Shown: positions 1 to 64,000 of the stretch, one piece after another | How positions within the stretch are numbered: the stretch's first letter is position 1 | Layout: the number at the start of each line of letters is the position of its first letter | NCBI RefSeq assembly: GCF_024345575.1 | Contig: NZ_JAGQBJ010000002.1 | Location: 186,001 to 250,000 of the forward strand | Source of the DNA: Cyanobium sp. Morenito 9A2 | GTDB lineage: Bacteria; Cyanobacteriota; Cyanobacteriia; PCC-6307; Cyanobiaceae | Direction: 5' to 3' | Length of the DNA stretch: 64,000 nucleotides | The notes under the pieces: generated by a model | What the model saw: only the letters and a program-made list of their open reading frames with translations | What the model was told of the DNA's origin: nothing | The model's database searches: none | Position numbers and translations under genes: made by a program

Positions 1-924
1 GGAAAAGCGCAGCAGGCTGCTGCGCAGCTGCTCACTGGCGTAGCGAAAGCCCCCGCCCAGCACCACCGCTTCGGTCCGCAAGGGCAAGGGCTGGCCCAGC
101 GGCAGGGCCCCCTCAGGCAGCACCAGGCCGTCGACGTGACGCTGGTCGGCCTCTCGCTGGGCCATGGCCAGCAGATCGAGTAGACGCTGCTGCTGGCTGA
201 AGCGAAACTTCTCCCGGGTGGGGATGGCAGGTTGCAGCACCAGCAGCCGCACGGGCGGCAGGGCCGCCGTTGCTGGCGCTGCCCCGGAAGGGGCCAAGGC
301 CCCCACCAGGTGAAACGTCAGCACCAGAGCCCCCAGCACCGTCCAGCGCCGCCACGGGGACCCCACGGCCCCGAAGGCGCGCGCCAGGGCCCAAGCCATC
401 AGCAGTTGAGCCGCGGCCACCAGGGCACTCCCCCCCAGGGCCGCCAGCCCCGCCAGGGGCGGATCACCCGGAAGCGCCGCTGCCCCCAGGCCGATCCAGA
501 ACAAGGGCCCTTTCGCCAGGAGTGTCTCAGCGAGCCCCCAAAGCAAGGCCCCGATCAGGGCCGTGCTGAAGCGCTCGCTCCCCAGGCGCTCCACCAACAG
601 GCGCCAAACGCCCACCAGCAGTCCCCCCAGCAGGCCAAGACCGATCCAAAGCGCGGTCACGAGCGGCAGACTCAAGGGCAACGGCACCCCCACCCAATCG
701 AGGGGATGCAGCGCCAGCAGCCAACGGTGGGAAACCAGCACCGCGGCGAAACCCCAGAAACAGCCCACCAGAAACGGCCGGGGCCTCGGGCCCACGGACT
801 CCCTCCACAGGGGCACCAGCGCCAGCCAGAGCAGGGGCGGCCATCCCAGTGGCGGCAGAGCGACACCGGCCAGCAGCCCCCCCCCCAGGGCGGTGAGCCC
901 CCCCATACGCCGGTCATTGCCCAT
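1..924 (-). CDS. lnt: Apolipoprotein N-acyltransferase, N-terminal 308 residues (runs off window)
   Basis: Transfers the third acyl chain from phospholipid to the N-terminal cysteine of lipoproteins in the inner membrane. I translated it by hand from ATG at 924 and the frame stays open to base 1, so the gene is cut by the window edge. The first ~200 residues are a chain of hydrophobic segments. A nitrilase-type domain begins near residue 225, and a Glu in LVLPEGA (about residue 271) fits the catalytic Glu. The family is usually about 480-520 residues, so the part carrying the catalytic Lys and Cys lies outside. A second in-frame ATG lies at 906. A run of ten G (coding strand) falls in codons 10-13. 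Confidence 0.85.
   Translation of the reverse strand, partial: MGNDRRMGGLTALGGGLLAGVALPPLGWPPLLWLALVPLWRESVGPRPRPFLVGCFWGFAAVLVSHRWLLALHPLDWVGVPLPLSLPLVTALWIGLGLLGGLLVGVWRLLVERLGSERFSTALIGALLWGLAETLLAKGPLFWIGLGAAALPGDPPLAGLAALGGSALVAAAQLLMAWALARAFGAVGSPWRRWTVLGALVLTFHLVGALAPSGAAPATAALPPVRLLVLQPAIPTREKFRFSQQQRLLDLLAMAQREADQRHVDGLVLPEGALPLGQPLPLRTEAVVLGGGFRYASEQLRSSLLRFS
887..896. repeat. 10-base C/G homopolymer inside lnt
   Basis: Ten consecutive C on the plus strand, read as three Gly codons plus one base early in lnt. A seven-base run (901-904 with the preceding bases) follows closely upstream in the gene. Runs this long are prone to slippage and to sequencing error. Confidence 0.9.
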
Positions 925-990
925 CGCAAGGGACGCTAGGGAGCGCCAGGGTCAACCCACGTCCCTTCACCGCCCTCAGGCACCCACCCC

Positions 991-1338
991 ATGGCCATGG
1001 ATCGTGACAACCTTCTCCAGCAAGTGCTGCTCCGGGGTCTGGGGACCACCTCCTTGGTCGCCGATCGCTTGCGGCATGTCACCCAGGACTGGGTCAGCAG
1101 CGGACGGCTGGATCCCTCCCAGGCCGCCACCTTGGTGGACGCGGTGCTGACGGGGCTGCGCGGGGAGGATCCCGAGGTGCAGAAGCAGGTGGAGCGAGAC
1201 TTGGAGCGCAACCTGGATCACTTCCTTCAAGACGTGGGCCTGGCCCGGCAGAAGGAAGTCGATGAGCTCCGCGGTCGGATCGATCGCCTCGAACAACTCC
1301 TGCGCAACCGACTGGATCGCAGTGAGGTCCCCGATTGA
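991..1338 (+). CDS. Phasin-like small helical protein
   Basis: A 115-residue, soluble, mostly helical protein with a charged coiled-coil end (VDELRGRIDRLEQLL, about residues 89-103). The pattern resembles the phasin / polyhydroxyalkanoate regulator-like proteins conserved in picocyanobacteria. That is a resemblance and does not show granule binding. ATG at 991 is a good start, and an ATG two codons later (997) is possible. It is divergent from lnt and precedes the FKBP gene by about 86 bases. Confidence 0.65.
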   Translation: MAMDRDNLLQQVLLRGLGTTSLVADRLRHVTQDWVSSGRLDPSQAATLVDAVLTGLRGEDPEVQKQVERDLERNLDHFLQDVGLARQKEVDELRGRIDRLEQLLRNRLDRSEVPD

Positions 1339-1424
1339 TGCTCCGGATCGACCAGCACCCTTGAAGCTGATGGGCCGATGAAGCTGACTGGCAGAATCGG
1401 GCCCACTTGCAGTGGGCCCAGGCC

Positions 1425-2096
1425 ATGCGCGACATCCTGATCAGCTCCGGCGTTTGCGTGGCCTGCCTGCTGCTCGCCCTGGTGAGCCAGCTCGTGGCCC
1501 CGACGGCGGTGAACGCCAGCGCCGTCAACGGGGGCGTTACGCAACCGGCCGTTGCCCTCACCTCCACGGCCCTGGCCGGCGGCGGTGCTCCGGGCGCCCC
1601 TGCCCAGCCGGCCCTGGGCCGCTTCGAGCTCGATCCCAATGACCCCAACCCCTCCCTGTTCACCATGGCCTCAGACCTCAGCTCCGACTCCAGCGCAACC
1701 GCCACCGAGATCGCCCAGGCCGGCGCCCTCGGCGGCGACCTCACTGCGGCCAAGGAGCGGGTCACCCCCAGCGGACTGCGCATCACCGATCTGGTGGTCG
1801 GCACCGGTGACGAAGCCGTCGCAGGACAGGCGGTGGTGGTGAACTACCGGGGCACCCTGCCCGATGGCAAGGAGTTCGACAGCAGCTACAGCCGTAACCA
1901 ACCCTTCAGCTTCCCCCTCGGCGGCGGCCGGGTGATCAAAGGCTGGGACGAGGGGGTGGCCGGCATGAAGGTGGGCGGCAAGCGCAAGCTGGTGATTCCC
2001 CCCGATCTGGCCTACGGCGAGCGAGGCGCCGGCGGCGTGATTCCCCCCAACGCCACCTTGATCTTCGAAGTGGAACTGTTACGCGTCGGCGGCTGA
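1425..2096 (+). CDS. FKBP-type peptidyl-prolyl cis-trans isomerase, membrane-anchored or exported
   Basis: Catalyses cis-trans isomerisation at prolyl bonds. The protein has 223 residues. An N-terminal hydrophobic stretch at about 4-25 is a signal peptide or anchor. A low-complexity Ala/Gly/Pro/Ser region follows, and the FKBP domain spans about residues 115-223 with typical blocks ([50 protein letters not shown]). The frame opens at TTG 1407, but ATG 1425 puts the hydrophobic segment at the N terminus and is preferred. The likely site is the periplasm or thylakoid lumen. Confidence 0.88.
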
Positions 2097-2207
2097 GCCT
2101 CCAAAAGGAGCACTGGCTTGATCACGGGAGCTGGGTCGCTGGGGCCACCCAGCGGCGGCCAATCCCGTCGTTAAAGTGAGCCTTCAACCTGGAATAGCTC
2201 CGATTTC
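2097..2207 (+). other. Spacer upstream of sodB with hairpin and 18-codon mini-ORF
   Basis: AAAAGGAG at 2103-2110 sits just ahead of TTG 2118, which opens an 18-codon frame ending at TAA 2172-2174. A 7-bp perfect stem (2130-2136 with 2147-2153) lies inside that frame. It has no T-run, so it is not a standard terminator. It could be leader structure for sodB or chance. Confidence 0.3.
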
Positions 2208-2807
2208 ATGGCTCACACGCTCCCCGCGCTCCCCTACGACCTCGATGCGCTCGAGCCCCATATCTCACGCCAGACCCTGGAGTTTCACCACGGCAAGCAC
2301 CACGCCGCCTACGTGAACAACCTCAACAACCTGGTGGCCGGCACCGATTTGGAGGCCAAGAGCCTGGAAGAGGTCATCCTGGCCGTGGCCGGGGAGGCCA
2401 CCAAGGCGGGTGTCTTCAACAATGCCGCCCAGGTCTGGAACCACACCTTTTACTGGCAGAGCCTCAAGCCAGGCGGTGGCGGTGCGCCCACAGGCGCCCT
2501 GGCCGAGAAGATCAACGCTGATTTCGGGAGTTTCGAGGCGTTCACCGAGCAGTTCAAAGCGGCAGGGGCCACCCAGTTCGGCAGCGGCTGGGCCTGGTTG
2601 GTGCTTGATGGCGGCACCCTCAAGATCACCAAGACCGGCAACGCCGACCTGCCCCTGGCCCACGGCCAGAAGGCTCTTCTGACCATGGATGTCTGGGAGC
2701 ACGCCTACTACCTCGACTACCAGAACCGCCGTCCCGACTACATCAGCACCTTCCTCGACAAGCTGGTGAACTGGGAGTTCGTGGCCGCCAACCTGGCCGC
2801 CGCCTGA
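2208..2807 (+). CDS. sodB: Iron superoxide dismutase
   Basis: Dismutates superoxide to hydrogen peroxide and oxygen, in the cytosol. The 199 residues cover a complete Fe/Mn-SOD. Metal ligands by position are His27, His79, Asp161 and His165 (in [11 protein letters not shown]). The block [11 protein letters not shown] and the overall length match the iron-type enzymes of cyanobacteria and plastids. Many open-ocean picocyanobacteria carry a nickel SOD instead, so this gene argues for a coastal or freshwater relative (inference). A terminator follows directly. Confidence 0.96.
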
Positions 2808-2831
2808 TCCATCCCTGATCGCGACCCCTTG

Positions 2832-2857
2832 GCCCCCGGAGACCCCGGGGGCTTTTT
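2832..2857 (+). terminator. Rho-independent terminator of sodB
   Basis: GCCCCCGG pairs with CCGGGGGC around a 5-base loop and is followed by TTTTT. It lies 25 bases after the sodB stop, in the gap between convergent sodB and queA. Confidence 0.85.
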
Positions 2858-2864
2858 CATGGCC

Positions 2865-4010
2865 TCACGGCCTGGCCACCGGCAGCACCGCCTGCGGCGG
2901 GATCCACATCGCATCGCCGTAGGAGAAGAAGCGGTAGCCCTGGGCGATCGCCTCGCCGTAGAGCGCCAGCAGCCGCTCGCGGCCCAGCAGCGCACTCACC
3001 AGCAGCAACAGCGACGAGCGCGGCAGGTGGAAGTTGGTGAGCAAGCCCTGCACCACCTGGAAGCGGAACCCCGGCTGAATCACCAGGTTCACCGGCCCCA
3101 TGAACGGCACCAGGGCGCCCCCGTGCAGGGCGGCCACCCCCTCCAGGGCGCGCACGCTGGTGGTGCCGATGGCGATCACCCGCCCGCCCTTCGCGCGGCA
3201 GAGCTCCACCGCGGCCACCAATGCGGGGCGGAGCTCCACCCATTCGCTGTGCAGCTCCAGATTCCTGAGGTCCTCCTGCTCCACGGGCCGAAAGGTGCCC
3301 AGCCCCACATGCAGGGTGAGGCGCGCGATCGCCACCCCCTTGGCCGCCAGGGCCTCCAACAGCTCATCGCTGAGGTGCAGGCCGGCGGTGGGGGCCGCCA
3401 CCGCCCCGGGCCGCGCGGCGTAACGGGTCTGGTAGCGGGTCCGGTCTGCGGCGTCGTGCTCGTGGATGTAGGGAGGCAGCGGCATGGTGCCGTAGCGCTC
3501 CAGCAGCCCCTCGATCCGCTCGGCGCTGGTGCACTGCGGCGGAAAGCGGACCACCCGGCCGCCACTGGCCTCGTCCACCGCCACCACCGGCAGCTCCAGG
3601 GGGGGCTGGCCGGCGGCCTCCAGCTTCAACACCTCCCCGGGGCGCAGGCGCTTGGCGGGGCGGGCCAGGCAGAGCCAGCAGCTGTCGTCCCCCTCGCCGG
3701 TGCTCCGCTGGTGCCAGGGCTGCAGCACCAGCAGCTCCACCACCCCGCCGCTCGCGCGCCGGGCGCTGAGGCGGGCCTGGAGCACCCGCGTGTCGTTGAC
3801 CACCAGCAGATCGCCGGGCTCCAGTTCGTGCTGCAGATCCCAGACCGTGAGCGATCGTGCCAAGGGCCCATGCGCCCCGATCGGCTCCACCGCCAGCAGG
3901 CGGGCGCCATGGCGGGGTTCCACCGGCCGCTGGGCGATGGAGCTCTCCAGCAGCTCGAACCCATAACTCGACAGGCTCAGATCCGCCGCGAGGGAGTCAC
4001 CCGGGCCCAT
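2865..4010 (-). CDS. queA: S-adenosylmethionine:tRNA ribosyltransferase-isomerase
   Basis: Adds the ribosyl moiety of SAM to 7-aminomethyl-deazaguanine in tRNA, forming epoxyqueuosine. The 381 residues match the usual size (about 350-380). Recognisable QueA blocks include PVEPRHGARLL, LLVVNDTRVLQARL, LPPYIH, VAAPTAGLHLS and HVGLGTFRPV. ATG 4010 lies 5 bases after the stop of the dehydrogenase E2 gene, so it ends a five-gene minus-strand run starting at lipB. The queuosine-precursor transporter at 37.6 kb belongs to the same tRNA-modification biology. Confidence 0.95.
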   Translation of the reverse strand: MGPGDSLAADLSLSSYGFELLESSIAQRPVEPRHGARLLAVEPIGAHGPLARSLTVWDLQHELEPGDLLVVNDTRVLQARLSARRASGGVVELLVLQPWHQRSTGEGDDSCWLCLARPAKRLRPGEVLKLEAAGQPPLELPVVAVDEASGGRVVRFPPQCTSAERIEGLLERYGTMPLPPYIHEHDAADRTRYQTRYAARPGAVAAPTAGLHLSDELLEALAAKGVAIARLTLHVGLGTFRPVEQEDLRNLELHSEWVELRPALVAAVELCRAKGGRVIAIGTTSVRALEGVAALHGGALVPFMGPVNLVIQPGFRFQVVQGLLTNFHLPRSSLLLLVSALLGRERLLALYGEAIAQGYRFFSYGDAMWIPPQAVLPVARP

Positions 4011-4015
4011 GGCGC

Positions 4016-5398
4016 TCAGAGGGCCAGGCTTTCCGGGTTGGTCTCGATCAGGCGGGCCAGATCCTGCAGGAAGGCGGCGGCATGGGTGCCATAGATCACC
4101 CGGTGGTCGGCGGTGAGATTCACCTGCATCTGACGGCGCACGGCGATCGAGCCATCCTTGAGCGCGACCACCACGGGCCGCGAGGCGGCCACCGCCAGGA
4201 TCGCGCCGGTGCCGGGGGGAAGAATCGCATCGAAGCGATCGACCCCGAACATGCCGAGGTTGGAGAGCGTGAAGCTGCCGGTGCTGTACTCATCGGGTTT
4301 GAGCTGCTTGGTGCGCGCCCGGGCCACCAGGTCGGCCCAGCTGCGCGAGAGGGCATAGAGATCAGTGTGATCGGCGGCCGCCAGTACGGGAGTCACCAGG
4401 CCGCCGTCGTCCATGGCCACGGCCACGGCCACGTTGATGGCGGCCGGGTAGGCGATGCCGGCGGGGCTGGTGGCGGCGTTGAGCTGGGGATGACGGGCCA
4501 GGGTGAGGGCCACGGCCTTGGCCAGCAGGGCGGTCATGGTGACGCCCTTGGGTTTCACCTGCTTGTAGAAGGCGTCGAGCTTGTCAGTGGTGATCGTGTA
4601 CCCCACCCGGAAGGTGGGCGCTTCAAGGCTCGCCAGCATCGAGCGGTTGACCGCCTGCTGCAGGGTGTTGAAGGCCACTGTCTCGCCGGGGGAGCCGAAG
4701 CTCTGGCCGGCCGGGGCCGGGGCTGTTGCGGCGCCGTTGGAGCCGGGAGCGCCCGGGGCCGCCAGCGCGGCGGGGGCCGTGCCTTCGGCGACCCGGGGCA
4801 CGCTCACGGCCCGCCCGGCGGCGAGCTCCACGTCTTCAGCCTGAACACGGCCACCGGGGCCGCTGCCGCGCAGACCCGCCAGGGCCACCCCCAGCTGGGA
4901 GGCGAGCTTGCGGGCCCGGGGGGTGGCCACCAGACGGCCGTCGCCATTGGCGGGCGCCGGCACAGCTGGGGTGACCACAGGGGCAGGGGCAGCCACGGCC
5001 TCAGGTGCTGCAACGGGCGCCGCGGCCCCAGGGGCCGACACGGCAGCGGCAGGAGCGGTTGGGGCTGCGGGAGCGGCTGCCATGGGGGCGGCTGCCATGG
5101 GGGCGGCTGCCATGGGGGCGGCGGGCGCCGAGGCCGCCACCGCCGCGATCTCAGCCTCGGTTTCGACGATCAGGCCAATCGTTTCGCCCACGGGCGCCGT
5201 GCCACCGGCCGGCAGCAGCACGGTGGCCAGGAAGCCCTCTTCGAAGGCTTCCACGTCCATGTCGGCCTTGTCCGACTCGACCACCAGCACGGATTCGCCG
5301 CGGGCGACCTTATCGCCAGGCTTCTTGAGCCACTCCACGATCTTGCCCTCCGTCATCGTGGAGCTGAGGGCGGGCATGAAGATTTCGTGGGTCGCCAA
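4016..5398 (-). CDS. pdhC: Dihydrolipoamide acetyltransferase, E2 of pyruvate dehydrogenase
   Basis: Core of the pyruvate dehydrogenase complex; moves the acetyl group from lipoamide to CoA. The 460 residues contain an N-terminal lipoyl domain with the lipoyl lysine in ESDKADM (Lys44), a long Ala/Pro linker with tandem AAAPM units, a peripheral subunit-binding domain (TPRARKLASQLGV, with GSGPGGRV) and the acyltransferase domain with the catalytic His in TADHRVIYG (about residue 432). TADHRxxYG is the cyanobacterial/plastid variant. TTG 5398 gives MATHEIFMPALSSTM, matching relatives. GTG 5413 is an in-frame alternative five codons upstream. Confidence 0.95.
   Translation of the reverse strand: MATHEIFMPALSSTMTEGKIVEWLKKPGDKVARGESVLVVESDKADMDVEAFEEGFLATVLLPAGGTAPVGETIGLIVETEAEIAAVAASAPAAPMAAAPMAAAPMAAAPAAPTAPAAAVSAPGAAAPVAAPEAVAAPAPVVTPAVPAPANGDGRLVATPRARKLASQLGVALAGLRGSGPGGRVQAEDVELAAGRAVSVPRVAEGTAPAALAAPGAPGSNGAATAPAPAGQSFGSPGETVAFNTLQQAVNRSMLASLEAPTFRVGYTITTDKLDAFYKQVKPKGVTMTALLAKAVALTLARHPQLNAATSPAGIAYPAAINVAVAVAMDDGGLVTPVLAAADHTDLYALSRSWADLVARARTKQLKPDEYSTGSFTLSNLGMFGVDRFDAILPPGTGAILAVAASRPVVVALKDGSIAVRRQMQVNLTADHRVIYGTHAAAFLQDLARLIETNPESLAL
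5073..5117 (-). repeat. Three perfect 15-bp tandem repeats in the E2 linker
   Basis: The unit GCGGCTGCCATGGGG occurs three times head to tail, with no mismatch, starting at 5073, 5088 and 5103 on the plus strand. Read on the minus strand it encodes repeated Ala/Pro/Met units in the flexible linker between the lipoyl and subunit-binding domains. The unit is a multiple of three, so copy changes keep the frame. Confidence 0.95.
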
Positions 5399-5457
5399 CG
5401 CTGAATCCCGCACGGGTGATGTGCGCGATTTTACGGGTGCGCCTTGGCGCGATCAGC

Positions 5458-5904
5458 TCAGAGCTGGCCTTCGATCGATTCGACGATGCCATCGCGCACC
5501 ACCAGCGCTACCTGCAGCTTCTCCACCAGGTTGTCGCCCACCTTCACCTTGGTGCTGCTCTCGAGCTGGCCCTGCTCGACGATCTGCTCAAACTCCAGCT
5601 CCTGCACCTGGCGCTGCTGTTCCAGCAAGGTGCGCTTCTGCTCCTCAAGCTCGGCCCGCTTGGCGGCCACCTGCTGGTGCACCGAATTCACCTGCTCGCC
5701 CACCCTGGGATCGAGGGGATTGGCGCTCTGGCGCCGGATCTCATCGATCAGCGCTTGGCCCTCCTGCTCCAACTGGGAGAGCTGGGCATCGCTGTTCGCC
5801 ACGGCTCCGCTGAGTTCGCGCTCGGCGTCCTCCTTCCAGCGCGGGGTCACCACCGCCCGCACGGTGATCGTGCGTTTGATCGTGAGCGATGAACCGTCCG
5901 ACAT
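5458..5904 (-). CDS. YlqD family coiled-coil protein
   Basis: A 148-residue protein with a beta-rich start (LTIKRTITVRAVVTPRWK), a long Gln/Glu-rich coiled coil (about residues 35-110) and a short C-terminal segment (KVKVGDNLVEKLQVALVVRD). It matches the YlqD family of Firmicutes and cyanobacteria, whose function is unknown. It lies 59 bases upstream of the E2 gene on the same strand. Confidence 0.8.
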   Translation of the reverse strand: MSDGSSLTIKRTITVRAVVTPRWKEDAERELSGAVANSDAQLSQLEQEGQALIDEIRRQSANPLDPRVGEQVNSVHQQVAAKRAELEEQKRTLLEQQRQVQELEFEQIVEQGQLESSTKVKVGDNLVEKLQVALVVRDGIVESIEGQL

Positions 5905-5987
5905 GGGTGCTGACCAACAAGTTCCAGGCTCTCAGCCGAACAGCCTGGGGTCAATCACCTTCAAGGGCGGTGAACCGCCCAACGGCC

Positions 5988-7895
5988 TCAACGCCCGTAG
6001 AGGGCTTCGATCGCGGCCTGATCGCGGGCGGTGATGCGATCGCGGCGTTGCTTGAGGGTCTGGGTGAGCAGGCCGTTCTCCAGGCTGAACGGCTCCACCA
6101 GGGCCACACCGCCCAGGCGCTCATCGGGCCGGGAACCTGGCCGCGCCGCCAGCAGCCGGTTGAACTCGCCCTTGAGCGCCCGCAGCAACGCTTCCTGGGA
6201 CGCGTCCGAAAGCTGCGAGCGGAACGCCGCCAGGGGGTCGGCACGGGGCACCACCAGGGCCCCCAGCAAACGCTCGTCCTGCCCCACCACCAGCACCTGC
6301 TCCACCAGGGGGCTCGCCGCCAGGGCCTCCTCCAGGGGGCCCGGTTCGATGTTCTCGCCGCTGCTGAGCACGATCGTGTCCTTGGCCCGGCCAGTCAGCA
6401 GCAGGGAGCCATCGGGAATCAGCAGGCCCAGGTCACCGGTGTCGAACCAGCCCTGGGCGTCGATGGCGGAGGCCGTGGCCTCGGGCCTGTGGAAGTAACC
6501 GGCCATCACCTGGGGGCCCCTGGCCAACACCAGCCCCCGCTCGCCCCAGCCCAGGGGCGCACGGCTTTCGGGATTGACGATGCGGATGGAGGTGCCGGGC
6601 AAGGGGCGGCCGGAGCTGCCGCGGCGGTTGGCCCAGGGGCGCCGGCAGGTGAGCACCGGGCTGGTTTCGGTGAGGCCGTAGCCCACCAGCAACTCGATGC
6701 CGATCACCTCGAAGAAGCCATCCACGTGGGGGGCCAGGGCCCCGCCGCCGCTGATGGCGGTGCGCAGGGCGCCGCCCGCGAGCTGCTGGCGCACCTTGGG
6801 CCAGAACAACGCCGCCGCGAGCCTCTGCACGGGCCAGGTGATCGCCGCCAGGGCCGCCCCCTGGAGCCGGGCCAGGGGCGCTTCCTGGGTGAGGGTGAGG
6901 TCAAGCGCCTGTCGACGGGAGGTGCAGTGGAGCCGCCCCACCGCCAGGGCCGCTTTGAGCAGCTTCTGACGACGGGCGGGCATCGCGGCCAGGGCATCCT
7001 CAAAGCCCGAAAGGAGCGCCTCCCAGAGCCGCGGGACGCTGATCATGTAGCTGGGGCGCACCCGCTGGAGGTCGGGGCGCAACTGCTTGAGCGTGGTGTA
7101 GGTCTGGTGGCAGCCGCAGGCCAGCAGCAGGTATTCAGCCGTGCGTTCGTAGGCGTGCCAGATCGGCAGGACGCTCACCACCCGATCCCCCGGCGAAGGG
7201 TTCACCGCCACCCCGAGGGTGCGGATCTGGTGCAGCAGGTTGGCGTGGCTGAGGGGCACCCCCTTGGGGGCGCCAGTGGTGCCCGATGTGTAGAGAAGCG
7301 TCGCCAAGCGCCCTGGATCTGGCGGTGAGGGGGGCGCCTGCGGGGCGGCAGCCCCCCGCTCCAGCAACGCCGCCCAATCCAGGCAGGGCCAGGGGGCAAC
7401 CGCGGGGGCCTCCCCCTCCAGCACGACCACAAAACGCAGGGCGGCCAGGGCCCCATGGTCGAAACCAAGCTTGCCCAGCAGGGCCGCCGACTCCACCACC
7501 AGGGCCACGGAGCCGGAATCCTCAAGGATGTAAAGCAGCTCGTCGCTGGGCGCGGCACTGCCGCGCACGGCATCGGCGGCGCCGGCGCGCATCAGCCCCT
7601 GGTCCGCCACCAGCCAGCGGGGGCCGTTCTCGGCGAACAGGGCCACCCGCTCGCCCGGCGCCAGGCCCAGGGCGACAAAGGCCGCAGCCGCCTGCTCGAT
7701 CCGCAGGTGCAGCTCCCGGTAGGTGAGTTGCTCGGGATGGCGGCCATGGGGGGCGTCAAGGGCGGGAGCCTCGCCATAGAGGCGATCGAGCTCGCCCCAG
7801 AGCTGCTCGATTCCGGTGAGCTGGCTCCAGTCGGTGCGGCCGGCCAGGGCGCGGCGGTCATCGGCATCGGCCTGCCAGTGGATCTCGGCGTTCAC
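5988..7895 (-). CDS. AMP-binding long-chain acyl-CoA / acyl-ACP synthetase
   Basis: Activates fatty acids through an acyl-adenylate. In cyanobacteria the single long-chain enzyme usually acts as acyl-ACP synthetase (Aas) and recycles free fatty acids from lipids. The 635 residues carry the AMP-binding loop LLYTSGTTGAPKG (about 200-212), a YGLTETSPV block and the hinge/ATPase block FDTGDLG with a downstream LTGRAKDTIVLSSGENI. Translation starts at GTG 7895, 28 bases after lipB ends. Free acids versus other carboxylates as substrate cannot be told from sequence alone. Confidence 0.9.
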   Translation of the reverse strand: MNAEIHWQADADDRRALAGRTDWSQLTGIEQLWGELDRLYGEAPALDAPHGRHPEQLTYRELHLRIEQAAAAFVALGLAPGERVALFAENGPRWLVADQGLMRAGAADAVRGSAAPSDELLYILEDSGSVALVVESAALLGKLGFDHGALAALRFVVVLEGEAPAVAPWPCLDWAALLERGAAAPQAPPSPPDPGRLATLLYTSGTTGAPKGVPLSHANLLHQIRTLGVAVNPSPGDRVVSVLPIWHAYERTAEYLLLACGCHQTYTTLKQLRPDLQRVRPSYMISVPRLWEALLSGFEDALAAMPARRQKLLKAALAVGRLHCTSRRQALDLTLTQEAPLARLQGAALAAITWPVQRLAAALFWPKVRQQLAGGALRTAISGGGALAPHVDGFFEVIGIELLVGYGLTETSPVLTCRRPWANRRGSSGRPLPGTSIRIVNPESRAPLGWGERGLVLARGPQVMAGYFHRPEATASAIDAQGWFDTGDLGLLIPDGSLLLTGRAKDTIVLSSGENIEPGPLEEALAASPLVEQVLVVGQDERLLGALVVPRADPLAAFRSQLSDASQEALLRALKGEFNRLLAARPGSRPDERLGGVALVEPFSLENGLLTQTLKQRRDRITARDQAAIEALYGR

Positions 7896-7923
7896 CGGCC
7901 GTGCTGCGGGGGGAGCCCTTCTT

Positions 7924-8604
7924 TTACAACCCCTCCAGCCCTTCGGTGGGGAGCGGTGGGCGCAACGTCAGGCGAAAGCGCCGGGCCGCCGCCGCCACCA
8001 GCCGCGGTTGCAACGCCGCCACCGTCAACCCCGGCCGCCAGTCGCAAAGGCGACCCACCGGCCGGTTCTGGAGGCCACAGGGCACAATCCGCCCAAATCC
8101 CTCCAACGCACAGTCCACGTTCAGGGCCAGGCCGTGCTGGCTGATCCAGCGCTTCGCCCCCACGCCGATCGCCGCCACCTTGCGCCCCTCCAGCCACACC
8201 CCGGTGAGCCCGTCGATCCGCTCGCCGCCCAGCCCCAGCTCCGCCAGCAGCTCGATCACCACCCCCTCCAGCTCGCGCAGGTAGAGGTGCAGATCGGCGC
8301 CGTGGCGCCGCAGGTCGAGCACGGGATAGAGCACCAGCTGGCCCGGCAGGTGGTGGGTCACCTCGCCGCCGCGGTCGATGCGGTGCAGGGGCAGGGGCGG
8401 ATCGAGCGGATCGAAGCCCAGAAACGCCTCACTGGCGCCGCGGCCCAGGGTGTAGCAGGGGGAATGCTGCAGCAGGAGCAGGGCCTCAGGCGCCCGGGGG
8501 TCCTCCAGCAGCCGTTGCTGCAGCTGCCGCTGCCAGCCCCAGGCGCGCTCAAACGGCACCGGATCCGACGGTTCAAAACAGATTGCATCGAGCCTCGGGT
8601 CCAT
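7924..8604 (-). CDS. lipB: Lipoyl(octanoyl) transferase
   Basis: Transfers octanoate from acyl carrier protein to the lipoyl lysine of E2-type proteins, the first step of lipoate assembly. The 226 residues show [13 protein letters not shown] (about 78-90), the catalytic Lys in RKVAAIG (Lys142) and the catalytic Cys in IVPCGL (Cys176). It heads the minus-strand run that also encodes a lipoylated substrate, the pyruvate dehydrogenase E2. It is divergent from lrtA across a 51-base gap that must hold both promoters. Confidence 0.95.
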
Positions 8605-8655
8605 CGGAGAACGCTCCTAGCGTGAGGGAGCCCCAACCTCAGGAGGAGTGTTGGC

Positions 8656-9222
8656 ATGAAGCTTCTGATCCACGGTCGCAACCTGGAGGTCACTGCCGCC
8701 ATCCGCGACTACACCGAAGACAAGCTCGGTCGGGCGATCGGCCATTTCAACGGCTTGGTCAAAGAGGCCGACGTGCACCTTTCGGTGGCACGCAACCCCA
8801 GGGTGCCCCAGCAGACGGCTGAGGTCACCGTGTTCGCCAACGGTCTGGTGATCCGCGCCCAGGAACGCAGCGAGAACCTCTACGCCAGCATCGACATGGT
8901 GGCGAACAAGATCAGCCGCCAGCTGCGCCGCTTCAAGGATCGCCAGCACGATCACCACCACACCCCCAGCACCGAAGAGTTGCTGGAGGAGCTGCCGATC
9001 GGGGGCGACCTCACCGCCGGCCGGGTGGCCGAACTGCCGTTGCCCGCCGTGCGGCGCAAGTACTTCGCCATGCCGGCGATGTCCATCGACGACGCCCTGC
9101 ACCAGCTGGAGCTGATCGACCACGACTTCTACGTGTTTCGCGATAGCTCCAGCGGCGGCATTCAGGTGGTCTACCGGCGCAACCACGGCGGCTTCGGAGT
9201 GATCCAACCGCGAGAATCCTGA
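8656..9222 (+). CDS. lrtA: Long-form ribosome hibernation promoting factor
   Basis: Binds the 30S subunit and promotes 100S dimers in darkness or starvation. Cyanobacterial homologues are called LrtA (light-repressed transcript). The 188 residues comprise the N-terminal S30AE/YfiA domain (1-~100, with YTEDKLGRAIGHF) and the C-terminal dimerisation domain (about 130-188, VRRKYFAMPAMSIDDALHQLEL), typical of the long form. A strong Shine-Dalgarno, AGGAGGAG, precedes ATG 8656. Confidence 0.94.
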   Translation: MKLLIHGRNLEVTAAIRDYTEDKLGRAIGHFNGLVKEADVHLSVARNPRVPQQTAEVTVFANGLVIRAQERSENLYASIDMVANKISRQLRRFKDRQHDHHHTPSTEELLEELPIGGDLTAGRVAELPLPAVRRKYFAMPAMSIDDALHQLELIDHDFYVFRDSSSGGIQVVYRRNHGGFGVIQPRES

Positions 9223-9229
9223 TTCCCCA

Positions 9230-9246
9230 GCGCCCGGTCCGGGCGC
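9230..9246 (+). other. Perfect hairpin between lrtA and deoC
   Basis: GCGCCCG, a 3-base loop GTC, and CGGGCGC form a 7-bp GC-only stem 7 bases after the lrtA stop and 10 bases before the deoC start. No T-run follows, so it is not a canonical terminator. It may stabilise the lrtA 3' end or weaken read-through into deoC (inference). Confidence 0.6.
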
Positions 9247-9255
9247 ACCCCCGCC

Positions 9256-9948
9256 GTGGCCCGCGACCGACCTGACCTCGCACCCCTGATCGACCACGCC
9301 CTGCTGGACCCCCACCAAGGGCGTGAGGCGATCGAACGCATCTGCGACGAGGCCCGCCACTTCGGTTTTGCCGGCGTCTGCGTGGCCTCCCGCTGGATGC
9401 CCGTGGCCCGGGAGCGCCTGGGAGCCGCCACCTCCGTGCGGCTGGTGTCGGTGGTGGGCTTTCCCTTTGGCGCCATCCCCGCCGAGATCAAGCAACGGGA
9501 GGCGGAATGGGCGGCCGCCCAGGGGGCGGATGAGTTGGATGTGGTGCCGGATTTCGGTGGCCTGGCCGATGGCAACGCCTCGGCGGTTTGCGAGGAGCTG
9601 GCGGCGATCGTGGCCCTGGACCTGCCGGTGAAGGTGATCCTGGAGGCGGGCCGCCACGACGCCGAAACCCTGGCCCTACTGGTGGAGGTGGCGATCGACG
9701 CCGGCGCCGCCTTCCTCAAGACCGGCAGCGGCTTCGGCCCACCGGCCACGGTGGAGCAGGTGCTCCAGCTGCGCCAGCTGGCCCGGGGGCGGGCGGCGGT
9801 GAAGGCCTCCGGTGGCATCGCCGATGTGGAACAGGCAATCGCCCTGGTGGAGGCGGGGGCAAGCCGGCTGGGCACCAGCCGCGGCGTGGCCCTGATGCAG
9901 GCCCTGCGCCGGGGCCCCCAGGCCGCAGCATCACCCGGGGCGCCGTGA
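9256..9948 (+). CDS. deoC: Deoxyribose-phosphate aldolase
   Basis: Cleaves 2-deoxyribose 5-phosphate to acetaldehyde and glyceraldehyde 3-phosphate in deoxynucleoside salvage. The 230 residues contain the Schiff-base lysine in FLKTGSGF (Lys155), the second catalytic lysine in AVKASGG (Lys183) and an Asp in ADELDVV (Asp95). GTG 9256 is the start that gives a full-length N terminus. The stop overlaps the recO start (GTGA at 9945-9948). Confidence 0.92.
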   Translation: MARDRPDLAPLIDHALLDPHQGREAIERICDEARHFGFAGVCVASRWMPVARERLGAATSVRLVSVVGFPFGAIPAEIKQREAEWAAAQGADELDVVPDFGGLADGNASAVCEELAAIVALDLPVKVILEAGRHDAETLALLVEVAIDAGAAFLKTGSGFGPPATVEQVLQLRQLARGRAAVKASGGIADVEQAIALVEAGASRLGTSRGVALMQALRRGPQAAASPGAP

Positions 9949-10775
9949 ACAGCGAGGATCGCCTTGAGGGTTTGGTCCTCAAGGTCGGTCCGTTGGGGGA
10001 GAACGATCGTCTGCTCACGCTGCTCAGCGCCAGCCATGGGCAGATGCGCCTGGCCGCCCCCGGTGCCCGCCGGCCCAAAAGTTCCCTGGCCGCCGCCGTC
10101 CCCTTGGCGGTGCTGGCCCTGCAGGTGGGCGGTGGCCGCGGGCTGCGCCGGGTGCGCCAACTGACGGTGCTCCGCAGTTTCGCCGCCCTGGCCGGGCGAC
10201 TCGAGACGCTGGCCGCCGCCCAGGGTCTGGCGGAACTGAGCTTGCTGCTGGTGCCGGAGGGATCACCGGTGGAAGGCCTGCTGGAGACCCTGCTGCTGCT
10301 GCTGGCGCGCCTGGAGCAGGTGGTCAAGGAGCGCCAGGAAGGTCTCGGGGCCCTGGCCCTGGCCGTGCAAGGGAGCGTGCAGCTGCTGGCCCTCGGGGGC
10401 TATGCCCTCCCCCTGGCCCACTGCATGCGCAGCGGTGCGCGGCTGGAGCCACCCCTAGGCGACTGGAGCTGGCGCTGCAGCCTGATCCCCGACGAAGGGT
10501 TTGTCCTTGGCGCCGTGGCCGGCGCCCATGTGGTCCTCAATGCCTCGGAACTGGCGTTGCTGCAACGGCTCACCCGTCCGGCCCTGCCCCTCTGCCGCGA
10601 CGGCTCCTTGATGGGGCCGCTGCCGGTGTGGCTGCGGTTGCTGGATCTCGTGGAGCTGTGGAGCCGCCAGCACCTGGGGCGCTCTCCCCGGGCCTGGCGG
10701 CTTGTGCGCGAGGCCATCTCCCCGCGGGGACCCGCTGCGTCATCATCAGGGTCCGCACCTCCATCGAGCCCTTGA
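9945..10775 (+). CDS. recO: DNA repair protein RecO
   Basis: Recombination mediator that helps load RecA at gaps together with RecR. The 276 residues start with the OB-fold segment (LEGLVLKVGPLGENDRLLTLL, then a GARRPKSS block) and continue with the helical C-terminal part of the family. The C-terminal cysteine cluster of some RecO proteins is absent. GTG 9945 overlaps the deoC stop by four bases, and the frame remains open further upstream only through deoC. The TGA overlaps the TTG start proposed for the next gene, so deoC, recO and the transporter are probably co-transcribed. Confidence 0.85.
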   Translation: MNSEDRLEGLVLKVGPLGENDRLLTLLSASHGQMRLAAPGARRPKSSLAAAVPLAVLALQVGGGRGLRRVRQLTVLRSFAALAGRLETLAAAQGLAELSLLLVPEGSPVEGLLETLLLLLARLEQVVKERQEGLGALALAVQGSVQLLALGGYALPLAHCMRSGARLEPPLGDWSWRCSLIPDEGFVLGAVAGAHVVLNASELALLQRLTRPALPLCRDGSLMGPLPVWLRLLDLVELWSRQHLGRSPRAWRLVREAISPRGPAASSSGSAPPSSP

Positions 10776-12109
10776 GCGGAACCGAGCAACCATCCGGCAT
10801 CCAGGGAGTCCTGGCCTTGCCGATGTTCCGGAGGCTATGGATCGGCCAGGTCTTCAGTCAGCTGGCCGACAAGTTCTACATCGTGTTGATGGTGTTTCTG
10901 ATCGCCCAGTACTGGGTGACGGACTCGCCGCAGAGCAGCGGAGCCCTGGCGGAGGCGGCGACGGTGCTGCGCATGGATCTGGAAACCCGGGCCCAGATGA
11001 TCACCCTGCTCGCCACAGGCATCTATGCCGCCAACACCATCCCGGCGATGTTTCTGGGGCTGGTGGCCGGGGTCTGGGCCGACCGCTGGCCCAAGCGGGA
11101 GGTGATGGTGGCCTCCAATGGCATTCGCACCGTTCTCACCCTGCTCGTGCCCCTCTGTCTGATCGACGGCCCCCATTGGCTGGGCTTGAGCTGGGGTTAC
11201 TGGGGCCTGGTGGTGATCACCTTCCTCGAATCGGTGCTCACCCAGTTCTTCGCTCCGGCCGAGCAGGCGGCCATCCCTTTGCTGGTGCCCCAGCCGTTGC
11301 TGCTGGCCGCCAACTCGCTTTATCAAGTCACCAGCATGGGGGCCACGATCGTGGGCTTTGCCCTGGGCGATCCGCTGCTGCGCCTGTTGCGCACCTTGCT
11401 GTCCCATGTGGGTCTGCAGAACGGTGAATTCCTGCTGCTGCCGCTTTGCTACGGGGCGGCCGCCCTAGTGATCAGCACGATTCAGATCGAAGAGCGTCCC
11501 CGCCCAGACAGCACCACCACGGTCTGGAACGAAATCGGCGAGGGCCTTGAGGTGCTGCGCGATCGCGCCACGGTGCGCAATGCCATGTTGCAACTGGTGC
11601 TGCTTTACAGCCTGCTGGCGGCCCTCTACGTGCTGGCGATCAGCCTGGCCTCCACGATCGAAAGCCTTGGCCCCACGCAGTTCGGGGTGCTGCTGGCCAT
11701 GAGCGGCCTGGGGCTGGCCTCGGGCGCTGTGGGGGTGGCCCAGGTGGGCCACGACTTCAGCCGCCGCCGGCTGGCCGCGACGGGCCTGGGCACCATTGCC
11801 TTTTCCCTTGTCCTGCTCGGGCAGGTGCGCGGCAACCTGGTGGTCACCCTCGCCCTTTGCGCGGTGCTCGGGGTGGGGGCGGCAATGCTGGCGATTCCAG
11901 CCCAGACCACAATCCAGGAAGACACCCCCGAAAGCCTGCGGGGCAAGGTGTTCGGCCTGCAGAACAACATGATCAACATCGCCCTCAGCCTGCCGTTGGT
12001 GCTGGCGGGAGCGGTGGTGAGCCGCTATGGCTTGCTGCCGGTGCTCTGGGTGCTCGCTGGACTCGCCGTGGTGGCCGCGTTGCTGGAGCGTCCGTGGGAG
12101 CGCTGCTAG
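10772..12109 (+). CDS. Major facilitator superfamily transporter
   Basis: A polytopic inner-membrane protein of about 445 residues with 10-12 hydrophobic segments. The N-terminal motif LPMFRRLWIGQVFSQLADKF and the loop GVWADRWPKREVMV are typical of MFS drug/solute exporters. The substrate is not predictable. TTG 10772 overlaps the recO TGA (TTGA) and keeps the usual short cytoplasmic N terminus. ATG 10823 is the in-frame alternative. It is followed 29 bases later by the glycosyltransferase gene. Confidence 0.85.
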   Translation: MSGTEQPSGIQGVLALPMFRRLWIGQVFSQLADKFYIVLMVFLIAQYWVTDSPQSSGALAEAATVLRMDLETRAQMITLLATGIYAANTIPAMFLGLVAGVWADRWPKREVMVASNGIRTVLTLLVPLCLIDGPHWLGLSWGYWGLVVITFLESVLTQFFAPAEQAAIPLLVPQPLLLAANSLYQVTSMGATIVGFALGDPLLRLLRTLLSHVGLQNGEFLLLPLCYGAAALVISTIQIEERPRPDSTTTVWNEIGEGLEVLRDRATVRNAMLQLVLLYSLLAALYVLAISLASTIESLGPTQFGVLLAMSGLGLASGAVGVAQVGHDFSRRRLAATGLGTIAFSLVLLGQVRGNLVVTLALCAVLGVGAAMLAIPAQTTIQEDTPESLRGKVFGLQNNMINIALSLPLVLAGAVVSRYGLLPVLWVLAGLAVVAALLERPWERC

Positions 12110-12138
12110 CGTTTTCGTCGGAATGAAGCGCGGCCCCG

Positions 12139-13356
12139 GTGGCTCACATTGCCTGGCTAGGCAAGAAATCCCCTTTCTGCGGCAACGTCACCTACGGCCT
12201 CAGCACCACCCATGCCCTGCGCGGGCGGGGCCACCAGATCAGCTTCATCCATTTCGACAATCCCACTGCCCAGCAGTTCAAAGGGCTCAGTCAGTTCGGG
12301 CAGTTGGCCGATCAGCTGTTCCACTGGGCTCCTACGGCACCGGAGCCCGGTGAGTCGCCGGAAGTCGCCCTGCCCTACCTGGTCAAGTCGCAGGTGTACA
12401 CCATCCCTTCCCCGGGGGCCCAGCGGGAGTTCCGCGAATCGCTGGAGCGCCTGCAGCCGGATGTGGTGCATGCCAGCCTCACCCTCTCGCCCCTGGATTT
12501 CCGCCTCCCCGATCTCTGCCAGCAGCTGGGCCTGCCCCTGGTGGCCACCTTCCACCCCGCCTTCGACGCCGGTCTGCGCAACCTCACGGCCGGCACCCAG
12601 CAGCTCACTTACCAGCTCTATGCGCCCACCCTGGCCCGTTGTGACCGGGTGATCGTGTTCTCCGATCTCCAAGCCGAGGTGCTCGCCCGGTTGGGCGTGA
12701 AGGACGACCGGCTGGCGGTGATCCCCAACGGCGTCGACATCGAGGCCTGGCGGCCCGCCGCCCTCGACCCCAGCCCGGCCCTGGCAGCCGTGCGTCAGCG
12801 GCTCGGGCCCCGGCGCGTTTTTCTCTACATGGGAAGGATTTCCACCGAAAAGAATGTCGAGGCCCTGATCCGGGCCTGGCGGCTGGTGCGGCCCGCCGGC
12901 TGCCTGTTGGTGATCGTCGGCGATGGCCCCCTGCGCAACGGCCTCCAGGCGGGCGCGGAGGAGGACGACCTGCTCTGGTGGGGCTACGAGCCGGATCTGG
13001 ACCGACGCGTTGCCCTGTTGCAGGCGGCTGAGGTGTTTCTGCTGCCCTCACTGGTGGAGGGACTTTCCTTGGCGCTCCTGGAGGCGATGGCGAGCGGCAC
13101 CGCCTGTGTGGCCACCGATGCCGGCGCCGACGGCGAGGTGCTGGAGGGCGGAGCCGGCATCGTGATGAGCACCCAAGGGGTCACCACCCAGCTGCGCACC
13201 TTGTTGCCGGTGCTTCGGGATCAGCCCGTCCTCACGGCCGAACTTGGCCGTCAGGCCCGGGAGCGCGTCCTCGAGCGCTACACCTTGACGCGCAACATCG
13301 ATGCCCTCGAAGCGCTTTACCGCGAACTGGTGCCCCAGCAAGCCCTGATCGCCTGA
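12139..13356 (+). CDS. dgdA: GT4 glycosyltransferase, probable digalactosyldiacylglycerol synthase
   Basis: A 405-residue GT-B glycosyltransferase. The N terminus (HIAWLGKKSPFCGNVTYG) and the blocks KSQVYTIPS (84-91) and VVHASLTLSPLDF (109-121) resemble, from memory, the cyanobacterial DgdA family, which adds a second galactose to monogalactosyldiacylglycerol in thylakoid membranes. The nucleotide-sugar site shows the EX7E pattern EGLSLALLE (Glu307-Glu315). Start is GTG 12139. Family membership in GT4 is firm; the lipid substrate is inferred, and another sugar acceptor is possible. Confidence 0.72.
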   Translation: MAHIAWLGKKSPFCGNVTYGLSTTHALRGRGHQISFIHFDNPTAQQFKGLSQFGQLADQLFHWAPTAPEPGESPEVALPYLVKSQVYTIPSPGAQREFRESLERLQPDVVHASLTLSPLDFRLPDLCQQLGLPLVATFHPAFDAGLRNLTAGTQQLTYQLYAPTLARCDRVIVFSDLQAEVLARLGVKDDRLAVIPNGVDIEAWRPAALDPSPALAAVRQRLGPRRVFLYMGRISTEKNVEALIRAWRLVRPAGCLLVIVGDGPLRNGLQAGAEEDDLLWWGYEPDLDRRVALLQAAEVFLLPSLVEGLSLALLEAMASGTACVATDAGADGEVLEGGAGIVMSTQGVTTQLRTLLPVLRDQPVLTAELGRQARERVLERYTLTRNIDALEALYRELVPQQALIA

Positions 13357-13459
13357 GCCAGCGGCCGCACCAGGGCTGCGGGCCAACGCACCGGGCCTGG
13401 GCCAGCCCGAACCGATGCCCCAGGGAGCAGAGGTCAGCGACCGTCCCAGGTTCACCGAT

Positions 13460-13753
13460 TCAGGGGAGAGTGGTGGTGCCCGAGAAGGTCCGGCCATGCG
13501 ACCAATCGACCGTGGTGGCCGAGGATCCTCCGCCGTAGGTCGTCACCCGCTCGCGCTTCCCGCCGTTGGGCCCGCTCACCGTGGCCTGGGTCACACCAGG
13601 CTGTCGATTCACCGAGCGGGTCCAGATGCGTCCACTGGCCCCTGTGGTCGTGGTGGACGTGGTGCCCCACCTGGGGGCCTGGGCCAGCGCCGGAAGGAGC
13701 CCAAGTGCGAGCGCGGCCCCAAGGGCAGCGGTCGACGCCACTGACTTGTTCAT
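13460..13753 (-). CDS. Small secreted Ser/Thr/Gly-rich protein of unknown function
   Basis: A 97-residue protein with a clear signal peptide (MNKSVASTAALGAALALG..., cleavage near ALA-Q) and a polar mature part rich in Thr, Ser and Gly (about 70 residues, no Cys). I recognise no domain. ATG 13753 has GGAG seven bases upstream; an in-frame TTG lies at 13765. It stands alone between dgdA and pyrF. A periplasmic or surface role is inferred from the leader only. Confidence 0.6.
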   Translation of the reverse strand: MNKSVASTAALGAALALGLLPALAQAPRWGTTSTTTTGASGRIWTRSVNRQPGVTQATVSGPNGGKRERVTTYGGGSSATTVDWSHGRTFSGTTTLP

Positions 13754-13867
13754 GACGTTCTCCAAGGGTCGCAGGCCGGGAAACTACCGCGATGGTGGCA
13801 CCGTTCCCAGGTCGCCATCCCCTCCGACCGGCTCCGATCTGTGACCGGATGCGAACGACGCCCCGCC

Positions 13868-14659
13868 TCACTCCCGGAGCTCGGAGCAGCAGGCCGTGAA
13901 AGCCCCAGCAGGGTCGGCCGCCGCGCTGATGGGCCGTCCGATCACCAAGCGGCTGGCACCGGCGGCGAGCGCCTGGCTGGGAGTCATCACCCGCGCCTGA
14001 TCGCCCCTGGCCTCGCCGGTGGGGCGAATGCCTGGTGTGACCAGGGAGAAGGGCTGGGGATGGGCGGCGCGCAGGGCCGCCACCTCCAGGGGTGAGCACA
14101 CCGCACCGCCGATGTCGGCGGTGGCCGCCAGCGCCGCCAGCCGGGGCACGTAGGCCTCCAGGGGCTCTTGGACCTGAAGCTCAGTGGCGAAGCGGGCGGA
14201 CTCCCAGCTGGTGAGCACCGTGACGGCCAGCAGGGTGGGGGCCGGCAGCCCGCCAGCCCTCGCCCCCTCCCCTGCCGCGGCCTGGGCGGCCGCGAGGGCC
14301 TCGGAGCCCGCGCAGGCATGCACGGTGATCAACTCGGCCCCGAGCCGGGCGGCGCTGCGGCAGGCCCCGGCCATGGTGGCGGGGATGTCGTGGAATTTGA
14401 GATCGAGGAACACCCGCAGGCCGCGGCCGCGCAGCTGGCGCACCACATCGGGACCTGCTGCCGTGAACAGCTCCAGGCCCACCTTCACCCAGCGCAGCTC
14501 GGGAATGGCGCCGGCCAGGGCCAAGGCGGACTGAGCATCCGGGCGATCGAGGGCCAGGATGATGAGATCGGCGGGGTCCTGCGCGCAGGGGCGCACACCA
14601 GCGGGAGCCCCAGCCCTGGGAGTCCCAGCATTGGGAGCCCAGCCAGTGGGGTCGATCAC
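13868..14659 (-). CDS. pyrF: Orotidine 5'-phosphate decarboxylase
   Basis: Makes UMP from OMP, the last step of de novo pyrimidine synthesis. The 263 residues contain the active-site block [14 protein letters not shown] with Asp86, Lys88 and Asp91, and the phosphate-binding end VTPGIRPTG and RLVIGRPI. I chose GTG 14659, which overlaps the tyrS stop (GTGA) and gives the family's N terminus. The longer open frame upstream lies inside tyrS. It is co-directional with and probably translationally coupled to tyrS. Confidence 0.93.
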
Positions 14660-15957
14660 GGCGCCACCAGCCGCCGGAAGGTCTTTTTGCCCAGTTGCAG
14701 CACCTTGCCCTCCAAAGCGGAAACAGCCCCGAACTCCTGGTTGGGATCGACCAGCTTTTCGCCATCGAGTTTCACGCCTCCACCCTGGATCGCCCGCCGC
14801 GCCTCGCTGCTGCTGGCACAAAGGCCCACGGCGGCAAGAAGGTAAAACGCCTTGGCAGGGAACTGAACCAGCCCCAGCGACGCCTCGGGCACCTCCGCAG
14901 CGGCGGCACCATCCCCAGCGGCGCCCGCCACCAACCGCCCGGCGTCGGCCTGGGCCGCCCGGGCTGACGCCTCCCCATGGAGCCCGGCGGTGATCGCCAG
15001 GGCCATGGCCTTCTGGCGCCCCCGCGGGTTCTCCGGCAGGTCCGCCAGATCCAGGTCGGTGAGCAGGGTGAGGTAACTCTCCACCGCCCCATCCGGCACC
15101 TTCTCCAACTTGGAGTAGGTGGAGAGAGGATCCTCCTGGAGCCCCACGGTGTTGCCGAGGCTCTTGCTCATCTTCTGCACCCCGTCGGTGCCGGGCAGGA
15201 TCGGCAGGAGCAAGGCGAACTGGGGCCGCTGGCCGTGGTGGCGCTGGAGGTCGCGGCCCCTCGCCACGTTGAACTTCTGATCGGTGCCCCCCAGTTCCAG
15301 ATCGGAGCGCACCGCCACGGAGTCGTAGCCCTGCAGCAGGGGATAGAGGAATTCATGCAGGGCGATCGGGGCGCCGCTGCCGTAGCGGTTGGAGAAGTCC
15401 TCCTTGGCCAGCATCTGGCCAACGGTGGCGGTGCCGAGCAGGTCGATGACCGACGGCAGATCCAGGCCGGCGAGCCATTCGGAATTTCGGCGCACCTCCA
15501 GACGGCCAGGGGTTTCGAAATCCAGCAGGGCGCTCTCCCTGGGCCGGCCCTGGCCCAACTGGCTGAGGTAGGTGGTGGCATTGGCCTCCACCGCCTCGGC
15601 CGAGAGCTGCACCCGGGTGGCGTTCTTGCCGGTGGGGTCGCCGATCCGGGCGGTGAAGTCGCCGATGATCAGCACCGCCGTGTGGCCCGCGTCCTGGAAG
15701 GCCCGCAGCTTGCGGAACAGGATCGAGTGGCCCAGGTGGATGTCAGAGCCGGTGGGGTCGATGCCCAGCTTCACGCGCAGGGGTCGGCCTTGCCGCTGCG
15801 CTTCCGCCAGACGGGCGCTCAGGCGCTGGTCGGGGTGCTCCTGCTCGCCGGCGGGGAACAGATCCACCACCCCCCGCTGAAGCCAGGTTGGCAAGGATTG
15901 GGCCACCGCCGCGACGGCACCATCGCCCCCAAGCGTTTCCGCACCCTCAGCCGCCAT
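14656..15957 (-). CDS. tyrS: Tyrosyl-tRNA synthetase
   Basis: Charges tRNA-Tyr. The 433 residues include the class I signatures HLGH (74-77, the HIGH motif) and KMSKS (262-266) and a C-terminal S4-like RNA-binding domain ([22 protein letters not shown]...). ATG 15957 gives MAAEGAET; the frame is open to 16017 but with no family-like sequence. An Ala-rich insertion (about residues 330-360) lies before the S4 domain. Stop overlaps pyrF. Confidence 0.95.
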
Positions 15958-15994
15958 GCCCACCCCGCGATGGGCGGATCGTAGGAAGCCGCCC

Positions 15995-16318
15995 TCAGCG
16001 GCTCGCCTCCAGCTCACTCTTCATGCGCTCCAAGGTGAGATTCATCTGGGCGAACATCCCATCGGGGGTGAGCCCGAACTGCCCGAGCTGGGTGCGCAGC
16101 TGCTCGACGGTGAGCTTGGCCTGGAAATCCTCCGAGAGCTCAAAGCGCTTCATGAACACCCTGTAGCGGTCCATCAGCTCCTCCATCCGCTCGATGAACA
16201 GCTTTTTGCCCTCCCGATCGAACTTCCCGTAGTCACCACCGAGCGCCATCAACTGCTGGTAATCCGTGAACAGGCGCTTGGATTCCTCCTGAACGATCTC
16301 CGAATCGAAAAAGGGCAT
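15995..16318 (-). CDS. DUF1825 family protein
   Basis: A 107-residue helical protein beginning [20 protein letters not shown], matching the DUF1825 family that is found almost only in cyanobacteria. It is rich in Glu/Lys/Met and without membrane segments. Function unknown. It lies 37 bases upstream of tyrS and is divergent from the LuxR regulator; a short palindrome (CCAAGG-C-CCTTGG, 16361-16373) lies in the divergent spacer. Confidence 0.85.
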
Positions 16319-16417
16319 CGCAGCAGCAGTCTTGAGCAGCGCTCCTGATTGTGGTTGGCGCCAAGGCCCTTGGGGAGTGCGGATAGACGTATGGGCCGGC
16401 TCCCATCAAACTGGGCC

Positions 16418-17122
16418 ATGGATCTCACGCCCCGACTGGAAGCGTTGCGTCAAACGCACGCCCAGCTGAACGCCGTGCTCGCTGGTCGCACAGTGCTGGC
16501 CTGCTTTGGCAAACGCAGCACACTAAGCATCCTGCTGGCCGATCCCAATCGGCCGGAGCTGGTGGGCGGCGCCACCACCCAATCTGAGGGTCTGGCTCTG
16601 GTGGAGCGGCATCGGCCCACCCTCTTGATCACCAGCGAGCGGCTCGAGCAGGGGTGCGGCGTCGAGCTCGCCCTCAGCGTCAAGCAACGGCATCCAGCCA
16701 CCCTTGTGCTGGTGCTGCTGGCCGACGTGAGCGGCCGCAAGCTGTTGCGACGGGCTGTGGAGGCCGATTGCGATGGCCTCTGCCTGGAGAAGCGCATGGG
16801 CCTGGGCACGATGGTCGAGGCGATTCGCGCCCTGGTGGGCGGTGGCCTTTACATCGATCCTGAGTTGAGGGTTCTGCTGCGCGAGAGCAAGCGCGGCGAA
16901 GGGAGCGAGCTGCTGGATCGCCCCACCGCCCGCGAGTTGGAGGTGCTCGAGCTGATGGTGAAGGGATACCGAAATTCCGAGATCGCCGAGGCGCTTGTCG
17001 TCAGCGAACAGACGATCAAGACCCACATCGGCAACCTGCTGCTCAAGCTCCAGGCCCGCAACCGCACCCATGCCGCGGTGCTGGGGTTACGCCACGAGCT
17101 GGTGAACTGGCCGAATCCCTGA
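16418..17122 (+). CDS. LuxR-family transcription regulator with a degenerate receiver domain
   Basis: A 234-residue protein. The C-terminal LuxR/NarL helix-turn-helix (about 165-225, PTARELEVLELMVKGYRNSEIAEAL with VSEQTIKTHIGNLL) is canonical. The N-terminal ~20-145 has the length and beta-alpha pattern of a receiver, but the strand that should end in the phospho-accepting Asp reads LLITSERL (Thr72-Ser73-Glu74), and no acidic pair is obvious near the start. It may therefore act without phosphorylation. ATG 16418 is preferred over the longer frame at 16349. Target genes are not predictable. Confidence 0.82.
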   Translation: MDLTPRLEALRQTHAQLNAVLAGRTVLACFGKRSTLSILLADPNRPELVGGATTQSEGLALVERHRPTLLITSERLEQGCGVELALSVKQRHPATLVLVLLADVSGRKLLRRAVEADCDGLCLEKRMGLGTMVEAIRALVGGGLYIDPELRVLLRESKRGEGSELLDRPTARELEVLELMVKGYRNSEIAEALVVSEQTIKTHIGNLLLKLQARNRTHAAVLGLRHELVNWPNP

Positions 17123-17200
17123 GTTTCCCTGCCGGCGGCGCACGGTGACAGCACCGGTGCAGCCGCTAACTTCCAGCCAGTTCAGCGCGATCCCCTGCCC

Positions 17201-17875
17201 ATGGCCAAGGGCCACTGGTTGGATCCCATCGCCCGCCGCCTGCTGGTGGCCACCGGTCAGCTGCCGAAGACAGCACGCGCCCCCGCGCCTGAAGCCAGGC
17301 CCGATCCTGAGGATGATCGGCTCGAGCGCGAACTTCTGGCCCTGAAACTGCGCCAGAACCCCGCCCTGCGCCTGAGCAGCTTCGACGAGGTCAAGCATGC
17401 CGCCGCCCTGGGTTGGTCTCTGGATGTGAACCGGGCCACCGCCGCCGACTGGTTGCGGCTGCCGGGATGCACCCCGCGCCAGGTGGACTTACTCCTGCGT
17501 CTGCAGCGGGGCGGTGTGCAGCTGAGTGGGCCCGAAGATCTGCAGCGGCTGCTGGAGTTGCCGGAGCCGCTCCTGCGGGGCTGGCAACCGCTGCTGCGCT
17601 TCCGCTGGTACGCGGAGGCAGCGACCTCCGGCGCGGCGCCCCTTGATCTCAACCAGGCCAGCGGCGATCAACTGGAGCGGTGCCTGGGCCTCGCGGCGGA
17701 GCGGATCCAGGGGCTGCTGCGGGAGCGTCAGCGGGGGGGGTTCCTGGATCTGGCCGACCTGCAACAGCGGCTGCAGTTGCCCGCCGATGTGGTGGAGGGG
17801 CTGATTGGCAAGGTGCGCTTCGGCACCGGGCCCGTGGGGCCCAGCCTGCCGAAACCCGACAGCGGCGGCCGCTAG
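17201..17875 (+). CDS. Helix-hairpin-helix domain protein
   Basis: A 224-residue soluble protein. Residues ~75-130 and ~148-205 each resemble ComEA-type helix-hairpin-helix units (DVNRATAADWLRLPGCTPRQVDLLL; DLNQASGDQLERCLGL). Tandem HhH units bind DNA or RNA backbone non-specifically, so a nucleic-acid role is likely; there is no signal peptide, unlike ComEA. The stop TAG abuts the ATG of the GIY-YIG gene. ATG 17201 is well placed. Confidence 0.75.
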   Translation: MAKGHWLDPIARRLLVATGQLPKTARAPAPEARPDPEDDRLERELLALKLRQNPALRLSSFDEVKHAAALGWSLDVNRATAADWLRLPGCTPRQVDLLLRLQRGGVQLSGPEDLQRLLELPEPLLRGWQPLLRFRWYAEAATSGAAPLDLNQASGDQLERCLGLAAERIQGLLRERQRGGFLDLADLQQRLQLPADVVEGLIGKVRFGTGPVGPSLPKPDSGGR

Positions 17876-18535
17876 ATGGCACGCCAGGGGGATCTGTTCG
17901 GCCCCACAACCCCCCTGCCCCTCGGGGGTGGGGCGTCTGCTGTCCCGGAACTGCCGTTGGCCCGGCACCAGCTAGAGCCGTGGCAACAGCGGCTGGCGGC
18001 GTTCCAGCGCCCACTGTTCGAAGCCGAAGGCGAGGGAAGGCCTCCGCAGCCTGCCCAGGCCGATCTATTCGCCGAGGCCGGTGCGGGCGAAGGGGAGCCA
18101 GCCCCATCCACCGACACCACAACCCGAGACCCCAGCGCCCGCGCCGCCGCCTTCACCCCCCTGACACTCACCCCCCAACACCTGCAGTTCTGGCGCTGGC
18201 CCAGCCCCCCCCAGCGGGGAGCGGCCCTCTACGTGGTGATCGATCAGCCGCCCCATCTGGCCTCGCCCCTGCTGCTCTACGTGGGTGAAACGGGCCGAGC
18301 CGACCAGCGCTGGAAAGGGGACCACGACTGCAAGGACTACCTGGCCGCCTACGGTGAAGCGGCCTGCAGCGCCGGGCTCGGGAGCCGACTCAGCATCCGC
18401 TTCTGGTTCGATGTGCCCTCCGCCGTACGGCCCCGGCGCGAGCTGGAGCAGGCCCTGATTCGCCGCTGGCAGCCGCCTTTCAACAAGGAAACCCGCCAGC
18501 GCTGGGCCACCCCCTTTCAGGCGGAACAGGCCTGA
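17876..18535 (+). CDS. GIY-YIG nuclease-fold protein
   Basis: A 219-residue protein. A Pro/Ala-rich N-terminal half (1-~105) precedes a GIY-YIG domain: ALYVVIDQP and LLLYVGETG supply the two signature strands, and ELEQALIRRWQPPFN near the end carries the Glu expected as metal ligand. The domain is found in nucleases such as UvrC and in homing enzymes; this stand-alone version is of unknown role. It follows the HhH gene with zero spacing, suggesting the two act on the same nucleic-acid substrate (inference). Confidence 0.78.
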   Translation: MARQGDLFGPTTPLPLGGGASAVPELPLARHQLEPWQQRLAAFQRPLFEAEGEGRPPQPAQADLFAEAGAGEGEPAPSTDTTTRDPSARAAAFTPLTLTPQHLQFWRWPSPPQRGAALYVVIDQPPHLASPLLLYVGETGRADQRWKGDHDCKDYLAAYGEAACSAGLGSRLSIRFWFDVPSAVRPRRELEQALIRRWQPPFNKETRQRWATPFQAEQA

Positions 18536-18593
18536 TCGAGCCGGTTCCCCCGCCGGCGCTGGCTACGATCGCGGCGCCCGATCAGGCCCACCG

Positions 18594-20087
18594 ATGGAGT
18601 TCCGTTGCACCCCCGCCGATCCCGGCAACTGGGCCGGTGACGGGGAGGGTGACACCCTGGCAGTGGGACTGTTCAGTGGTGATGGGGGAAACATCCTTGA
18701 GGGCCTGGAGGCCCGCTTGGGCCCAGGGCTGAAGCAGCGGCTTGAGCGACGCCGGTTCAAGGCCAAGCCAGGCGAAACCCAGAGCTTTGACTGGCTGGAG
18801 CGCTGCCCCGGCACCCTGATCCTGGTGGGCCTGGGGGATGCCGAGTGCTTTGATCGATCCGCCCTGAGCCGTGCCGCCGCCGCCGCCGCCAAGGCCGCCT
18901 CCGCAGCTGGTGCCCATCACCTGGGTCTGGCGATGCCCTGGCAAGGGCTTGAGGCTGCGCCCGCCGCGGCCACGATCGCGGAAGCCGTGCGCCTCAGCCT
19001 TTTTGCCGACCAGCGCTTCAAGAGTGAGGTTGAGCCCCAGCACCGCCCTGCGCTGGTCAGCCTGCTGGGCTTCGAGCCGGAGTTGGATGAGGGCCTGGCG
19101 GCCGTGGGCGCCACTTGCGCCGGAGTGGAACTGGCCCGGGAGTTGGTGGCGGCGCCCCCGAACGTGGTCACCCCCGAGGCTCTGGCCGAAACCGCCGCCG
19201 CCATCGCCGCCGAGTTCGGCCTGGAGCTCAAGCTCCTTGAGCGCGCCGACTGTGAGGCCCTGGGCATGGGCGCCTACCTGGGGGTGGCCCGGGCCTCCAG
19301 TCTGCCGCCCAAGTTCATCCATCTCACCTATCGCCCCAGCGGAGCGGTGCGTCGTCGGGTCGCCCTGGTGGGCAAGGGGCTCACGTTTGATTCCGGGGGC
19401 TACAACCTCAAGGTGGGGGGCTCGCAGATCGAGATGATGAAGTACGACATGGGCGGCAGCGCCGCCGTGCTCGGAGCAGCGCGGGCCATCGGCGAACTCA
19501 AGCCCGAAGGCATCGAGGTGCACGTGATCGTCGCCGCCTGCGAAAACATGATCAGCGGCGATGCCCTCCACCCGGGCGACATCCTCACCGCCTCCAACGG
19601 CAAGACGATCGAGGTCAACAACACCGACGCCGAAGGCCGCCTCACCCTGGCGGATGCCCTGGTCTATGCCTGCAAGCTTGAGCTCGATGCGCTGGTCGAC
19701 CTGGCCACGCTCACCGGCGCCTGCGTGATCGCCCTGGGAGAAGAAATCGCCGGGCTTTGGAGCCCCAGCGACTCCCTGGCCGCGGCCCTGGTGACGGCGG
19801 GCCGCGACGGGGGCGAGAGCTTCTGGCGCCTGCCCCTGCAGGCCTCCTACAAAAAGGGCCTCAAGAGTCCCGTGGCGGATCTCAAGAACACCGGCCCCAG
19901 GCCAGGGGGATCGATCACCGCGGCGCTGTTCCTCCAGGAATTCGTGCGGCCCGACCTGGCCTGGGCGCACCTGGACATCGCCGGAACGGTCTGGAGCGAC
20001 AAAGGGCGTGGGCTGGATCCTGCCGGGGCGACGGGCTTCGGCGTGCGCACCCTGGTGAACTGGGTGGCCAGCGGAGGCCAGGCTTAG
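18594..20087 (+). CDS. pepA: Leucyl aminopeptidase (M17)
   Basis: Releases N-terminal residues from peptides; a two-metal cytosolic hexamer. The 497 residues contain the metal and catalytic residues by pattern: Lys261 and Asp266 (GKGLTFDSGG), Lys273, Asp285 (KYDMGG), and Asp345/Glu347 with Arg349 (NTDAEGRLTLADAL). Length is usual for the family. In cyanobacteria PepA may also process cyanophycin dipeptides or glutathione-derived dipeptides, which cannot be told here. Confidence 0.95.
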   Translation: MEFRCTPADPGNWAGDGEGDTLAVGLFSGDGGNILEGLEARLGPGLKQRLERRRFKAKPGETQSFDWLERCPGTLILVGLGDAECFDRSALSRAAAAAAKAASAAGAHHLGLAMPWQGLEAAPAAATIAEAVRLSLFADQRFKSEVEPQHRPALVSLLGFEPELDEGLAAVGATCAGVELARELVAAPPNVVTPEALAETAAAIAAEFGLELKLLERADCEALGMGAYLGVARASSLPPKFIHLTYRPSGAVRRRVALVGKGLTFDSGGYNLKVGGSQIEMMKYDMGGSAAVLGAARAIGELKPEGIEVHVIVAACENMISGDALHPGDILTASNGKTIEVNNTDAEGRLTLADALVYACKLELDALVDLATLTGACVIALGEEIAGLWSPSDSLAAALVTAGRDGGESFWRLPLQASYKKGLKSPVADLKNTGPRPGGSITAALFLQEFVRPDLAWAHLDIAGTVWSDKGRGLDPAGATGFGVRTLVNWVASGGQA

Positions 20088-20119
20088 GTTGGGAGCCACT
20101 GACGCCTGACCCCGCTGCC

Positions 20120-20353
20120 ATGGCTGTTCAGAAACTGCGTTGGTATCTGAGGGCCCAGCTGGGGGTGTTGTTGCTGCCCCTGGGCCTCTGCCTGTTCGGG
20201 GAAGCGGTGGTGCGCAAGACCCAGCAGGCCATCGGCCAGCCCCACGGACCCTGGTTCTGGTACGGCACCCTCAGCTTGATCTGTGTGACAGCCGGGGTGG
20301 GGCTGATGATCGAAAGCGGTCTGCTCCGTGGCTACCCCCGCCACCCCAACTGA
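20120..20353 (+). CDS. Small membrane protein, two predicted helices
   Basis: A 77-residue protein starting MAVQKLRWYLRAQLG with two hydrophobic segments (about 15-30 and 47-65). I recognise no family with certainty. ATG 20120, 32 bases after pepA, is the likely start; the same frame continues upstream only through pepA in another phase. Composition is normal for the genome. Confidence 0.6.
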   Translation: MAVQKLRWYLRAQLGVLLLPLGLCLFGEAVVRKTQQAIGQPHGPWFWYGTLSLICVTAGVGLMIESGLLRGYPRHPN

Positions 20354-20713
20354 GGTGCCCCGGGCGCTCTGAACAGCCCGAAGCTGCCGAGCGGCCGAGC
20401 GGTGAACCCGGGGGAGTCGTTTGGCCCGCAGGCCCGTTCACCGCACCAGGTCAAAATCAGATCGGGGCCAACAGCCCCCTGCCTGGGGCTTTCATCGGAG
20501 CCCGCCCGAGGGGTTTGTCGGCCTTCTCTTTTCATCAGCGGTCCATCGTCAGCGGCGGTTCGGCGAAGTCACCGCAAGCGCGCTGTGCCACTTCGAGCCG
20601 GCTCGACGCTCCAATGCTCAAGACGGAAGCGACAACGCCCAGCCGGCCCGCTGCCCATGGCCATCAAGCTTCGGTGGTCTGCTCTCAGGGGATGCGCAAA
20701 GCGGCCATGGAGC
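20354..20713. other. 360-base gene-free spacer with strong hairpins
   Basis: No frame here looks like a protein. GCGGTGAAC (20399-20407) pairs perfectly with GTTCACCGC (20436-20444). A weaker hairpin, AGCCCC-CTGCCT-GGGGCT followed by TTTC (20473-20493), could end the pepA transcript. A 12-base palindrome CGAGCCGGCTCG lies at 20594-20605. A small RNA or long 3' UTR is possible. Confidence 0.5.
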
Positions 20714-21358
20714 TCAACGGAGGCCTGAACCCCAGGGGTCGCTGCGGCGCGCCCTGCGACCCCAGAGCTGATCAAGACGCCGGTCACGGCCGCAAGACCA
20801 GCGGTAGTAGTTGTACTTGAGGGCGTTGCGTTCCGCAAAGTTCTGGTGATAAGCCTCGGCGGGCCAAAACGGTGCCGAGGAGCGAATCTGCACCTTCAGC
20901 GCCGCAGGCGACCGCTGCAATTCACGCCCCGCAGCGACCTGACTTGCACGGGCTTCCTTCGCCTGCTTCGGGCCTTGGGTGAAGATCACCGGCCGGTAGG
21001 AATCACCCCGGTCACAGAACTGACCGCCCCCATCGAGGGCATCCACATGGCGCCAATAGGAACGCAGCAAGGTGGGATAGCTGAGGCGGGCGCCATCAAA
21101 GCGCACCTTGACACTTTCCTGGTGACCGGTACCTCCCGCCGACACCTGGGCATAGCTGGGGCGCGCCCCGGCACCGCCGCTGTAGCCGCTCACCACCTCA
21201 AGCACCCCGGGGAGACCCTCCAGGTCGTGCTCCAGGCACCAGAAGCAGCCCCCTGCGAAGATCGCCTCCTCGATCGCTGCCTGGGCCGGGGCCGCCAGGG
21301 CGAGCAGGAGGACCAGCGCAAGGGCCAGCGGACGCAGGATCGCGGCGGAGCGGCCCAT
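20714..21358 (-). CDS. msrA: Peptide-methionine (S)-S-oxide reductase, exported
   Basis: Reduces methionine S-sulfoxide in proteins. The 214 residues start with a signal peptide (about 1-27, hydrophobic LALALVLLLALAAPAQA) and then GGCFWC with catalytic Cys38, followed by typical MsrA blocks (VVSGYSGG, GHQESVKVRFD, YRPVIF, AEAYHQNF). The leader places it in the periplasm or lumen rather than the cytosol. The resolving Cys may be that near the C terminus (RWSCGRD). It begins one base after the lpxB stop, the last gene of the lipid A cluster. Confidence 0.9.
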   Translation of the reverse strand: MGRSAAILRPLALALVLLLALAAPAQAAIEEAIFAGGCFWCLEHDLEGLPGVLEVVSGYSGGAGARPSYAQVSAGGTGHQESVKVRFDGARLSYPTLLRSYWRHVDALDGGGQFCDRGDSYRPVIFTQGPKQAKEARASQVAAGRELQRSPAALKVQIRSSAPFWPAEAYHQNFAERNALKYNYYRWSCGRDRRLDQLWGRRARRSDPWGSGLR

Positions 21359-22564
21359 TCAGGCCGCCGAGGTGGAGGGAACAGCGGCAGCCGGCAGCTG
21401 GTCGAGGATCGCCGCCGCCGCCCGCTGGGTCACCCCTGGTTCCCCCAGGGCCGCCCGCAGCCGCCCATAGCCCTCCAGGATGCTCTGGCGAGCCGGCCCC
21501 TCCTCCAGCAGCGGCACGGCCGCGGCAGCGATCGCGTCGGGGGTGAGGCGTTCCTGGAGCAGCTCCGGCACCAGACGCTCGCCCAGCACCAGGTTGACCG
21601 GTGAAATGTGGGGCACCGCGAAGCGGAGCAGGTGACGGGCCACAAACGCCGTTGGCCGGCTCACCCGATAGCCCACCACCTGGGGCACGCCGCGCAGGGC
21701 CAGCTCCAGGTTCACGGTTCCAGACTTCGTCAGGGCCAGATCGGCGGCGGCATAGAGCATCGGGCGCAGGCGGTTCGCCTCGGCGGCGGCCAACACCGTG
21801 GCCTCAACTCCAGCCTCCGCCACAGCCTGCTTCAAGCAGGATTCGAAGCCTGCCAGCCCCGCAGGCACGATCACGCGCAGGTGCGGGAAACGGCGCTGCA
21901 GCCGAGCAGCCGCCACCACCAGCGGGGGCAGCAGATAGCGCAGTTCCTGGGCCCGCGAAGCGGGTGAGACCAGCAAGAGACGCTCATCACCTTCCAGGCC
22001 CAGTTGCCGGCGGGAGTCCTCGCGACTGGGTTGATTGGCCAGGGTGTCCAGCAGCGGGTGGCCGACCCAGCTCACCCTGGCGCCCTGGGCCGCATAGAAG
22101 CGGGCCTCCTCGGGGAAGATCGCCAGGATGCGGTCTGTGAAGGCGATCAGCCGGGTGGTACTGCCCTCACCGAAGCGCCAGGCCCATTCCTGGGGAGCGA
22201 TGTAATAGGTGATCGGCATGCCAGGGCACTGGCTCTTGAGTCGGCGGCCCAGGTTCACATTCGCGCCGACATAGTCGATGAGCACCAGGGCATCAGGAGG
22301 ATGAACCCGCAGCCAACGGCCCACCCGCCGCTGCAACCGCAGGGTGGGCAGGATCAGCGGCAACACTTCCCACAGCCCGATCGAACCCATCGAAGCGGTG
22401 TTGGCCAGCAACTGAGCACCGGCACGCTCCATGCGCTCGCCCCCCAGGGCCACGATCTCCAGAGGCTGGCCACGTCTGTGGGCCTCCTTGTGGAGCGCTT
22501 CGATCAGCAGGCTGCCCTGGAGGTCCCCAGACACCTCACCGGTGCTGATCAGGAGGCGGCTCAT
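21359..22564 (-). CDS. lpxB: Lipid-A-disaccharide synthase
   Basis: Condenses UDP-2,3-diacylglucosamine with lipid X to form the lipid A disaccharide at the inner membrane. The 401 residues show the LpxB start ([20 protein letters not shown]) and later blocks [30 protein letters not shown] and [18 protein letters not shown] 22564 overlaps the lpxA stop (ATGA). Confidence 0.95.
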
Positions 22565-23385
22565 GAACGCTGGGCAGGCAGGGGGCCACGGCGGCCGGGC
22601 TGAATCGAGGCCTCAAGGAAGGCACACAAGTCTTCGGCCGGTGGCATCAGGTCTAGGGCACGCACCTGCCGCAGCGCCTCGGCCAGCACCTGGTCGCCCC
22701 GGTAGATCAGGTTCCAGACCTCCTGGAGCTGGCGGAGCTGGTCGCCCCCGTCCTGACGATCAAGGCCGCTGCGCCTCAGGCCGACGCGATTGAGGCCTCG
22801 CAGCCGCCCCGGATGCCCCTCGACGATCGCAAACGGGGGGATGTCACGGTCGATGCGACTCATGCCGCCCACCATCGCCAGGGTGCCGATGTGGACGAAC
22901 TGGTGGATGCCCAGCACCCCGCCGATCACCGCCCGATCCCCGATCACCACGTGACCGGCAATGGCGACGTTATTGGCCACCACGATGCGATCCCCCAGCC
23001 GGCAGTTGTGACCCAGATGGCTGTAGGCCATCAGGAGATTGCCGCTGCCAAGCCTGGTCTGCTCGCCTTCTGCGGTGGCGCGGTTGATGGTGACGCACTC
23101 GCGGATGGCATTGTCATCGCCGATCACCACCTCGGTGGGGGCGCCGTTGTACTTGAGGTCCTGGGGCTCCAGGCCAATGCAGGCGCCGGGGAAGATCCTG
23201 TTACCCGTGCCCATGCGCACATGCCCATCGATCACCACGTGGGGGCCCACGGTGCTGCCGGCCCCGATCACCACATCCGGACCGATCACCGCATAGGGAC
23301 CCACCACCACGCCTGCTGCCAGCTCGGCACGGGGGTCCACCACCGCGGTGGGATGAATGCTCACCTGAACTGCCGAGGACGTCAT
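22561..23385 (-). CDS. lpxA: UDP-N-acetylglucosamine O-acyltransferase
   Basis: First acylation of lipid A synthesis, using hydroxyacyl-ACP. The 274 residues form a left-handed beta-helix: repeated hexads of the [LIV]-G-x4 type run over about residues 8-190 ([27 protein letters not shown]...), with the catalytic His in AYSHLGHNC and the C-terminal helical domain after it. It starts four bases after fabZ ends. Confidence 0.95.
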
Positions 23386-23389
23386 CGTC

Positions 23390-23854
23390 TCAGTCCACCA
23401 GAGAGAACATCAAGTCTCCGCCGCAGACCAGCTCGCCATCGACGGTGGCCTGGGCGCGCACCTTCCCGAACCGCCTGCGCTTGAGGCTGATCAACTCGCA
23501 GCTGATCAGCAACTGGTCGCCCGGCACCACGGGCCGGCGGAAACGGACCCCATCGATGCCGGCGAACACAAACAAGCCCTTTTCGAATTCGGGCATCTGG
23601 ATCACGATCAGCCCCCCCACCTGGGCCATGGCCTCCACGATCAGCACCCCCGGCATCAGCGGCCGGCCTGGGAAATGGCCCTGAAACTGAGGTTCATTGA
23701 GGGTCACGTTCTTGATCGCCACAGCTCGCTTGCCCGGTTCATGCTCGATCACCCGGTCCACCAGCGCGAAGGGGAAGCGATGGGGGAGCAGGGAGAGGAT
23801 CTGCTCACTGGTGAGGATCGGGGCGCCAGCGGGGGACACAGACAAGCGGCTCAA
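23390..23854 (-). CDS. fabZ: 3-hydroxyacyl-ACP dehydratase
   Basis: Dehydrates hydroxyacyl-ACP in fatty acid elongation and competes with LpxA for the same hydroxyacyl-ACP pool, which explains its place in the lpx cluster. The 154 residues contain [12 protein letters not shown] and the active-site block [14 protein letters not shown] with His60 and Glu74. The ATG overlaps the lpxC stop by four bases. Confidence 0.96.
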
Positions 23855-24702
23855 GAAGGGCGGAACGGGGCAGCGAGGGCCGCGGCCATGGACGTGTGAA
23901 GCCCATGGGAGCCGCGGTAGGCGAACACCTGGGCCTGGGGAAGGCCCACCAGTGCCAGGTCCCCCAGCAGGTCCAGCAGCTTATGGCGCACAGGTTCGTC
24001 AGCGAAGCGCAGGGGCGGATTGAGCCAGTGATCCCCATCGCAGACCAGAGCGTTGTCCAGGGCGCCGCCCTGGATCAGCCCCGCGGCGCGCAGCTGCTCG
24101 ATCTGATCGCGGAAGCCGAAGGTGCGGGCCGGAGCCAACTCGCTCACAAAGCTTCTGGGGGTGAGCTCGAGGCTGAACATCTGGCGACCGATGGCGGCCT
24201 GGGGATACTCCACAGCGGCCGCCAGGCGCACACGGTCGCAGGGGATCGCAGTGAGGAAACCCAGACCCTGGTGAACACTGATCGGAGCCTGAAGGGTCTG
24301 CAGGGGCTCCCGCTCCCCCAGGGCGCTCAGGCCCGCCTCGGCGATCGCCTCGACCCAGCCCTGGGCTGAGCCATCCAGCAGGGGAACCTCCTCTCCCTCC
24401 ACCCGTAACTCCACGTGGGTGAGGCCGGTTCCGGCCAGGGCCGCCAGCAGATGCTCCACAGTGGCCAGCCGCTGCTGCTCCACCTGGAGGGTGGTGCAGA
24501 GCCGGGTGTCCTTGACTTGATGGGGATGGAGCCGGATCAGGGGACTGGACCCCTGCCCCAGACTGCCCAACCAGTAGCCGACACGGTCTGAGGCCTCAAG
24601 GCGCACACGGGTCTGGGCGCCGCTGTGAAGGCCCACACCGCTGCGCTCAACGGGCCCAGAGAGCGTCCAAGCCTGCTGAAAGGACTCAGGCCAATCGGTC
24701 AC
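23851..24702 (-). CDS. lpxC: UDP-3-O-acyl-N-acetylglucosamine deacetylase
   Basis: Zinc deacetylase, the committed step of lipid A synthesis. In the 283 residues, zinc ligands by pattern are His84 (TVEHLLAAL, with catalytic Glu83), His240 and Asp244 ([10 protein letters not shown]), plus a C-terminal His near residue 266. GTG 24702 starts within the stop codon of the Omp85 gene (one-base overlap), so the two are coupled. Confidence 0.95.
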
Positions 24703-27062
24703 TAGAACTTCCAGCCCACCCCGAGGTTGAAGCGCCAGTTGCTGGAGAAGTCCTGACTGGCCACCTCCAGGCGAAGGGGGCCCACCGGTGTAGTCACAAT
24801 CACACCCGTGCCCACCGAGAAACCCTGGCCTGGTTTGCCCAGCAACTCTCCTGGGTTGCCGGGAACGTTCTTCTGGCTGCCGAAGGCGGTGCCGCCATCG
24901 ATGAAGAGCTCACCGCTGACAATGCTGAACAGGGGAAATCTGTACTCGATCGTGGCCTCCCCGAAGCTCCGGCCCACCCCCAGGTTGCAGTCGTAGAAGC
25001 CACGAACGGAGTTGGAACCACCCAGGCAGAAGGCTTCATAGGTCGGCAACTGACCGATGTTGGCGCCCGCTGAAACCTGGAAAGCCAGGGCCTGCTTGCA
25101 ATCGGGGGTCTCCCCCCGCTTCGGGCGACAGCCCTTGTAGAACTTCAACCAGTTGACGGGAATGAAATGGGTGTAGCTGCCGCGCAAACGGTTGAATGTC
25201 GGGGAATTGGGGCCAACGCTCAGGTATTGCTCGGTTCCAAGACTGAGAAAGTTGCCTGAGGTGGGATTGCGGGGGTCGTTGAGGGTGTTACGGGTGGCGG
25301 CCAGGCGAATGCCCACCAATTGGTTTGAGCTGGCGCAGTTGTAGGCAATGCAGATGACGTTGCCAACGTTGGTGGTGGCACCGTTGAAGGACGTGACGCC
25401 GTAGGGCATGGAGTCACCCGAGAAGTTCATCGGCCTGACTTCCTGGGCGTTCAAGCCAACGACGACGGTCCAGGGGGCCTTCTTGAACGGATCCCCGCCG
25501 TTCAAGGGCCGGATCAGTTGAACACTGCCTCCCATGCGCTGGATCGCGATCGAGTTGCCATCGAAGGCGAACCAGTTGTTGTTGACCCCCAGGGCACCGT
25601 TGGCCTGGAGAGCCTGTTGCACGTTGGAGTAAGTGGAGCCGGCCAGGTTGTCACTGCTGAAGATGTTGTTCGCAACAGCCGTGGACGGCGCCTGGTAGAA
25701 ATTCGAGGAGACGTCGGAAACGGTGCTGAAGTTGCCGTTGTTCTGGCTCTGGAAGATCTGAGGAACATCTCGACTGAGGAACAACCGTGCCCGGAAGGCG
25801 GTACGGAAGCGATCACCCTTGATCCAGGGATCGGTGAAGGAGATGTCCGCCAGGCCGCCGTATTGGCCATAGGTGAAGTTGAACGAGGTGTCCCAGGCAC
25901 GTCCGGCCAGGTTGCTGTCCTGGAGCTGAATCTGGCCAAACACACCCTGGCTCTGGCTGTAGCCCAGGCCGCCGGAGAGGGAGCCTGTGGACTGCTCGAC
26001 GACGCCCAGAACGATCACCACTTCGCCGGGCTTGGCAGGCACAGGCCTGAGGGTCACCTTGACATCCCCAAACAGGCCGGTTGCGTAGAGGCGCTTGATG
26101 TCTTCTTCCAGCTGACGGCGGTTGAACACTTCGCCGGGCTTGATCGAGATCTCACGGCTCACCACCCAGGGCTTGGTCTTGCCCTTGATCGGTTGGCCCT
26201 TGTCGTTGGTGGCCGATCCCTCCTTGTTGAGGAACTGCACCTCCACGCCGCTCACGGAGCCCTCCCGCACCTCCAGCTGCACCACCCCCTCCGGGCTCAC
26301 CCGGCTCGGTCCCGTGACACGGGCGAGGGAAAAGCCCTTGTCGGAGTACCAGCGCTGCAGCTCCTGCATCCGGCTCTGGAGCGTGTTGAGATTGAGGGTC
26401 TTGCCGTAGTCGGCGGCGAAGGTGTCCTTGATCACACTGGCGGGCATCTTGGCCTTGGGCGGATCGAGTTCAACCGCCTGCAGCACCGGGTTCGGGGCCA
26501 CGCTGACCACCAGCTTCACGCCCAGGGGGCTGTCGGTGGGCTGGATGCGCACATCGGAGAACCAGCCGGTGGCATAGACCGCCGAGAGATCGTTCTGCAG
26601 TTCACTGCGGCTGACGCGGGTACCCGGCCTGGTGGCCATGGCGTCGTAGACGGCCCGCTCCAGCCGTTCCTGTTCGGGGTGGCCATCCAGTCCCTTGACC
26701 GCCACCTCACTGATCAGCACGCGCGGCTCAGTGGGGCTGGGGGTGAAGTTCCCGCCCGTTGGTGGCCCCGCGGGGGCCGGACCCGGGCTGGGCTCGAACT
26801 GCTGGGACTGGGGCGTTGAAGGCTGGGGAGTGCCGGGCTGGGTCTGGGCTGGCTGAGCCTGGACCGGCTGGGCCGTGGGAGCGGCGGGTTGCGCCGCGGG
26901 GCCCCCTGGGCCCGGGGAGCTGGCCGGCTGGGCCAGAGCCCGGTCTGGAGCCAACAGGGCCACGAGCCCAAAAGAGAGAGCGCCCAGGGACTTGCCGGCC
27001 TGGAAGCCCTTCGACCCGCGGAACCGGAAGGAGCGGTTCATGGTTTCGCGGTTGCCGGCCAT
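24702..27062 (-). CDS. bamA: Omp85 / BamA outer-membrane assembly factor
   Basis: Inserts beta-barrel proteins into the outer membrane; the cyanobacterial form is related to chloroplast Toc75. The ~786 residues have a signal peptide (hydrophobic SLGALSFGLVALLA, about 24-38), a Pro/Gln/Ala-rich linker to about 110, POTRA domains at about 120-420 (VLISEVAVKGLDG, LVVSVAPNPVLQAVEL) and a C-terminal barrel ending GVGWKF. The last residue Phe is the usual barrel signature. ATG 27062 is used; ATG 27041 (MNRSFRF) is equally plausible. It lies 43 bases after purC and heads the lpx genes. Confidence 0.9.
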   Translation of the reverse strand: MAGNRETMNRSFRFRGSKGFQAGKSLGALSFGLVALLAPDRALAQPASSPGPGGPAAQPAAPTAQPVQAQPAQTQPGTPQPSTPQSQQFEPSPGPAPAGPPTGGNFTPSPTEPRVLISEVAVKGLDGHPEQERLERAVYDAMATRPGTRVSRSELQNDLSAVYATGWFSDVRIQPTDSPLGVKLVVSVAPNPVLQAVELDPPKAKMPASVIKDTFAADYGKTLNLNTLQSRMQELQRWYSDKGFSLARVTGPSRVSPEGVVQLEVREGSVSGVEVQFLNKEGSATNDKGQPIKGKTKPWVVSREISIKPGEVFNRRQLEEDIKRLYATGLFGDVKVTLRPVPAKPGEVVIVLGVVEQSTGSLSGGLGYSQSQGVFGQIQLQDSNLAGRAWDTSFNFTYGQYGGLADISFTDPWIKGDRFRTAFRARLFLSRDVPQIFQSQNNGNFSTVSDVSSNFYQAPSTAVANNIFSSDNLAGSTYSNVQQALQANGALGVNNNWFAFDGNSIAIQRMGGSVQLIRPLNGGDPFKKAPWTVVVGLNAQEVRPMNFSGDSMPYGVTSFNGATTNVGNVICIAYNCASSNQLVGIRLAATRNTLNDPRNPTSGNFLSLGTEQYLSVGPNSPTFNRLRGSYTHFIPVNWLKFYKGCRPKRGETPDCKQALAFQVSAGANIGQLPTYEAFCLGGSNSVRGFYDCNLGVGRSFGEATIEYRFPLFSIVSGELFIDGGTAFGSQKNVPGNPGELLGKPGQGFSVGTGVIVTTPVGPLRLEVASQDFSSNWRFNLGVGWKF

Positions 27063-27105
27063 GGGTTTCGAAGCAAGGCGGCCGAGGCCGCAAAGTGGGC
27101 TGACC

Positions 27106-27861
27106 TTACTGGTAGACGCGGGCCTGCGGACACGCCCCTTGGACCCGTTTGAGGACCTCCCCGTAGGCCTCCACCACGCCGCCCAGATCCTGCCGGAAGC
27201 GATCTTTGTCCAGGATGCGCTCCTGGCTGTCCTCCACGTGAACATCCCAGAGGCGGCAGGTGTCAGGGCTGATCTCATCGGCCACCACCAGGGCGCCCGT
27301 GCTGGTGAAGCCCAGTTCGATCTTGAAATCCACCAGCCGCAGGCCAACGGCAGCGAAGAACGCCAGCAGCACCTGATTCACCCGCCGGGCCAGAACCTCG
27401 ATCTCGGCCTGCTGATCAGCGCTGACCAGGCCCAGGATCATCAGGCGCGCCTCGGTGAGCAAGGGATCGCCAAAGGCATCGTCCTTGTAATAGAGATCAA
27501 GCAGGGGCGGATCAAGGGGCGTTCCGGCGGCGATCGGCATCTGCTTGCAGAGCGATCCGGCCGCGACGTTGCGGATCACCACCTCGATGGGAACGATCCG
27601 CACCGGCCGCACCACCATCCAGTTGGGGCTGAACAGGCCCCGGTAGTGGGTGGGAAGCCCGGCGGCTTCGAGCCGCTCGAACAGCAGGGCGGAAATGCAG
27701 CAATTCAGGGTGCCCTTGCCCGCGAGCTGGGCCTTTTTCAGGGCATTGAAGGCGGTGGCATCGTCCTTGAACTCCACCAGAACCAGCTCTGGATCGGCGC
27801 TGCTGAAAACGCGTTTGGCCTTGCCCTCGTAGAGCAGTTGACCGATTTCGAGCGCGCTCAT
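27106..27861 (-). CDS. purC: Phosphoribosylaminoimidazole-succinocarboxamide synthase
   Basis: Adds aspartate to carboxyaminoimidazole ribotide in purine synthesis. The 251 residues begin [19 protein letters not shown] and include the family blocks [14 protein letters not shown] and [19 protein letters not shown] 27861 overlaps the stop of the upstream exported protein (ATGA). purD lies divergently about 1.1 kb away, so two purine genes flank this locus. Confidence 0.95.
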
Positions 27862-28919
27862 GGGGGCGGGATGGCATGACCGCCGGATTCTCGTGGGGAG
27901 CGGACCCGACGCTCGAGGACCTGCGCACGCGCGGCCTGGGAAGGGTCCTGCCTGCGCAGCAGCCATTCGCCGTAGGCATCGTCGATGCGCTGGCTCAGGC
28001 GCAGGTGCCGGGCCAGGGCGCGGGCCGGATCACCGCCACCGCTGAGCGCCTGCAGCCGCTGCTGCTCCAGCAACTCCGAGGCCAACCCCCAGGCGCCCAC
28101 GGCGGCCGCCTGGTCAAGGGCCGCTTCGATCATCCGGTCGCGCTCCGCCAGGGGCAGCGTGGCCATCAGTTGGGCGGCCCGGGCCAGGCGCTCGGCGGCG
28201 ATCGTGCCGGGCATCCGACCCGCCAACAGCACCCGCGCCGCCTGATCGTTCTCCCCGAGCACCTGCAGGTGCTCGGCAAGCACATCGAGAGCGGGACGGG
28301 TGGCGAGGGTGCCGTCCTCCCTCAGCAGCAACGGTAGGGCCATGGTTTCCAGGCTCGCCAGGTTGCCTGCTGCCAGGCGGGTGAGGGCTTCTGCGGCCCG
28401 GCGATGCAGCAGGGCAGCACTGGCGCCGCGCCACACCTGAATCAGCCATTGGGTCCGCTCGGCGCCAGCGCCAGGCCCGTAGCGGTCCAGCACCGTCAGG
28501 GACGTTTCCGGTGCCTTGCAGCTCAGCAGAGCATTGGCGTTGGCCAGCACCACCGTCAGCGGTTGGGGGATGGGCCGCACCACCAGCAAGCGGTCCCGCA
28601 GCTGGCGCAGGCGCTCGCTGCGATCGAAGTGGGCCGCGTCCTGGCAGGCCTGTTCCAGTTCGGCCAGATCGCCGTCTTTGAGCACCGCCTGGAACAACGG
28701 CTCGGCCATCGCCTCAAGCGGTGCCGCGGCAGGAGCCAGGGGCACAGCCGTAGCAGCTGGCGCGGCGGCGGGCCGCCCAGGGCTGCCCTGGGCCCTGACC
28801 CAGGGGGGCAAGGCCCAGAGCATCATCAGCAGGGCGACAACGGCCGCCTTGGGGCCCGGCGCCCTCGGCCTGATTGGAACGGAGCGGCCCAGGACCAGGC
28901 CGGCCTTGCGCATCGGCAT
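27858..28919 (-). CDS. Exported protein of unknown function, helical-repeat-like
   Basis: About 353 residues with a hydrophobic leader at about residues 23-40 ([19 protein letters not shown]), an Ala/Pro-rich stretch and then a long all-helical part with regularly spaced Leu/Ala ([32 protein letters not shown] and many similar helices), suggesting TPR-like solenoid structure. I recognise no domain. Its stop overlaps purC by four bases. ATG 28919 and 28913 are both possible. It is divergent from purD. Confidence 0.65.
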
Positions 28920-29010
28920 GTAAAGAGGGGAAGGAACAGCGGCTGGCCATCCGGCCACAACCTAAGGGAGCCGCGCCGCCCTCCCTGGACCCCCTGCCCC
29001 GCCCGGCCCC

Positions 29011-30369
29011 ATGACCGCCCCGGAGACCTCCACCCCTACCTCCATCACGACGCACCTCGCCACACCTGCGCCGGAGACCTCCCCCCCTGGTCCGAGGCGG
29101 GTGCTGGTGATCGGCAGCGGCGGCCGGGAAAACGCCCTGGCCTGGGCCCTGGCCCGTTGCCAAGGGGTGGAACGGGTCTGGGTGGCACCCGGCAACGGCG
29201 GCAGCGATGAGCTGCCGGGCTGCGAGCCCCTGGCCCTGGTCGAAACCGACGGCGCTGGCTTGCTGGCGGCCGCCCTCGAAAGGCGGATCGATCTGGTGGT
29301 GGTGGGTCCGGAGGGGCCCCTGGCGGACGGGTTGGCCGATCAGTTGCGCGCCGGCGGCTTGGCGGTGTTCGGGCCCGGGGCCGATGGGGCACGCCTGGAG
29401 GCCAGCAAGCAATGGGCCAAGGCATTGATGCTGGAGGCCGGGGTGCCCACGGCGCTCCACTGGCCCGCCACCAGCCTTGAGCAGGCCCTGGCGGTGCTGA
29501 ATCAGCACCCGGAGCCCTTGGTGGTGAAGGTCGATGGCCTGGCCGCTGGCAAGGGGGTGACCGTGGCCGAAACCCAGGCTGAAACCCTCGCCGCTGTTGA
29601 AGAGGTGTTCGCGGGCCGCTTCGGGGCGGCCGGAGCCTCACTGGTGCTCGAGGAGCGGATGAACGGGCCGGAGGTGTCGGTGTTTGCCCTCACCGATGGC
29701 CAAGGCATGGTGCTGTTGCCCCCGGCCCAGGACCACAAGCGCATTGGAGAAGGGGACACGGGCCCCAACACCGGCGGCATGGGGGCCTACGCCCCGGCGC
29801 CCCTCTTGGATGCGGCCGGCCTGGAGCTGGTGCGGCGCACGGTGCTGGAACCCACCCTGGCGGCCCTGAGAGCGCGCGGCATCGACTACCGGGGCGTGAT
29901 CTATGCCGGCCTGATGCTCACGGCAGACGGTCCCAGCGTGATCGAGTTCAACTGCCGCTTCGGTGACCCGGAGTGCGAAACACTGATGCCCCTGCTGGGG
30001 CCCGAGCTGGCGGCGGTGCTGCTGGCCTGCGCCCGAGGCGATCTGAGCCAGGCCCCAGATCTGACGATTGCCCCGAGCTGCAGCGCCTGCGTGATCGCTG
30101 CCGCTGCGGGCTATCCGGGGGAGGTGAACCGTGGTGAAGCGATCAGCAGCACCCTCGAGACCAGTGAAAGGTTGCAACTGTTCCATGCCGGCAGCCGCAG
30201 GGATGCCGATGGGGTCTGCCGCACCGCAGGTGGACGGGTGCTGGCGGTGGTGGCCCAGGCGGACGATTTTGATGCCGCCTTCGCTGCGGCTTACGGGGGC
30301 CTGGGCCAGGTGCACTTTGAGGGCCTCACCTACCGGCGGGACATCGGCCATCAGGTGCGCCGCCCCTAG
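29011..30369 (+). CDS. purD: Phosphoribosylamine-glycine ligase
   Basis: ATP-grasp ligase forming glycinamide ribonucleotide. The 452 residues have a Thr/Pro-rich extension (1-~28) before the normal start VLVIGSGGRENALAWAL, then the ATP-grasp core (LVVKVDGLAAGKGV; DHKRIGEGDTGPNTGGMGAY; VIEFNCRFGDPECE). The extension has no internal Met, so ATG 29011 is the only reasonable start unless a GTG/TTG is used. A short gap leads to nblS. Confidence 0.94.
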   Translation: MTAPETSTPTSITTHLATPAPETSPPGPRRVLVIGSGGRENALAWALARCQGVERVWVAPGNGGSDELPGCEPLALVETDGAGLLAAALERRIDLVVVGPEGPLADGLADQLRAGGLAVFGPGADGARLEASKQWAKALMLEAGVPTALHWPATSLEQALAVLNQHPEPLVVKVDGLAAGKGVTVAETQAETLAAVEEVFAGRFGAAGASLVLEERMNGPEVSVFALTDGQGMVLLPPAQDHKRIGEGDTGPNTGGMGAYAPAPLLDAAGLELVRRTVLEPTLAALRARGIDYRGVIYAGLMLTADGPSVIEFNCRFGDPECETLMPLLGPELAAVLLACARGDLSQAPDLTIAPSCSACVIAAAAGYPGEVNRGEAISSTLETSERLQLFHAGSRRDADGVCRTAGGRVLAVVAQADDFDAAFAAAYGGLGQVHFEGLTYRRDIGHQVRRP

Positions 30370-30397
30370 GCTGCAAAATCCTCCAGGCCCCGGCTGC

Positions 30398-32596
30398 TTG
30401 ACCGCCGACCCCACTACCACGAGCCCCAGCGCGAAGGAGATCCGCAGCCCCGAGGGAAGCGACTCCAAACCCCAGGGTCAGCCCCGCAGAGCTCCCGGAC
30501 CGAGTGAACATGCGGCCCTGGAAGCTGCTGACCCGGGCGATCCTGCCGCGAGCAACGCCGACCATGCCCCGAGTTGGAGGCCGCCCCCGCCGGCCACTGA
30601 TGCGACCTTGGACTGGCGCCAACGGCTGGCCCGCTGGTGGGCGGAATTCAGCCTCCAGACCAAGTTGTTGGCGGTGGCCACCCTGGTGGTGAGCCTGGTG
30701 ATGACTGGCCTCACCTTTTTTGCCCTCAATGGCATCCAGACGGATGCCCGCATGAGCGACACACGTTTCGCCCGCGATCTGGGGCTGCTGCTCTCCGCCA
30801 ACGTCACGCCGTTGGTGGCTGAGGGCAACGATCGGGAATTGGCGGCGGTGGCCGAGCGCTTCTGGCGCTCCACGCGCAGCCTTCGCTACATCTTTTTTGC
30901 CGATCCGGATGGGGTGATCTACCTGGGGATCCCGATCAGCGGCACCAGTGGCAGTAGCGAGCTGTTGCTCAGCCGTCGGTTGGAGCTGCCCGCCGAGCTC
31001 AAGCGCCGCCCTCAGAACCCCCTCGTGCGCCAGCACCTCACCCCCGATGGGGAAGTCACCGATGTGTTCCTGCCCCTGGTGAGTGAGGGGCGCGACCTCG
31101 GGGTGCTGGCCCTGGGCATCAACCCCAATGAGGCCACGCTCGCCAGTGCTGCTCTCACCCGCGAGGTGACCGTGGCAGTGTTCATCTCGATCTGGGTGCT
31201 GGTGATTCTGGGGGCCGTGTTCAACGCCCTGACGATCATTCGCCCCGTCAAGGAACTCCTGCGGGGGGTGCGCGCCATCGCGGGCGGCGATTTCGCCGCC
31301 CGCATCGGTCTGCCCATGGGTGGGGAACTGGGGGAGCTGCTGGATGGCTTCAACGTGATGGCCACCCGGCTGGAGTCCTACGACGAGGCCAACATCGAGG
31401 AACTGACCGCGGCCCAGGTCAAACAGCAGTCGCTGATCGCCACCATGGCCGATGGGGCCTTGCTCCTGGATGCCGAGGGCCAGATCGTGCTCGTGAATCC
31501 CACGGCCCGGCGCTTGTTTCGTTGGGAGGGACGCAACCTGGAGGGGCGCGAATGGGCGGCAGAACTGCCCGAGTTGCTCTCGATCGACCTTCAAACTCCC
31601 TTGGAGACCCTGCTCTGCGGTGCCAAGGACAGCAGTGATGTGCGCTGCAGCTTTGGCGATCCGCCCCGCACCCTGCGCATCGTGCTCCAGTCGGTGCGGG
31701 ACGCCAGCGGCGAGAGCCTCAAAGGCATCGCCGTGACGATCCAGGACCTCACCCGCGAAGTCGAGCTGAACGCCGCCCAGAGCCGCTTCATCAGCAACGT
31801 CTCCCACGAACTGCGCACGCCGCTGTTCAACATCAAGAGCTACGTGGAGACCCTCCATGACCTCGGGGATCAGCTCAGCGAAGAAGAGAAGAAGGAGTTC
31901 CTGGCGATCGCCAACGACGAGACAGACCGGCTCACACGGCTGGTGAACGATGTGCTCGATCTCTCGCGCCTGGAGTCGGAGCGGGTCTGGACCCTGGAGC
32001 CCCTTGAGCTGCGGCCGGCGATCGAGCAGACCCTGCGCACCTACAAGCTCAACGCCGAGGAGAAGGGCGTGAGCCTGGATCTGGAGGTGGACGCCCACTT
32101 ACCCTTGGTGCGGGGCAACTGGGATTTGCTGCTGCAGGTCTTCGACAACCTGGTGGGCAATGCCCTCAAGTTCACCGCCCCCGGTGGCCAGGTGAAACTG
32201 CGCGCTTACCCCTGGCCGGACATCTGCAGCCTCGATCCATCTGCGGCCCCGGATGCACAGAGCCCCTACTGCGCGCTCACCTCACCCCTGCCGCGGCTGC
32301 GGGTGGAGGTGGCCGACAGCGGCAACGGCATCTCCCAGGAAGACCAGAAGCGCATCTTCGAGCGTTTCTTCCGGGTGGAGAACGCTGTTCACACCGAAGC
32401 CGGCACGGGCTTGGGCCTCTCCATCGTGCGAGGCATCCTCGATAAGCACGGCAGCCAAATCCAGATCGCCAGCGAGTTGGGGGTCGGCACCACCTTCTGG
32501 TTCGATCTCCCCCTGGAAGCGGCCGACGGCGATGAGTTGCGCATCAGCGCCGAACGACGCAGCCTGCAGCAGCTCAGTCCCACAGGCGTGGGCTGA
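30398..32596 (+). CDS. nblS: Sensor histidine kinase NblS (Hik33/DspA type)
   Basis: Membrane-bound kinase that in cyanobacteria senses high light, cold and nutrient stress and signals to response regulators such as RpaB. About 732 residues from TTG 30398: a Pro-rich cytoplasmic start, first membrane helix in LLAVATLVVSLVMTGLTFF, an extracytoplasmic sensor part, second helix near VFISIWVLVILGAVF, HAMP, a PAS-like region (ATMADGALLLDAEG), HisKA with phospho-His470 (SHELRTPLFNIKSY) and the ATPase domain (GTGLGLSIVRGIL). No ATG precedes the first helix. TTG 30608 would give 662 residues, closer to some homologues. Confidence 0.86.
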   Translation: MTADPTTTSPSAKEIRSPEGSDSKPQGQPRRAPGPSEHAALEAADPGDPAASNADHAPSWRPPPPATDATLDWRQRLARWWAEFSLQTKLLAVATLVVSLVMTGLTFFALNGIQTDARMSDTRFARDLGLLLSANVTPLVAEGNDRELAAVAERFWRSTRSLRYIFFADPDGVIYLGIPISGTSGSSELLLSRRLELPAELKRRPQNPLVRQHLTPDGEVTDVFLPLVSEGRDLGVLALGINPNEATLASAALTREVTVAVFISIWVLVILGAVFNALTIIRPVKELLRGVRAIAGGDFAARIGLPMGGELGELLDGFNVMATRLESYDEANIEELTAAQVKQQSLIATMADGALLLDAEGQIVLVNPTARRLFRWEGRNLEGREWAAELPELLSIDLQTPLETLLCGAKDSSDVRCSFGDPPRTLRIVLQSVRDASGESLKGIAVTIQDLTREVELNAAQSRFISNVSHELRTPLFNIKSYVETLHDLGDQLSEEEKKEFLAIANDETDRLTRLVNDVLDLSRLESERVWTLEPLELRPAIEQTLRTYKLNAEEKGVSLDLEVDAHLPLVRGNWDLLLQVFDNLVGNALKFTAPGGQVKLRAYPWPDICSLDPSAAPDAQSPYCALTSPLPRLRVEVADSGNGISQEDQKRIFERFFRVENAVHTEAGTGLGLSIVRGILDKHGSQIQIASELGVGTTFWFDLPLEAADGDELRISAERRSLQQLSPTGVG

Positions 32597-32618
32597 ACCG
32601 CTGGCCTGATCGAACGCC

Positions 32619-34163
32619 TCAGAGGTTCTCCTCGCTGCCTACACCACGCACAATTCGGGCCAGTTCACTGCGCTCGTCGGTGTTGATGCGGTGGGGCACC
32701 CCGCTGATGATGCGCTCAAAGTTGGCGAACGAATCCTTGATTTCAGGGCCGTTGCCCGTAATCACGAATTCGCGGATGCCCTTGTCATGCCAGGAGCCGC
32801 GCATCTTGAACACGTTCAGAGCCCTGGCCATCTCACCGCGGATCTCCACGTACTGCAGCAGCAGGATCGTGTCGGTGATCGTAGAAATGTGGGAGTCGGT
32901 AATCGAATGGCTGCCCATGAACTCTTCGGATGTGTTCGTGAAGAAGCCTGCGATCTCCTCTTGCTTGGCATAGCCCGTCACCCCGATCACGAACTGGTGG
33001 AAGGCGTTGTGGCTCACCCCCCGGGAGAGAGCACTGAGGGAATCGATCGCCATGCGCGAAGGCTTGAACTGGCTGATCTCGGTCTTGATGATCTGCAGGT
33101 GATCCTCAAGGCCTGTGGACTCGGGGTAGGCGCAGATGATCTTGAGCAGGCCTTCTTGCTCCATCTGTTCGAAATCGATGCCCCAACTTGTGGCGTTTCG
33201 GAGCAGTTGCGCCCTGGATTCCTCGTAGGCGAACAGGATCGCACGCTCCTGATTGATGCAGGCGTTTTCGACGAACTTGCTGACCAGAAGAGTCTTGCCA
33301 GTACCGGTGGCACCAGTGGCCAGGATGATCGAATCCTTAAAGAAGCCGCCACCACACATCTCATCAAGCCGCGGAACCCCCGAACTCACACGAACGTTTG
33401 AGGATCGCTGGGTGAGGCGCATGGCCCCCAGCGGGAAGATGTTGATGCCGTTAGCGCCCATGGTGAAGGGAAACTCCCCCTTCATATGGGTGGTGCCCCG
33501 CAATTTGAGAATCTCCAGGGTGCGGCGTCGGCGCTCGCTCTCAAGCACGTTACGTAGAATCACCACGTTATCGGAGACAAACTCCTCGATGCCGAAGCGG
33601 GCAATCGGCCCGTATTCATCAATCCGTTCTGTGGTCATCAGGGTGGTGACGCCAATTTCCTTGAGGCGGGCAATCAGCCGAAAAATTTCACGGCGCACCA
33701 CGGAAACGGCATCGTATTGCTGAAAGACTGCCGTGATCGAATCGATCGCCACCCGTCGAGCTTTAAACTTATGAATGGCATAGTTGATGCGCTCGATCAG
33801 GCCGGAAAGATCGAAACTGCCCGCCACATCCTGGCCATCAGGATCGGGTGAGGCATCAAGGATAAAGAGCTTGTCCTGCTCCACCAGAGACTGCAGGTCC
33901 CAGCCAAAGCTGGCGGCATTGCGCAGGATATCGAGGGGTGATTCTTCAAAGGTAACGAAAATGCCCGGTTCGTCGAAATGACGGATCCCGTTGTAGAGAA
34001 AATGCAGTGAAAAAACCGTCTTGCCCGTACCGGACGTACCGCTGATCAAAGTAGAGCGCCCAATGGGCAGGCCGCCATGACAGACGTCATCGAATCCCTC
34101 GATGCCCGTCGGCAGCTTCTGCACCTGGGCCAAAGAGAAAGAATTTGAGACTGGGTCGGGCAT
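32619..34163 (-). CDS. kaiC: Circadian clock protein KaiC
   Basis: Hexameric double ATPase, autokinase and autophosphatase, the core of the clock. The 514 residues hold two RecA-like halves with P-loops at 42-49 (GTSGTGKT) and 284-291 (GATGTGKT), paired catalytic Glu at 73-74 and 314-315, and the phosphorylation site ITDSHISTITD with Ser427/Thr428 (Ser431/Thr432 in the S. elongatus numbering) and Thr422. The C-terminal tail ends in GVGSEENL. It lies 98 bases after kaiB and is convergent with nblS. Confidence 0.98.
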   Translation of the reverse strand: MPDPVSNSFSLAQVQKLPTGIEGFDDVCHGGLPIGRSTLISGTSGTGKTVFSLHFLYNGIRHFDEPGIFVTFEESPLDILRNAASFGWDLQSLVEQDKLFILDASPDPDGQDVAGSFDLSGLIERINYAIHKFKARRVAIDSITAVFQQYDAVSVVRREIFRLIARLKEIGVTTLMTTERIDEYGPIARFGIEEFVSDNVVILRNVLESERRRRTLEILKLRGTTHMKGEFPFTMGANGINIFPLGAMRLTQRSSNVRVSSGVPRLDEMCGGGFFKDSIILATGATGTGKTLLVSKFVENACINQERAILFAYEESRAQLLRNATSWGIDFEQMEQEGLLKIICAYPESTGLEDHLQIIKTEISQFKPSRMAIDSLSALSRGVSHNAFHQFVIGVTGYAKQEEIAGFFTNTSEEFMGSHSITDSHISTITDTILLLQYVEIRGEMARALNVFKMRGSWHDKGIREFVITGNGPEIKDSFANFERIISGVPHRINTDERSELARIVRGVGSEENL

Positions 34164-34261
34164 GAATTCAGTGGCGGTCGTCAGTGAAAGGAATCAGCGT
34201 TGCCATTCTGCCGATCGATCATGGGGGAAAGTCGAGGCACGTGGCCTACGGCAGATGCCAT

Positions 34262-34597
34262 TCAAGCCCCGTCGTCTTCAAGAAGAAAACTCGTGTCGCC
34301 ATCCTCGGAGAGCTCGTCATAGAGAAGATCAAGGCCAATCAGCACCCGCTCCCGATCAGAGAGATCACCAATGATGCGTCGCACAGGTGGCGGCAGGATC
34401 TTGGCGAGGGTGGGGGTGGCAAGAATCTTGTCGTCTTCGGCGAGTTGGGGATTCTTGAGCACATCGATCACCTTGAGGGCATAGAGCCCCTTGAACTCAT
34501 TTTCGAGGATGTTACGAAGGGTCTTGAGGGCGCGCATTGAATTCGGGGTGTTGCCCGCCACATAGAGCTTCAAAATGTACGTCTTGCGTGTACTCAT
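34262..34597 (-). CDS. kaiB: Circadian clock protein KaiB
   Basis: Fold-switching thioredoxin-like protein that binds phosphorylated KaiC and sequesters KaiA. The 111 residues start [19 protein letters not shown] and include [24 protein letters not shown]; the acidic C-terminal tail is usual. ATG overlaps the kaiA stop by four bases (ATGA). Confidence 0.97.
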
Positions 34598-35466
34598 GAG
34601 GCCACCCCCTGGCTTGACACTGCCGCCTGGAGCTCTAGCCTAGGAGCCAGCTGCTGAGCATCCGTGGGAATCGAGCGTCGGTACATCTCGCAGAGATGGG
34701 CCATGACATCGAGCAGGACCAGGCGATAGTCTTGCAGGAAAGAATTACTGTGGGCTTCAAGTTTCAATTGTTTCCAGAAGTCGTCGATGAGATTCATGTG
34801 AATCTCCACTGCTTTGGTGGTGGGTAGGTCGCTGAAAAAGGCCGTGTGCACGAAGCTCTCCAGCGCCTGGTTGGCGGCAGCGGGATCGCGGAAGTAACTG
34901 ATCAACAAATCCCTGTAGGTACGCTCTAGCGACTGCAGCAGGTCTGTGCACTGATCCGGGGGCAAGTTGCGCAGAAAACGGGTGGAATCCCGCTTATAGA
35001 ACACCCCCAGGTAGCCGAGCCGCTCCTTGAGACGATTGGTCAAGGTCCAGCCCGAGGGCGGCACGACGCCTTCGCCATCGGCAGGGCCGGTCGAGCCCAG
35101 CCCCCCGCGCCGCAGCACCCGTGAAACGGCCGCATCGAGGCTGTAAGGGAGTTGCTCGAGCTGATCGGGGCCCAGATGGACTTCGGCGTCGTGGTACTCG
35201 AGGCGGCCGCTGACAGGGCCCACCACCACGGCCGGCAGCCGCAGCCCCTGACGGATCAAGTGCTGGTAGGCCTCCGCCGGCAAGGCACCCTGCTCCAGCA
35301 GAACGGCATCAAAACCATCCCGGCGTGTCTCCAGCTCCACCACCGGATCAGCCCCCTCGCCCAGGGCCACCAACTCGTAGCGCCCCCCCTTGAGCCAGCG
35401 GCCGCAGGCCAGCAGCAGCGGTGGAGCCTTGAGCAGAGAGGCGATCGTGAGGGCCGGCTGGGACAT
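34594..35466 (-). CDS. kaiA: Circadian clock protein KaiA, full length
   Basis: Stimulates KaiC autophosphorylation. About 290 residues: an N-terminal pseudo-receiver domain (1-~130, with [20 protein letters not shown] and [12 protein letters not shown]) and the conserved C-terminal helical bundle ([43 protein letters not shown]). S. elongatus KaiA is 284 residues, so no truncation. ATG 35466 aligns best with the known N terminus; ATG 35517 upstream is an in-frame alternative. Prochlorococcus has lost this gene from the same position next to rplU (known). Confidence 0.95.
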
Positions 35467-35681
35467 CAAGGCCAGAAAGGACCCCCGCAGTGGGCTCAGT
35501 GTTGACGATGGGCTCATCTGCGGGGGAAGATTGTTGTTTGTCTTTCACTTGCCGTGTGCCAGGCCCAATGATGGCGGTCCTTGCTGCGAACACGTGAATT
35601 CAGTTGCTCAACGAACACCACTTCAGCGAGCAGCCCATCCCTGAAGCAGCCCCCATCAGCCTGTCCACGCCCCCGACACCC

Positions 35682-36050
35682 ATGAGTTCCTCACCCGCTG
35701 CCGCCGCCGAGGCGAACGGCACCTACGCCATCGTCGAGACCTCCGGCACCCAGTTCTGGCTCCAGCCGAACCGCTACTACGACCTGGATCGGATCCACGC
35801 CGAGGTCGATGACACAGTGACCCTGGAGAACGTCCTCCTGGTCAAGGACGCCGCCGGCACCACCTTGGGCCACCCCTTCATCGAAGGCGCCTCGGTCGAG
35901 CTCAAGGTTCTGGAGCACCGCCGCGGGCAGAAGATCATCGTCTACAAGATGCGCCCCAAGAAGAAAACCCGCCGCAAGAACGGCCACCGCCAGGAGCTCA
36001 CCCGCGTGATGGTGCAAGCGATCACCGTGGCCGGCAAGGCCCTCGCCTGA
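35682..36050 (+). CDS. rplU: 50S ribosomal protein L21
   Basis: The 122 residues carry the L21 core (TYAIVETSGTQFWLQPNRYYDLDRI) and the basic block KMRPKKKTRRKNGHRQELTRV. ATG 35682 is used; the open frame extends to 35604 but upstream residues do not look like L21. Divergent from kaiA and 40 bases before rpmA. Confidence 0.95.
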   Translation: MSSSPAAAAEANGTYAIVETSGTQFWLQPNRYYDLDRIHAEVDDTVTLENVLLVKDAAGTTLGHPFIEGASVELKVLEHRRGQKIIVYKMRPKKKTRRKNGHRQELTRVMVQAITVAGKALA

Positions 36051-36090
36051 GCCTTCGGGCTACCGTCACCCCTATCCTCCCCACTGATCC

Positions 36091-36348
36091 ATGGCCCACA
36101 AGAAAGGCACAGGCTCCACGCGCAACGGCCGCGACTCCAACAGCAAGCGCCTGGGCGTCAAGCGCTTCGGCGGAGAAGCGGTCAGTGCCGGATCCATCAT
36201 CATTCGTCAGCGCGGCACCTCCGTGATTCCCGGTCTCAACGTGGGCCGCGGCAGCGATGACACCCTGTTCGCCCTCGTGGACGGTGTCGTCAGCTTCGAC
36301 ACGATCAAGCGCGGCCTCCGCGCCCGCAAGCGCGTCAACGTGGGCTGA
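36091..36348 (+). CDS. rpmA: 50S ribosomal protein L27
   Basis: The 85 residues begin [28 protein letters not shown], a textbook L27 start at the peptidyl transferase centre. The 3' end overlaps the convergent membrane-protein gene by 14 bases. Confidence 0.98.
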
Positions 36349-36811
36349 AGCTGGCGTCCTCCGGGGCCGTCGTGTGCGGCCGGGTCAGTTCCCTGAGCAC
36401 CACCACCAGCCCCAGCAGCGTGAGGCCCAGCACCAGCAGATGGATGGCGGTGACGTGTTCTGCGACCTCAATGACCTCAAAGGGAAGGGTGCAGGTCAGC
36501 AGCATGGCGAACAGCACCTCCCCCCAGCGGAGACGGCGCCAGGTGGCCACGGCGGCCACCAACACCACCAAACCGTAACCACCGGCCAGTTCCGCGGTGA
36601 TCTGCAGGCGGTGGCTGCCCAGATCAAGCCCCTTGAGGATCAGGGCCTGCAACAGGTGACGATCGGCCTCACCCCACTGGTCGGCCAGGGCCGCCAGTCC
36701 GTCGTAATGGCGGTATCCATAGGCGGCCAGCACGGAAACCGCCAGCAGCAGCGCCGCCACGATCAACTTTTTGACCACGATCAGGCGCAGGAGAAGGCTC
36801 GGACGCTCCAT
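36335..36811 (-). CDS. DUF2127-like membrane protein
   Basis: 158 residues with four hydrophobic segments (about 10-30, 70-92, 96-115, 121-140). The arrangement resembles the DUF2127 family of small bacterial membrane proteins of unknown function. It starts one base after the methyltransferase stop and is probably co-transcribed with it. Convergent overlap with rpmA. Confidence 0.7.
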
Positions 36812-36812
36812 T

Positions 36813-37586
36813 TCAGGCCGCCAGCCGGTAAGCGCGGGTGGTGATCAACAGGGGGTGAAACACCTCCAGGAATCGGCTCTGCAGCCTGCTGAAGAAGCGC
36901 TCCACCAGAAGCGGATCGTCAATGTGGAAAGGGAACTCTCCCGAGAACCCCTTGAAGAAGTACCAGTTGAGCAAGGCGATCGCTGTGGGCCCCATGCGTT
37001 GCTCAAAAACCTCCAACTGGGCGGCGGGATCACCCAGGTGTTCAAGCACGTCGAGGCAGACCACGGTGTCGAACTGAGCCGGCAGAGCGGGGTCCTCCAG
37101 ATCACGGAAACAGCGCAGCTTGGCCCCCAGGCCGAAGGTCTCGGCGCGCTTGGCCACGAAGTCCCGATTGTGGGGATTGAGATCGACGAACCAGACGTTC
37201 TCGACCTCTGCCAGGGCCGCCGCCGCAAGGGCGTGGGTGCCGATGCCCCCCCCGAAATCAAGCACCTGGCCGCGGGCGAAGCGCTGCTGCAGGCGCAGGG
37301 TGTCGGCGATGTAGGGGGCACTGCCCAGGTGCCAGGCCGCCAAATCAAGCAAGTGGCCCGTGCCGACCTCCTGCTCATAGAAGGCCGTGGCCTGGGCTGG
37401 ATCGAACGCCCCGGGATGCAAGGCCGCCAGTTCGGCGGTGCTGCTGGGCAGCCGCCGCTCCAGCTCCGGAAGACTGAGATCCAGGTGGTCGGCCAGCTGG
37501 GGTTTGAGCGCGAAGCCATCGGCCAGAAACCGCTCCAGATCCAGATCCGATCCCACCACCGCCAAGGACTGCACCAAGGCGTTCAC
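36813..37586 (-). CDS. Class I SAM-dependent methyltransferase
   Basis: 257 residues with an N-terminal helical region and a Rossmann methyltransferase core: motif I VLDFGGGIGTHALAAA, motif II WFVDLNP and the post-II block FDTVVCLDVLEHLGDP. The substrate cannot be told; the pattern is of the UbiG/small-molecule type. GTG 37586 is the start, 17 bases after the transporter gene on the same strand. Confidence 0.8.
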   Translation of the reverse strand: MNALVQSLAVVGSDLDLERFLADGFALKPQLADHLDLSLPELERRLPSSTAELAALHPGAFDPAQATAFYEQEVGTGHLLDLAAWHLGSAPYIADTLRLQQRFARGQVLDFGGGIGTHALAAAALAEVENVWFVDLNPHNRDFVAKRAETFGLGAKLRCFRDLEDPALPAQFDTVVCLDVLEHLGDPAAQLEVFEQRMGPTAIALLNWYFFKGFSGEFPFHIDDPLLVERFFSRLQSRFLEVFHPLLITTRAYRLAA

Positions 37587-37603
37587 CGTAGATCGCCCCC
37601 CAG

Positions 37604-38320
37604 CTATGCCCCACGGTCGGCCCCAAGTTCAGCCCCGGCGCCGGGCACCTCCAGCCAGCGCCGAAGCCAGGCCACCAGCAGATAAAACGGCAGGGTGTCC
37701 AGCAGGGCGGCCACCAGCTTGAACAGGTAGCCGCTGGCGATGAAGGAGCCCAACTGGGGCAGCACCGGCTGGCCCAGATCAACCGGCAACACGTGGGCGG
37801 CGTAGTGGCTGATCAGCACCACGGCGCTGGTGTCCACCAGCTGGCTCACCAGGGTGGAGCCGTTGTTGCGCAGCCAAAGAGCCTTGCCGCCGCTGAAGCG
37901 CTTCCAGAAATGGAACAGGCGCACGTCGGTGAACTGGGCCGCCAGGTAAGCCACCATCGAGGCCCCCACGGCCCCGAAGGCCAGCCGGCGCACCTCGAAG
38001 AAGGTGCTGCCGTCGCTGCCGGGAAGCCCCGGCAGCACCCCGCCCAACCAGAGGATCAGCACGATCCAGCCGTTGAGCAGCAACCCCACCCAGACCAGCT
38101 GTCCCGCCTTTTCCTCGCCCCAGATTTCACTGATCAGATCGGTGCACAGAAACGTGATCGGGTACGGCAGCGCCCCCACGGCCACCACCACCGGCCAGCC
38201 GCCGATCGAACCGAGGCTGAGAAAGCGCGTCAGGCCAAGGATGTTGAGCATCCCCATGGTGCCCAGGAAGATCCCGGCCAAGACCAGAAAGGCCAGATCG
38301 CGGCGGTCGTTGAGCGTCAT
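37604..38320 (-). CDS. yhhQ: Queuosine precursor transporter (YhhQ/VUT family)
   Basis: Imports preQ0/preQ1-type bases in the inner membrane. The 238 residues have six hydrophobic segments and the family blocks YPITFLCTDLISEIWGEEKAG and a late LVSQLVDTSAVVLI. ATG 38320 (MTLNDRRDLAF) is preferred; ATG 38350 and the frame to 38368 are alternatives. QueA, also in this window, acts later in the same tRNA modification. Confidence 0.85.
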   Translation of the reverse strand: MTLNDRRDLAFLVLAGIFLGTMGMLNILGLTRFLSLGSIGGWPVVVAVGALPYPITFLCTDLISEIWGEEKAGQLVWVGLLLNGWIVLILWLGGVLPGLPGSDGSTFFEVRRLAFGAVGASMVAYLAAQFTDVRLFHFWKRFSGGKALWLRNNGSTLVSQLVDTSAVVLISHYAAHVLPVDLGQPVLPQLGSFIASGYLFKLVAALLDTLPFYLLVAWLRRWLEVPGAGAELGADRGA

Positions 38321-38382
38321 CGAATCCCGAAGTGGGGCACGGTGACCCATAGGGTGGCGGGCCGTCACCCTCCTGGCCCGTC

Positions 38383-39282
38383 GTGGCGCCCCCCGAGCAA
38401 GCGAACCACTGCGGCTTTCTGGTGCTGGACAAGCCCGCCGGCCTCACCTCCCACGACGGCGTTGCCCGGGTCAGGCGTGCCTATGGCCTCAAGCGTGTCG
38501 GCCATGGGGGCACCCTGGATCCTGCTGTCACGGGGGTTTTGCCGATGGCCCTGGGGCCCGCCACCCGATTGCTGCCCTACCTGGAGGGGGCCAAGGCCTA
38601 CCGGGGGGTAATCCAGTTGGGGCTGACCACCGCCAGCGACGACCTCAGCGGCACAGTGATGGAGCGGCGGACGCTGCCGCCCTTGGGCGAGGCGGACCTG
38701 GAGGCCGCCCTGGGCCGCTTTCGCGGCGCGATCCTGCAGCGGCCGCCCCAGGTGTCGGCGCTGCACGTCGACGGGGAACGCGCCCACGTGCGCGCCCGCC
38801 GCGGCGAAACGATGGCACTGGCCGCCCGTCCGGTCACCATTGAGTGGCTGGAACTGCTGGCTTGGCAGCCGGAAGCAGGCCGGCTGGAACTGGCCGTGCG
38901 CTGCTCGGCCGGCACCTACATCCGCTCCCTCGCCAGGGATCTGGGGGAGCAGCTGGGCTGTGGCGGCTGCCTGGCCTCGCTGCGTCGCACCGCGGCCCTG
39001 GGATTCGACCTGGCCGACAGCGTCCCCCTGGAGGCGCTGGACCAGCCTCCCCTGCCGCCCCTGATCAATCCCCTGGCCGCACTGGGGCACCTGCCCCTGC
39101 AGCGGTTGGAGGCCCCGGAGCACCCCCGCTGGTGCTGCGGCCGTGCCCTCACAAGCGCCCAGCCGTTGGCGGAGGATCAGGCTGTGGTGATCCTTGATCA
39201 CGAGGGGCAGCTGGCGGGCATCGCCCGCGCCGATGGCGGCGGCCTGCTGCACCCGAAGCTGGTCCTGGGGGCGCGGGGTTGA
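38383..39282 (+). CDS. truB: tRNA pseudouridine-55 synthase
   Basis: Isomerises U55 in the T-loop of tRNAs. The 299 residues contain the catalytic Asp46 in [25 protein letters not shown] at the start and [19 protein letters not shown] 38383 is the start. yebC follows directly (ATG 39284). Confidence 0.95.
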
Positions 39283-39283
39283 G

Positions 39284-40039
39284 ATGGCTGGCCACAGCAA
39301 ATGGTCCCAGATCAAACGCACCAAGGCGGTGGTGGACGCCAGGCGCGGCGCCGTGTTCACGCGCCTGGGCCGGGAGATCACCGTGGCGGCGCGTACAGGA
39401 GCTGATCCCGCCGGCAACTTCCAGTTGCGCACGGCGATCGAAAAAGCCCGCGCCGCCGGAATGCCCAACGCCAACATCGAGCGGGCGATCAGCAAGGGCT
39501 CCGGCCGGGCGGAGGCCGGTGCCCTGGCCCTGGAGGAAGTCCGCTACGAGGGCTACGGCCCCGGCGGGGTCGCGGTGCTGGTGGAGGCCTTCAGCGACAA
39601 CCGGCACCGCACGGCGGCGGACCTGCGCCTGGCCTTCAGCAAACACGGCGGCAACCTGGGGGAGAGCGGCTGTGTGGGCTACCTGTTCGACCTGCGCGGG
39701 GTGGTGCATCTGAGCGGCAGCGCTCTAGACGAGGAGGCCCTGCTCGAGAGCGTGCTGGAGCTGGAGGTGATCAGCTACAGCCTCGAAGCCGATGGCGCCG
39801 AGGTGCTCTGTGGGCCGGCCCAGCTGGAGGAGCTGCAGGCGGCGCTGGTGGCGGCCGGCTGGAACGTGGAGGGCTGTGAGCTGCGCTGGCAGGCCCAGAC
39901 CCCCTGCCTCCTCCTTGACCTGGAAACCCTGCGGGCCAGCCTGCGGCTGCTTGAGGCGCTCGAATCCCTGGAGGACGTCCGCAGCGTCAGTTCGAACCTG
40001 GAGGCCCCAGGCGCCCTGCTGGAAGCCGCAATGGCCTGA
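39284..40039 (+). CDS. yebC: YebC/TACO1 family protein
   Basis: 251 residues beginning [22 protein letters not shown], with [21 protein letters not shown]. The family acts as transcription regulators in some bacteria and as ribosome-associated factors easing polyproline stalling in others. It starts one base after the truB stop region, so the two are coupled. Convergent with nagB. Confidence 0.93.
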
Positions 40040-40045
40040 GACGCC

Positions 40046-40828
40046 TCAGCCCCCTTGACCCATGGCCGCCCGGTCGGCGATCACCAGCAGATGGGGGTGA
40101 TCCAGCAGCCAGCTGGCGGGCAGGGCTTCCCGGGGAGGCCCCTCGAGCACCCGCCGCAGGATCGACGCCTTCGAGGCCCCGGTGACCACCAGCATCAGGC
40201 TTCTGGCCGCCAGAATCTCCGCCAGGCCCACCGTGATCGCCCGCTCCGGCACCCGCTCAGGATCACCCCCGAAGGCGCCGGCGTTCTGACGCCGGGTCGC
40301 CGCGCTCAGGCGCACGCAGCGGGTGATGGCCCCTGGGCCGCAGGGGGGCTCGTTGAAGCCCACATGGCCATTCTCCCCCAGCCCGAGCAACTGGAGCCCC
40401 AGGCCCCCGGCAGCGGCCAGCGCGTCTGCGTAGCGGCGGGCCTCGGCCTCGGGGTCGGCGGCGGTGCCATCGGGCAAGCGCAGTTGGGCCGGGGAAAGGC
40501 CCAGGGGTTCCCCCAGATTCCGGCCCATGGCGGCCTGGAAGGAAGCGGGATGGTCGGGCGCCAGACCGATGTAGTCGTCCAGGTTGAAGCTGCTCCAGCC
40601 CTCCAGCAGCCTCCGTCGAACAACCGGATCGAGGTCGTCCAGCCGCCGACGCAGGGCGGCATAGACCGGCTCCATCGTGCGGCCGGTGGCCAGCCCCAGG
40701 GGGCGCCGGTCGGCAGCAGTGAGGGCCTGGATCAGCCGTTCCGCCACGCGATCAGCGACCGCGCCGGCGTCTTGCTCCACCAGCAGACGGTCCTGGGGGA
40801 AGGAGATCGGGCGTCGAGGCGCGGGCAC
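40046..40828 (-). CDS. nagB: Glucosamine-6-phosphate deaminase
   Basis: Converts glucosamine 6-phosphate to fructose 6-phosphate and ammonia. The 260 residues show LGLATGRTMEPVYAAL, FNLDDYIGL and the active-site block LGLGENGHVGFNEP with the usual Asp, His and Glu. It shares a fold with 6-phosphogluconolactonase, but the NLDDY and GFNEP blocks point to NagB. GTG 40828 start. Not expected to be essential in a phototroph. Confidence 0.9.
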   Translation of the reverse strand: MPAPRRPISFPQDRLLVEQDAGAVADRVAERLIQALTAADRRPLGLATGRTMEPVYAALRRRLDDLDPVVRRRLLEGWSSFNLDDYIGLAPDHPASFQAAMGRNLGEPLGLSPAQLRLPDGTAADPEAEARRYADALAAAGGLGLQLLGLGENGHVGFNEPPCGPGAITRCVRLSAATRRQNAGAFGGDPERVPERAITVGLAEILAARSLMLVVTGASKASILRRVLEGPPREALPASWLLDHPHLLVIADRAAMGQGG

Positions 40829-40881
40829 AGCAAAGCTTGGGCGTGATCTGGAAGCGGCGGGGGGCCCAGGGCCGTTGATGC

Positions 40882-42384
40882 TCAGCGTTCGCGGTAGGCG
40901 ATCACCGTCGGGATCCGAAACGGGGTGCTACCCGCGGCAGCAGAGGAGCGGACGGGGGCAACGCTGCTGACGCTGGCGGGAGGACCGCTCAGCTGGGCCA
41001 CGCTCTCACGGAAGGGTCCCACCTCGACGCCCCGGTAGAAATGGCGCAGGATCGCCTCGAAGCCTTCCCCTCGCCGGGCGAGGCCATAGGCCCCCCACTG
41101 GCTCATGCCCACCCCATGGCCGAAGCCGCGCCCGATCGCCACCAGGGCGGTGGCTGCTGGAGGCACTGGTGAAGGGATGACGGGCAGCGGCAGCGGCCCC
41201 GGCAGGGCTTCGCCCGTGGCGGAATCGACGGGTGCAGCCGGCGCAGGATCCACTGGATCAGGGCGCCAGAGGCGCCGCGCCCGGGCGAGTGACCAACGGG
41301 AGACAGGCGGTCCCCCTAACGCCATCAGGCCCTGAGGCTCCTCTGCCAGGGAACCAGGGCCCAGGGGCTCAAAGCGCACCGTGGTGCTTTTCAGACCGAG
41401 GCGGCTGCGCAACTCCGCCCCGCTCAACAGCAACTGGCCGCGGGGGCCCACCACCCGCGCCTGGCGCACCCGACCGGTGCTGGTACTGGAAAGCACCTCG
41501 ATGCGCTGGGCCCCGCCGATTTCAGCAAAGGTCCGCTGCAGCTGCTCAGGCGCCAGCACCTGGCGCCAGGTGCGCACAGGGCTCTGATCATCGAAATCAG
41601 GAACGCTCACCAGGTAGGGGAGCTGGCGGGACCAAAGTTCGCCGCTGTTCTCGGTGCTGCCGCCGCTGCTGCTGTGGAAAACGGCGTTGACCAGGGCCCG
41701 CTGGAACGTGATCACCAGGGAGCGCGTGCCCCGTACCGCCTCCCAGGTGGAAGGGGTTTCCGCCTCCATTCCCTTGTAGGCCTGGCTGGCCACGGTGGCC
41801 CTGAGGTCGAAAGGAGCCAGGGGCTTGCGTTGCTGCAGGGCGTAGGTGCGCGCGGCCACGGCCTGGGCGCGCAGCGCCTCCTGGGGCCAACTGGCGGGCA
41901 TTTCACTGCCCACCACGCTGGGCAGATAGGTTTCGATCCCCAGGTGGTTGATCAGCTGGAGCTGGGAGCCCCCGGGCAGCACCTGGAGCCGGCCGCGGTA
42001 GCGCCGGTTCTGCACCGCCAGGGCACCATCGCCCCCTGCCTCGGCGATCGGTTCGATCCAGAGTTCATTCACCCTCAGGTCCCTGGACAGTCCCTGGGTC
42101 TCGACCTGGAAGGCACTCAGCCGCAGGCTCAGGGATTGCCCGGCGCCGGTCTCCGCCAGCACCGTGCCGCGGCCATCACGCAGGCGCAGGCCCGTGGCCC
42201 CACCGTTGACATTGGCGCTGGCCCCCTCCAGCAGCAGCACGCGCACCTGGGGCTCACCGCCCTGCTGGGCGCGACCCGCACCGCTCAGCAGCGCCGGCAG
42301 AGCCAGCGCCAACGCCGCCGTCAGGGGAAGGTGGCACCTGAGCACAGGGATCAAAGCAAGGGAGCGTGGCATCGCAGCCCGCAT
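40882..42384 (-). CDS. SpoIID/LytB-domain exported protein
   Basis: About 500 residues with a signal peptide (hydrophobic LTAALALALPALLSGAGRA) and the SpoIID motif region EMPASWPQEALRAQAVAARTYAL (about 168-195), then HSSSGGSTENSGELW and, near the end, GRGFGHGVGMSQWGAYGLA. SpoIID is a lytic transglycosylase acting on peptidoglycan; the cyanobacterial homologues are thought to trim the cell wall outside sporulation. A Pro-rich insertion (about 390-420) separates two parts of the domain. ATG 42384 used; ATG 42372 also possible. Confidence 0.85.
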   Translation of the reverse strand: MRAAMPRSLALIPVLRCHLPLTAALALALPALLSGAGRAQQGGEPQVRVLLLEGASANVNGGATGLRLRDGRGTVLAETGAGQSLSLRLSAFQVETQGLSRDLRVNELWIEPIAEAGGDGALAVQNRRYRGRLQVLPGGSQLQLINHLGIETYLPSVVGSEMPASWPQEALRAQAVAARTYALQQRKPLAPFDLRATVASQAYKGMEAETPSTWEAVRGTRSLVITFQRALVNAVFHSSSGGSTENSGELWSRQLPYLVSVPDFDDQSPVRTWRQVLAPEQLQRTFAEIGGAQRIEVLSSTSTGRVRQARVVGPRGQLLLSGAELRSRLGLKSTTVRFEPLGPGSLAEEPQGLMALGGPPVSRWSLARARRLWRPDPVDPAPAAPVDSATGEALPGPLPLPVIPSPVPPAATALVAIGRGFGHGVGMSQWGAYGLARRGEGFEAILRHFYRGVEVGPFRESVAQLSGPPASVSSVAPVRSSAAAGSTPFRIPTVIAYRER

Positions 42385-42503
42385 GGGGAAGGGAAGGGCG
42401 CCATTGTGACCGCACCGCAGCTCCCGTGCCAGTGTCCGCCCTGACGCCAGCAGGACCAACGGACTCCAGGGCGTGACAGCATGCAGCTGGAGTCATCCTG
42501 GGC

Positions 42504-43454
42504 GTGCAGATCACTTTCCTCGGCACGAGTTCGGGCGTCCCGACCCGTGCCCGCAACGTTTCAGCCGTTGCCCTGCGCCTGCCCCAGCGTTCCGAGCTCT
42601 GGCTGTTCGATTGCGGTGAAGGCACGCAGCACCAGTTCCTGCGCAGCGACCTGCGCGTGTCGCAGCTGCGCCGGATCTTCATCACCCACATGCACGGTGA
42701 CCACGTGTTCGGCCTGCCGGGCCTGCTGGCCAGCCTGGGCATGGCAGGCAGCTGCCCCGGGGTGGACCTCTACGGCCCCGAACCCCTGCGCGACTACCTC
42801 GATGGGGTGCTGCGCACTTCCTCCACCCGCATCGGCTACCCCCTGCGCGTGCACCGGGTGGAGGCGGCGGCCCGCAGCGGTGACCCCCTGCTCGAAGACG
42901 ACGACCTGGTGGTGCGCTGCACGCCCTTGAACCACCGGGTGCCGGCCTTTGCCTACCGCGTCGATCAGCGGCCCCAGGCCGGCCGTTTCGACGTTGGGCG
43001 GGCCAGGGAGCTGGGCCTTCCGCCCGGCCCGATCTACGCCGAGCTCAAACAGGGCGCCAGCGTGCGCCTGAGCGATGGTCGCCTGATCGATGGCCGCACA
43101 CTCTGTGGGCCGCCGCGGCCGGGCCGCAGCGTGGTCTACTGCACCGACACGGTGTTCTCCGAGGCGGCCGTGGCCCTGGCCCGCGGCGCTGACCTGCTCA
43201 TCCACGAGTCCACCTTCGCCCACCGGGAGGCTGAGATGGCCTACCAGCGGCAGCACTCCACCAGCACCATGGCCGCCCAGACGGCGGCGGAAGCCGGGGT
43301 GGGTCGGCTCGTGCTCACCCACCTGAGCCCCCGCTACGCCCCCGGCAATCCACTCACGCCCGATGACCTGCTGGCCGAAGCCCGGACCATCTTCCCCAAC
43401 ACGGTGCTCGCCAAGGATTTCCTCAGCCTCGATGTGACCCCCGCTGGGTCCTGA
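42504..43454 (+). CDS. rnz: Ribonuclease Z
   Basis: Endonuclease that trims tRNA 3' ends. The 316 residues are a metallo-beta-lactamase fold with THMHGDH (His62, His64, Asp66, His67), a later Asp in VVYCTDTVF and HESTF, and LTHLSPRY near the end. GTG 42504 starts; length matches the short-form enzyme. Confidence 0.94.
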
Positions 43455-43570
43455 GCCAGGGGCGCCCCGGAGCGGTGGCTGCAACAGTTCGTGATTCCGC
43501 CCCGGCAGGCACTCTGCCCGTGATACAAGGGCTTTGCTGCGGTGCCACCGCCATTTCGCCAGCTTCCTCC

Positions 43571-44083
43571 ATGGCTTCTTTCCTCTCCTCTGCGCTCCGG
43601 GTCGCCACCAGAATCTTGCTGGTGCTGCCGCTGGCGCTTCTGGTTTGTTTCGCTGGTCCGGTGGCCGCAGCCAACTGGGATGCCGCCACCTTGACGGTCC
43701 CCAGCACCCCCGACGGCAGCCTGGTCACCTTCAGCGAACAGGAGGTCAAGTCCGGGCGAAAACTGTTCAACGAAAGCTGCGGGACGTGCCACGCCGGCGG
43801 CATCACCAAAACCAACCAGAACGTGGGCCTCGACCCCGAGACCCTGGCCTTGGCCACCCCTCCCCGCGACTCGGTCGACGCCTTGGTCGATTACATCAAG
43901 GACCCCACCTCCTACGACGGGGAGTACAGCATCTCCGACATCCACCCCAGCCTGCGCAGCAGCGACATCTTCGTGAAGATGCGCGATCTCGACGACAACG
44001 ACCTGCGCCTGATCGCCGGCTACATCCTGGTGGCCCCGAAGGTGCAGGGCATCCAGTGGGGCGGCGGCAAGGTCTACTTCTGA
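43571..44083 (+). CDS. psbV: Cytochrome c-550 of photosystem II
   Basis: Extrinsic lumenal subunit stabilising the oxygen-evolving complex. The 170 residues comprise a signal peptide (1-34, cleavage at AAA-NWD), the c-type haem site CGTCH (Cys70, Cys73, His74) and a second axial His in SDIHPSLRS (His125), the rare bis-His ligation typical of PsbV. ATG 43571 chosen; the frame is open from 43475. A strong terminator follows. Confidence 0.97.
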   Translation: MASFLSSALRVATRILLVLPLALLVCFAGPVAAANWDAATLTVPSTPDGSLVTFSEQEVKSGRKLFNESCGTCHAGGITKTNQNVGLDPETLALATPPRDSVDALVDYIKDPTSYDGEYSISDIHPSLRSSDIFVKMRDLDDNDLRLIAGYILVAPKVQGIQWGGGKVYF

Positions 44084-44499
44084 TCCACCGCCCCTTCGGG
44101 CCCGGGAACAACGCCTTCAGCCGCGGCCACGTCCGCGGCTTTTTCATGGCGCTTGCTGTACCACCACTCCTGCAGCTCGCCATCGAGCCGCTGGGCGAAC
44201 AAGGTCAGGACCGTGGGCGTGGGGCGTGAGCCCGGCTGCAGCAGCTCCACCACGTAGGAGGGGCAGCGGCGGGCCGCCAGGTCGGCGACGAAACGACGTC
44301 CGATCCGGCGCCAGCTCGGCTCCTTGCTGCGCCAGGCCAGACGACAGCAGGGCCAGGGCAGCTCCTCGCGATCAAACAGCCTGCAGCAGGGGCCCAGCAC
44401 CCTGAAGCTGTACTGGCCCCCAGGGCTGGTGTGGATGCTGCCGGGGGCAAGCAGCGCCCGCACCAGAGTGGGCCTGGACCCTGGGGAAACCTCAACCAA
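44074..44499 (-). CDS. Small protein of unknown function
   Basis: 141 residues from TTG 44499 (frame open to GTG 44535). Cys-containing, with charged C-terminal part (RRCPSYVVELLQPGSRP; LQEWWYSKRHEK), no membrane segment and no domain I recognise. GTG 44535 lies inside the petF terminator, so TTG 44499 or 44526 is more likely. It overlaps the psbV stop by 10 bases on the opposite strand and carries the psbV terminator in antisense. The amino-acid sequence looks protein-like, so I keep it at moderate confidence. Confidence 0.55.
   Translation of the reverse strand: MVEVSPGSRPTLVRALLAPGSIHTSPGGQYSFRVLGPCCRLFDREELPWPCCRLAWRSKEPSWRRIGRRFVADLAARRCPSYVVELLQPGSRPTPTVLTLFAQRLDGELQEWWYSKRHEKAADVAAAEGVVPGPEGAVDQK
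44119..44145 (+). terminator. Rho-independent terminator of psbV
   Basis: AGCCGCGG pairs perfectly with CCGCGGCT around a 6-base loop, followed by TTTTC. It lies 35 bases past the psbV stop and inside the coding region of the minus-strand gene there. Confidence 0.85.
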
Positions 44500-44524
44500 G
44501 GCGGCACAGGGGGAAAGGGGCGAC

Positions 44525-44549
44525 AAAAAAGCCACCCCGCAGGGTGGCT
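44525..44549 (-). terminator. Rho-independent terminator of petF
   Basis: On the minus strand GCCACCC pairs with GGGTGGC (44542-44548 and 44531-44537) around a 4-base loop and is followed by six T. It lies about 66 bases downstream of the petF stop. Confidence 0.85.
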
Positions 44550-44614
44550 ACAGCGAACACATCGTTCAACCGTGGGGGGGCCTGGATGAGGGGATCAGAA
44601 CCTCTCGACCAAGC

Positions 44615-44914
44615 TCAATAGAGCTCTTCTTCAGCGTGGGTCTTGATGGTGACGTCGGAGGTGGGGTAAGCCACGCAGGTCAGCACGAAACCTGCTTCGA
44701 TCTGGTCGTCATCAAGGAAGCTCTGATCCGACTGGTCGACGGTGCCGGCGGTGAGCTTGCCAGCACAGGTGGAACAGGCGCCCGCACGACAGGAGTAGGG
44801 AAGATCGATGCCCTGCTCTTCAGCGGCATCGAGGATGTACTGGTCGTCGGGAACCTCAATGGTCTTGTTGAGACCCTCGCTCTCGTTGATGAGGGTGACC
44901 TTGTAGGAAGCCAT
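44615..44914 (-). CDS. petF: Plant-type [2Fe-2S] ferredoxin
   Basis: Soluble electron carrier from photosystem I to FNR, thioredoxin reductase, nitrite reductase and others. The 99 residues place the cluster ligands at Cys42, Cys47, Cys50 ([13 protein letters not shown]) and Cys80 (VLTC), and end in the acidic EEELY. A terminator follows. FtrV, a partner of the ferredoxin-thioredoxin system, is also in this window. Confidence 0.97.
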
Positions 44915-45058
44915 GGAAGGGATTGGGGCTCACAGGCGCCTGGAGGATTCCGGGCCTGTAGGACCGCACCTTCCTACATCCGAATGGGGCCATTCCCGTC
45001 GATCCAGACGGGCTGGCCAGAGAAGCCCAATCAAAGCGAGGGCACAGATCAGTGTGCC

Positions 45059-46036
45059 TTATGAGACGTTGGAGGTTTGAGCGCCGGTAGCCCGCAGCTC
45101 CAGCAGCCCCCACGGCCCCTGGGAGCCCACCTGTTCCGCCCGCCAGCCCTCGGCCGCCAACGCCCGTTGCAGCCCCTCCACCTGCTCCAGCAACAGACCA
45201 CTGAGGTAGCCCACCCCGTCGGCCGCCAGCACGGCAGAGAACCGGGGGGCGAGGGCCTCGATCACAGGCGCCAGGATGTTGCAGAGCAGCAGATCGGCGG
45301 GCCGCCCCTGCAGCAGCTCCGCCAGCTCCTCCACCGAGCCCTGGGCCACCTGGAGTCGGGGCAGCGCACCCTCCCGGTGCGCCGCCAGCTCGCCGGCCTG
45401 ATCAAGGCCATTGAGGGCGGCGTTCTCCCCCGTGGCGCGCACCGCCAGGGGATCGGTGTCACTGGCGGCCAGGGAGTTCGCCCCCAGGCGCAGGGCCCCG
45501 AGGCCGAGGATGCCGCTGCCACAGCCCAGGTCCGCCACCCGCAGCCCCGCGAGCGTGCCGCCGCGACCACGCGCCAGGCCTTCAAGCGCCTCCAGGCAGA
45601 GCCGGGTGGTGGGGTGACTGCCGGTGCCGAAGGCGCTGCCGGGATCGAGGCGGATCACCAGCCGCTCCCGGTGCTCCTCTGGCCGCTCCAACCAGGCCGG
45701 CAGGATCAAGAAACGCTCCCCCACCGGATCGGGCTGCCAGTGCTGCTTCCAGCTCAGGCTCCAATCCTCATCGCTCTGGTGGAACCAGGCCAGGGGCGGC
45801 AGGGGCAGAGCAAAGGTGTCGGCCAGGGGGGCCAGGGCCCCGGCCAGGCGTGCGCGCTCCGCTTCGGGCCAGTCGATTTCCGGCACCCAGGCCACCAGCA
45901 GGTGGGCGCTGGGTTCAGCCGGAATCGAGCGAATCGCCAGCCGCTGGATGCCCAACTGGGGCAATTTCCACAGCAACGATTCCTCCAGCTCCGCTGGGGC
46001 CGCCATCTCCAGTCGCCACCAGCCCAGAGCTGCCAT
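45059..46036 (-). CDS. prmA: Ribosomal protein L11 methyltransferase
   Basis: Trimethylates L11. 325 residues, with an N-terminal recognition domain and a Rossmann core: RLDPGSAFGTGSHPTTRLCLEAL, LRVADLGCGSGILGLGAL, ADLLLCNILAPVIEAL. These three blocks are diagnostic of PrmA. It lies 11 bases after the serA stop on the same strand. Confidence 0.94.
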   Translation of the reverse strand: MAALGWWRLEMAAPAELEESLLWKLPQLGIQRLAIRSIPAEPSAHLLVAWVPEIDWPEAERARLAGALAPLADTFALPLPPLAWFHQSDEDWSLSWKQHWQPDPVGERFLILPAWLERPEEHRERLVIRLDPGSAFGTGSHPTTRLCLEALEGLARGRGGTLAGLRVADLGCGSGILGLGALRLGANSLAASDTDPLAVRATGENAALNGLDQAGELAAHREGALPRLQVAQGSVEELAELLQGRPADLLLCNILAPVIEALAPRFSAVLAADGVGYLSGLLLEQVEGLQRALAAEGWRAEQVGSQGPWGLLELRATGAQTSNVS

Positions 46037-46047
46037 CGCCCAGGGGC

Positions 46048-47634
46048 TCAGAGGGTGACGGGGTGGGCGTCCTGGATGCCGTCGATGGCCACGACCGAGG
46101 CCAGCAGGCTGGGGGGGATCGGGTCATCGAGGCTGAGCACCATCAGCGCATCACCGCGCACGATCCGGCGACCCACCTGCATGGCAGCGATGTTGACGTT
46201 GTGCTCACCGAGGACCGAGCCAAGCTTGCCGATGATGCCGGGCACGTCCCGGTGACGGGTGAACAGCATGTGGTCGCTGGGGGCCACGTTCACCGGGAAG
46301 GCGTCAATGGTGGTGATGCGCAGGTCGCCGTCGGCAAACACCGCCCCGGTGACGGTGTGCTGTCCACTGGCACCGCGGGCACTCAGTTGCAGGGAGCCGC
46401 CGGCGAAATCACGGCTGGCCTCATCCTTCACCTCGAGCACGTGGATGCCGCGCTCCTTGGCCTCGAGGGCGGCGTTCACGTAATTGATGCTGTCACCCAG
46501 GGCGGTGGAGAGCAGGCCCTTGAGGGCGGCGATCACCAGGGGCTGGGCCGGATGACTGGCAAACTCACCCTGCAGACGCACCTCCAGTTCGCTGATCTGG
46601 CCGCCGGCCAGTTGGCTGATCAGCTGGCCCAGGGTTTCGGCCAGCTGCAGATGGGGCTTGAGCCGCTCCATCACCTCGGCGTTGAGGCCGGGAATGTTCA
46701 CGGCACTGCGGGCGGGCAGCCCCTGGAGCACGTCGCGGATCTGCTCAGCCACATCGATGGCCACGTTTTCCTGGGCCTCTTCGGTGGAGGCGCCCAGGTG
46801 GGGCGTGAGAATCAGCCGCTCGCCGACGCTGCGCAGGGGGGAATCGGGCTCCAGGGGCTCTTTGGCGTAAACATCCAACGCCGCCCCGGCGATCACGCCG
46901 GTCTTGACCGCCTCAGCCAGGGCCGCCTCATCAACGATGCCGCCGCGGGCACAGTTCACCAGCCGGGCGGTGGGCTTCATCGTGCGCAACAGTGCCGCGT
47001 TCACCAGGTTTTCGGTGTCGGGGGTGCGGGGCAGGTGGAGGGTGATGTAATCGGCTTCAGCGAACAGCTCCGGCAGGGGCAACAGCCGCACCTGAATCTG
47101 CTGGGCGCGTTCGACAGAGATGAACGGGTCGTAGGCCAGCACCTCCATGCCGAGGGCCTTGGCCACCCGGGCCACGTGGGAGCCGATCTTGCCCAGGCCC
47201 ACCACGCCCAGCTTCTTCTTGTAGAGCTCGTTGCCCACGTAGGTCTTGCGATCCCAGCCACCGGCGATCGTGCTGGCGTGGGCCTGGGGCACGTGGCGGG
47301 AGAGCGCCAGCATCAGGGCCAGGGCCTGCTCGGCGGCCGCGATCGTGTTCCCCTCGGGGGAGTTGACGACGATCACACCGCGGCGGGTGGCGGCCGGCAC
47401 ATCGACGTTGTCGACGCCAACGCCGGCCCGGCCGATGATGCGCAGCTTGCTGGCGGCTTCGATGATCTCGGCGGTCACCTGGGTGCCCGAGCGGATCATC
47501 AGGGCGTCGTAGTCGCCGATGATCGCCTTGAGCTGATCGGGGGGCAGACCGGTGCGCACGTCCACCTCGGCCACCTGAGCAAGGATGTCGATCCCCGTCT
47601 GGTCGATCGGGTCGGAAACGAGAACCTTTGTCAT
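46048..47634 (-). CDS. serA: D-3-phosphoglycerate dehydrogenase
   Basis: First step of phosphorylated serine synthesis. The 528 residues are the long type: substrate/NAD core (GRAGVGVDNVDVPAATRRG; GVVGLGKIGSHVARVAKALGM), an intervening domain and a C-terminal ACT domain (SDHMLFTRHRDVPGIIGKLG) that usually gives serine feedback. ATG 47634 start. prmA follows closely, so both may be one transcript. Confidence 0.96.
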   Translation of the reverse strand: MTKVLVSDPIDQTGIDILAQVAEVDVRTGLPPDQLKAIIGDYDALMIRSGTQVTAEIIEAASKLRIIGRAGVGVDNVDVPAATRRGVIVVNSPEGNTIAAAEQALALMLALSRHVPQAHASTIAGGWDRKTYVGNELYKKKLGVVGLGKIGSHVARVAKALGMEVLAYDPFISVERAQQIQVRLLPLPELFAEADYITLHLPRTPDTENLVNAALLRTMKPTARLVNCARGGIVDEAALAEAVKTGVIAGAALDVYAKEPLEPDSPLRSVGERLILTPHLGASTEEAQENVAIDVAEQIRDVLQGLPARSAVNIPGLNAEVMERLKPHLQLAETLGQLISQLAGGQISELEVRLQGEFASHPAQPLVIAALKGLLSTALGDSINYVNAALEAKERGIHVLEVKDEASRDFAGGSLQLSARGASGQHTVTGAVFADGDLRITTIDAFPVNVAPSDHMLFTRHRDVPGIIGKLGSVLGEHNVNIAAMQVGRRIVRGDALMVLSLDDPIPPSLLASVVAIDGIQDAHPVTL

Positions 47635-47722
47635 GAACCAGCCGGGGCGCCGGTGGTGAAGTGTAGTGAGCGGCCTGGAAGTGCCCCTGGCCAGGGAGAA
47701 TCAGCAGATCTGCAGGAATGAT

Positions 47723-48226
47723 GTGGGGAACTGTGTGGTGGTGGTGCTGGCGGATCGTGGCCGGCTTCACAGGCTCAGGGATCAGCTCGCCCAGATCAGC
47801 CCACCCCCCACCGCCTTGGTGGCCGTCGGTGATCAGGAAACCGACGCACTCACGGTGGCTCGGCTGAACCCCGCCATCGGCCGCCGCCTGCGCCAGCGCA
47901 GCATGGCCCGTTGGCTGCTGCCCTTTGGCTTCGCCGCCGGCCTCACTTTCACCCAGATCACCGACCTGCAGACCTTCGCTTTCCTCGGCCCCTGGGGGGA
48001 GCCGCTGGTGGGTGGCTTGCTGGGCCTGGCCGCCGGCTGGATGGGCAGTTTCGCCGCCGCCGCCAGCATCGTGCCCGAAGATGACGACCGCCTTCGCAGC
48101 CTGCGCAACCGGCTCAACGAAGGCAACTGGCTGCTGGTGGTGGAGACCCCGCGCGGCGTTGAGCTGGGCTGGACCTTGCTGCAGAAGGCCGGTGCTGAAA
48201 CCGTGGTGACCCTGGCGGAAACCTGA
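47723..48226 (+). CDS. Cyanobacterial membrane protein of unknown function
   Basis: 167 residues from GTG 47723, which has AGGA five bases upstream; the frame is open to GTG 47666. It has two hydrophobic segments (about 65-80 and 92-115) and a short C-terminal soluble part (VVETPRGVELGWTLL). A general metabolic or stress role cannot be inferred. The TGA overlaps the ATG of the next gene, so the two are coupled. Confidence 0.65.
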   Translation: MGNCVVVVLADRGRLHRLRDQLAQISPPPTALVAVGDQETDALTVARLNPAIGRRLRQRSMARWLLPFGFAAGLTFTQITDLQTFAFLGPWGEPLVGGLLGLAAGWMGSFAAAASIVPEDDDRLRSLRNRLNEGNWLLVVETPRGVELGWTLLQKAGAETVVTLAET

Positions 48227-49029
48227 TGTTGCCGCGCCAGAACCTGCTGGAGGGGAGCCGCTCGCCCGCCGAACTGGGCGCCTTGATCGATCTGGCCGAG
48301 CAGGCCCTGCGCACCTGGCAGCCCCGTTGGAGCCTCTTTGTGGCGGCGGCCGTGGCCGAGGAGGCGATCGAGCGTCTGGGGCCGCTCAGCGAACTCTCGC
48401 TGGCCTCCGATGGTGGTTGGCCCCAGGCCGAACGGCGGCGCCTGCGCTTCAACCGCCGCCAGCCCGGTGGAGAGGAGGCCCCCAGCGACGACCTGGTGCC
48501 CATCGCCGCCCTGGAGCTGGCCGGTAACTTTCTGTTCGATCCCGCCGAAGCCAGCGACTTCCGCAGCGCCCTGCTGGCGGCGGGTGCCGACGCGGAGGAG
48601 TTAGGGGATCTGTGGGTCCATGGAGACCGGGGCGCCCAACTGCTGGCCACCCCTGAGCTGGCCGAGCGACTGCTGGAGATCGCGGCCCAGGGCCCATGGC
48701 TGGTGCGCACGGTGCCGGTGCAGGTGGAGCCGCTGGCGATCGAGCAGTTGCAGTTCCCCAGCCGGCGCGCACCCAAGCGCCTCAACAGTGTCGAGGCCTC
48801 CCGCCGCCTGGATGCGGTGGCCTCCGCGGGATTCGGGATGTCCCGCGGCCGGATGGTCGAGCTGATCCGCGCGGGGGTGGTGCGCCTCAATTGGGCCGCG
48901 GTGAGCAGCCCCAGCCGGGAGCTGGTGGTCGGCGACCGCATCCAGCTGGAGAACCGGGGCGAACTGATGATCGAGGCGGTGGAGCCCACCAAGCGCGAGC
49001 GCTGGCGGCTGGTGATGCTGCGCCGCTAG
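48226..49029 (+). CDS. Photosystem II S4-domain protein
   Basis: 267 residues ending in an S4-type RNA-binding domain (SRRLDAVASAGFGMSRGRMVELIRAGVVRLNW). The N-terminal ~180 residues resemble the YlmH-like part. Cyanobacterial and plastid members are annotated as photosystem II S4 domain proteins; their role is not defined. ATG 48226 overlaps the stop of the membrane protein. Confidence 0.85.
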   Translation: MLPRQNLLEGSRSPAELGALIDLAEQALRTWQPRWSLFVAAAVAEEAIERLGPLSELSLASDGGWPQAERRRLRFNRRQPGGEEAPSDDLVPIAALELAGNFLFDPAEASDFRSALLAAGADAEELGDLWVHGDRGAQLLATPELAERLLEIAAQGPWLVRTVPVQVEPLAIEQLQFPSRRAPKRLNSVEASRRLDAVASAGFGMSRGRMVELIRAGVVRLNWAAVSSPSRELVVGDRIQLENRGELMIEAVEPTKRERWRLVMLRR

Positions 49030-49080
49030 GGACGTGCGCTGGCGGCTGCTAGGTTTCGGAGCCTGGGCTGAGGCCCAATC

Positions 49081-49152
49081 GGGCGATTAGCTCAGAGGTA
49101 GAGCACTACCTTGACACGGTAGGAGTCACTGGTTCGATTCCAGTATCGCCCA
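49081..49152 (+). tRNA. tRNA-Val (GAC)
   Basis: Acceptor GGGCGAT pairs with ATCGCCC, D-arm GCTC..GAGC, anticodon stem CTACC/GGTAG with loop TTGACAC (anticodon GAC), and T-arm CTGGTTCGATTCCAG with the GGTTCGA block. The CCA end is not encoded. It stands between the S4-domain gene and murD. Confidence 0.95.
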
Positions 49153-49177
49153 TTGTTCTAAGCAAAAAATCCAAGTA

Positions 49178-50578
49178 ATGGTCACGGCGGATCTACCTTT
49201 CACCGTCGTGATTGGCCTGGGACGCTCTGGTATTGGCGCTGCCCGCCTATTGGCTGCCGCTGGCGAGCGCGTCCGGCTGATCGAATCCAAAGGCGACCAA
49301 GCGCATCAGGCCCAGGCAAGCGAACTGGAGGCAGAAGGGATTGAGGTGCGGCTGAACACCCCCCTGGCCCCTGAGGCCTTCCACTGGCCGGGGGGACGGG
49401 CCGTGAAGGTGGTGGTCAGCCCAGGCATCCGCTGGGACCACCCCACCCTGGTGGCCCTGCGCCAGGGTGGGGTGGCGGTGATCGGCGAGATGGTCGTGGC
49501 CTGGGAGGCCCTCGACTCGGTGCCCTGGATCGGCATCACCGGCACCAACGGCAAGACCACCGTCACCCATCTGGTCGCCCATCTGCTGGAAGCGGCCGGC
49601 ATCGATGCGCCGATGTGCGGCAACGTCGGCCACTCCGCCGCCGAACTGGCCCTGCAACGCCGCGCCCAGGGGCGCGCCCTGCCCGACTGGCTGGTGGTGG
49701 AACTGAGCAGCTATCAGATCGAAGCGGCCGACTGCCTTCGCCCCCGCCTTGGCCTCTGGACCACCCTCACCCCGGACCACCTGGAGCGCCACGGCAGCCT
49801 GGAGGCCTACCGCGCCATCAAGCGCTCCCTGCTGGAGCGCTCCGCCGTGCGCCTGCTCAACGCAGACGACCCCGACCTCGCCGAGCGGTTCGCCAGCTGG
49901 GAGGCCAACAGCGATGTGCGCTGGATCACGGCGGGGCCTCGCTCGGCGTTGGGCCCGCCCATCGATCCCCAGCTCTGGGTCGAGGCCGGCCAGGTGACCA
50001 ACGCCAGCGGCCCCCTGTTCCCTGCCAGTGCCCTGGCGATGCCGGGGGCCCACAACCGCCAGAACCTGCTGCTGGCCACCGCCGTCGGGCTGGAACTGGG
50101 GCTGGCGCCCGCCCAGATGGAGCAGGCCTTCCGCTCGTTTCCCGGCGTGCCCCACCGCCTGGAATTCATCCGTGAACTGAATGGTCTGCGCTTTTACAAC
50201 GACAGCAAGGCCACCAATTTCGATGCCGCCGAGGTGGCCTTAAAGGCTCTGGAGCGGCCCGTGGTGGTCCTGGCCGGCGGTGAAGCCAAACAAGGCGACC
50301 CCACAGGCTGGATCGAACAACTCAAGCGCCATGCCCCTGCCGTGGTGCTCTTCGGAGCCGCCACTGACACCTTGGCCAACCTGCTGGCTGAGCACGGCTA
50401 CGGCGGTGAGGTGACGCCCTGCGCAGGCCTCGGCGAGGCGCTGCCCCTGGCCCGGGGACTGGCCGAGCTCCTCGGGGCCCAGGCCGTGCTGCTCTCACCC
50501 GCCTGCGCCAGCTTCGATCAATACAGCGATTTCGAAGCCCGCGGCGAGCATTTCCGCGCGCTGGTTTTAGGCCTCTGA
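49178..50578 (+). CDS. murD: UDP-N-acetylmuramoylalanine-D-glutamate ligase
   Basis: Adds D-glutamate to UDP-MurNAc-alanine in the cytosol. The 466 residues contain the ATP site GITGTNGKTT (119-128), ELSSYQIEAA, the Mur C-terminal domain start YNDSKATNFDAAEVAL and a C-terminal LSPACASFDQYSDFEARGE. The 3' end overlaps the convergent membrane gene by 12 bases. Confidence 0.96.
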   Translation: MVTADLPFTVVIGLGRSGIGAARLLAAAGERVRLIESKGDQAHQAQASELEAEGIEVRLNTPLAPEAFHWPGGRAVKVVVSPGIRWDHPTLVALRQGGVAVIGEMVVAWEALDSVPWIGITGTNGKTTVTHLVAHLLEAAGIDAPMCGNVGHSAAELALQRRAQGRALPDWLVVELSSYQIEAADCLRPRLGLWTTLTPDHLERHGSLEAYRAIKRSLLERSAVRLLNADDPDLAERFASWEANSDVRWITAGPRSALGPPIDPQLWVEAGQVTNASGPLFPASALAMPGAHNRQNLLLATAVGLELGLAPAQMEQAFRSFPGVPHRLEFIRELNGLRFYNDSKATNFDAAEVALKALERPVVVLAGGEAKQGDPTGWIEQLKRHAPAVVLFGAATDTLANLLAEHGYGGEVTPCAGLGEALPLARGLAELLGAQAVLLSPACASFDQYSDFEARGEHFRALVLGL

Positions 50579-51298
50579 CGGTTCACCGAGGCGGCGGCTC
50601 ACCAGGTACTGCTGAATGAAGATCGCCGCCAGGGGCCCCGTAACGATCAATGGGACCAGGCAGAAGAGGGCCGAGATCAGCACCAGAAGCCCGGCGAGCA
50701 GTTCGTAGCCCACAAGGCCCCAGCCGTACCCGCTGTTGAACAGGTCGCGGAAGCTGGCCAGAAAGGCCGGCCAGATCGGTTCGGCGCTCGTGAACACCCG
50801 GCGGATGAAGATCGGCGTGATGATCGCTACGATCATTCCCGGCACCAGACAGGCCAGGAAGCCAATCCCCGTCACCACCGAAGCCAGCAATCCCGCCAGC
50901 AAATAGCGCCAGAAGTTCGCGCGCAGCAGCGCCAGGCCGCCCGCGAAATCTGGATGTTGGCCTGTGGCGTAGTAGATCGCGGGGAAGGCCACGATCAACA
51001 CCCCCAAAAGACTCACCAGCACCTGGTAGACGATCTGGAACGGAAAATTGAGGAGCGCCTGCACCCCGTCGGCCCAACCTGCCCCACTGGACTCAACCAT
51101 GCCGCCGGTGAGCACCTGGGCGAGCATCGTGGTGAGCGCGGTGATCAGACCAAACCCGATCGCCAGACCCAGGATCACCAGCTGGGTGAGCACGTAAGCC
51201 TGCCAGTGGGCCTTGTAGAGGTTCCAGGCGGATTGCAGGGTGGGCTCTGATGGGGTCATGGGGCCCGAAGGGGGTTCCTGTTCAGGGGTGCTGGCCAT
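50567..51298 (-). CDS. Polytopic membrane protein of unknown function
   Basis: 243 residues with a Pro/Glu-rich cytoplasmic start and about five to six hydrophobic segments. The pattern (AWNLYKAHWQAYVLTQLVILGL..., repeated Gly-rich helices with internal Pro) resembles the DUF975/YesK-like membrane families, but I do not call a family. ATG 51298 is used; internal ATG 51259 is possible. Confidence 0.65.
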   Translation of the reverse strand: MASTPEQEPPSGPMTPSEPTLQSAWNLYKAHWQAYVLTQLVILGLAIGFGLITALTTMLAQVLTGGMVESSGAGWADGVQALLNFPFQIVYQVLVSLLGVLIVAFPAIYYATGQHPDFAGGLALLRANFWRYLLAGLLASVVTGIGFLACLVPGMIVAIITPIFIRRVFTSAEPIWPAFLASFRDLFNSGYGWGLVGYELLAGLLVLISALFCLVPLIVTGPLAAIFIQQYLVSRRLGEPSEA

Positions 51299-51423
51299 GG
51301 GGGACGAAGCAATGGGCCCTGTTTAATCGCCTTCGCCGCTGCAGCCAACAACGCCGACACAAAGCGCCCTGCATCGGACCACTCCATAGACTGGCCTACC
51401 GATCCTGCGGTGCCCAACAAGCG

Positions 51424-51885
51424 ATGGCCTTCTGGCTGATGAAGAGCGAACCGGACGTCTACGGCCTCGCCCATTTGGAAAAGGAAGGCACCACCCTCTG
51501 GGATGGGATCCGCAACTACCAGGCCCGCAACTTCATGCGCACCATGGCGGTGGGCGACCAGGCCTTCTTCTATCACTCCAACACGCAGCCCCCTGGAATC
51601 GTGGGGTTGATGGAGGTCATCGAAACCCAGCTGGTGGACCCCAGCCAGTTCGACGCGACATCGAAGTATTTCGATCCGGCCTCCAAGCCCGAGGCCCCGC
51701 GCTGGGACTGCGTGCGCCTGCGTTACGGGCGCCGCTTCAGCCGGCTGTTGAGCCTCGATGAGCTGCGTCAGAACTTCAGTGTGGAGGAGCTGGCGGTGGT
51801 GCGCCGCGGCAACCGGCTCTCGATCCTGCCGGTGCCGGACGCCGCCGCCGATCGAATCGTCGCGCTCGTGGAAGGCCCTGGCTGA
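51424..51885 (+). CDS. EVE-domain protein
   Basis: 153 residues covering a whole EVE domain: FWLMKSEPDVYGLAHL at the start, TTLWDGIRNYQARNFMR, GDQAFFYHSN and PPGIVGLMEV. EVE domains (PUA fold) bind modified bases in DNA or RNA. ATG 51424 fits the family; the frame extends upstream without homology. Standing alone, it might read modified bases, for example methylated DNA (inference). Confidence 0.85.
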   Translation: MAFWLMKSEPDVYGLAHLEKEGTTLWDGIRNYQARNFMRTMAVGDQAFFYHSNTQPPGIVGLMEVIETQLVDPSQFDATSKYFDPASKPEAPRWDCVRLRYGRRFSRLLSLDELRQNFSVEELAVVRRGNRLSILPVPDAAADRIVALVEGPG

Positions 51886-51910
51886 GGTCCACCACGGTCA
51901 CTCCCCAGCC

Positions 51911-52294
51911 TCAGCGCTGGAACATGTTGGCCAAGTAGCAGCGCGTCACCTCCCGGCTCTGCACCCCGTTCTGTACCAGAAACCCCGCCAGGGCCGCCTG
52001 AAACAGCCGGTACTGGTCCCAGTTGGGGTGGGCCTCAATGAAACCGCGCATCGACAGCAGCAGCGCCTCAGGCACTTCAGCCCGCAGGCTGACCATCGAA
52101 GCCAGCGCCCCGACCGCAGCCCCGGCAGACGCTTCCGCCGCTGCGACCTCCCACCGCCCAACGCTGACCGGTCCCACCTCCCCCTGCCCCTGGCCGCCAA
52201 GCCCTCTGAGGCCCGTCGGCCCTTCCCACGGCACCGGCTGGAGCGGCCCCTGATGCGCCGCTGCGCTCGCCTGGAAGGGGGTCATCGGTTTCAT
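51911..52294 (-). CDS. DUF2811 family protein with N-terminal extension
   Basis: The C-terminal ~60 residues (VSLRAEVPEALLLSMRGFIEAH; FQAALAGFLVQNG) match DUF2811, a small cyanobacterial family of unknown function. ATG 52294 has GGAG four bases upstream and gives 127 residues; internal ATG 52096 would give just the domain (61 residues). The extension is Gly/Gln/Ala-rich and could be untranslated. Both starts are kept open. Confidence 0.7.
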   Translation of the reverse strand: MKPMTPFQASAAAHQGPLQPVPWEGPTGLRGLGGQGQGEVGPVSVGRWEVAAAEASAGAAVGALASMVSLRAEVPEALLLSMRGFIEAHPNWDQYRLFQAALAGFLVQNGVQSREVTRCYLANMFQR

Positions 52295-52660
52295 GCAACT
52301 CCGGCTGTCTCGGCACCAGTTCCCCACACCGCCGCCGCCCCGTCAAATCGCCAGGTGCGGCGCCCATCCCTGGCGTCGCAGGCTGAGATCCCTGCCCTGA
52401 CAGCAGTTGTGGCGGGCGTGCTGAACATCACTCCTGGGCCTGGCGCGCTCCGGCGGCGCTGTCAAGGGCGCGACCCCAATCCCTCCGTTTCTCCCCAGGC
52501 TGCTGTGGGGGCCAGCGATCCGTGGGCAAGGGGCTGTGGAAAACCAGGGCAAAACCTGGGCCACTTCCGGGGGAACCTTGGGTCAGCCGCTCCGATCAGC
52601 AGTGCTGATCGACGGCCAATCGGGGCCCTGGATCTCACCGGTCGGTGCCCACAGGCACCC
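52295..52660. other. 366-base spacer with a 19-base palindrome
   Basis: No credible protein frame. CGATCAGCA-G-TGCTGATCG (52593-52611) is a 9+1+9 perfect inverted repeat. TGTGGAAAA at 52535-52543 is one copy of the cyanobacterial DnaA-box-like sequence; a single copy does not make an origin. Confidence 0.45.
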
Positions 52661-53074
52661 TCAAGCCTGAGCGCCCAGCGCCGGTTCGCCCAACAGCTCA
52701 AGGGCCTGGGGCAACTGCTCAAGGGCCAGGGCGAAAGCGGCACTGGCCCCAGGCCCCCAACTGAGCTCCAGGGCCCGCTGGCCAGGATCTGGCGTGAGCA
52801 CGATCCTCAAGGCCCAGCGCTGGCGATCCCCCGTCAGGGCCAGCCACCAGGGACCGCTCTCCAGCTCCAGCTCGATCGTCTCCTCGTCCATCAGCTGGTC
52901 GGTGAGGGCCATGTGCTGGGCTACCAGGCGCCCCAGGGTCCGGCGCAGCCCAGCCGCCTCGGCTCCGCTGAGTTCCACGGCCCACCCCTGGCCCCCCACC
53001 AACACGGAAAAAGGCTGGCGCTGGGGGTCAAACCCCAGGCGCCAGCCCTGTCCGTCCCATTCCTGGGCTGTCAA
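52661..53074 (-). CDS. DUF1818 family protein
   Basis: 137 residues of the cyanobacterial DUF1818 family: GQGWRLGFDPQRQPFSVLVGG at the start, LMDEETIELELESGPWW and RWALRIVLTPDPG. TTG 53074 gives the usual N terminus just after rpoZ; ATG 53113 would overlap rpoZ by 35 bases. Function unknown. Confidence 0.8.
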   Translation of the reverse strand: MTAQEWDGQGWRLGFDPQRQPFSVLVGGQGWAVELSGAEAAGLRRTLGRLVAQHMALTDQLMDEETIELELESGPWWLALTGDRQRWALRIVLTPDPGQRALELSWGPGASAAFALALEQLPQALELLGEPALGAQA

Positions 53075-53078
53075 GCGC

Positions 53079-53309
53079 TCAGCCCGGCAGCAGGTCAGGC
53101 TGGTCCTGCTCATCGCTGAGCTCGACAATGGCGCGCTGCACAGGCTTGATCGTCGAATCCTCGAGCAGCCCATCGAAATCATCGAATCGACGCTGCTTGG
53201 CGCGGAAGGCGATCTTCACGGTGGTGAGGTAACGGTTGCTCGACTGACGGATCAGGCTTTCGGCCCGCTGGGCCAGTTCCTTGGGGGTGACGTCAATACC
53301 GATGAACAT
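53079..53309 (-). CDS. rpoZ: RNA polymerase omega subunit
   Basis: Small subunit that stabilises the beta' subunit. 76 residues: [21 protein letters not shown] and [18 protein letters not shown], with the cyanobacterial ending [15 protein letters not shown] 53309. Divergent from the Hsp70 gene; about 100 bases separate them. Confidence 0.92.
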
Positions 53310-53408
53310 GTTTACCCAACCAGTGAATGCATCTTAGGCGAGGGTCTTCAGGCCCAGGGCGACCTTGGGGTCGATAGAACGGAAGCCCCCGTGTGTCCCG
53401 CCGTTCCC

Positions 53409-54974
53409 ATGTCCAAGGACGGCACCCTGGCGATCGACCTGGGCAGCACCACCACGGTTGTGGCCTTCCAGGCCAGCGACGGCAGCCCCCCCCAACTGCT
53501 GGACCTCCCCCCCTACAGCTGCGGCGATCCCGTTGTGATCCCCAGCCTGCTCTGGTTCAGCGGACCCGAAGACCGCTATCCCCTGATCGGCCGCCAGGTG
53601 CTCGATGCCGGCACCAGGCCGCAGGAGAGCCCACTGCTCTGCAGGGATTTCAAACGACGCATCGGCGCCCCCAGGGACGGCGAAGCTGGGGCGGCGACTC
53701 CCCTGGCACCGGAGCGGGTCGGGGGGCTGCTCCTGGAGCGGATCTGGGAGCAGCTACCGGAACAGCACCAGCCCCGACGCCTGGTGCTCACCGCCCCGAT
53801 CGACAGCTACCGCCGCTACCGGCAGTGGTTGCAGGAAGCCACAGCCGCCCTGCCCGTGGAAGAGATCGCCCTGGTGGATGAACCCACCGCTGCGGCGATC
53901 GGCGCCGGCTTGCCCCCCGGAAGCCTCGTGCTGGTGGTGGACCTGGGGGGCGGCACAATCGATCTCTCCCTGGTGGCCCTCGAGGGCGGGGAGGGCAAGG
54001 CGGCGCCGATCGCCCAGTTGCTGCGCTTCGCTGGCCGCCGCCTCGATGACAGCCGCCAGGCCCTGCGCTGCGCCCGGATCATCGGCAAAGCCGGTCTGGC
54101 CCTGGGGGGACGAGACCTCGACCGCTGGATCGCCGCTGCCCTGGTGCCCCAGGCTGCCCCCTGCGCCAGCCTTCTGGAGGCGGCTGAGCAACTTAAATGC
54201 GCCCTCTCCATCGCCCCCCAGGCCCTGGTGCACTGGGCGCCGGAGCTGGGCGGGCCGCCACGGGCCCTGCAACTCGAACGCAACGCCCTCGAGGCCCTGC
54301 TGCGTGCCCACGGCCTGCTGGTGGCCCTCGATCAGCTGCTGGAGACGGTGCTAGCGGCAGGCCGGGCGCAGGGCCTGGGCCTGCAGCAGATCGATGCCGT
54401 GCTGCCCGTGGGCGGCAGCAGCCGCATTCCCCTGATCCGCCAATGGCTGAGTGAGCGCTGCCCTGGGGTGCCGCTGCGGGATGAGCGCCCGATCGAGGCC
54501 GTCGCACTGGGGGCCCTGGCCCTCACCCCCGGCGTTCAGGTGAGGGACGTGCTGACCCGCGGGGTTTCCCTGCGCTGCTGGGACCGGCGCAGCTTCGAGC
54601 ACCGCTGGCATCCGTTGTTCCTGGCCGGTCAGAGCTGGCCCACGGTCCGGCCCATGGAGCTGGTGCTGGCCTGCAGCCGAGATGGCCAGGCGGAGCTGGA
54701 GCTGACCCTGGGCGAGCCGAGGCCAGACGATCGTTCTGAGGTGGTGTTCATCGATGGCCTGCCCCAGTTGCGCCACTGCCCGGCGGGGGCCGTCGCCGTG
54801 GAGCCCTGGGCTGGACCGCCTTTGCTGTTGCCGCTGGATCCACCCGGACAGCAGGGTGTGGACCGCCTGCGACTGCTCTTCAGCATCGACAGCGCGGGGC
54901 AATTGCGGCTGGAGCGCAACGACCTGAGCACCGGTGACCATGCCCCGGCGCTGGTGCTGGGCGCGGTGCGCTGA
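53409..54974 (+). CDS. Atypical Hsp70 (DnaK-like) protein
   Basis: 521 residues. The ATPase domain (1-~375) is recognisable: IDLGSTTTVVAF (phosphate 1, about 9-20), VDEPTAAAIG (157-166), DLGGGTIDLSL (178-188) and the adenosine block LPVGGSSRIPLI. The remaining ~140 residues fit only the beta part of a substrate domain and lack the helical lid of DnaK (~630-640 residues). Such short Hsp70s occur in several cyanobacteria and their clients are unknown. It is divergent from rpoZ and precedes a membrane-anchored unknown. Confidence 0.85.
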   Translation: MSKDGTLAIDLGSTTTVVAFQASDGSPPQLLDLPPYSCGDPVVIPSLLWFSGPEDRYPLIGRQVLDAGTRPQESPLLCRDFKRRIGAPRDGEAGAATPLAPERVGGLLLERIWEQLPEQHQPRRLVLTAPIDSYRRYRQWLQEATAALPVEEIALVDEPTAAAIGAGLPPGSLVLVVDLGGGTIDLSLVALEGGEGKAAPIAQLLRFAGRRLDDSRQALRCARIIGKAGLALGGRDLDRWIAAALVPQAAPCASLLEAAEQLKCALSIAPQALVHWAPELGGPPRALQLERNALEALLRAHGLLVALDQLLETVLAAGRAQGLGLQQIDAVLPVGGSSRIPLIRQWLSERCPGVPLRDERPIEAVALGALALTPGVQVRDVLTRGVSLRCWDRRSFEHRWHPLFLAGQSWPTVRPMELVLACSRDGQAELELTLGEPRPDDRSEVVFIDGLPQLRHCPAGAVAVEPWAGPPLLLPLDPPGQQGVDRLRLLFSIDSAGQLRLERNDLSTGDHAPALVLGAVR

Positions 54975-55097
54975 TTGCAGCGGCCCGGGCCCAACGACTG
55001 CCAATGCACCGAGGGACGACGGCCGCTCTGCCCCCTCGAGCCGGTGACGGTACCGGCGTATTCCTAGAACAGAACGACGCTCCGCCCCTCCCCTGCC

Positions 55098-55928
55098 TTG
55101 GCCATCCGCCGGCACAGGCTTCCCCGCTTCTGGCTCGCGCTCACCCTTGGCCTGGTGGGCGGCGCCGTGCTGGCGGCCCACTGGTGGGAAACCCAACTGC
55201 CCGGGCGCCTCGAACAGGCCGCCCGCAGCGGCCGCATCGATGACTGCCTGCGCTTCAGCGAGCAGCTGGCGGCCCTGCGCTGGCTGGGGGATCGCGCCCC
55301 CCAGGAGCAGGGTCAATGCCGGCGCCTCAAGGCCGAAAGCCTCTGGAAGGCTCAGAAATGGCGAGAGGCCCTGAGGCTGCAATTGCAGCTGGTGAACTCC
55401 GAGACGGGGAGCCCCGAAGACCAGCAGCAATTGCTCGCCTGGCAAAAGCAATTGCAGCAGGCCGCCCTCACCCGCTACCGGAAAGGGGATCTGAGCGGCG
55501 CCCTGGCGCTGCTGGCCCCCATGAACGAAGACCACCGTCCCGATGGCAGCGCCCTGGGGGACAGCCTCAAAGAGGAGTGGGCGCGCAACCGGCTGCAACT
55601 GGAGCGCAGCCGCACGCTGATCGCGGCCAAGCGCTGGTGGGAAGCGCTCGATGCCCTCAACCGCATCGACCAACCCTGGTGGAAGGAACGCTCAAAGGCC
55701 CTGCGGCAGCAGGTGAACGCGGGCCTGCTCACCCTCAAGTCCAAGGATGAAGACCATCACAGCCACGAGGGCGCCCTCCCCTCCAACGTGCCGTTGGATC
55801 AGCTGGATGCTGCCGTGCGCCGTCACATCGCCCAGGGCATGGACGACTTCAAGGCTTTCAAACTGGGCTGCAGGGACCTGGGGGGGAAAGTGGTGGAGTC
55901 CGGTCCCGAGAGTGCCTGCCAGCGCTGA
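55098..55928 (+). CDS. Membrane-anchored protein with helical repeats
   Basis: 276 residues from TTG 55098: a basic start, one membrane helix (FWLALTLGLVGGAVLAAHWW, about 11-30) and a helical soluble region with TPR-like spacing (LKAESLWKAQKWREALRLQL; YRKGDLSGALALLAPM; RWWEALDALNRI). The C-terminal tail is His/Asp-rich. I recognise no family. It follows the Hsp70 gene by about 120 bases on the same strand and could be a membrane partner. Confidence 0.65.
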   Translation: MAIRRHRLPRFWLALTLGLVGGAVLAAHWWETQLPGRLEQAARSGRIDDCLRFSEQLAALRWLGDRAPQEQGQCRRLKAESLWKAQKWREALRLQLQLVNSETGSPEDQQQLLAWQKQLQQAALTRYRKGDLSGALALLAPMNEDHRPDGSALGDSLKEEWARNRLQLERSRTLIAAKRWWEALDALNRIDQPWWKERSKALRQQVNAGLLTLKSKDEDHHSHEGALPSNVPLDQLDAAVRRHIAQGMDDFKAFKLGCRDLGGKVVESGPESACQR

Positions 55929-55992
55929 AGGGCCCCCCTTCGTCACTCCCGGGCCACCCATGACAGGATTGGCTCCAGCGCGCCCTCAACCG

Positions 55993-56214
55993 ATGCAGAC
56001 GGGAGATCAGGTCAAGGTCAGCACCTCGGTGGTGGTATTCACCCACCCCGACCATCGCGGCCAGCCCTTTGATCTCGAAGGCCAGGTGGGCCAGGTGCAC
56101 CAGGTGCTCAGCGAGTGGAAAGGGCGGCCGATCAGCCCGACCCTGCCTGTGATCGTGGCCTTCGGCAAATTTCGTGCCCATTTCCGGTCCGACGAACTGG
56201 CGCCGCTGGCCTGA
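55993..56214 (+). CDS. ftrV: Ferredoxin-thioredoxin reductase, variable chain
   Basis: 73 residues of the small SH3-like subunit that supports the catalytic chain of ferredoxin-thioredoxin reductase, passing light-derived electrons to thioredoxins. GDQVKVSTSVVVFTHPDHRG and EWKGRPISPTLPVIVAF are characteristic. ATG 55993 matches family length; ATG 55960 is in frame upstream. The catalytic chain (ftrC) is not in this window. Confidence 0.88.
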   Translation: MQTGDQVKVSTSVVVFTHPDHRGQPFDLEGQVGQVHQVLSEWKGRPISPTLPVIVAFGKFRAHFRSDELAPLA

Positions 56215-56219
56215 AACCC

Positions 56220-56789
56220 TCAAGGCCTGAGCAGAAACACCCCTTCTTCTCCGTCGATCGCTTCAAGGCATAGGGCGATGCTCTCCTGGCGGCTGGTGGG
56301 CACCACGCGGCCACAAAAATCAGGCTGGATGGGCAGCTCCCGGTGGCCCCGATCCACCATCACCAGCAGGAACACCCGTTGGGGCCGCCCCCATTCCTGC
56401 AGGGCTTCCAGGGCCGCCCGCACGGTGCGGCCGGTGAAGATCACGTCATCGACGAGCACCACCTGGCGCCCATCGAGGCCCCCAGGCAGGGAAGTGGCTT
56501 CCACCAGCCGGGTGCCGATGCGCTCGAGATCGTCGCGATGGAAGGTGGGATCGAGGCTGCCTTGGTCGATTGGGTGGCCACAGATCAGCTCCAGTTCCCT
56601 CGCCAGTTCCTGGGCCAGGGCCACGCCGCGGGTCGGGATGCCAAGCAACAGCAGGTGCCGGCTGTCAGACACTCCCTCCAGAACTTGAGAGGCCAGGCGT
56701 TTGAGCGTGCGCCGCAGGTCGGCAGCCGAAAGGATTTCCAAGCGCCGCAGCGGCGCGTTTGCAGCGGGTATGGCGAAGGTGCGCGCCAT
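56220..56789 (-). CDS. pyrR: PyrR-type uracil phosphoribosyltransferase / pyr regulator
   Basis: 189 residues: RHLLLLGIPTRGVALAQELA and the PRPP loop VVLVDDVIFTGRTVRAAL (about 111-127). In Firmicutes PyrR binds pyr mRNA; many cyanobacterial homologues may be phosphoribosyltransferases only. Convergent with ftrV (5-base gap) and divergent from gpmI. No pyr operon and no obvious attenuator lies beside it. Confidence 0.9.
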   Translation of the reverse strand: MARTFAIPAANAPLRRLEILSAADLRRTLKRLASQVLEGVSDSRHLLLLGIPTRGVALAQELARELELICGHPIDQGSLDPTFHRDDLERIGTRLVEATSLPGGLDGRQVVLVDDVIFTGRTVRAALEALQEWGRPQRVFLLVMVDRGHRELPIQPDFCGRVVPTSRQESIALCLEAIDGEEGVFLLRP

Positions 56790-57011
56790 GGGCTTCCCAA
56801 CGGTGCCCCATGCTACGGACGTTCACCCGTGCAGCCCCATCCCGAAAAGCTGACCTGGCCAGATACGAAGTGCCTTGAACCCTGGGACACGCTGTAAATT
56901 GAGTTTGAAGTGGCCTTACAACTGAAGCGTCAGGGAGACCGGGTGCAAGCTATTTCGTCCTCCAATTCCCACCTACAGCCGCGGGACTCCTCCATCGTCG
57001 CCTTCTCTTCA

Positions 57012-58613
57012 GTGACGTCCACAGCCCCCACGGCACCTGTCGTCCTGGCGATCCTTGATGGCTGGGGCCACAGCCACAACAGCGAGCACAACGCGATCCG
57101 AACGGCGCATACGCCCGTGATGGATGCCCTCTGGCATGCCTATCCCCACACCCTGATTCAGGCCAGTGGCGCCGAGGTTGGACTCCCCGATGATCAGATG
57201 GGGAACTCCGAAGTCGGCCATCTCACGATCGGCTCCGGCCGCATCATCCGCCAGGAGCTGGTACGCATCTCCCAGGCCGTCAAGTCCGGTGCGATCAACC
57301 ACAACCCCGCCCTCAATGCCCTGGCCGAGCGCCTGCGTGCCAATGGCGGCACCCTCCACCTGCTGGGGCTCTGCTCCGATGGCGGCGTTCACAGCCACAT
57401 CGACCACCTTGGTGGCCTGCTGCGCTGGGCGGCGGCGGCCGACCTGCGCCAGGTCTGCATCCATGTGATCACCGATGGCCGCGACACCGCCCCCCAAGGC
57501 GCTCCCGAGTTCCTCCAGCGCATTGAGGCCCAGATCGAGGCGAGCGGGGTGGGGGCCATCACCACCCTCTGCGGCCGCTACTGGGCCATGGACCGGGACA
57601 ACCGCTGGGAGCGCACCGAGAAGGCTTACCACCTCTACACCGAACCCGGTGTGATCAGTCCGCTCAAGGCTGAAGCGGTGATTGAGACGTCCTACGCCGC
57701 CGGCATCACCGACGAATTCATCGAGCCGGTGCGCCTGGCCCCTGGCCACTTCGCCGATGGCGATGGTGTGGTCTGTTACAACTTCCGGCCCGACCGGGTG
57801 CGGCAGCTGATCCGAGCCCTTGTGCTGAGCGACTTCGACAGCTTCCCCCGCGACCACCACTGTGAACTCGATGTAGTCACGTTCACCCAATACGCCCTTG
57901 GCTTGCCGGTGGCCGTGGCCTTCCCGCCCGAATCTCTCGATGGGCTGCTCGGCCAGGTGGTCTCCGAGCACGGTTTAATGCAGTTACGCACAGCTGAAAC
58001 AGAGAAATACCCCCACGTCACCTACTTCCTCAACGGTGGCATCGAAAAGCCGTTCCCCGGAGAAGTGCGCCACTTGGTGCCCTCCCCACGGGTGGCCACC
58101 TACGACCAGGCACCCGCCATGGCGGCCGAGCAACTCACCGACGACTGCATCGCCGCCATCAACAAGGGGGTCTATGCGCTGGTGGTGATCAATTACGCCA
58201 ACCCTGACATGGTGGGGCATACCGGCCTGATGGCCCCCACCCTCGAGGCGATCGCCACGGTGGATCGCTGTGTGGGGCGGCTCCTGGAAGCCACCAACCG
58301 CGCCGGTGGCACGGTGCTGATCACCGCCGACCACGGCAATGCCGAAGTCATGGAGGGTCCCGATGGGCGTCCCTGGACGGCCCACACCACCAATCCGGTG
58401 CCGGTCATCCTGGTGGAAGGCGAAAAGCGCAAGCTGCCCGGCCACGGCAATGACGTTCACCTGCGCGAAGGAGCCGGTCTGGCGGACATCGCCCCCACCA
58501 TTCTGGACATCCTCGGCCTGCCCCAGCCCGCCACCATGAGCGGCCGCTCCCTGATTGAATCGGTGGGCACCGTTCACCGGCCCGAGCGCCTGCCCGAGAG
58601 CCTGCCGGTCTGA
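57012..58613 (+). CDS. gpmI: 2,3-bisphosphoglycerate-independent phosphoglycerate mutase
   Basis: Interconverts 3- and 2-phosphoglycerate with two Mn ions. 533 residues from GTG 57012 with DGWG (Asp16), catalytic Ser66 in [37 protein letters not shown] and the late metal site ITADHGNAE with [10 protein letters not shown]. The frame extends to 56910, but GTG 57012 gives the family N terminus. secG follows in 16 bases. Confidence 0.95.
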
Positions 58614-58629
58614 GCCTTAGGCTGACCCC

Positions 58630-58860
58630 ATGCTCAAAACCGTGATCACCTGGATCTGGTCAGCCAGTGGCGTCCTGCTGATCATCAGCGTCTTGCTACA
58701 CAGCCCCAAGGGTGACGGCATGGGGGGCCTGGCCAGCAGCGGAGGCTCCATGTTCAGCAGCGCCCGCAGCGCCGAAACCACCCTTAATCGGATCACCTGG
58801 TCGCTGCTGGCCATCTTCCTGGGCCTCGCAGTCGCCTTGAGCGCCGGCTGGCTGCGTTGA
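58630..58860 (+). CDS. secG: Preprotein translocase subunit SecG
   Basis: 76 residues with two hydrophobic helices (about 5-24 and 54-73) and the typical connecting loop SPKGDGMGGLASSGGSMFSS. TGA overlaps TTG 58857 of the next frame. Works with SecYE. Confidence 0.93.
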   Translation: MLKTVITWIWSASGVLLIISVLLHSPKGDGMGGLASSGGSMFSSARSAETTLNRITWSLLAIFLGLAVALSAGWLR

Positions 58861-58874
58861 AGCCCGTTACCACC

Positions 58875-59354
58875 ATGCCCCGTCGCCAGCTGCTCGCCGG
58901 CCTGAGCCTGCTGCTCTCCCCTGTGCTGGGGGCTCGCCGCGCTGGAGCCGCTTCAACCAGCACTGATCCCGCCTGGCAGCTCAGCGAGGCCGAATGGCGG
59001 CGTCGGTTGAGCCCGGCCGCCTTTCAAGTGCTCCGCCGGGAGGGCACCGAGCGGCCGTTCAGCAGCCCTTTGAACAACGAGAAGCGTCCAGGCACGTTCG
59101 TCTGCGCGGGCTGCCAACTGCCCCTGTTCAGCTCCAAGGCCAAATTCGACAGCGGCACCGGCTGGCCGAGCTTCTTTCAAGCGTTGCCGAACGCCATTAC
59201 CACCCGCATCGATTTCAAGCTGATCATCCCGCGCACGGAATACCACTGCAGGCGCTGCGGTGGCCACCAGGGCCATGTCTTCAACGATGGCCCCAGGCCC
59301 ACGGGCAAGCGCTACTGCAACAACGGTGTCGCCCTGGCCTTCGAGCCGAACTGA
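58875..59354 (+). CDS. msrB: Peptide-methionine (R)-S-oxide reductase, exported
   Basis: Reduces methionine R-sulfoxide. 159 residues from ATG 58875: a leader with twin Arg (MPRRQLLAGLSLLLSP, possible Tat signal) followed by the MsrB domain with zinc Cys77/Cys80 and Cys125/Cys128 and catalytic Cys148 in RYCNNG. TTG 58857 overlapping secG is the other start. The exported MsrA at 20.7 kb handles the opposite epimer. Confidence 0.9.
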   Translation: MPRRQLLAGLSLLLSPVLGARRAGAASTSTDPAWQLSEAEWRRRLSPAAFQVLRREGTERPFSSPLNNEKRPGTFVCAGCQLPLFSSKAKFDSGTGWPSFFQALPNAITTRIDFKLIIPRTEYHCRRCGGHQGHVFNDGPRPTGKRYCNNGVALAFEPN

Positions 59355-60282
59355 GCTCGCTCCAGCTGTCGGGGGGGGGTCGCCCTCAGCTCTTGGAATC
59401 GGCTAGCTGACCCTGGGACGTTGAACGCGTTGACTGAACTGGTGCTGGCGAAAGCTCCTCTGGCTGCCGTTGCCGCAGAGCGTGGTCGGCACCTGGGTCT
59501 TCCCATCCTCAGGCCGGGGCCAGGGCGCCCGCGGCGCAGGGGGCCGGATGGAACGCCCTGTGGGTTGCGGCTCAGACCCGGGCCGGTGTTGAAGAAGCCC
59601 ATGTCCAGGCCGCGGGGGGGACGATCCTGACCAGAGACCGTCTGCGGAGGGTGCCAAGGCTTGGGAGGCACGTGGCGAAGACCCTTCAGCCGGAAAAAAC
59701 CCATTCTGCCGCTGACGGCTGGGCCGCCTGCGATGGCCCCTGGTCCTTGCATCTTCACTCAGATGGAAGGCAACCTTGAGCTGTCGAGATCTCGTCGAGA
59801 TCGAATTGAAGCGGCCTGGCTGATCATTGAGAACGGCCCTCAGGTCCCGTCGCCCGAGCACGCTGCAGGCCCAGCCCTGCAGCGGCCCAGGGGCATGTGC
59901 CCGGGGAGCAGACAGCCCAACGTCCTTTACAGGCCAAGCCAAGGACCACCAGGTGCAACCTTGGCGCCTCAGAGGCAGCCCTCTCCATCGGGTTCAGCCG
60001 CCGACGGAAGCCTTCGAGCCCGCTCAGCGCCTCAGCAACAGAGGCACCCAGCTCTAACGAGGGCCGGGCCCCATGGCGTTGCATGGAGAGATCGTGAGCT
60101 AATTAGCCCTTGCATCGCTGAAGGCGTCTGCCAAGGCGGCGAAGGATGTTCGGACCCAATGGGCACGGCCCGTCCCAGCAGCGGTAGGCCACAACCACTG
60201 AGCGCCCATGAAAAAGGGCGGAAGGGTAACCCCTCCGCCCCCGCAGGCCGAGGGAGCGCGTGAGCGCCCCCAAAGCAAGCGA
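59355..60282. other. 928-base region without a supportable gene
   Basis: Between convergent msrB and groL. It opens with a 9-base G run at 59371-59379 and holds CGAGATCTCG (palindrome, 59785-59794) and repeated CGAGATC. Several open frames of 60-200 codons overlap each other on both strands and show no family, no coherent hydrophobic pattern and no good start. A promoter, non-coding RNA or decayed gene remain possible. The groL terminator sits at its right end. Confidence 0.5.
60211..60240 (-). terminator. Rho-independent terminator of groL
   Basis: On the minus strand GGGCGGAGGG pairs with CCCTTCCGCCC (one mismatch) around a 4-base loop and is followed by TTTTT. It lies about 45 bases past the groL stop. 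Confidence 0.85.
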
Positions 60283-62013
<1,731 letters not shown>

Positions 62014-62021
62014 CTAGGCAA

Positions 62022-62333
62022 TCAGTTGACGATCGCGAGGATGTCCTTCTCGGACAGGAGCACGAATTCCTCGGTACCCAGCTTGATGTCGGTGCCGGCG
62101 TACTTGCTGTACAGGACCTTGTCGCCAATGCTCACTTCGGGCGCTTGGCGGGTGCCATCTTCATTGCGCTTGCCGGGGCCCACTTGAACCACTTCGCCCA
62201 CCTGGGGTTTTTCCTTGGCGGTATCGGGCAACAGGATGCCGCCGGCCGTCATTTCTTCCGACTCGGACACCTTGATGAAAATGCGATCTCCAAGCGGTTT
62301 GACCGTGGAGACGCTGAGAGAAACAGCAGCCAT
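62022..62333 (-). CDS. groS: Co-chaperonin GroES
   Basis: 103 residues, lid of the GroEL chamber: [17 protein letters not shown], the mobile loop [20 protein letters not shown] and [17 protein letters not shown] 62333 fits; the frame opens to 62351. Confidence 0.97.
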
Positions 62334-62388
62334 GGATAAGTTCGAGAGCAACAGGTGCGGCGTCGGTCACGCCGCGGGCTGAATCGAG

Positions 62389-62415
62389 TTAGCACTCGGA
62401 CAGCTCGAGTGCCAA
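62389..62415 (-). promoter_or_regulatory. CIRCE operator (HrcA site) of groESL
   Basis: TTAGCACTC, nine bases, GAGTGCCAA. The consensus is TTAGCACTC-N9-GAGTGCTAA, so there is one mismatch in the right arm. It lies 56 bases upstream of groES, the usual place, so groESL should be repressed by HrcA until heat stress. Confidence 0.9.

Positions 62416-64000
<1,585 letters not shown>

Follow-up and report, generated by a model that had tools for sequence, protein, structure and literature searches.

In canonical Hsp70 chaperones the linker reads D-V-L-L-L-D and the contacts to the J-domain are made by R167, N170 and D393; in DnaK, the positions that are altered in the protein described here have roles in docking of the J-domain, in linker coupling and in the substrate arch. 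Deletion of the lid from DnaK renders substrate binding and release 10-100 fold faster, according to the accessible part of PMC7083937. The nearest known architecture to that of our protein is found in yeast Ssz1 of the ribosome-associated complex (RAC): in the same part of that source (PMC7083937), Ssz1 combines an unusual linker with a complete beta substrate-binding domain (SBD-beta) and has no alpha lid; it occurs as part of a complex with Zuo1 and shows no ATP hydrolysis. The cyanobacterial Hsp70 that we analysed resembles Ssz1 in these three architectural traits, but its family keeps the catalytic residues, as judged from the alignment, and it is without a known partner. Published work on cyanobacterial Hsp70s concerns, in the portions of it available to us, DnaK1, DnaK2 and DnaK3, and the lid-less protein is a further one; the open-access literature yielded expression data and no functional study of this lid-less family. 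Three DnaK copies are described for most marine Synechococcus of one group in the accessible part of PMC7522525, and these may include the lid-less Hsp70.

The window, a stretch of 64,000 nt from Cyanobium sp. Morenito 9A2 (contig NZ_JAGQBJ010000002.1, positions 186,001 to 250,000), contains the features collected in Table 1. The original prediction had seen in it a 521-residue Hsp70 homologue with three ATPase motifs, which is borne out by the open reading frame and by Pfam: the translation contains IDLGSTTT, DLGGGTIDLS and VGGSSRIP, and the HSP70 family matches residues 99-376 (1.3e-19; 70.4 bits, where the cut-off is 20.6). MreB matches more weakly (residues 121-213, 1.6e-9); both Pfam families match all 69 aligned sequences, HSP70 with the better best E-value. 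The protein does not reach the score of a DnaK equivalog in NCBIfam (61.9 bits against a cut-off of 648), and its best-scoring profile there, that of the Fe-S assembly Hsp70 HscA, remains at 73.2 bits far under its curated cut-off (620 bits); unlike our protein, HscA possesses a lid. The N-terminus begins directly with the first ATPase strand, with no signal sequence recognisable by eye. The HSP70 profile has four matches in the window's genome, namely two full DnaKs (L001 and L002), the lid-less Hsp70, and one weak match with a 400-residue frame, which is probably MreB.

Table 1. Positions of the features discussed, counted from the first nucleotide of the window.
Feature	Position	Strand	Basis or remark
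Membrane-like ORF, 243 aa	50567-51298	-	By eye
Small RNA-polymerase-subunit gene	53079-53309	-	Pfam RNA_pol_Rpb6 4e-7; divergent from Hsp70
Lid-less Hsp70 ORF, 521 aa	53409-54974	+	ATG start; Pfam, AlphaFold2, alignment
27-residue ATPase-domain insert, codons 196-222	53994-54074	+	Compared with the genome's own DnaK
Linker DVLTRG, codons 380-385	54546-54563	+	Compared with D-I-L-L-L-D in the genome's own DnaK
Arg/Trp/His substrate-loop signature, codons 389-401	54573-54611	+	Aligns to the first substrate-binding loop of DnaK
Neighbour, 276 aa, single-pass membrane protein with helical TPR-like body	55098-55928	+	TTG start
FtrV, ferredoxin-thioredoxin reductase variable chain	55957-56214	+	Pfam FeThRed_A 3.4e-27
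CIRCE-like inverted repeat	62389-62415		One mismatch; upstream of groES-groEL

For comparison, 110 Hsp70 proteins were reduced to 70 with less than 85% mutual identity and at least 480 aa, and the final alignment comprises 69 rows, in which the window protein stands for L005 and L028 is omitted for its over-extended start. Structure prediction, which had been named as a test of the missing lid, gave on this alignment an AlphaFold2 model (mean pLDDT 89.1, pTM 0.77) with an ATPase domain at about residues 1-371, a linker at about 372-385 and a beta substrate-binding domain at about 386-519. The last helix of the ATPase domain ends at residue 371 and none follows it, while residues 386-519 form 11 strands; the suspected absence of a helical lid is thus confirmed in the model, which retains the beta substrate domain. 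In VIA, the ATPase domain superimposes on the nucleotide-binding domain of DnaK with Z 34.8 and an rmsd of 2.8 over 338 residues. VIA also aligns the model over both domains, at large rmsd, to DnaK with and without its lid, and Foldseek matches it to DnaK, BiP and Hsc70, some of them lid-truncated; these matches include DnaK without lid (5obu, by Foldseek and VIA) and lid-truncated BiP (7a4v and 7a4u, by Foldseek). The rmsd across both domains (8.8 to 19 in Foldseek and VIA) reflects the arrangement of the domains and is not proof of overall likeness, and the lack of a family from the lists of fold matches is uninformative. When only the C-terminal part was made into a profile, it matched DnaK residues 419-491 (score 34.0, E 4e-4), whereas none of 20 column shuffles of this profile scored above 18.6. 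Taken together, the model, the two-domain alignments and the C-terminal profile match indicate that the predicted structure of the window protein is one without a lid but with a beta substrate-binding domain. The aligned proteins, window included, have 515-547 residues (median 529), so that the window protein is not a local truncation, and from position 371 onwards 149-160 residues are left in all 69 rows.

The lid-less form is found in nearly every genome that we sampled in the class. Within the window's taxonomic family, the Hsp70 was matched at E 0.001 or better in 150 of 151 genomes and in all 94 that are at least 90% complete; the ten genomes without a strong match (worse than 1e-70, or none) are all less than 90% complete. 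The gene is retained even in genomes of 1.6-1.9 Mb. All 194 genomes of a sample of the class gave a match, 190 of them at E 1.0e-48 or better, and the four weaker ones are G156 (2.3e-35), G230 (4.4e-39), G248 (1.7e-15; 83% complete) and G280 (1.5e-12). The same species may be represented by loci from two collections. When 146 genomes of the phylum were searched with the 69-row profile, 64 of them belonging by kinship to the window's class, which we take to be Cyanobacteriia, and 82 to other classes, full-length matches were obtained in 63 of the 64 (E 1.7e-178 or better), the exception being G280. The other classes yielded three (G355, 7.6e-156; G343, 5.9e-141; G336, 3.5e-96), and among their remaining genomes one had no match at all and the others scored merely as ordinary Hsp70s. 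The three other-class genes (L159, L160 and L161) share 47, 44 and 33% identity with whichever of five reference sequences is closest; they may have originated from contamination, the assembly of G355 being 7% contaminated. Beyond the phylum, the sole genome searched (G438) gave 2.2e-17 at best, which provides no basis for a restriction to the phylum, and viral sequences gave one partial, weak match (36% over residues 198-276). Several cyanobacterial genomes carry a second lid-less paralogue; in the paralogues L162-L170 the linker has R or Q followed by H, and the position of W400 is occupied by Y or F.

In a FastTree phylogeny the two DnaKs separate from the lid-less proteins with a support of 0.978, a split that is partly built in, as the tree was rooted on those two DnaKs alone, and deep internal nodes are weak (0.011 and 0.343). 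A widespread cyanobacterial family of lid-less Hsp70s with intact catalytic residues is real, and the window Hsp70 is its picocyanobacterial member.

This distribution bears on a role in the assembly or repair of photosynthetic complexes, comparable to that of DnaK3. Full-length matches in 63 of 64 genomes of a photosynthetic class against 3 of 82 elsewhere would fit such a role. However, G343, G355 and G336 possess the gene and gave no match to PsaA/PsaB or Photo_RC, and G280 matches PsaA/PsaB and Photo_RC and is without the gene. These two sets of exceptions weaken a function confined to photosynthesis, and we consider a photosynthetic role quite unlikely. G280 is a single-contig photosynthetic genome of 3.8 Mb (PsaA/B at place L157) that lacks the lid-less Hsp70 and has few Hsp70 matches overall.

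We mapped DnaK-equivalent positions by aligning the family with the two DnaKs encoded in the window's genome, and the residue numbers and roles applied to them are those which we take to hold for E. coli DnaK. The ATP site is conserved: no row of the 69 departs from the equivalents of D8, K70, E171, D194 and T199, and those of glycines 341 and 342 are invariant too, with variation at the positions of G198 (S in 16 of 69) and T11 (S or N in 47 of 69). Catalytic residues kept to this extent argue against ATP binding without hydrolysis as in Ssz1, and thereby against a pseudo-chaperone that would bind ATP without cycling and serve as scaffold or regulator of another chaperone, perhaps at the ribosome. 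Apart from the architecture shared with Ssz1, this explanation can draw on two RAC chains, 7x3k_B (rmsd 8.8, TM 0.57/0.59) and 6sr6_C (9.5), which we take by title and length to be Ssz1 and which have the lowest overall rmsd among the best 50 Foldseek matches; by E-value, however, they rank only 28th and 50th, and human Hsp70 (7kw7_C) has an equal TM (0.58/0.59). Nor do the loci suggest a partner. In 20 loci from other families, no gene family recurs beside the Hsp70 in more than four (E 1e-8, ORFs of at least 80 aa), setting aside antisense and out-of-frame shadows of the Hsp70 itself, which recur in up to eight of the 20, although partners encoded elsewhere may exist. A loose text pattern for J-domains hit one of 903 ORFs outside the family (L118), a doubtful match that does not resemble a J-domain, and one of 874 ORFs in the family loci. 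An Ssz1-like function is, on balance, unlikely.

With the DnaKs of its own genome, the window protein shares the ATPase fold, the catalytic residues, the D and L of the linker and the SBD-beta, but it lacks the lid, is longer by about 25 residues in the stretch from D185 to G233, has a shorter IIB region, and is changed in the LLD part of the linker, at the J-contact and in the substrate loop. The 69 rows have 46-63 residues between D185 and G233, 65 of them 48-51, whereas each of the two DnaKs has 23. In the linker, D388 is kept in all rows and L390 in 68 of 69, whereas L391, L392 and D393 are replaced: L392 gives way to H, R, K or Q throughout, and D393 to G in 49 rows and S in 20. All 69 rows have D in place of N170. 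At the R167 position all 47 picocyanobacterial rows have A, while the 22 rows from other families have R (17) or Q (5), so that a loss of J-coupling may be confined to picocyanobacteria. The substrate loop is marked by R389 and W400, invariant in the 69 rows, and by the nearly invariant W391 (65 of 69), R394 (66), H398 (65) and H401 (64); its signature is incomplete in the three other-class genes and nine paralogues, where W400 is replaced by Y or F. Such residue changes suggest that coupling to J-proteins is altered and that the groove is changed and probably narrower.

The lid-less family probably includes the Synechocystis protein annotated as slr0086, an assignment that we draw from annotation, not sequence, and slr0086 is presumably none of DnaK1, 2 or 3. 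As given in the available part of PMC3564720, slr0086 is annotated as 'similar to DnaK protein' and its transcript is up at 72 h in ethanol; a report of which we likewise have only a part describes the protein as raised under H2O2 in wild type and mutant, and a third publication refers to the response to ethanol. This published stress induction could be read as that of a spare DnaK which does the job of DnaK2 under stress. The differences in linker, J-domain contact and substrate-loop residues speak against this, as do the retention of the gene in the small genomes mentioned above and the location of the window's CIRCE-like element at groES-groEL with none at the Hsp70, and a spare DnaK seems very unlikely to us.

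We favour, at about even chances, a lid-less cyanobacterial Hsp70 that acts as an ATP-driven switch of its beta domain, with weak and fast binding of dedicated cytosolic clients in a housekeeping function. The protein would bind and hydrolyse ATP and use it to switch the beta domain; the missing lid would let weakly bound clients on and off fast; and the Arg/Trp/His-bearing groove would restrict binding to few or dedicated cytosolic clients instead of accepting any hydrophobic stretch. At least in picocyanobacteria, the changed J-contact residues would probably mean that the Hsp70 does without the normal DnaJ trigger or has its own partner. Its role would be that of a housekeeping assembly or holding chaperone; if the identity with slr0086 holds, its level would rise under oxidative and ethanol stress. 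A bolder reading, which we put forward only tentatively as somewhat unlikely, is that of a class of ATP-hydrolysing Hsp70s without lid or standard DnaJ trigger, which nearly all cyanobacteria would retain as a fast, specific switch for one conserved cytosolic client, with the insert as site for a new partner; in that case the altered linker, the change of N170 to D and the Arg/Trp/His groove would together make the client switch. The protein keeps this fixed form in nearly every sampled genome of the class and shows patterned differences in linker and substrate loop; as a natural lid-less bacterial Hsp70 with intact catalytic residues, it would allow one to ask which functions depend on the lid and on J-coupling.

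Several other genes surround the Hsp70. We read the small RNA-polymerase-subunit gene as RpoZ, and many of the 20 family loci have a small minus-strand ORF at this site. A gene for a DUF1818 protein lies upstream of the Hsp70 on the opposite strand, and the membrane-like ORF of Table 1 has no Pfam match at E 0.001. We rejected heat-shock control of the Hsp70 through CIRCE, as the single CIRCE-like site of the window belongs to groES-groEL, the groES frame of which was recognised by eye.

The original prediction had also joined the Hsp70 with the gene behind it into a chaperone unit at a membrane, in which the helical membrane protein would be a dedicated cofactor that brings the Hsp70 to the membrane. 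For the neighbour, 54 proteins and that of the window were reduced to 33 at less than 90% identity, and searching and folding used 32 rows, with the over-extended L083 left out. The expected single membrane helix corresponds to one hydrophobic segment at residues 11-27, whose Kyte-Doolittle mean is 2.04. The TPR-like helices were recovered only in part: the model (mean pLDDT 86.1, pTM 0.62) has a helical body and a small C-terminal beta hairpin, but the likeness to TPR by sequence is weak, as no Pfam family reaches its cut-off on the window protein and TPR families match few of the 32 relatives, and these weakly. The best fold match in the PDB is LapB (E 9.1e-3). Adjacency, too, holds within limits. 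Wherever the neighbour was matched in the window's family (79 of 151 genomes), it is the next gene 3' of the Hsp70 on the same strand, 17-197 bp after its match (79 of 79), but tblastn with the window protein as query did not find it within about 6 kb of the Hsp70 in any of the 20 other-family loci.

Even inside the family, the Hsp70 also occurs without the neighbour. Among genomes at least 90% complete, the neighbour is matched in 66 of 94 and unmatched in 28, against 94 of 94 matches for the Hsp70, and 14 of 20 family loci with 6 kb of sequence on either side lack it, pyrR following the Hsp70 there on the other strand (L043 ends inside the Hsp70 and is uninformative in this respect). In G160 a full-length homologue of the neighbour (6.4e-40) and FtrV sit about 2 kb apart, whereas 0.9 Mb separates this homologue from the Hsp70. 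The flank N-terminal of the hydrophobic segment is the more positive one, predicting an N-in orientation, in 28 of 32 relatives, with four ties and no opposite case; if this prediction is right, the soluble part and a cytosolic Hsp70 are on opposite sides of the membrane, the former in the periplasm or lumen. All 33 rows share four cysteines (C50, C74, C258 and C274), which together with the charge pattern fit an exported, disulfide-bonded domain. Should these topology predictions hold, the main parts of the two proteins do not meet. Distribution and predicted topology are the points on which the idea of a membrane unit fails; we consider it highly improbable, and the neighbour is probably a syntenic passenger and not part of the Hsp70 system.

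By co-occurrence in picocyanobacteria, the neighbour goes with FtrV, not with the Hsp70. FtrV follows it directly in 45 of 47 loci that have the neighbour, and the genomes of the two exceptions (G025 and G054) contain no FtrV; the 14 loci without neighbour are all without FtrV, which was not matched anywhere in these 14 genomes. Loss of FTR in Prochlorococcus has been published (PMC9025218, in the part accessible to us). With two FtrV queries, tblastn found no FtrV near the Hsp70 in the 20 other-family loci. The link between neighbour and FtrV is not general either, since no FtrV lies near the neighbour-like gene in four other genomes fetched with flanks (L178-L181). The gene between neighbour homologue and FtrV in G160 is, in our reading, PP2C-like. 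The four-cysteine neighbour, which is gained and lost together with FtrV in picocyanobacteria (55098-56214 in the window), may have a redox link.
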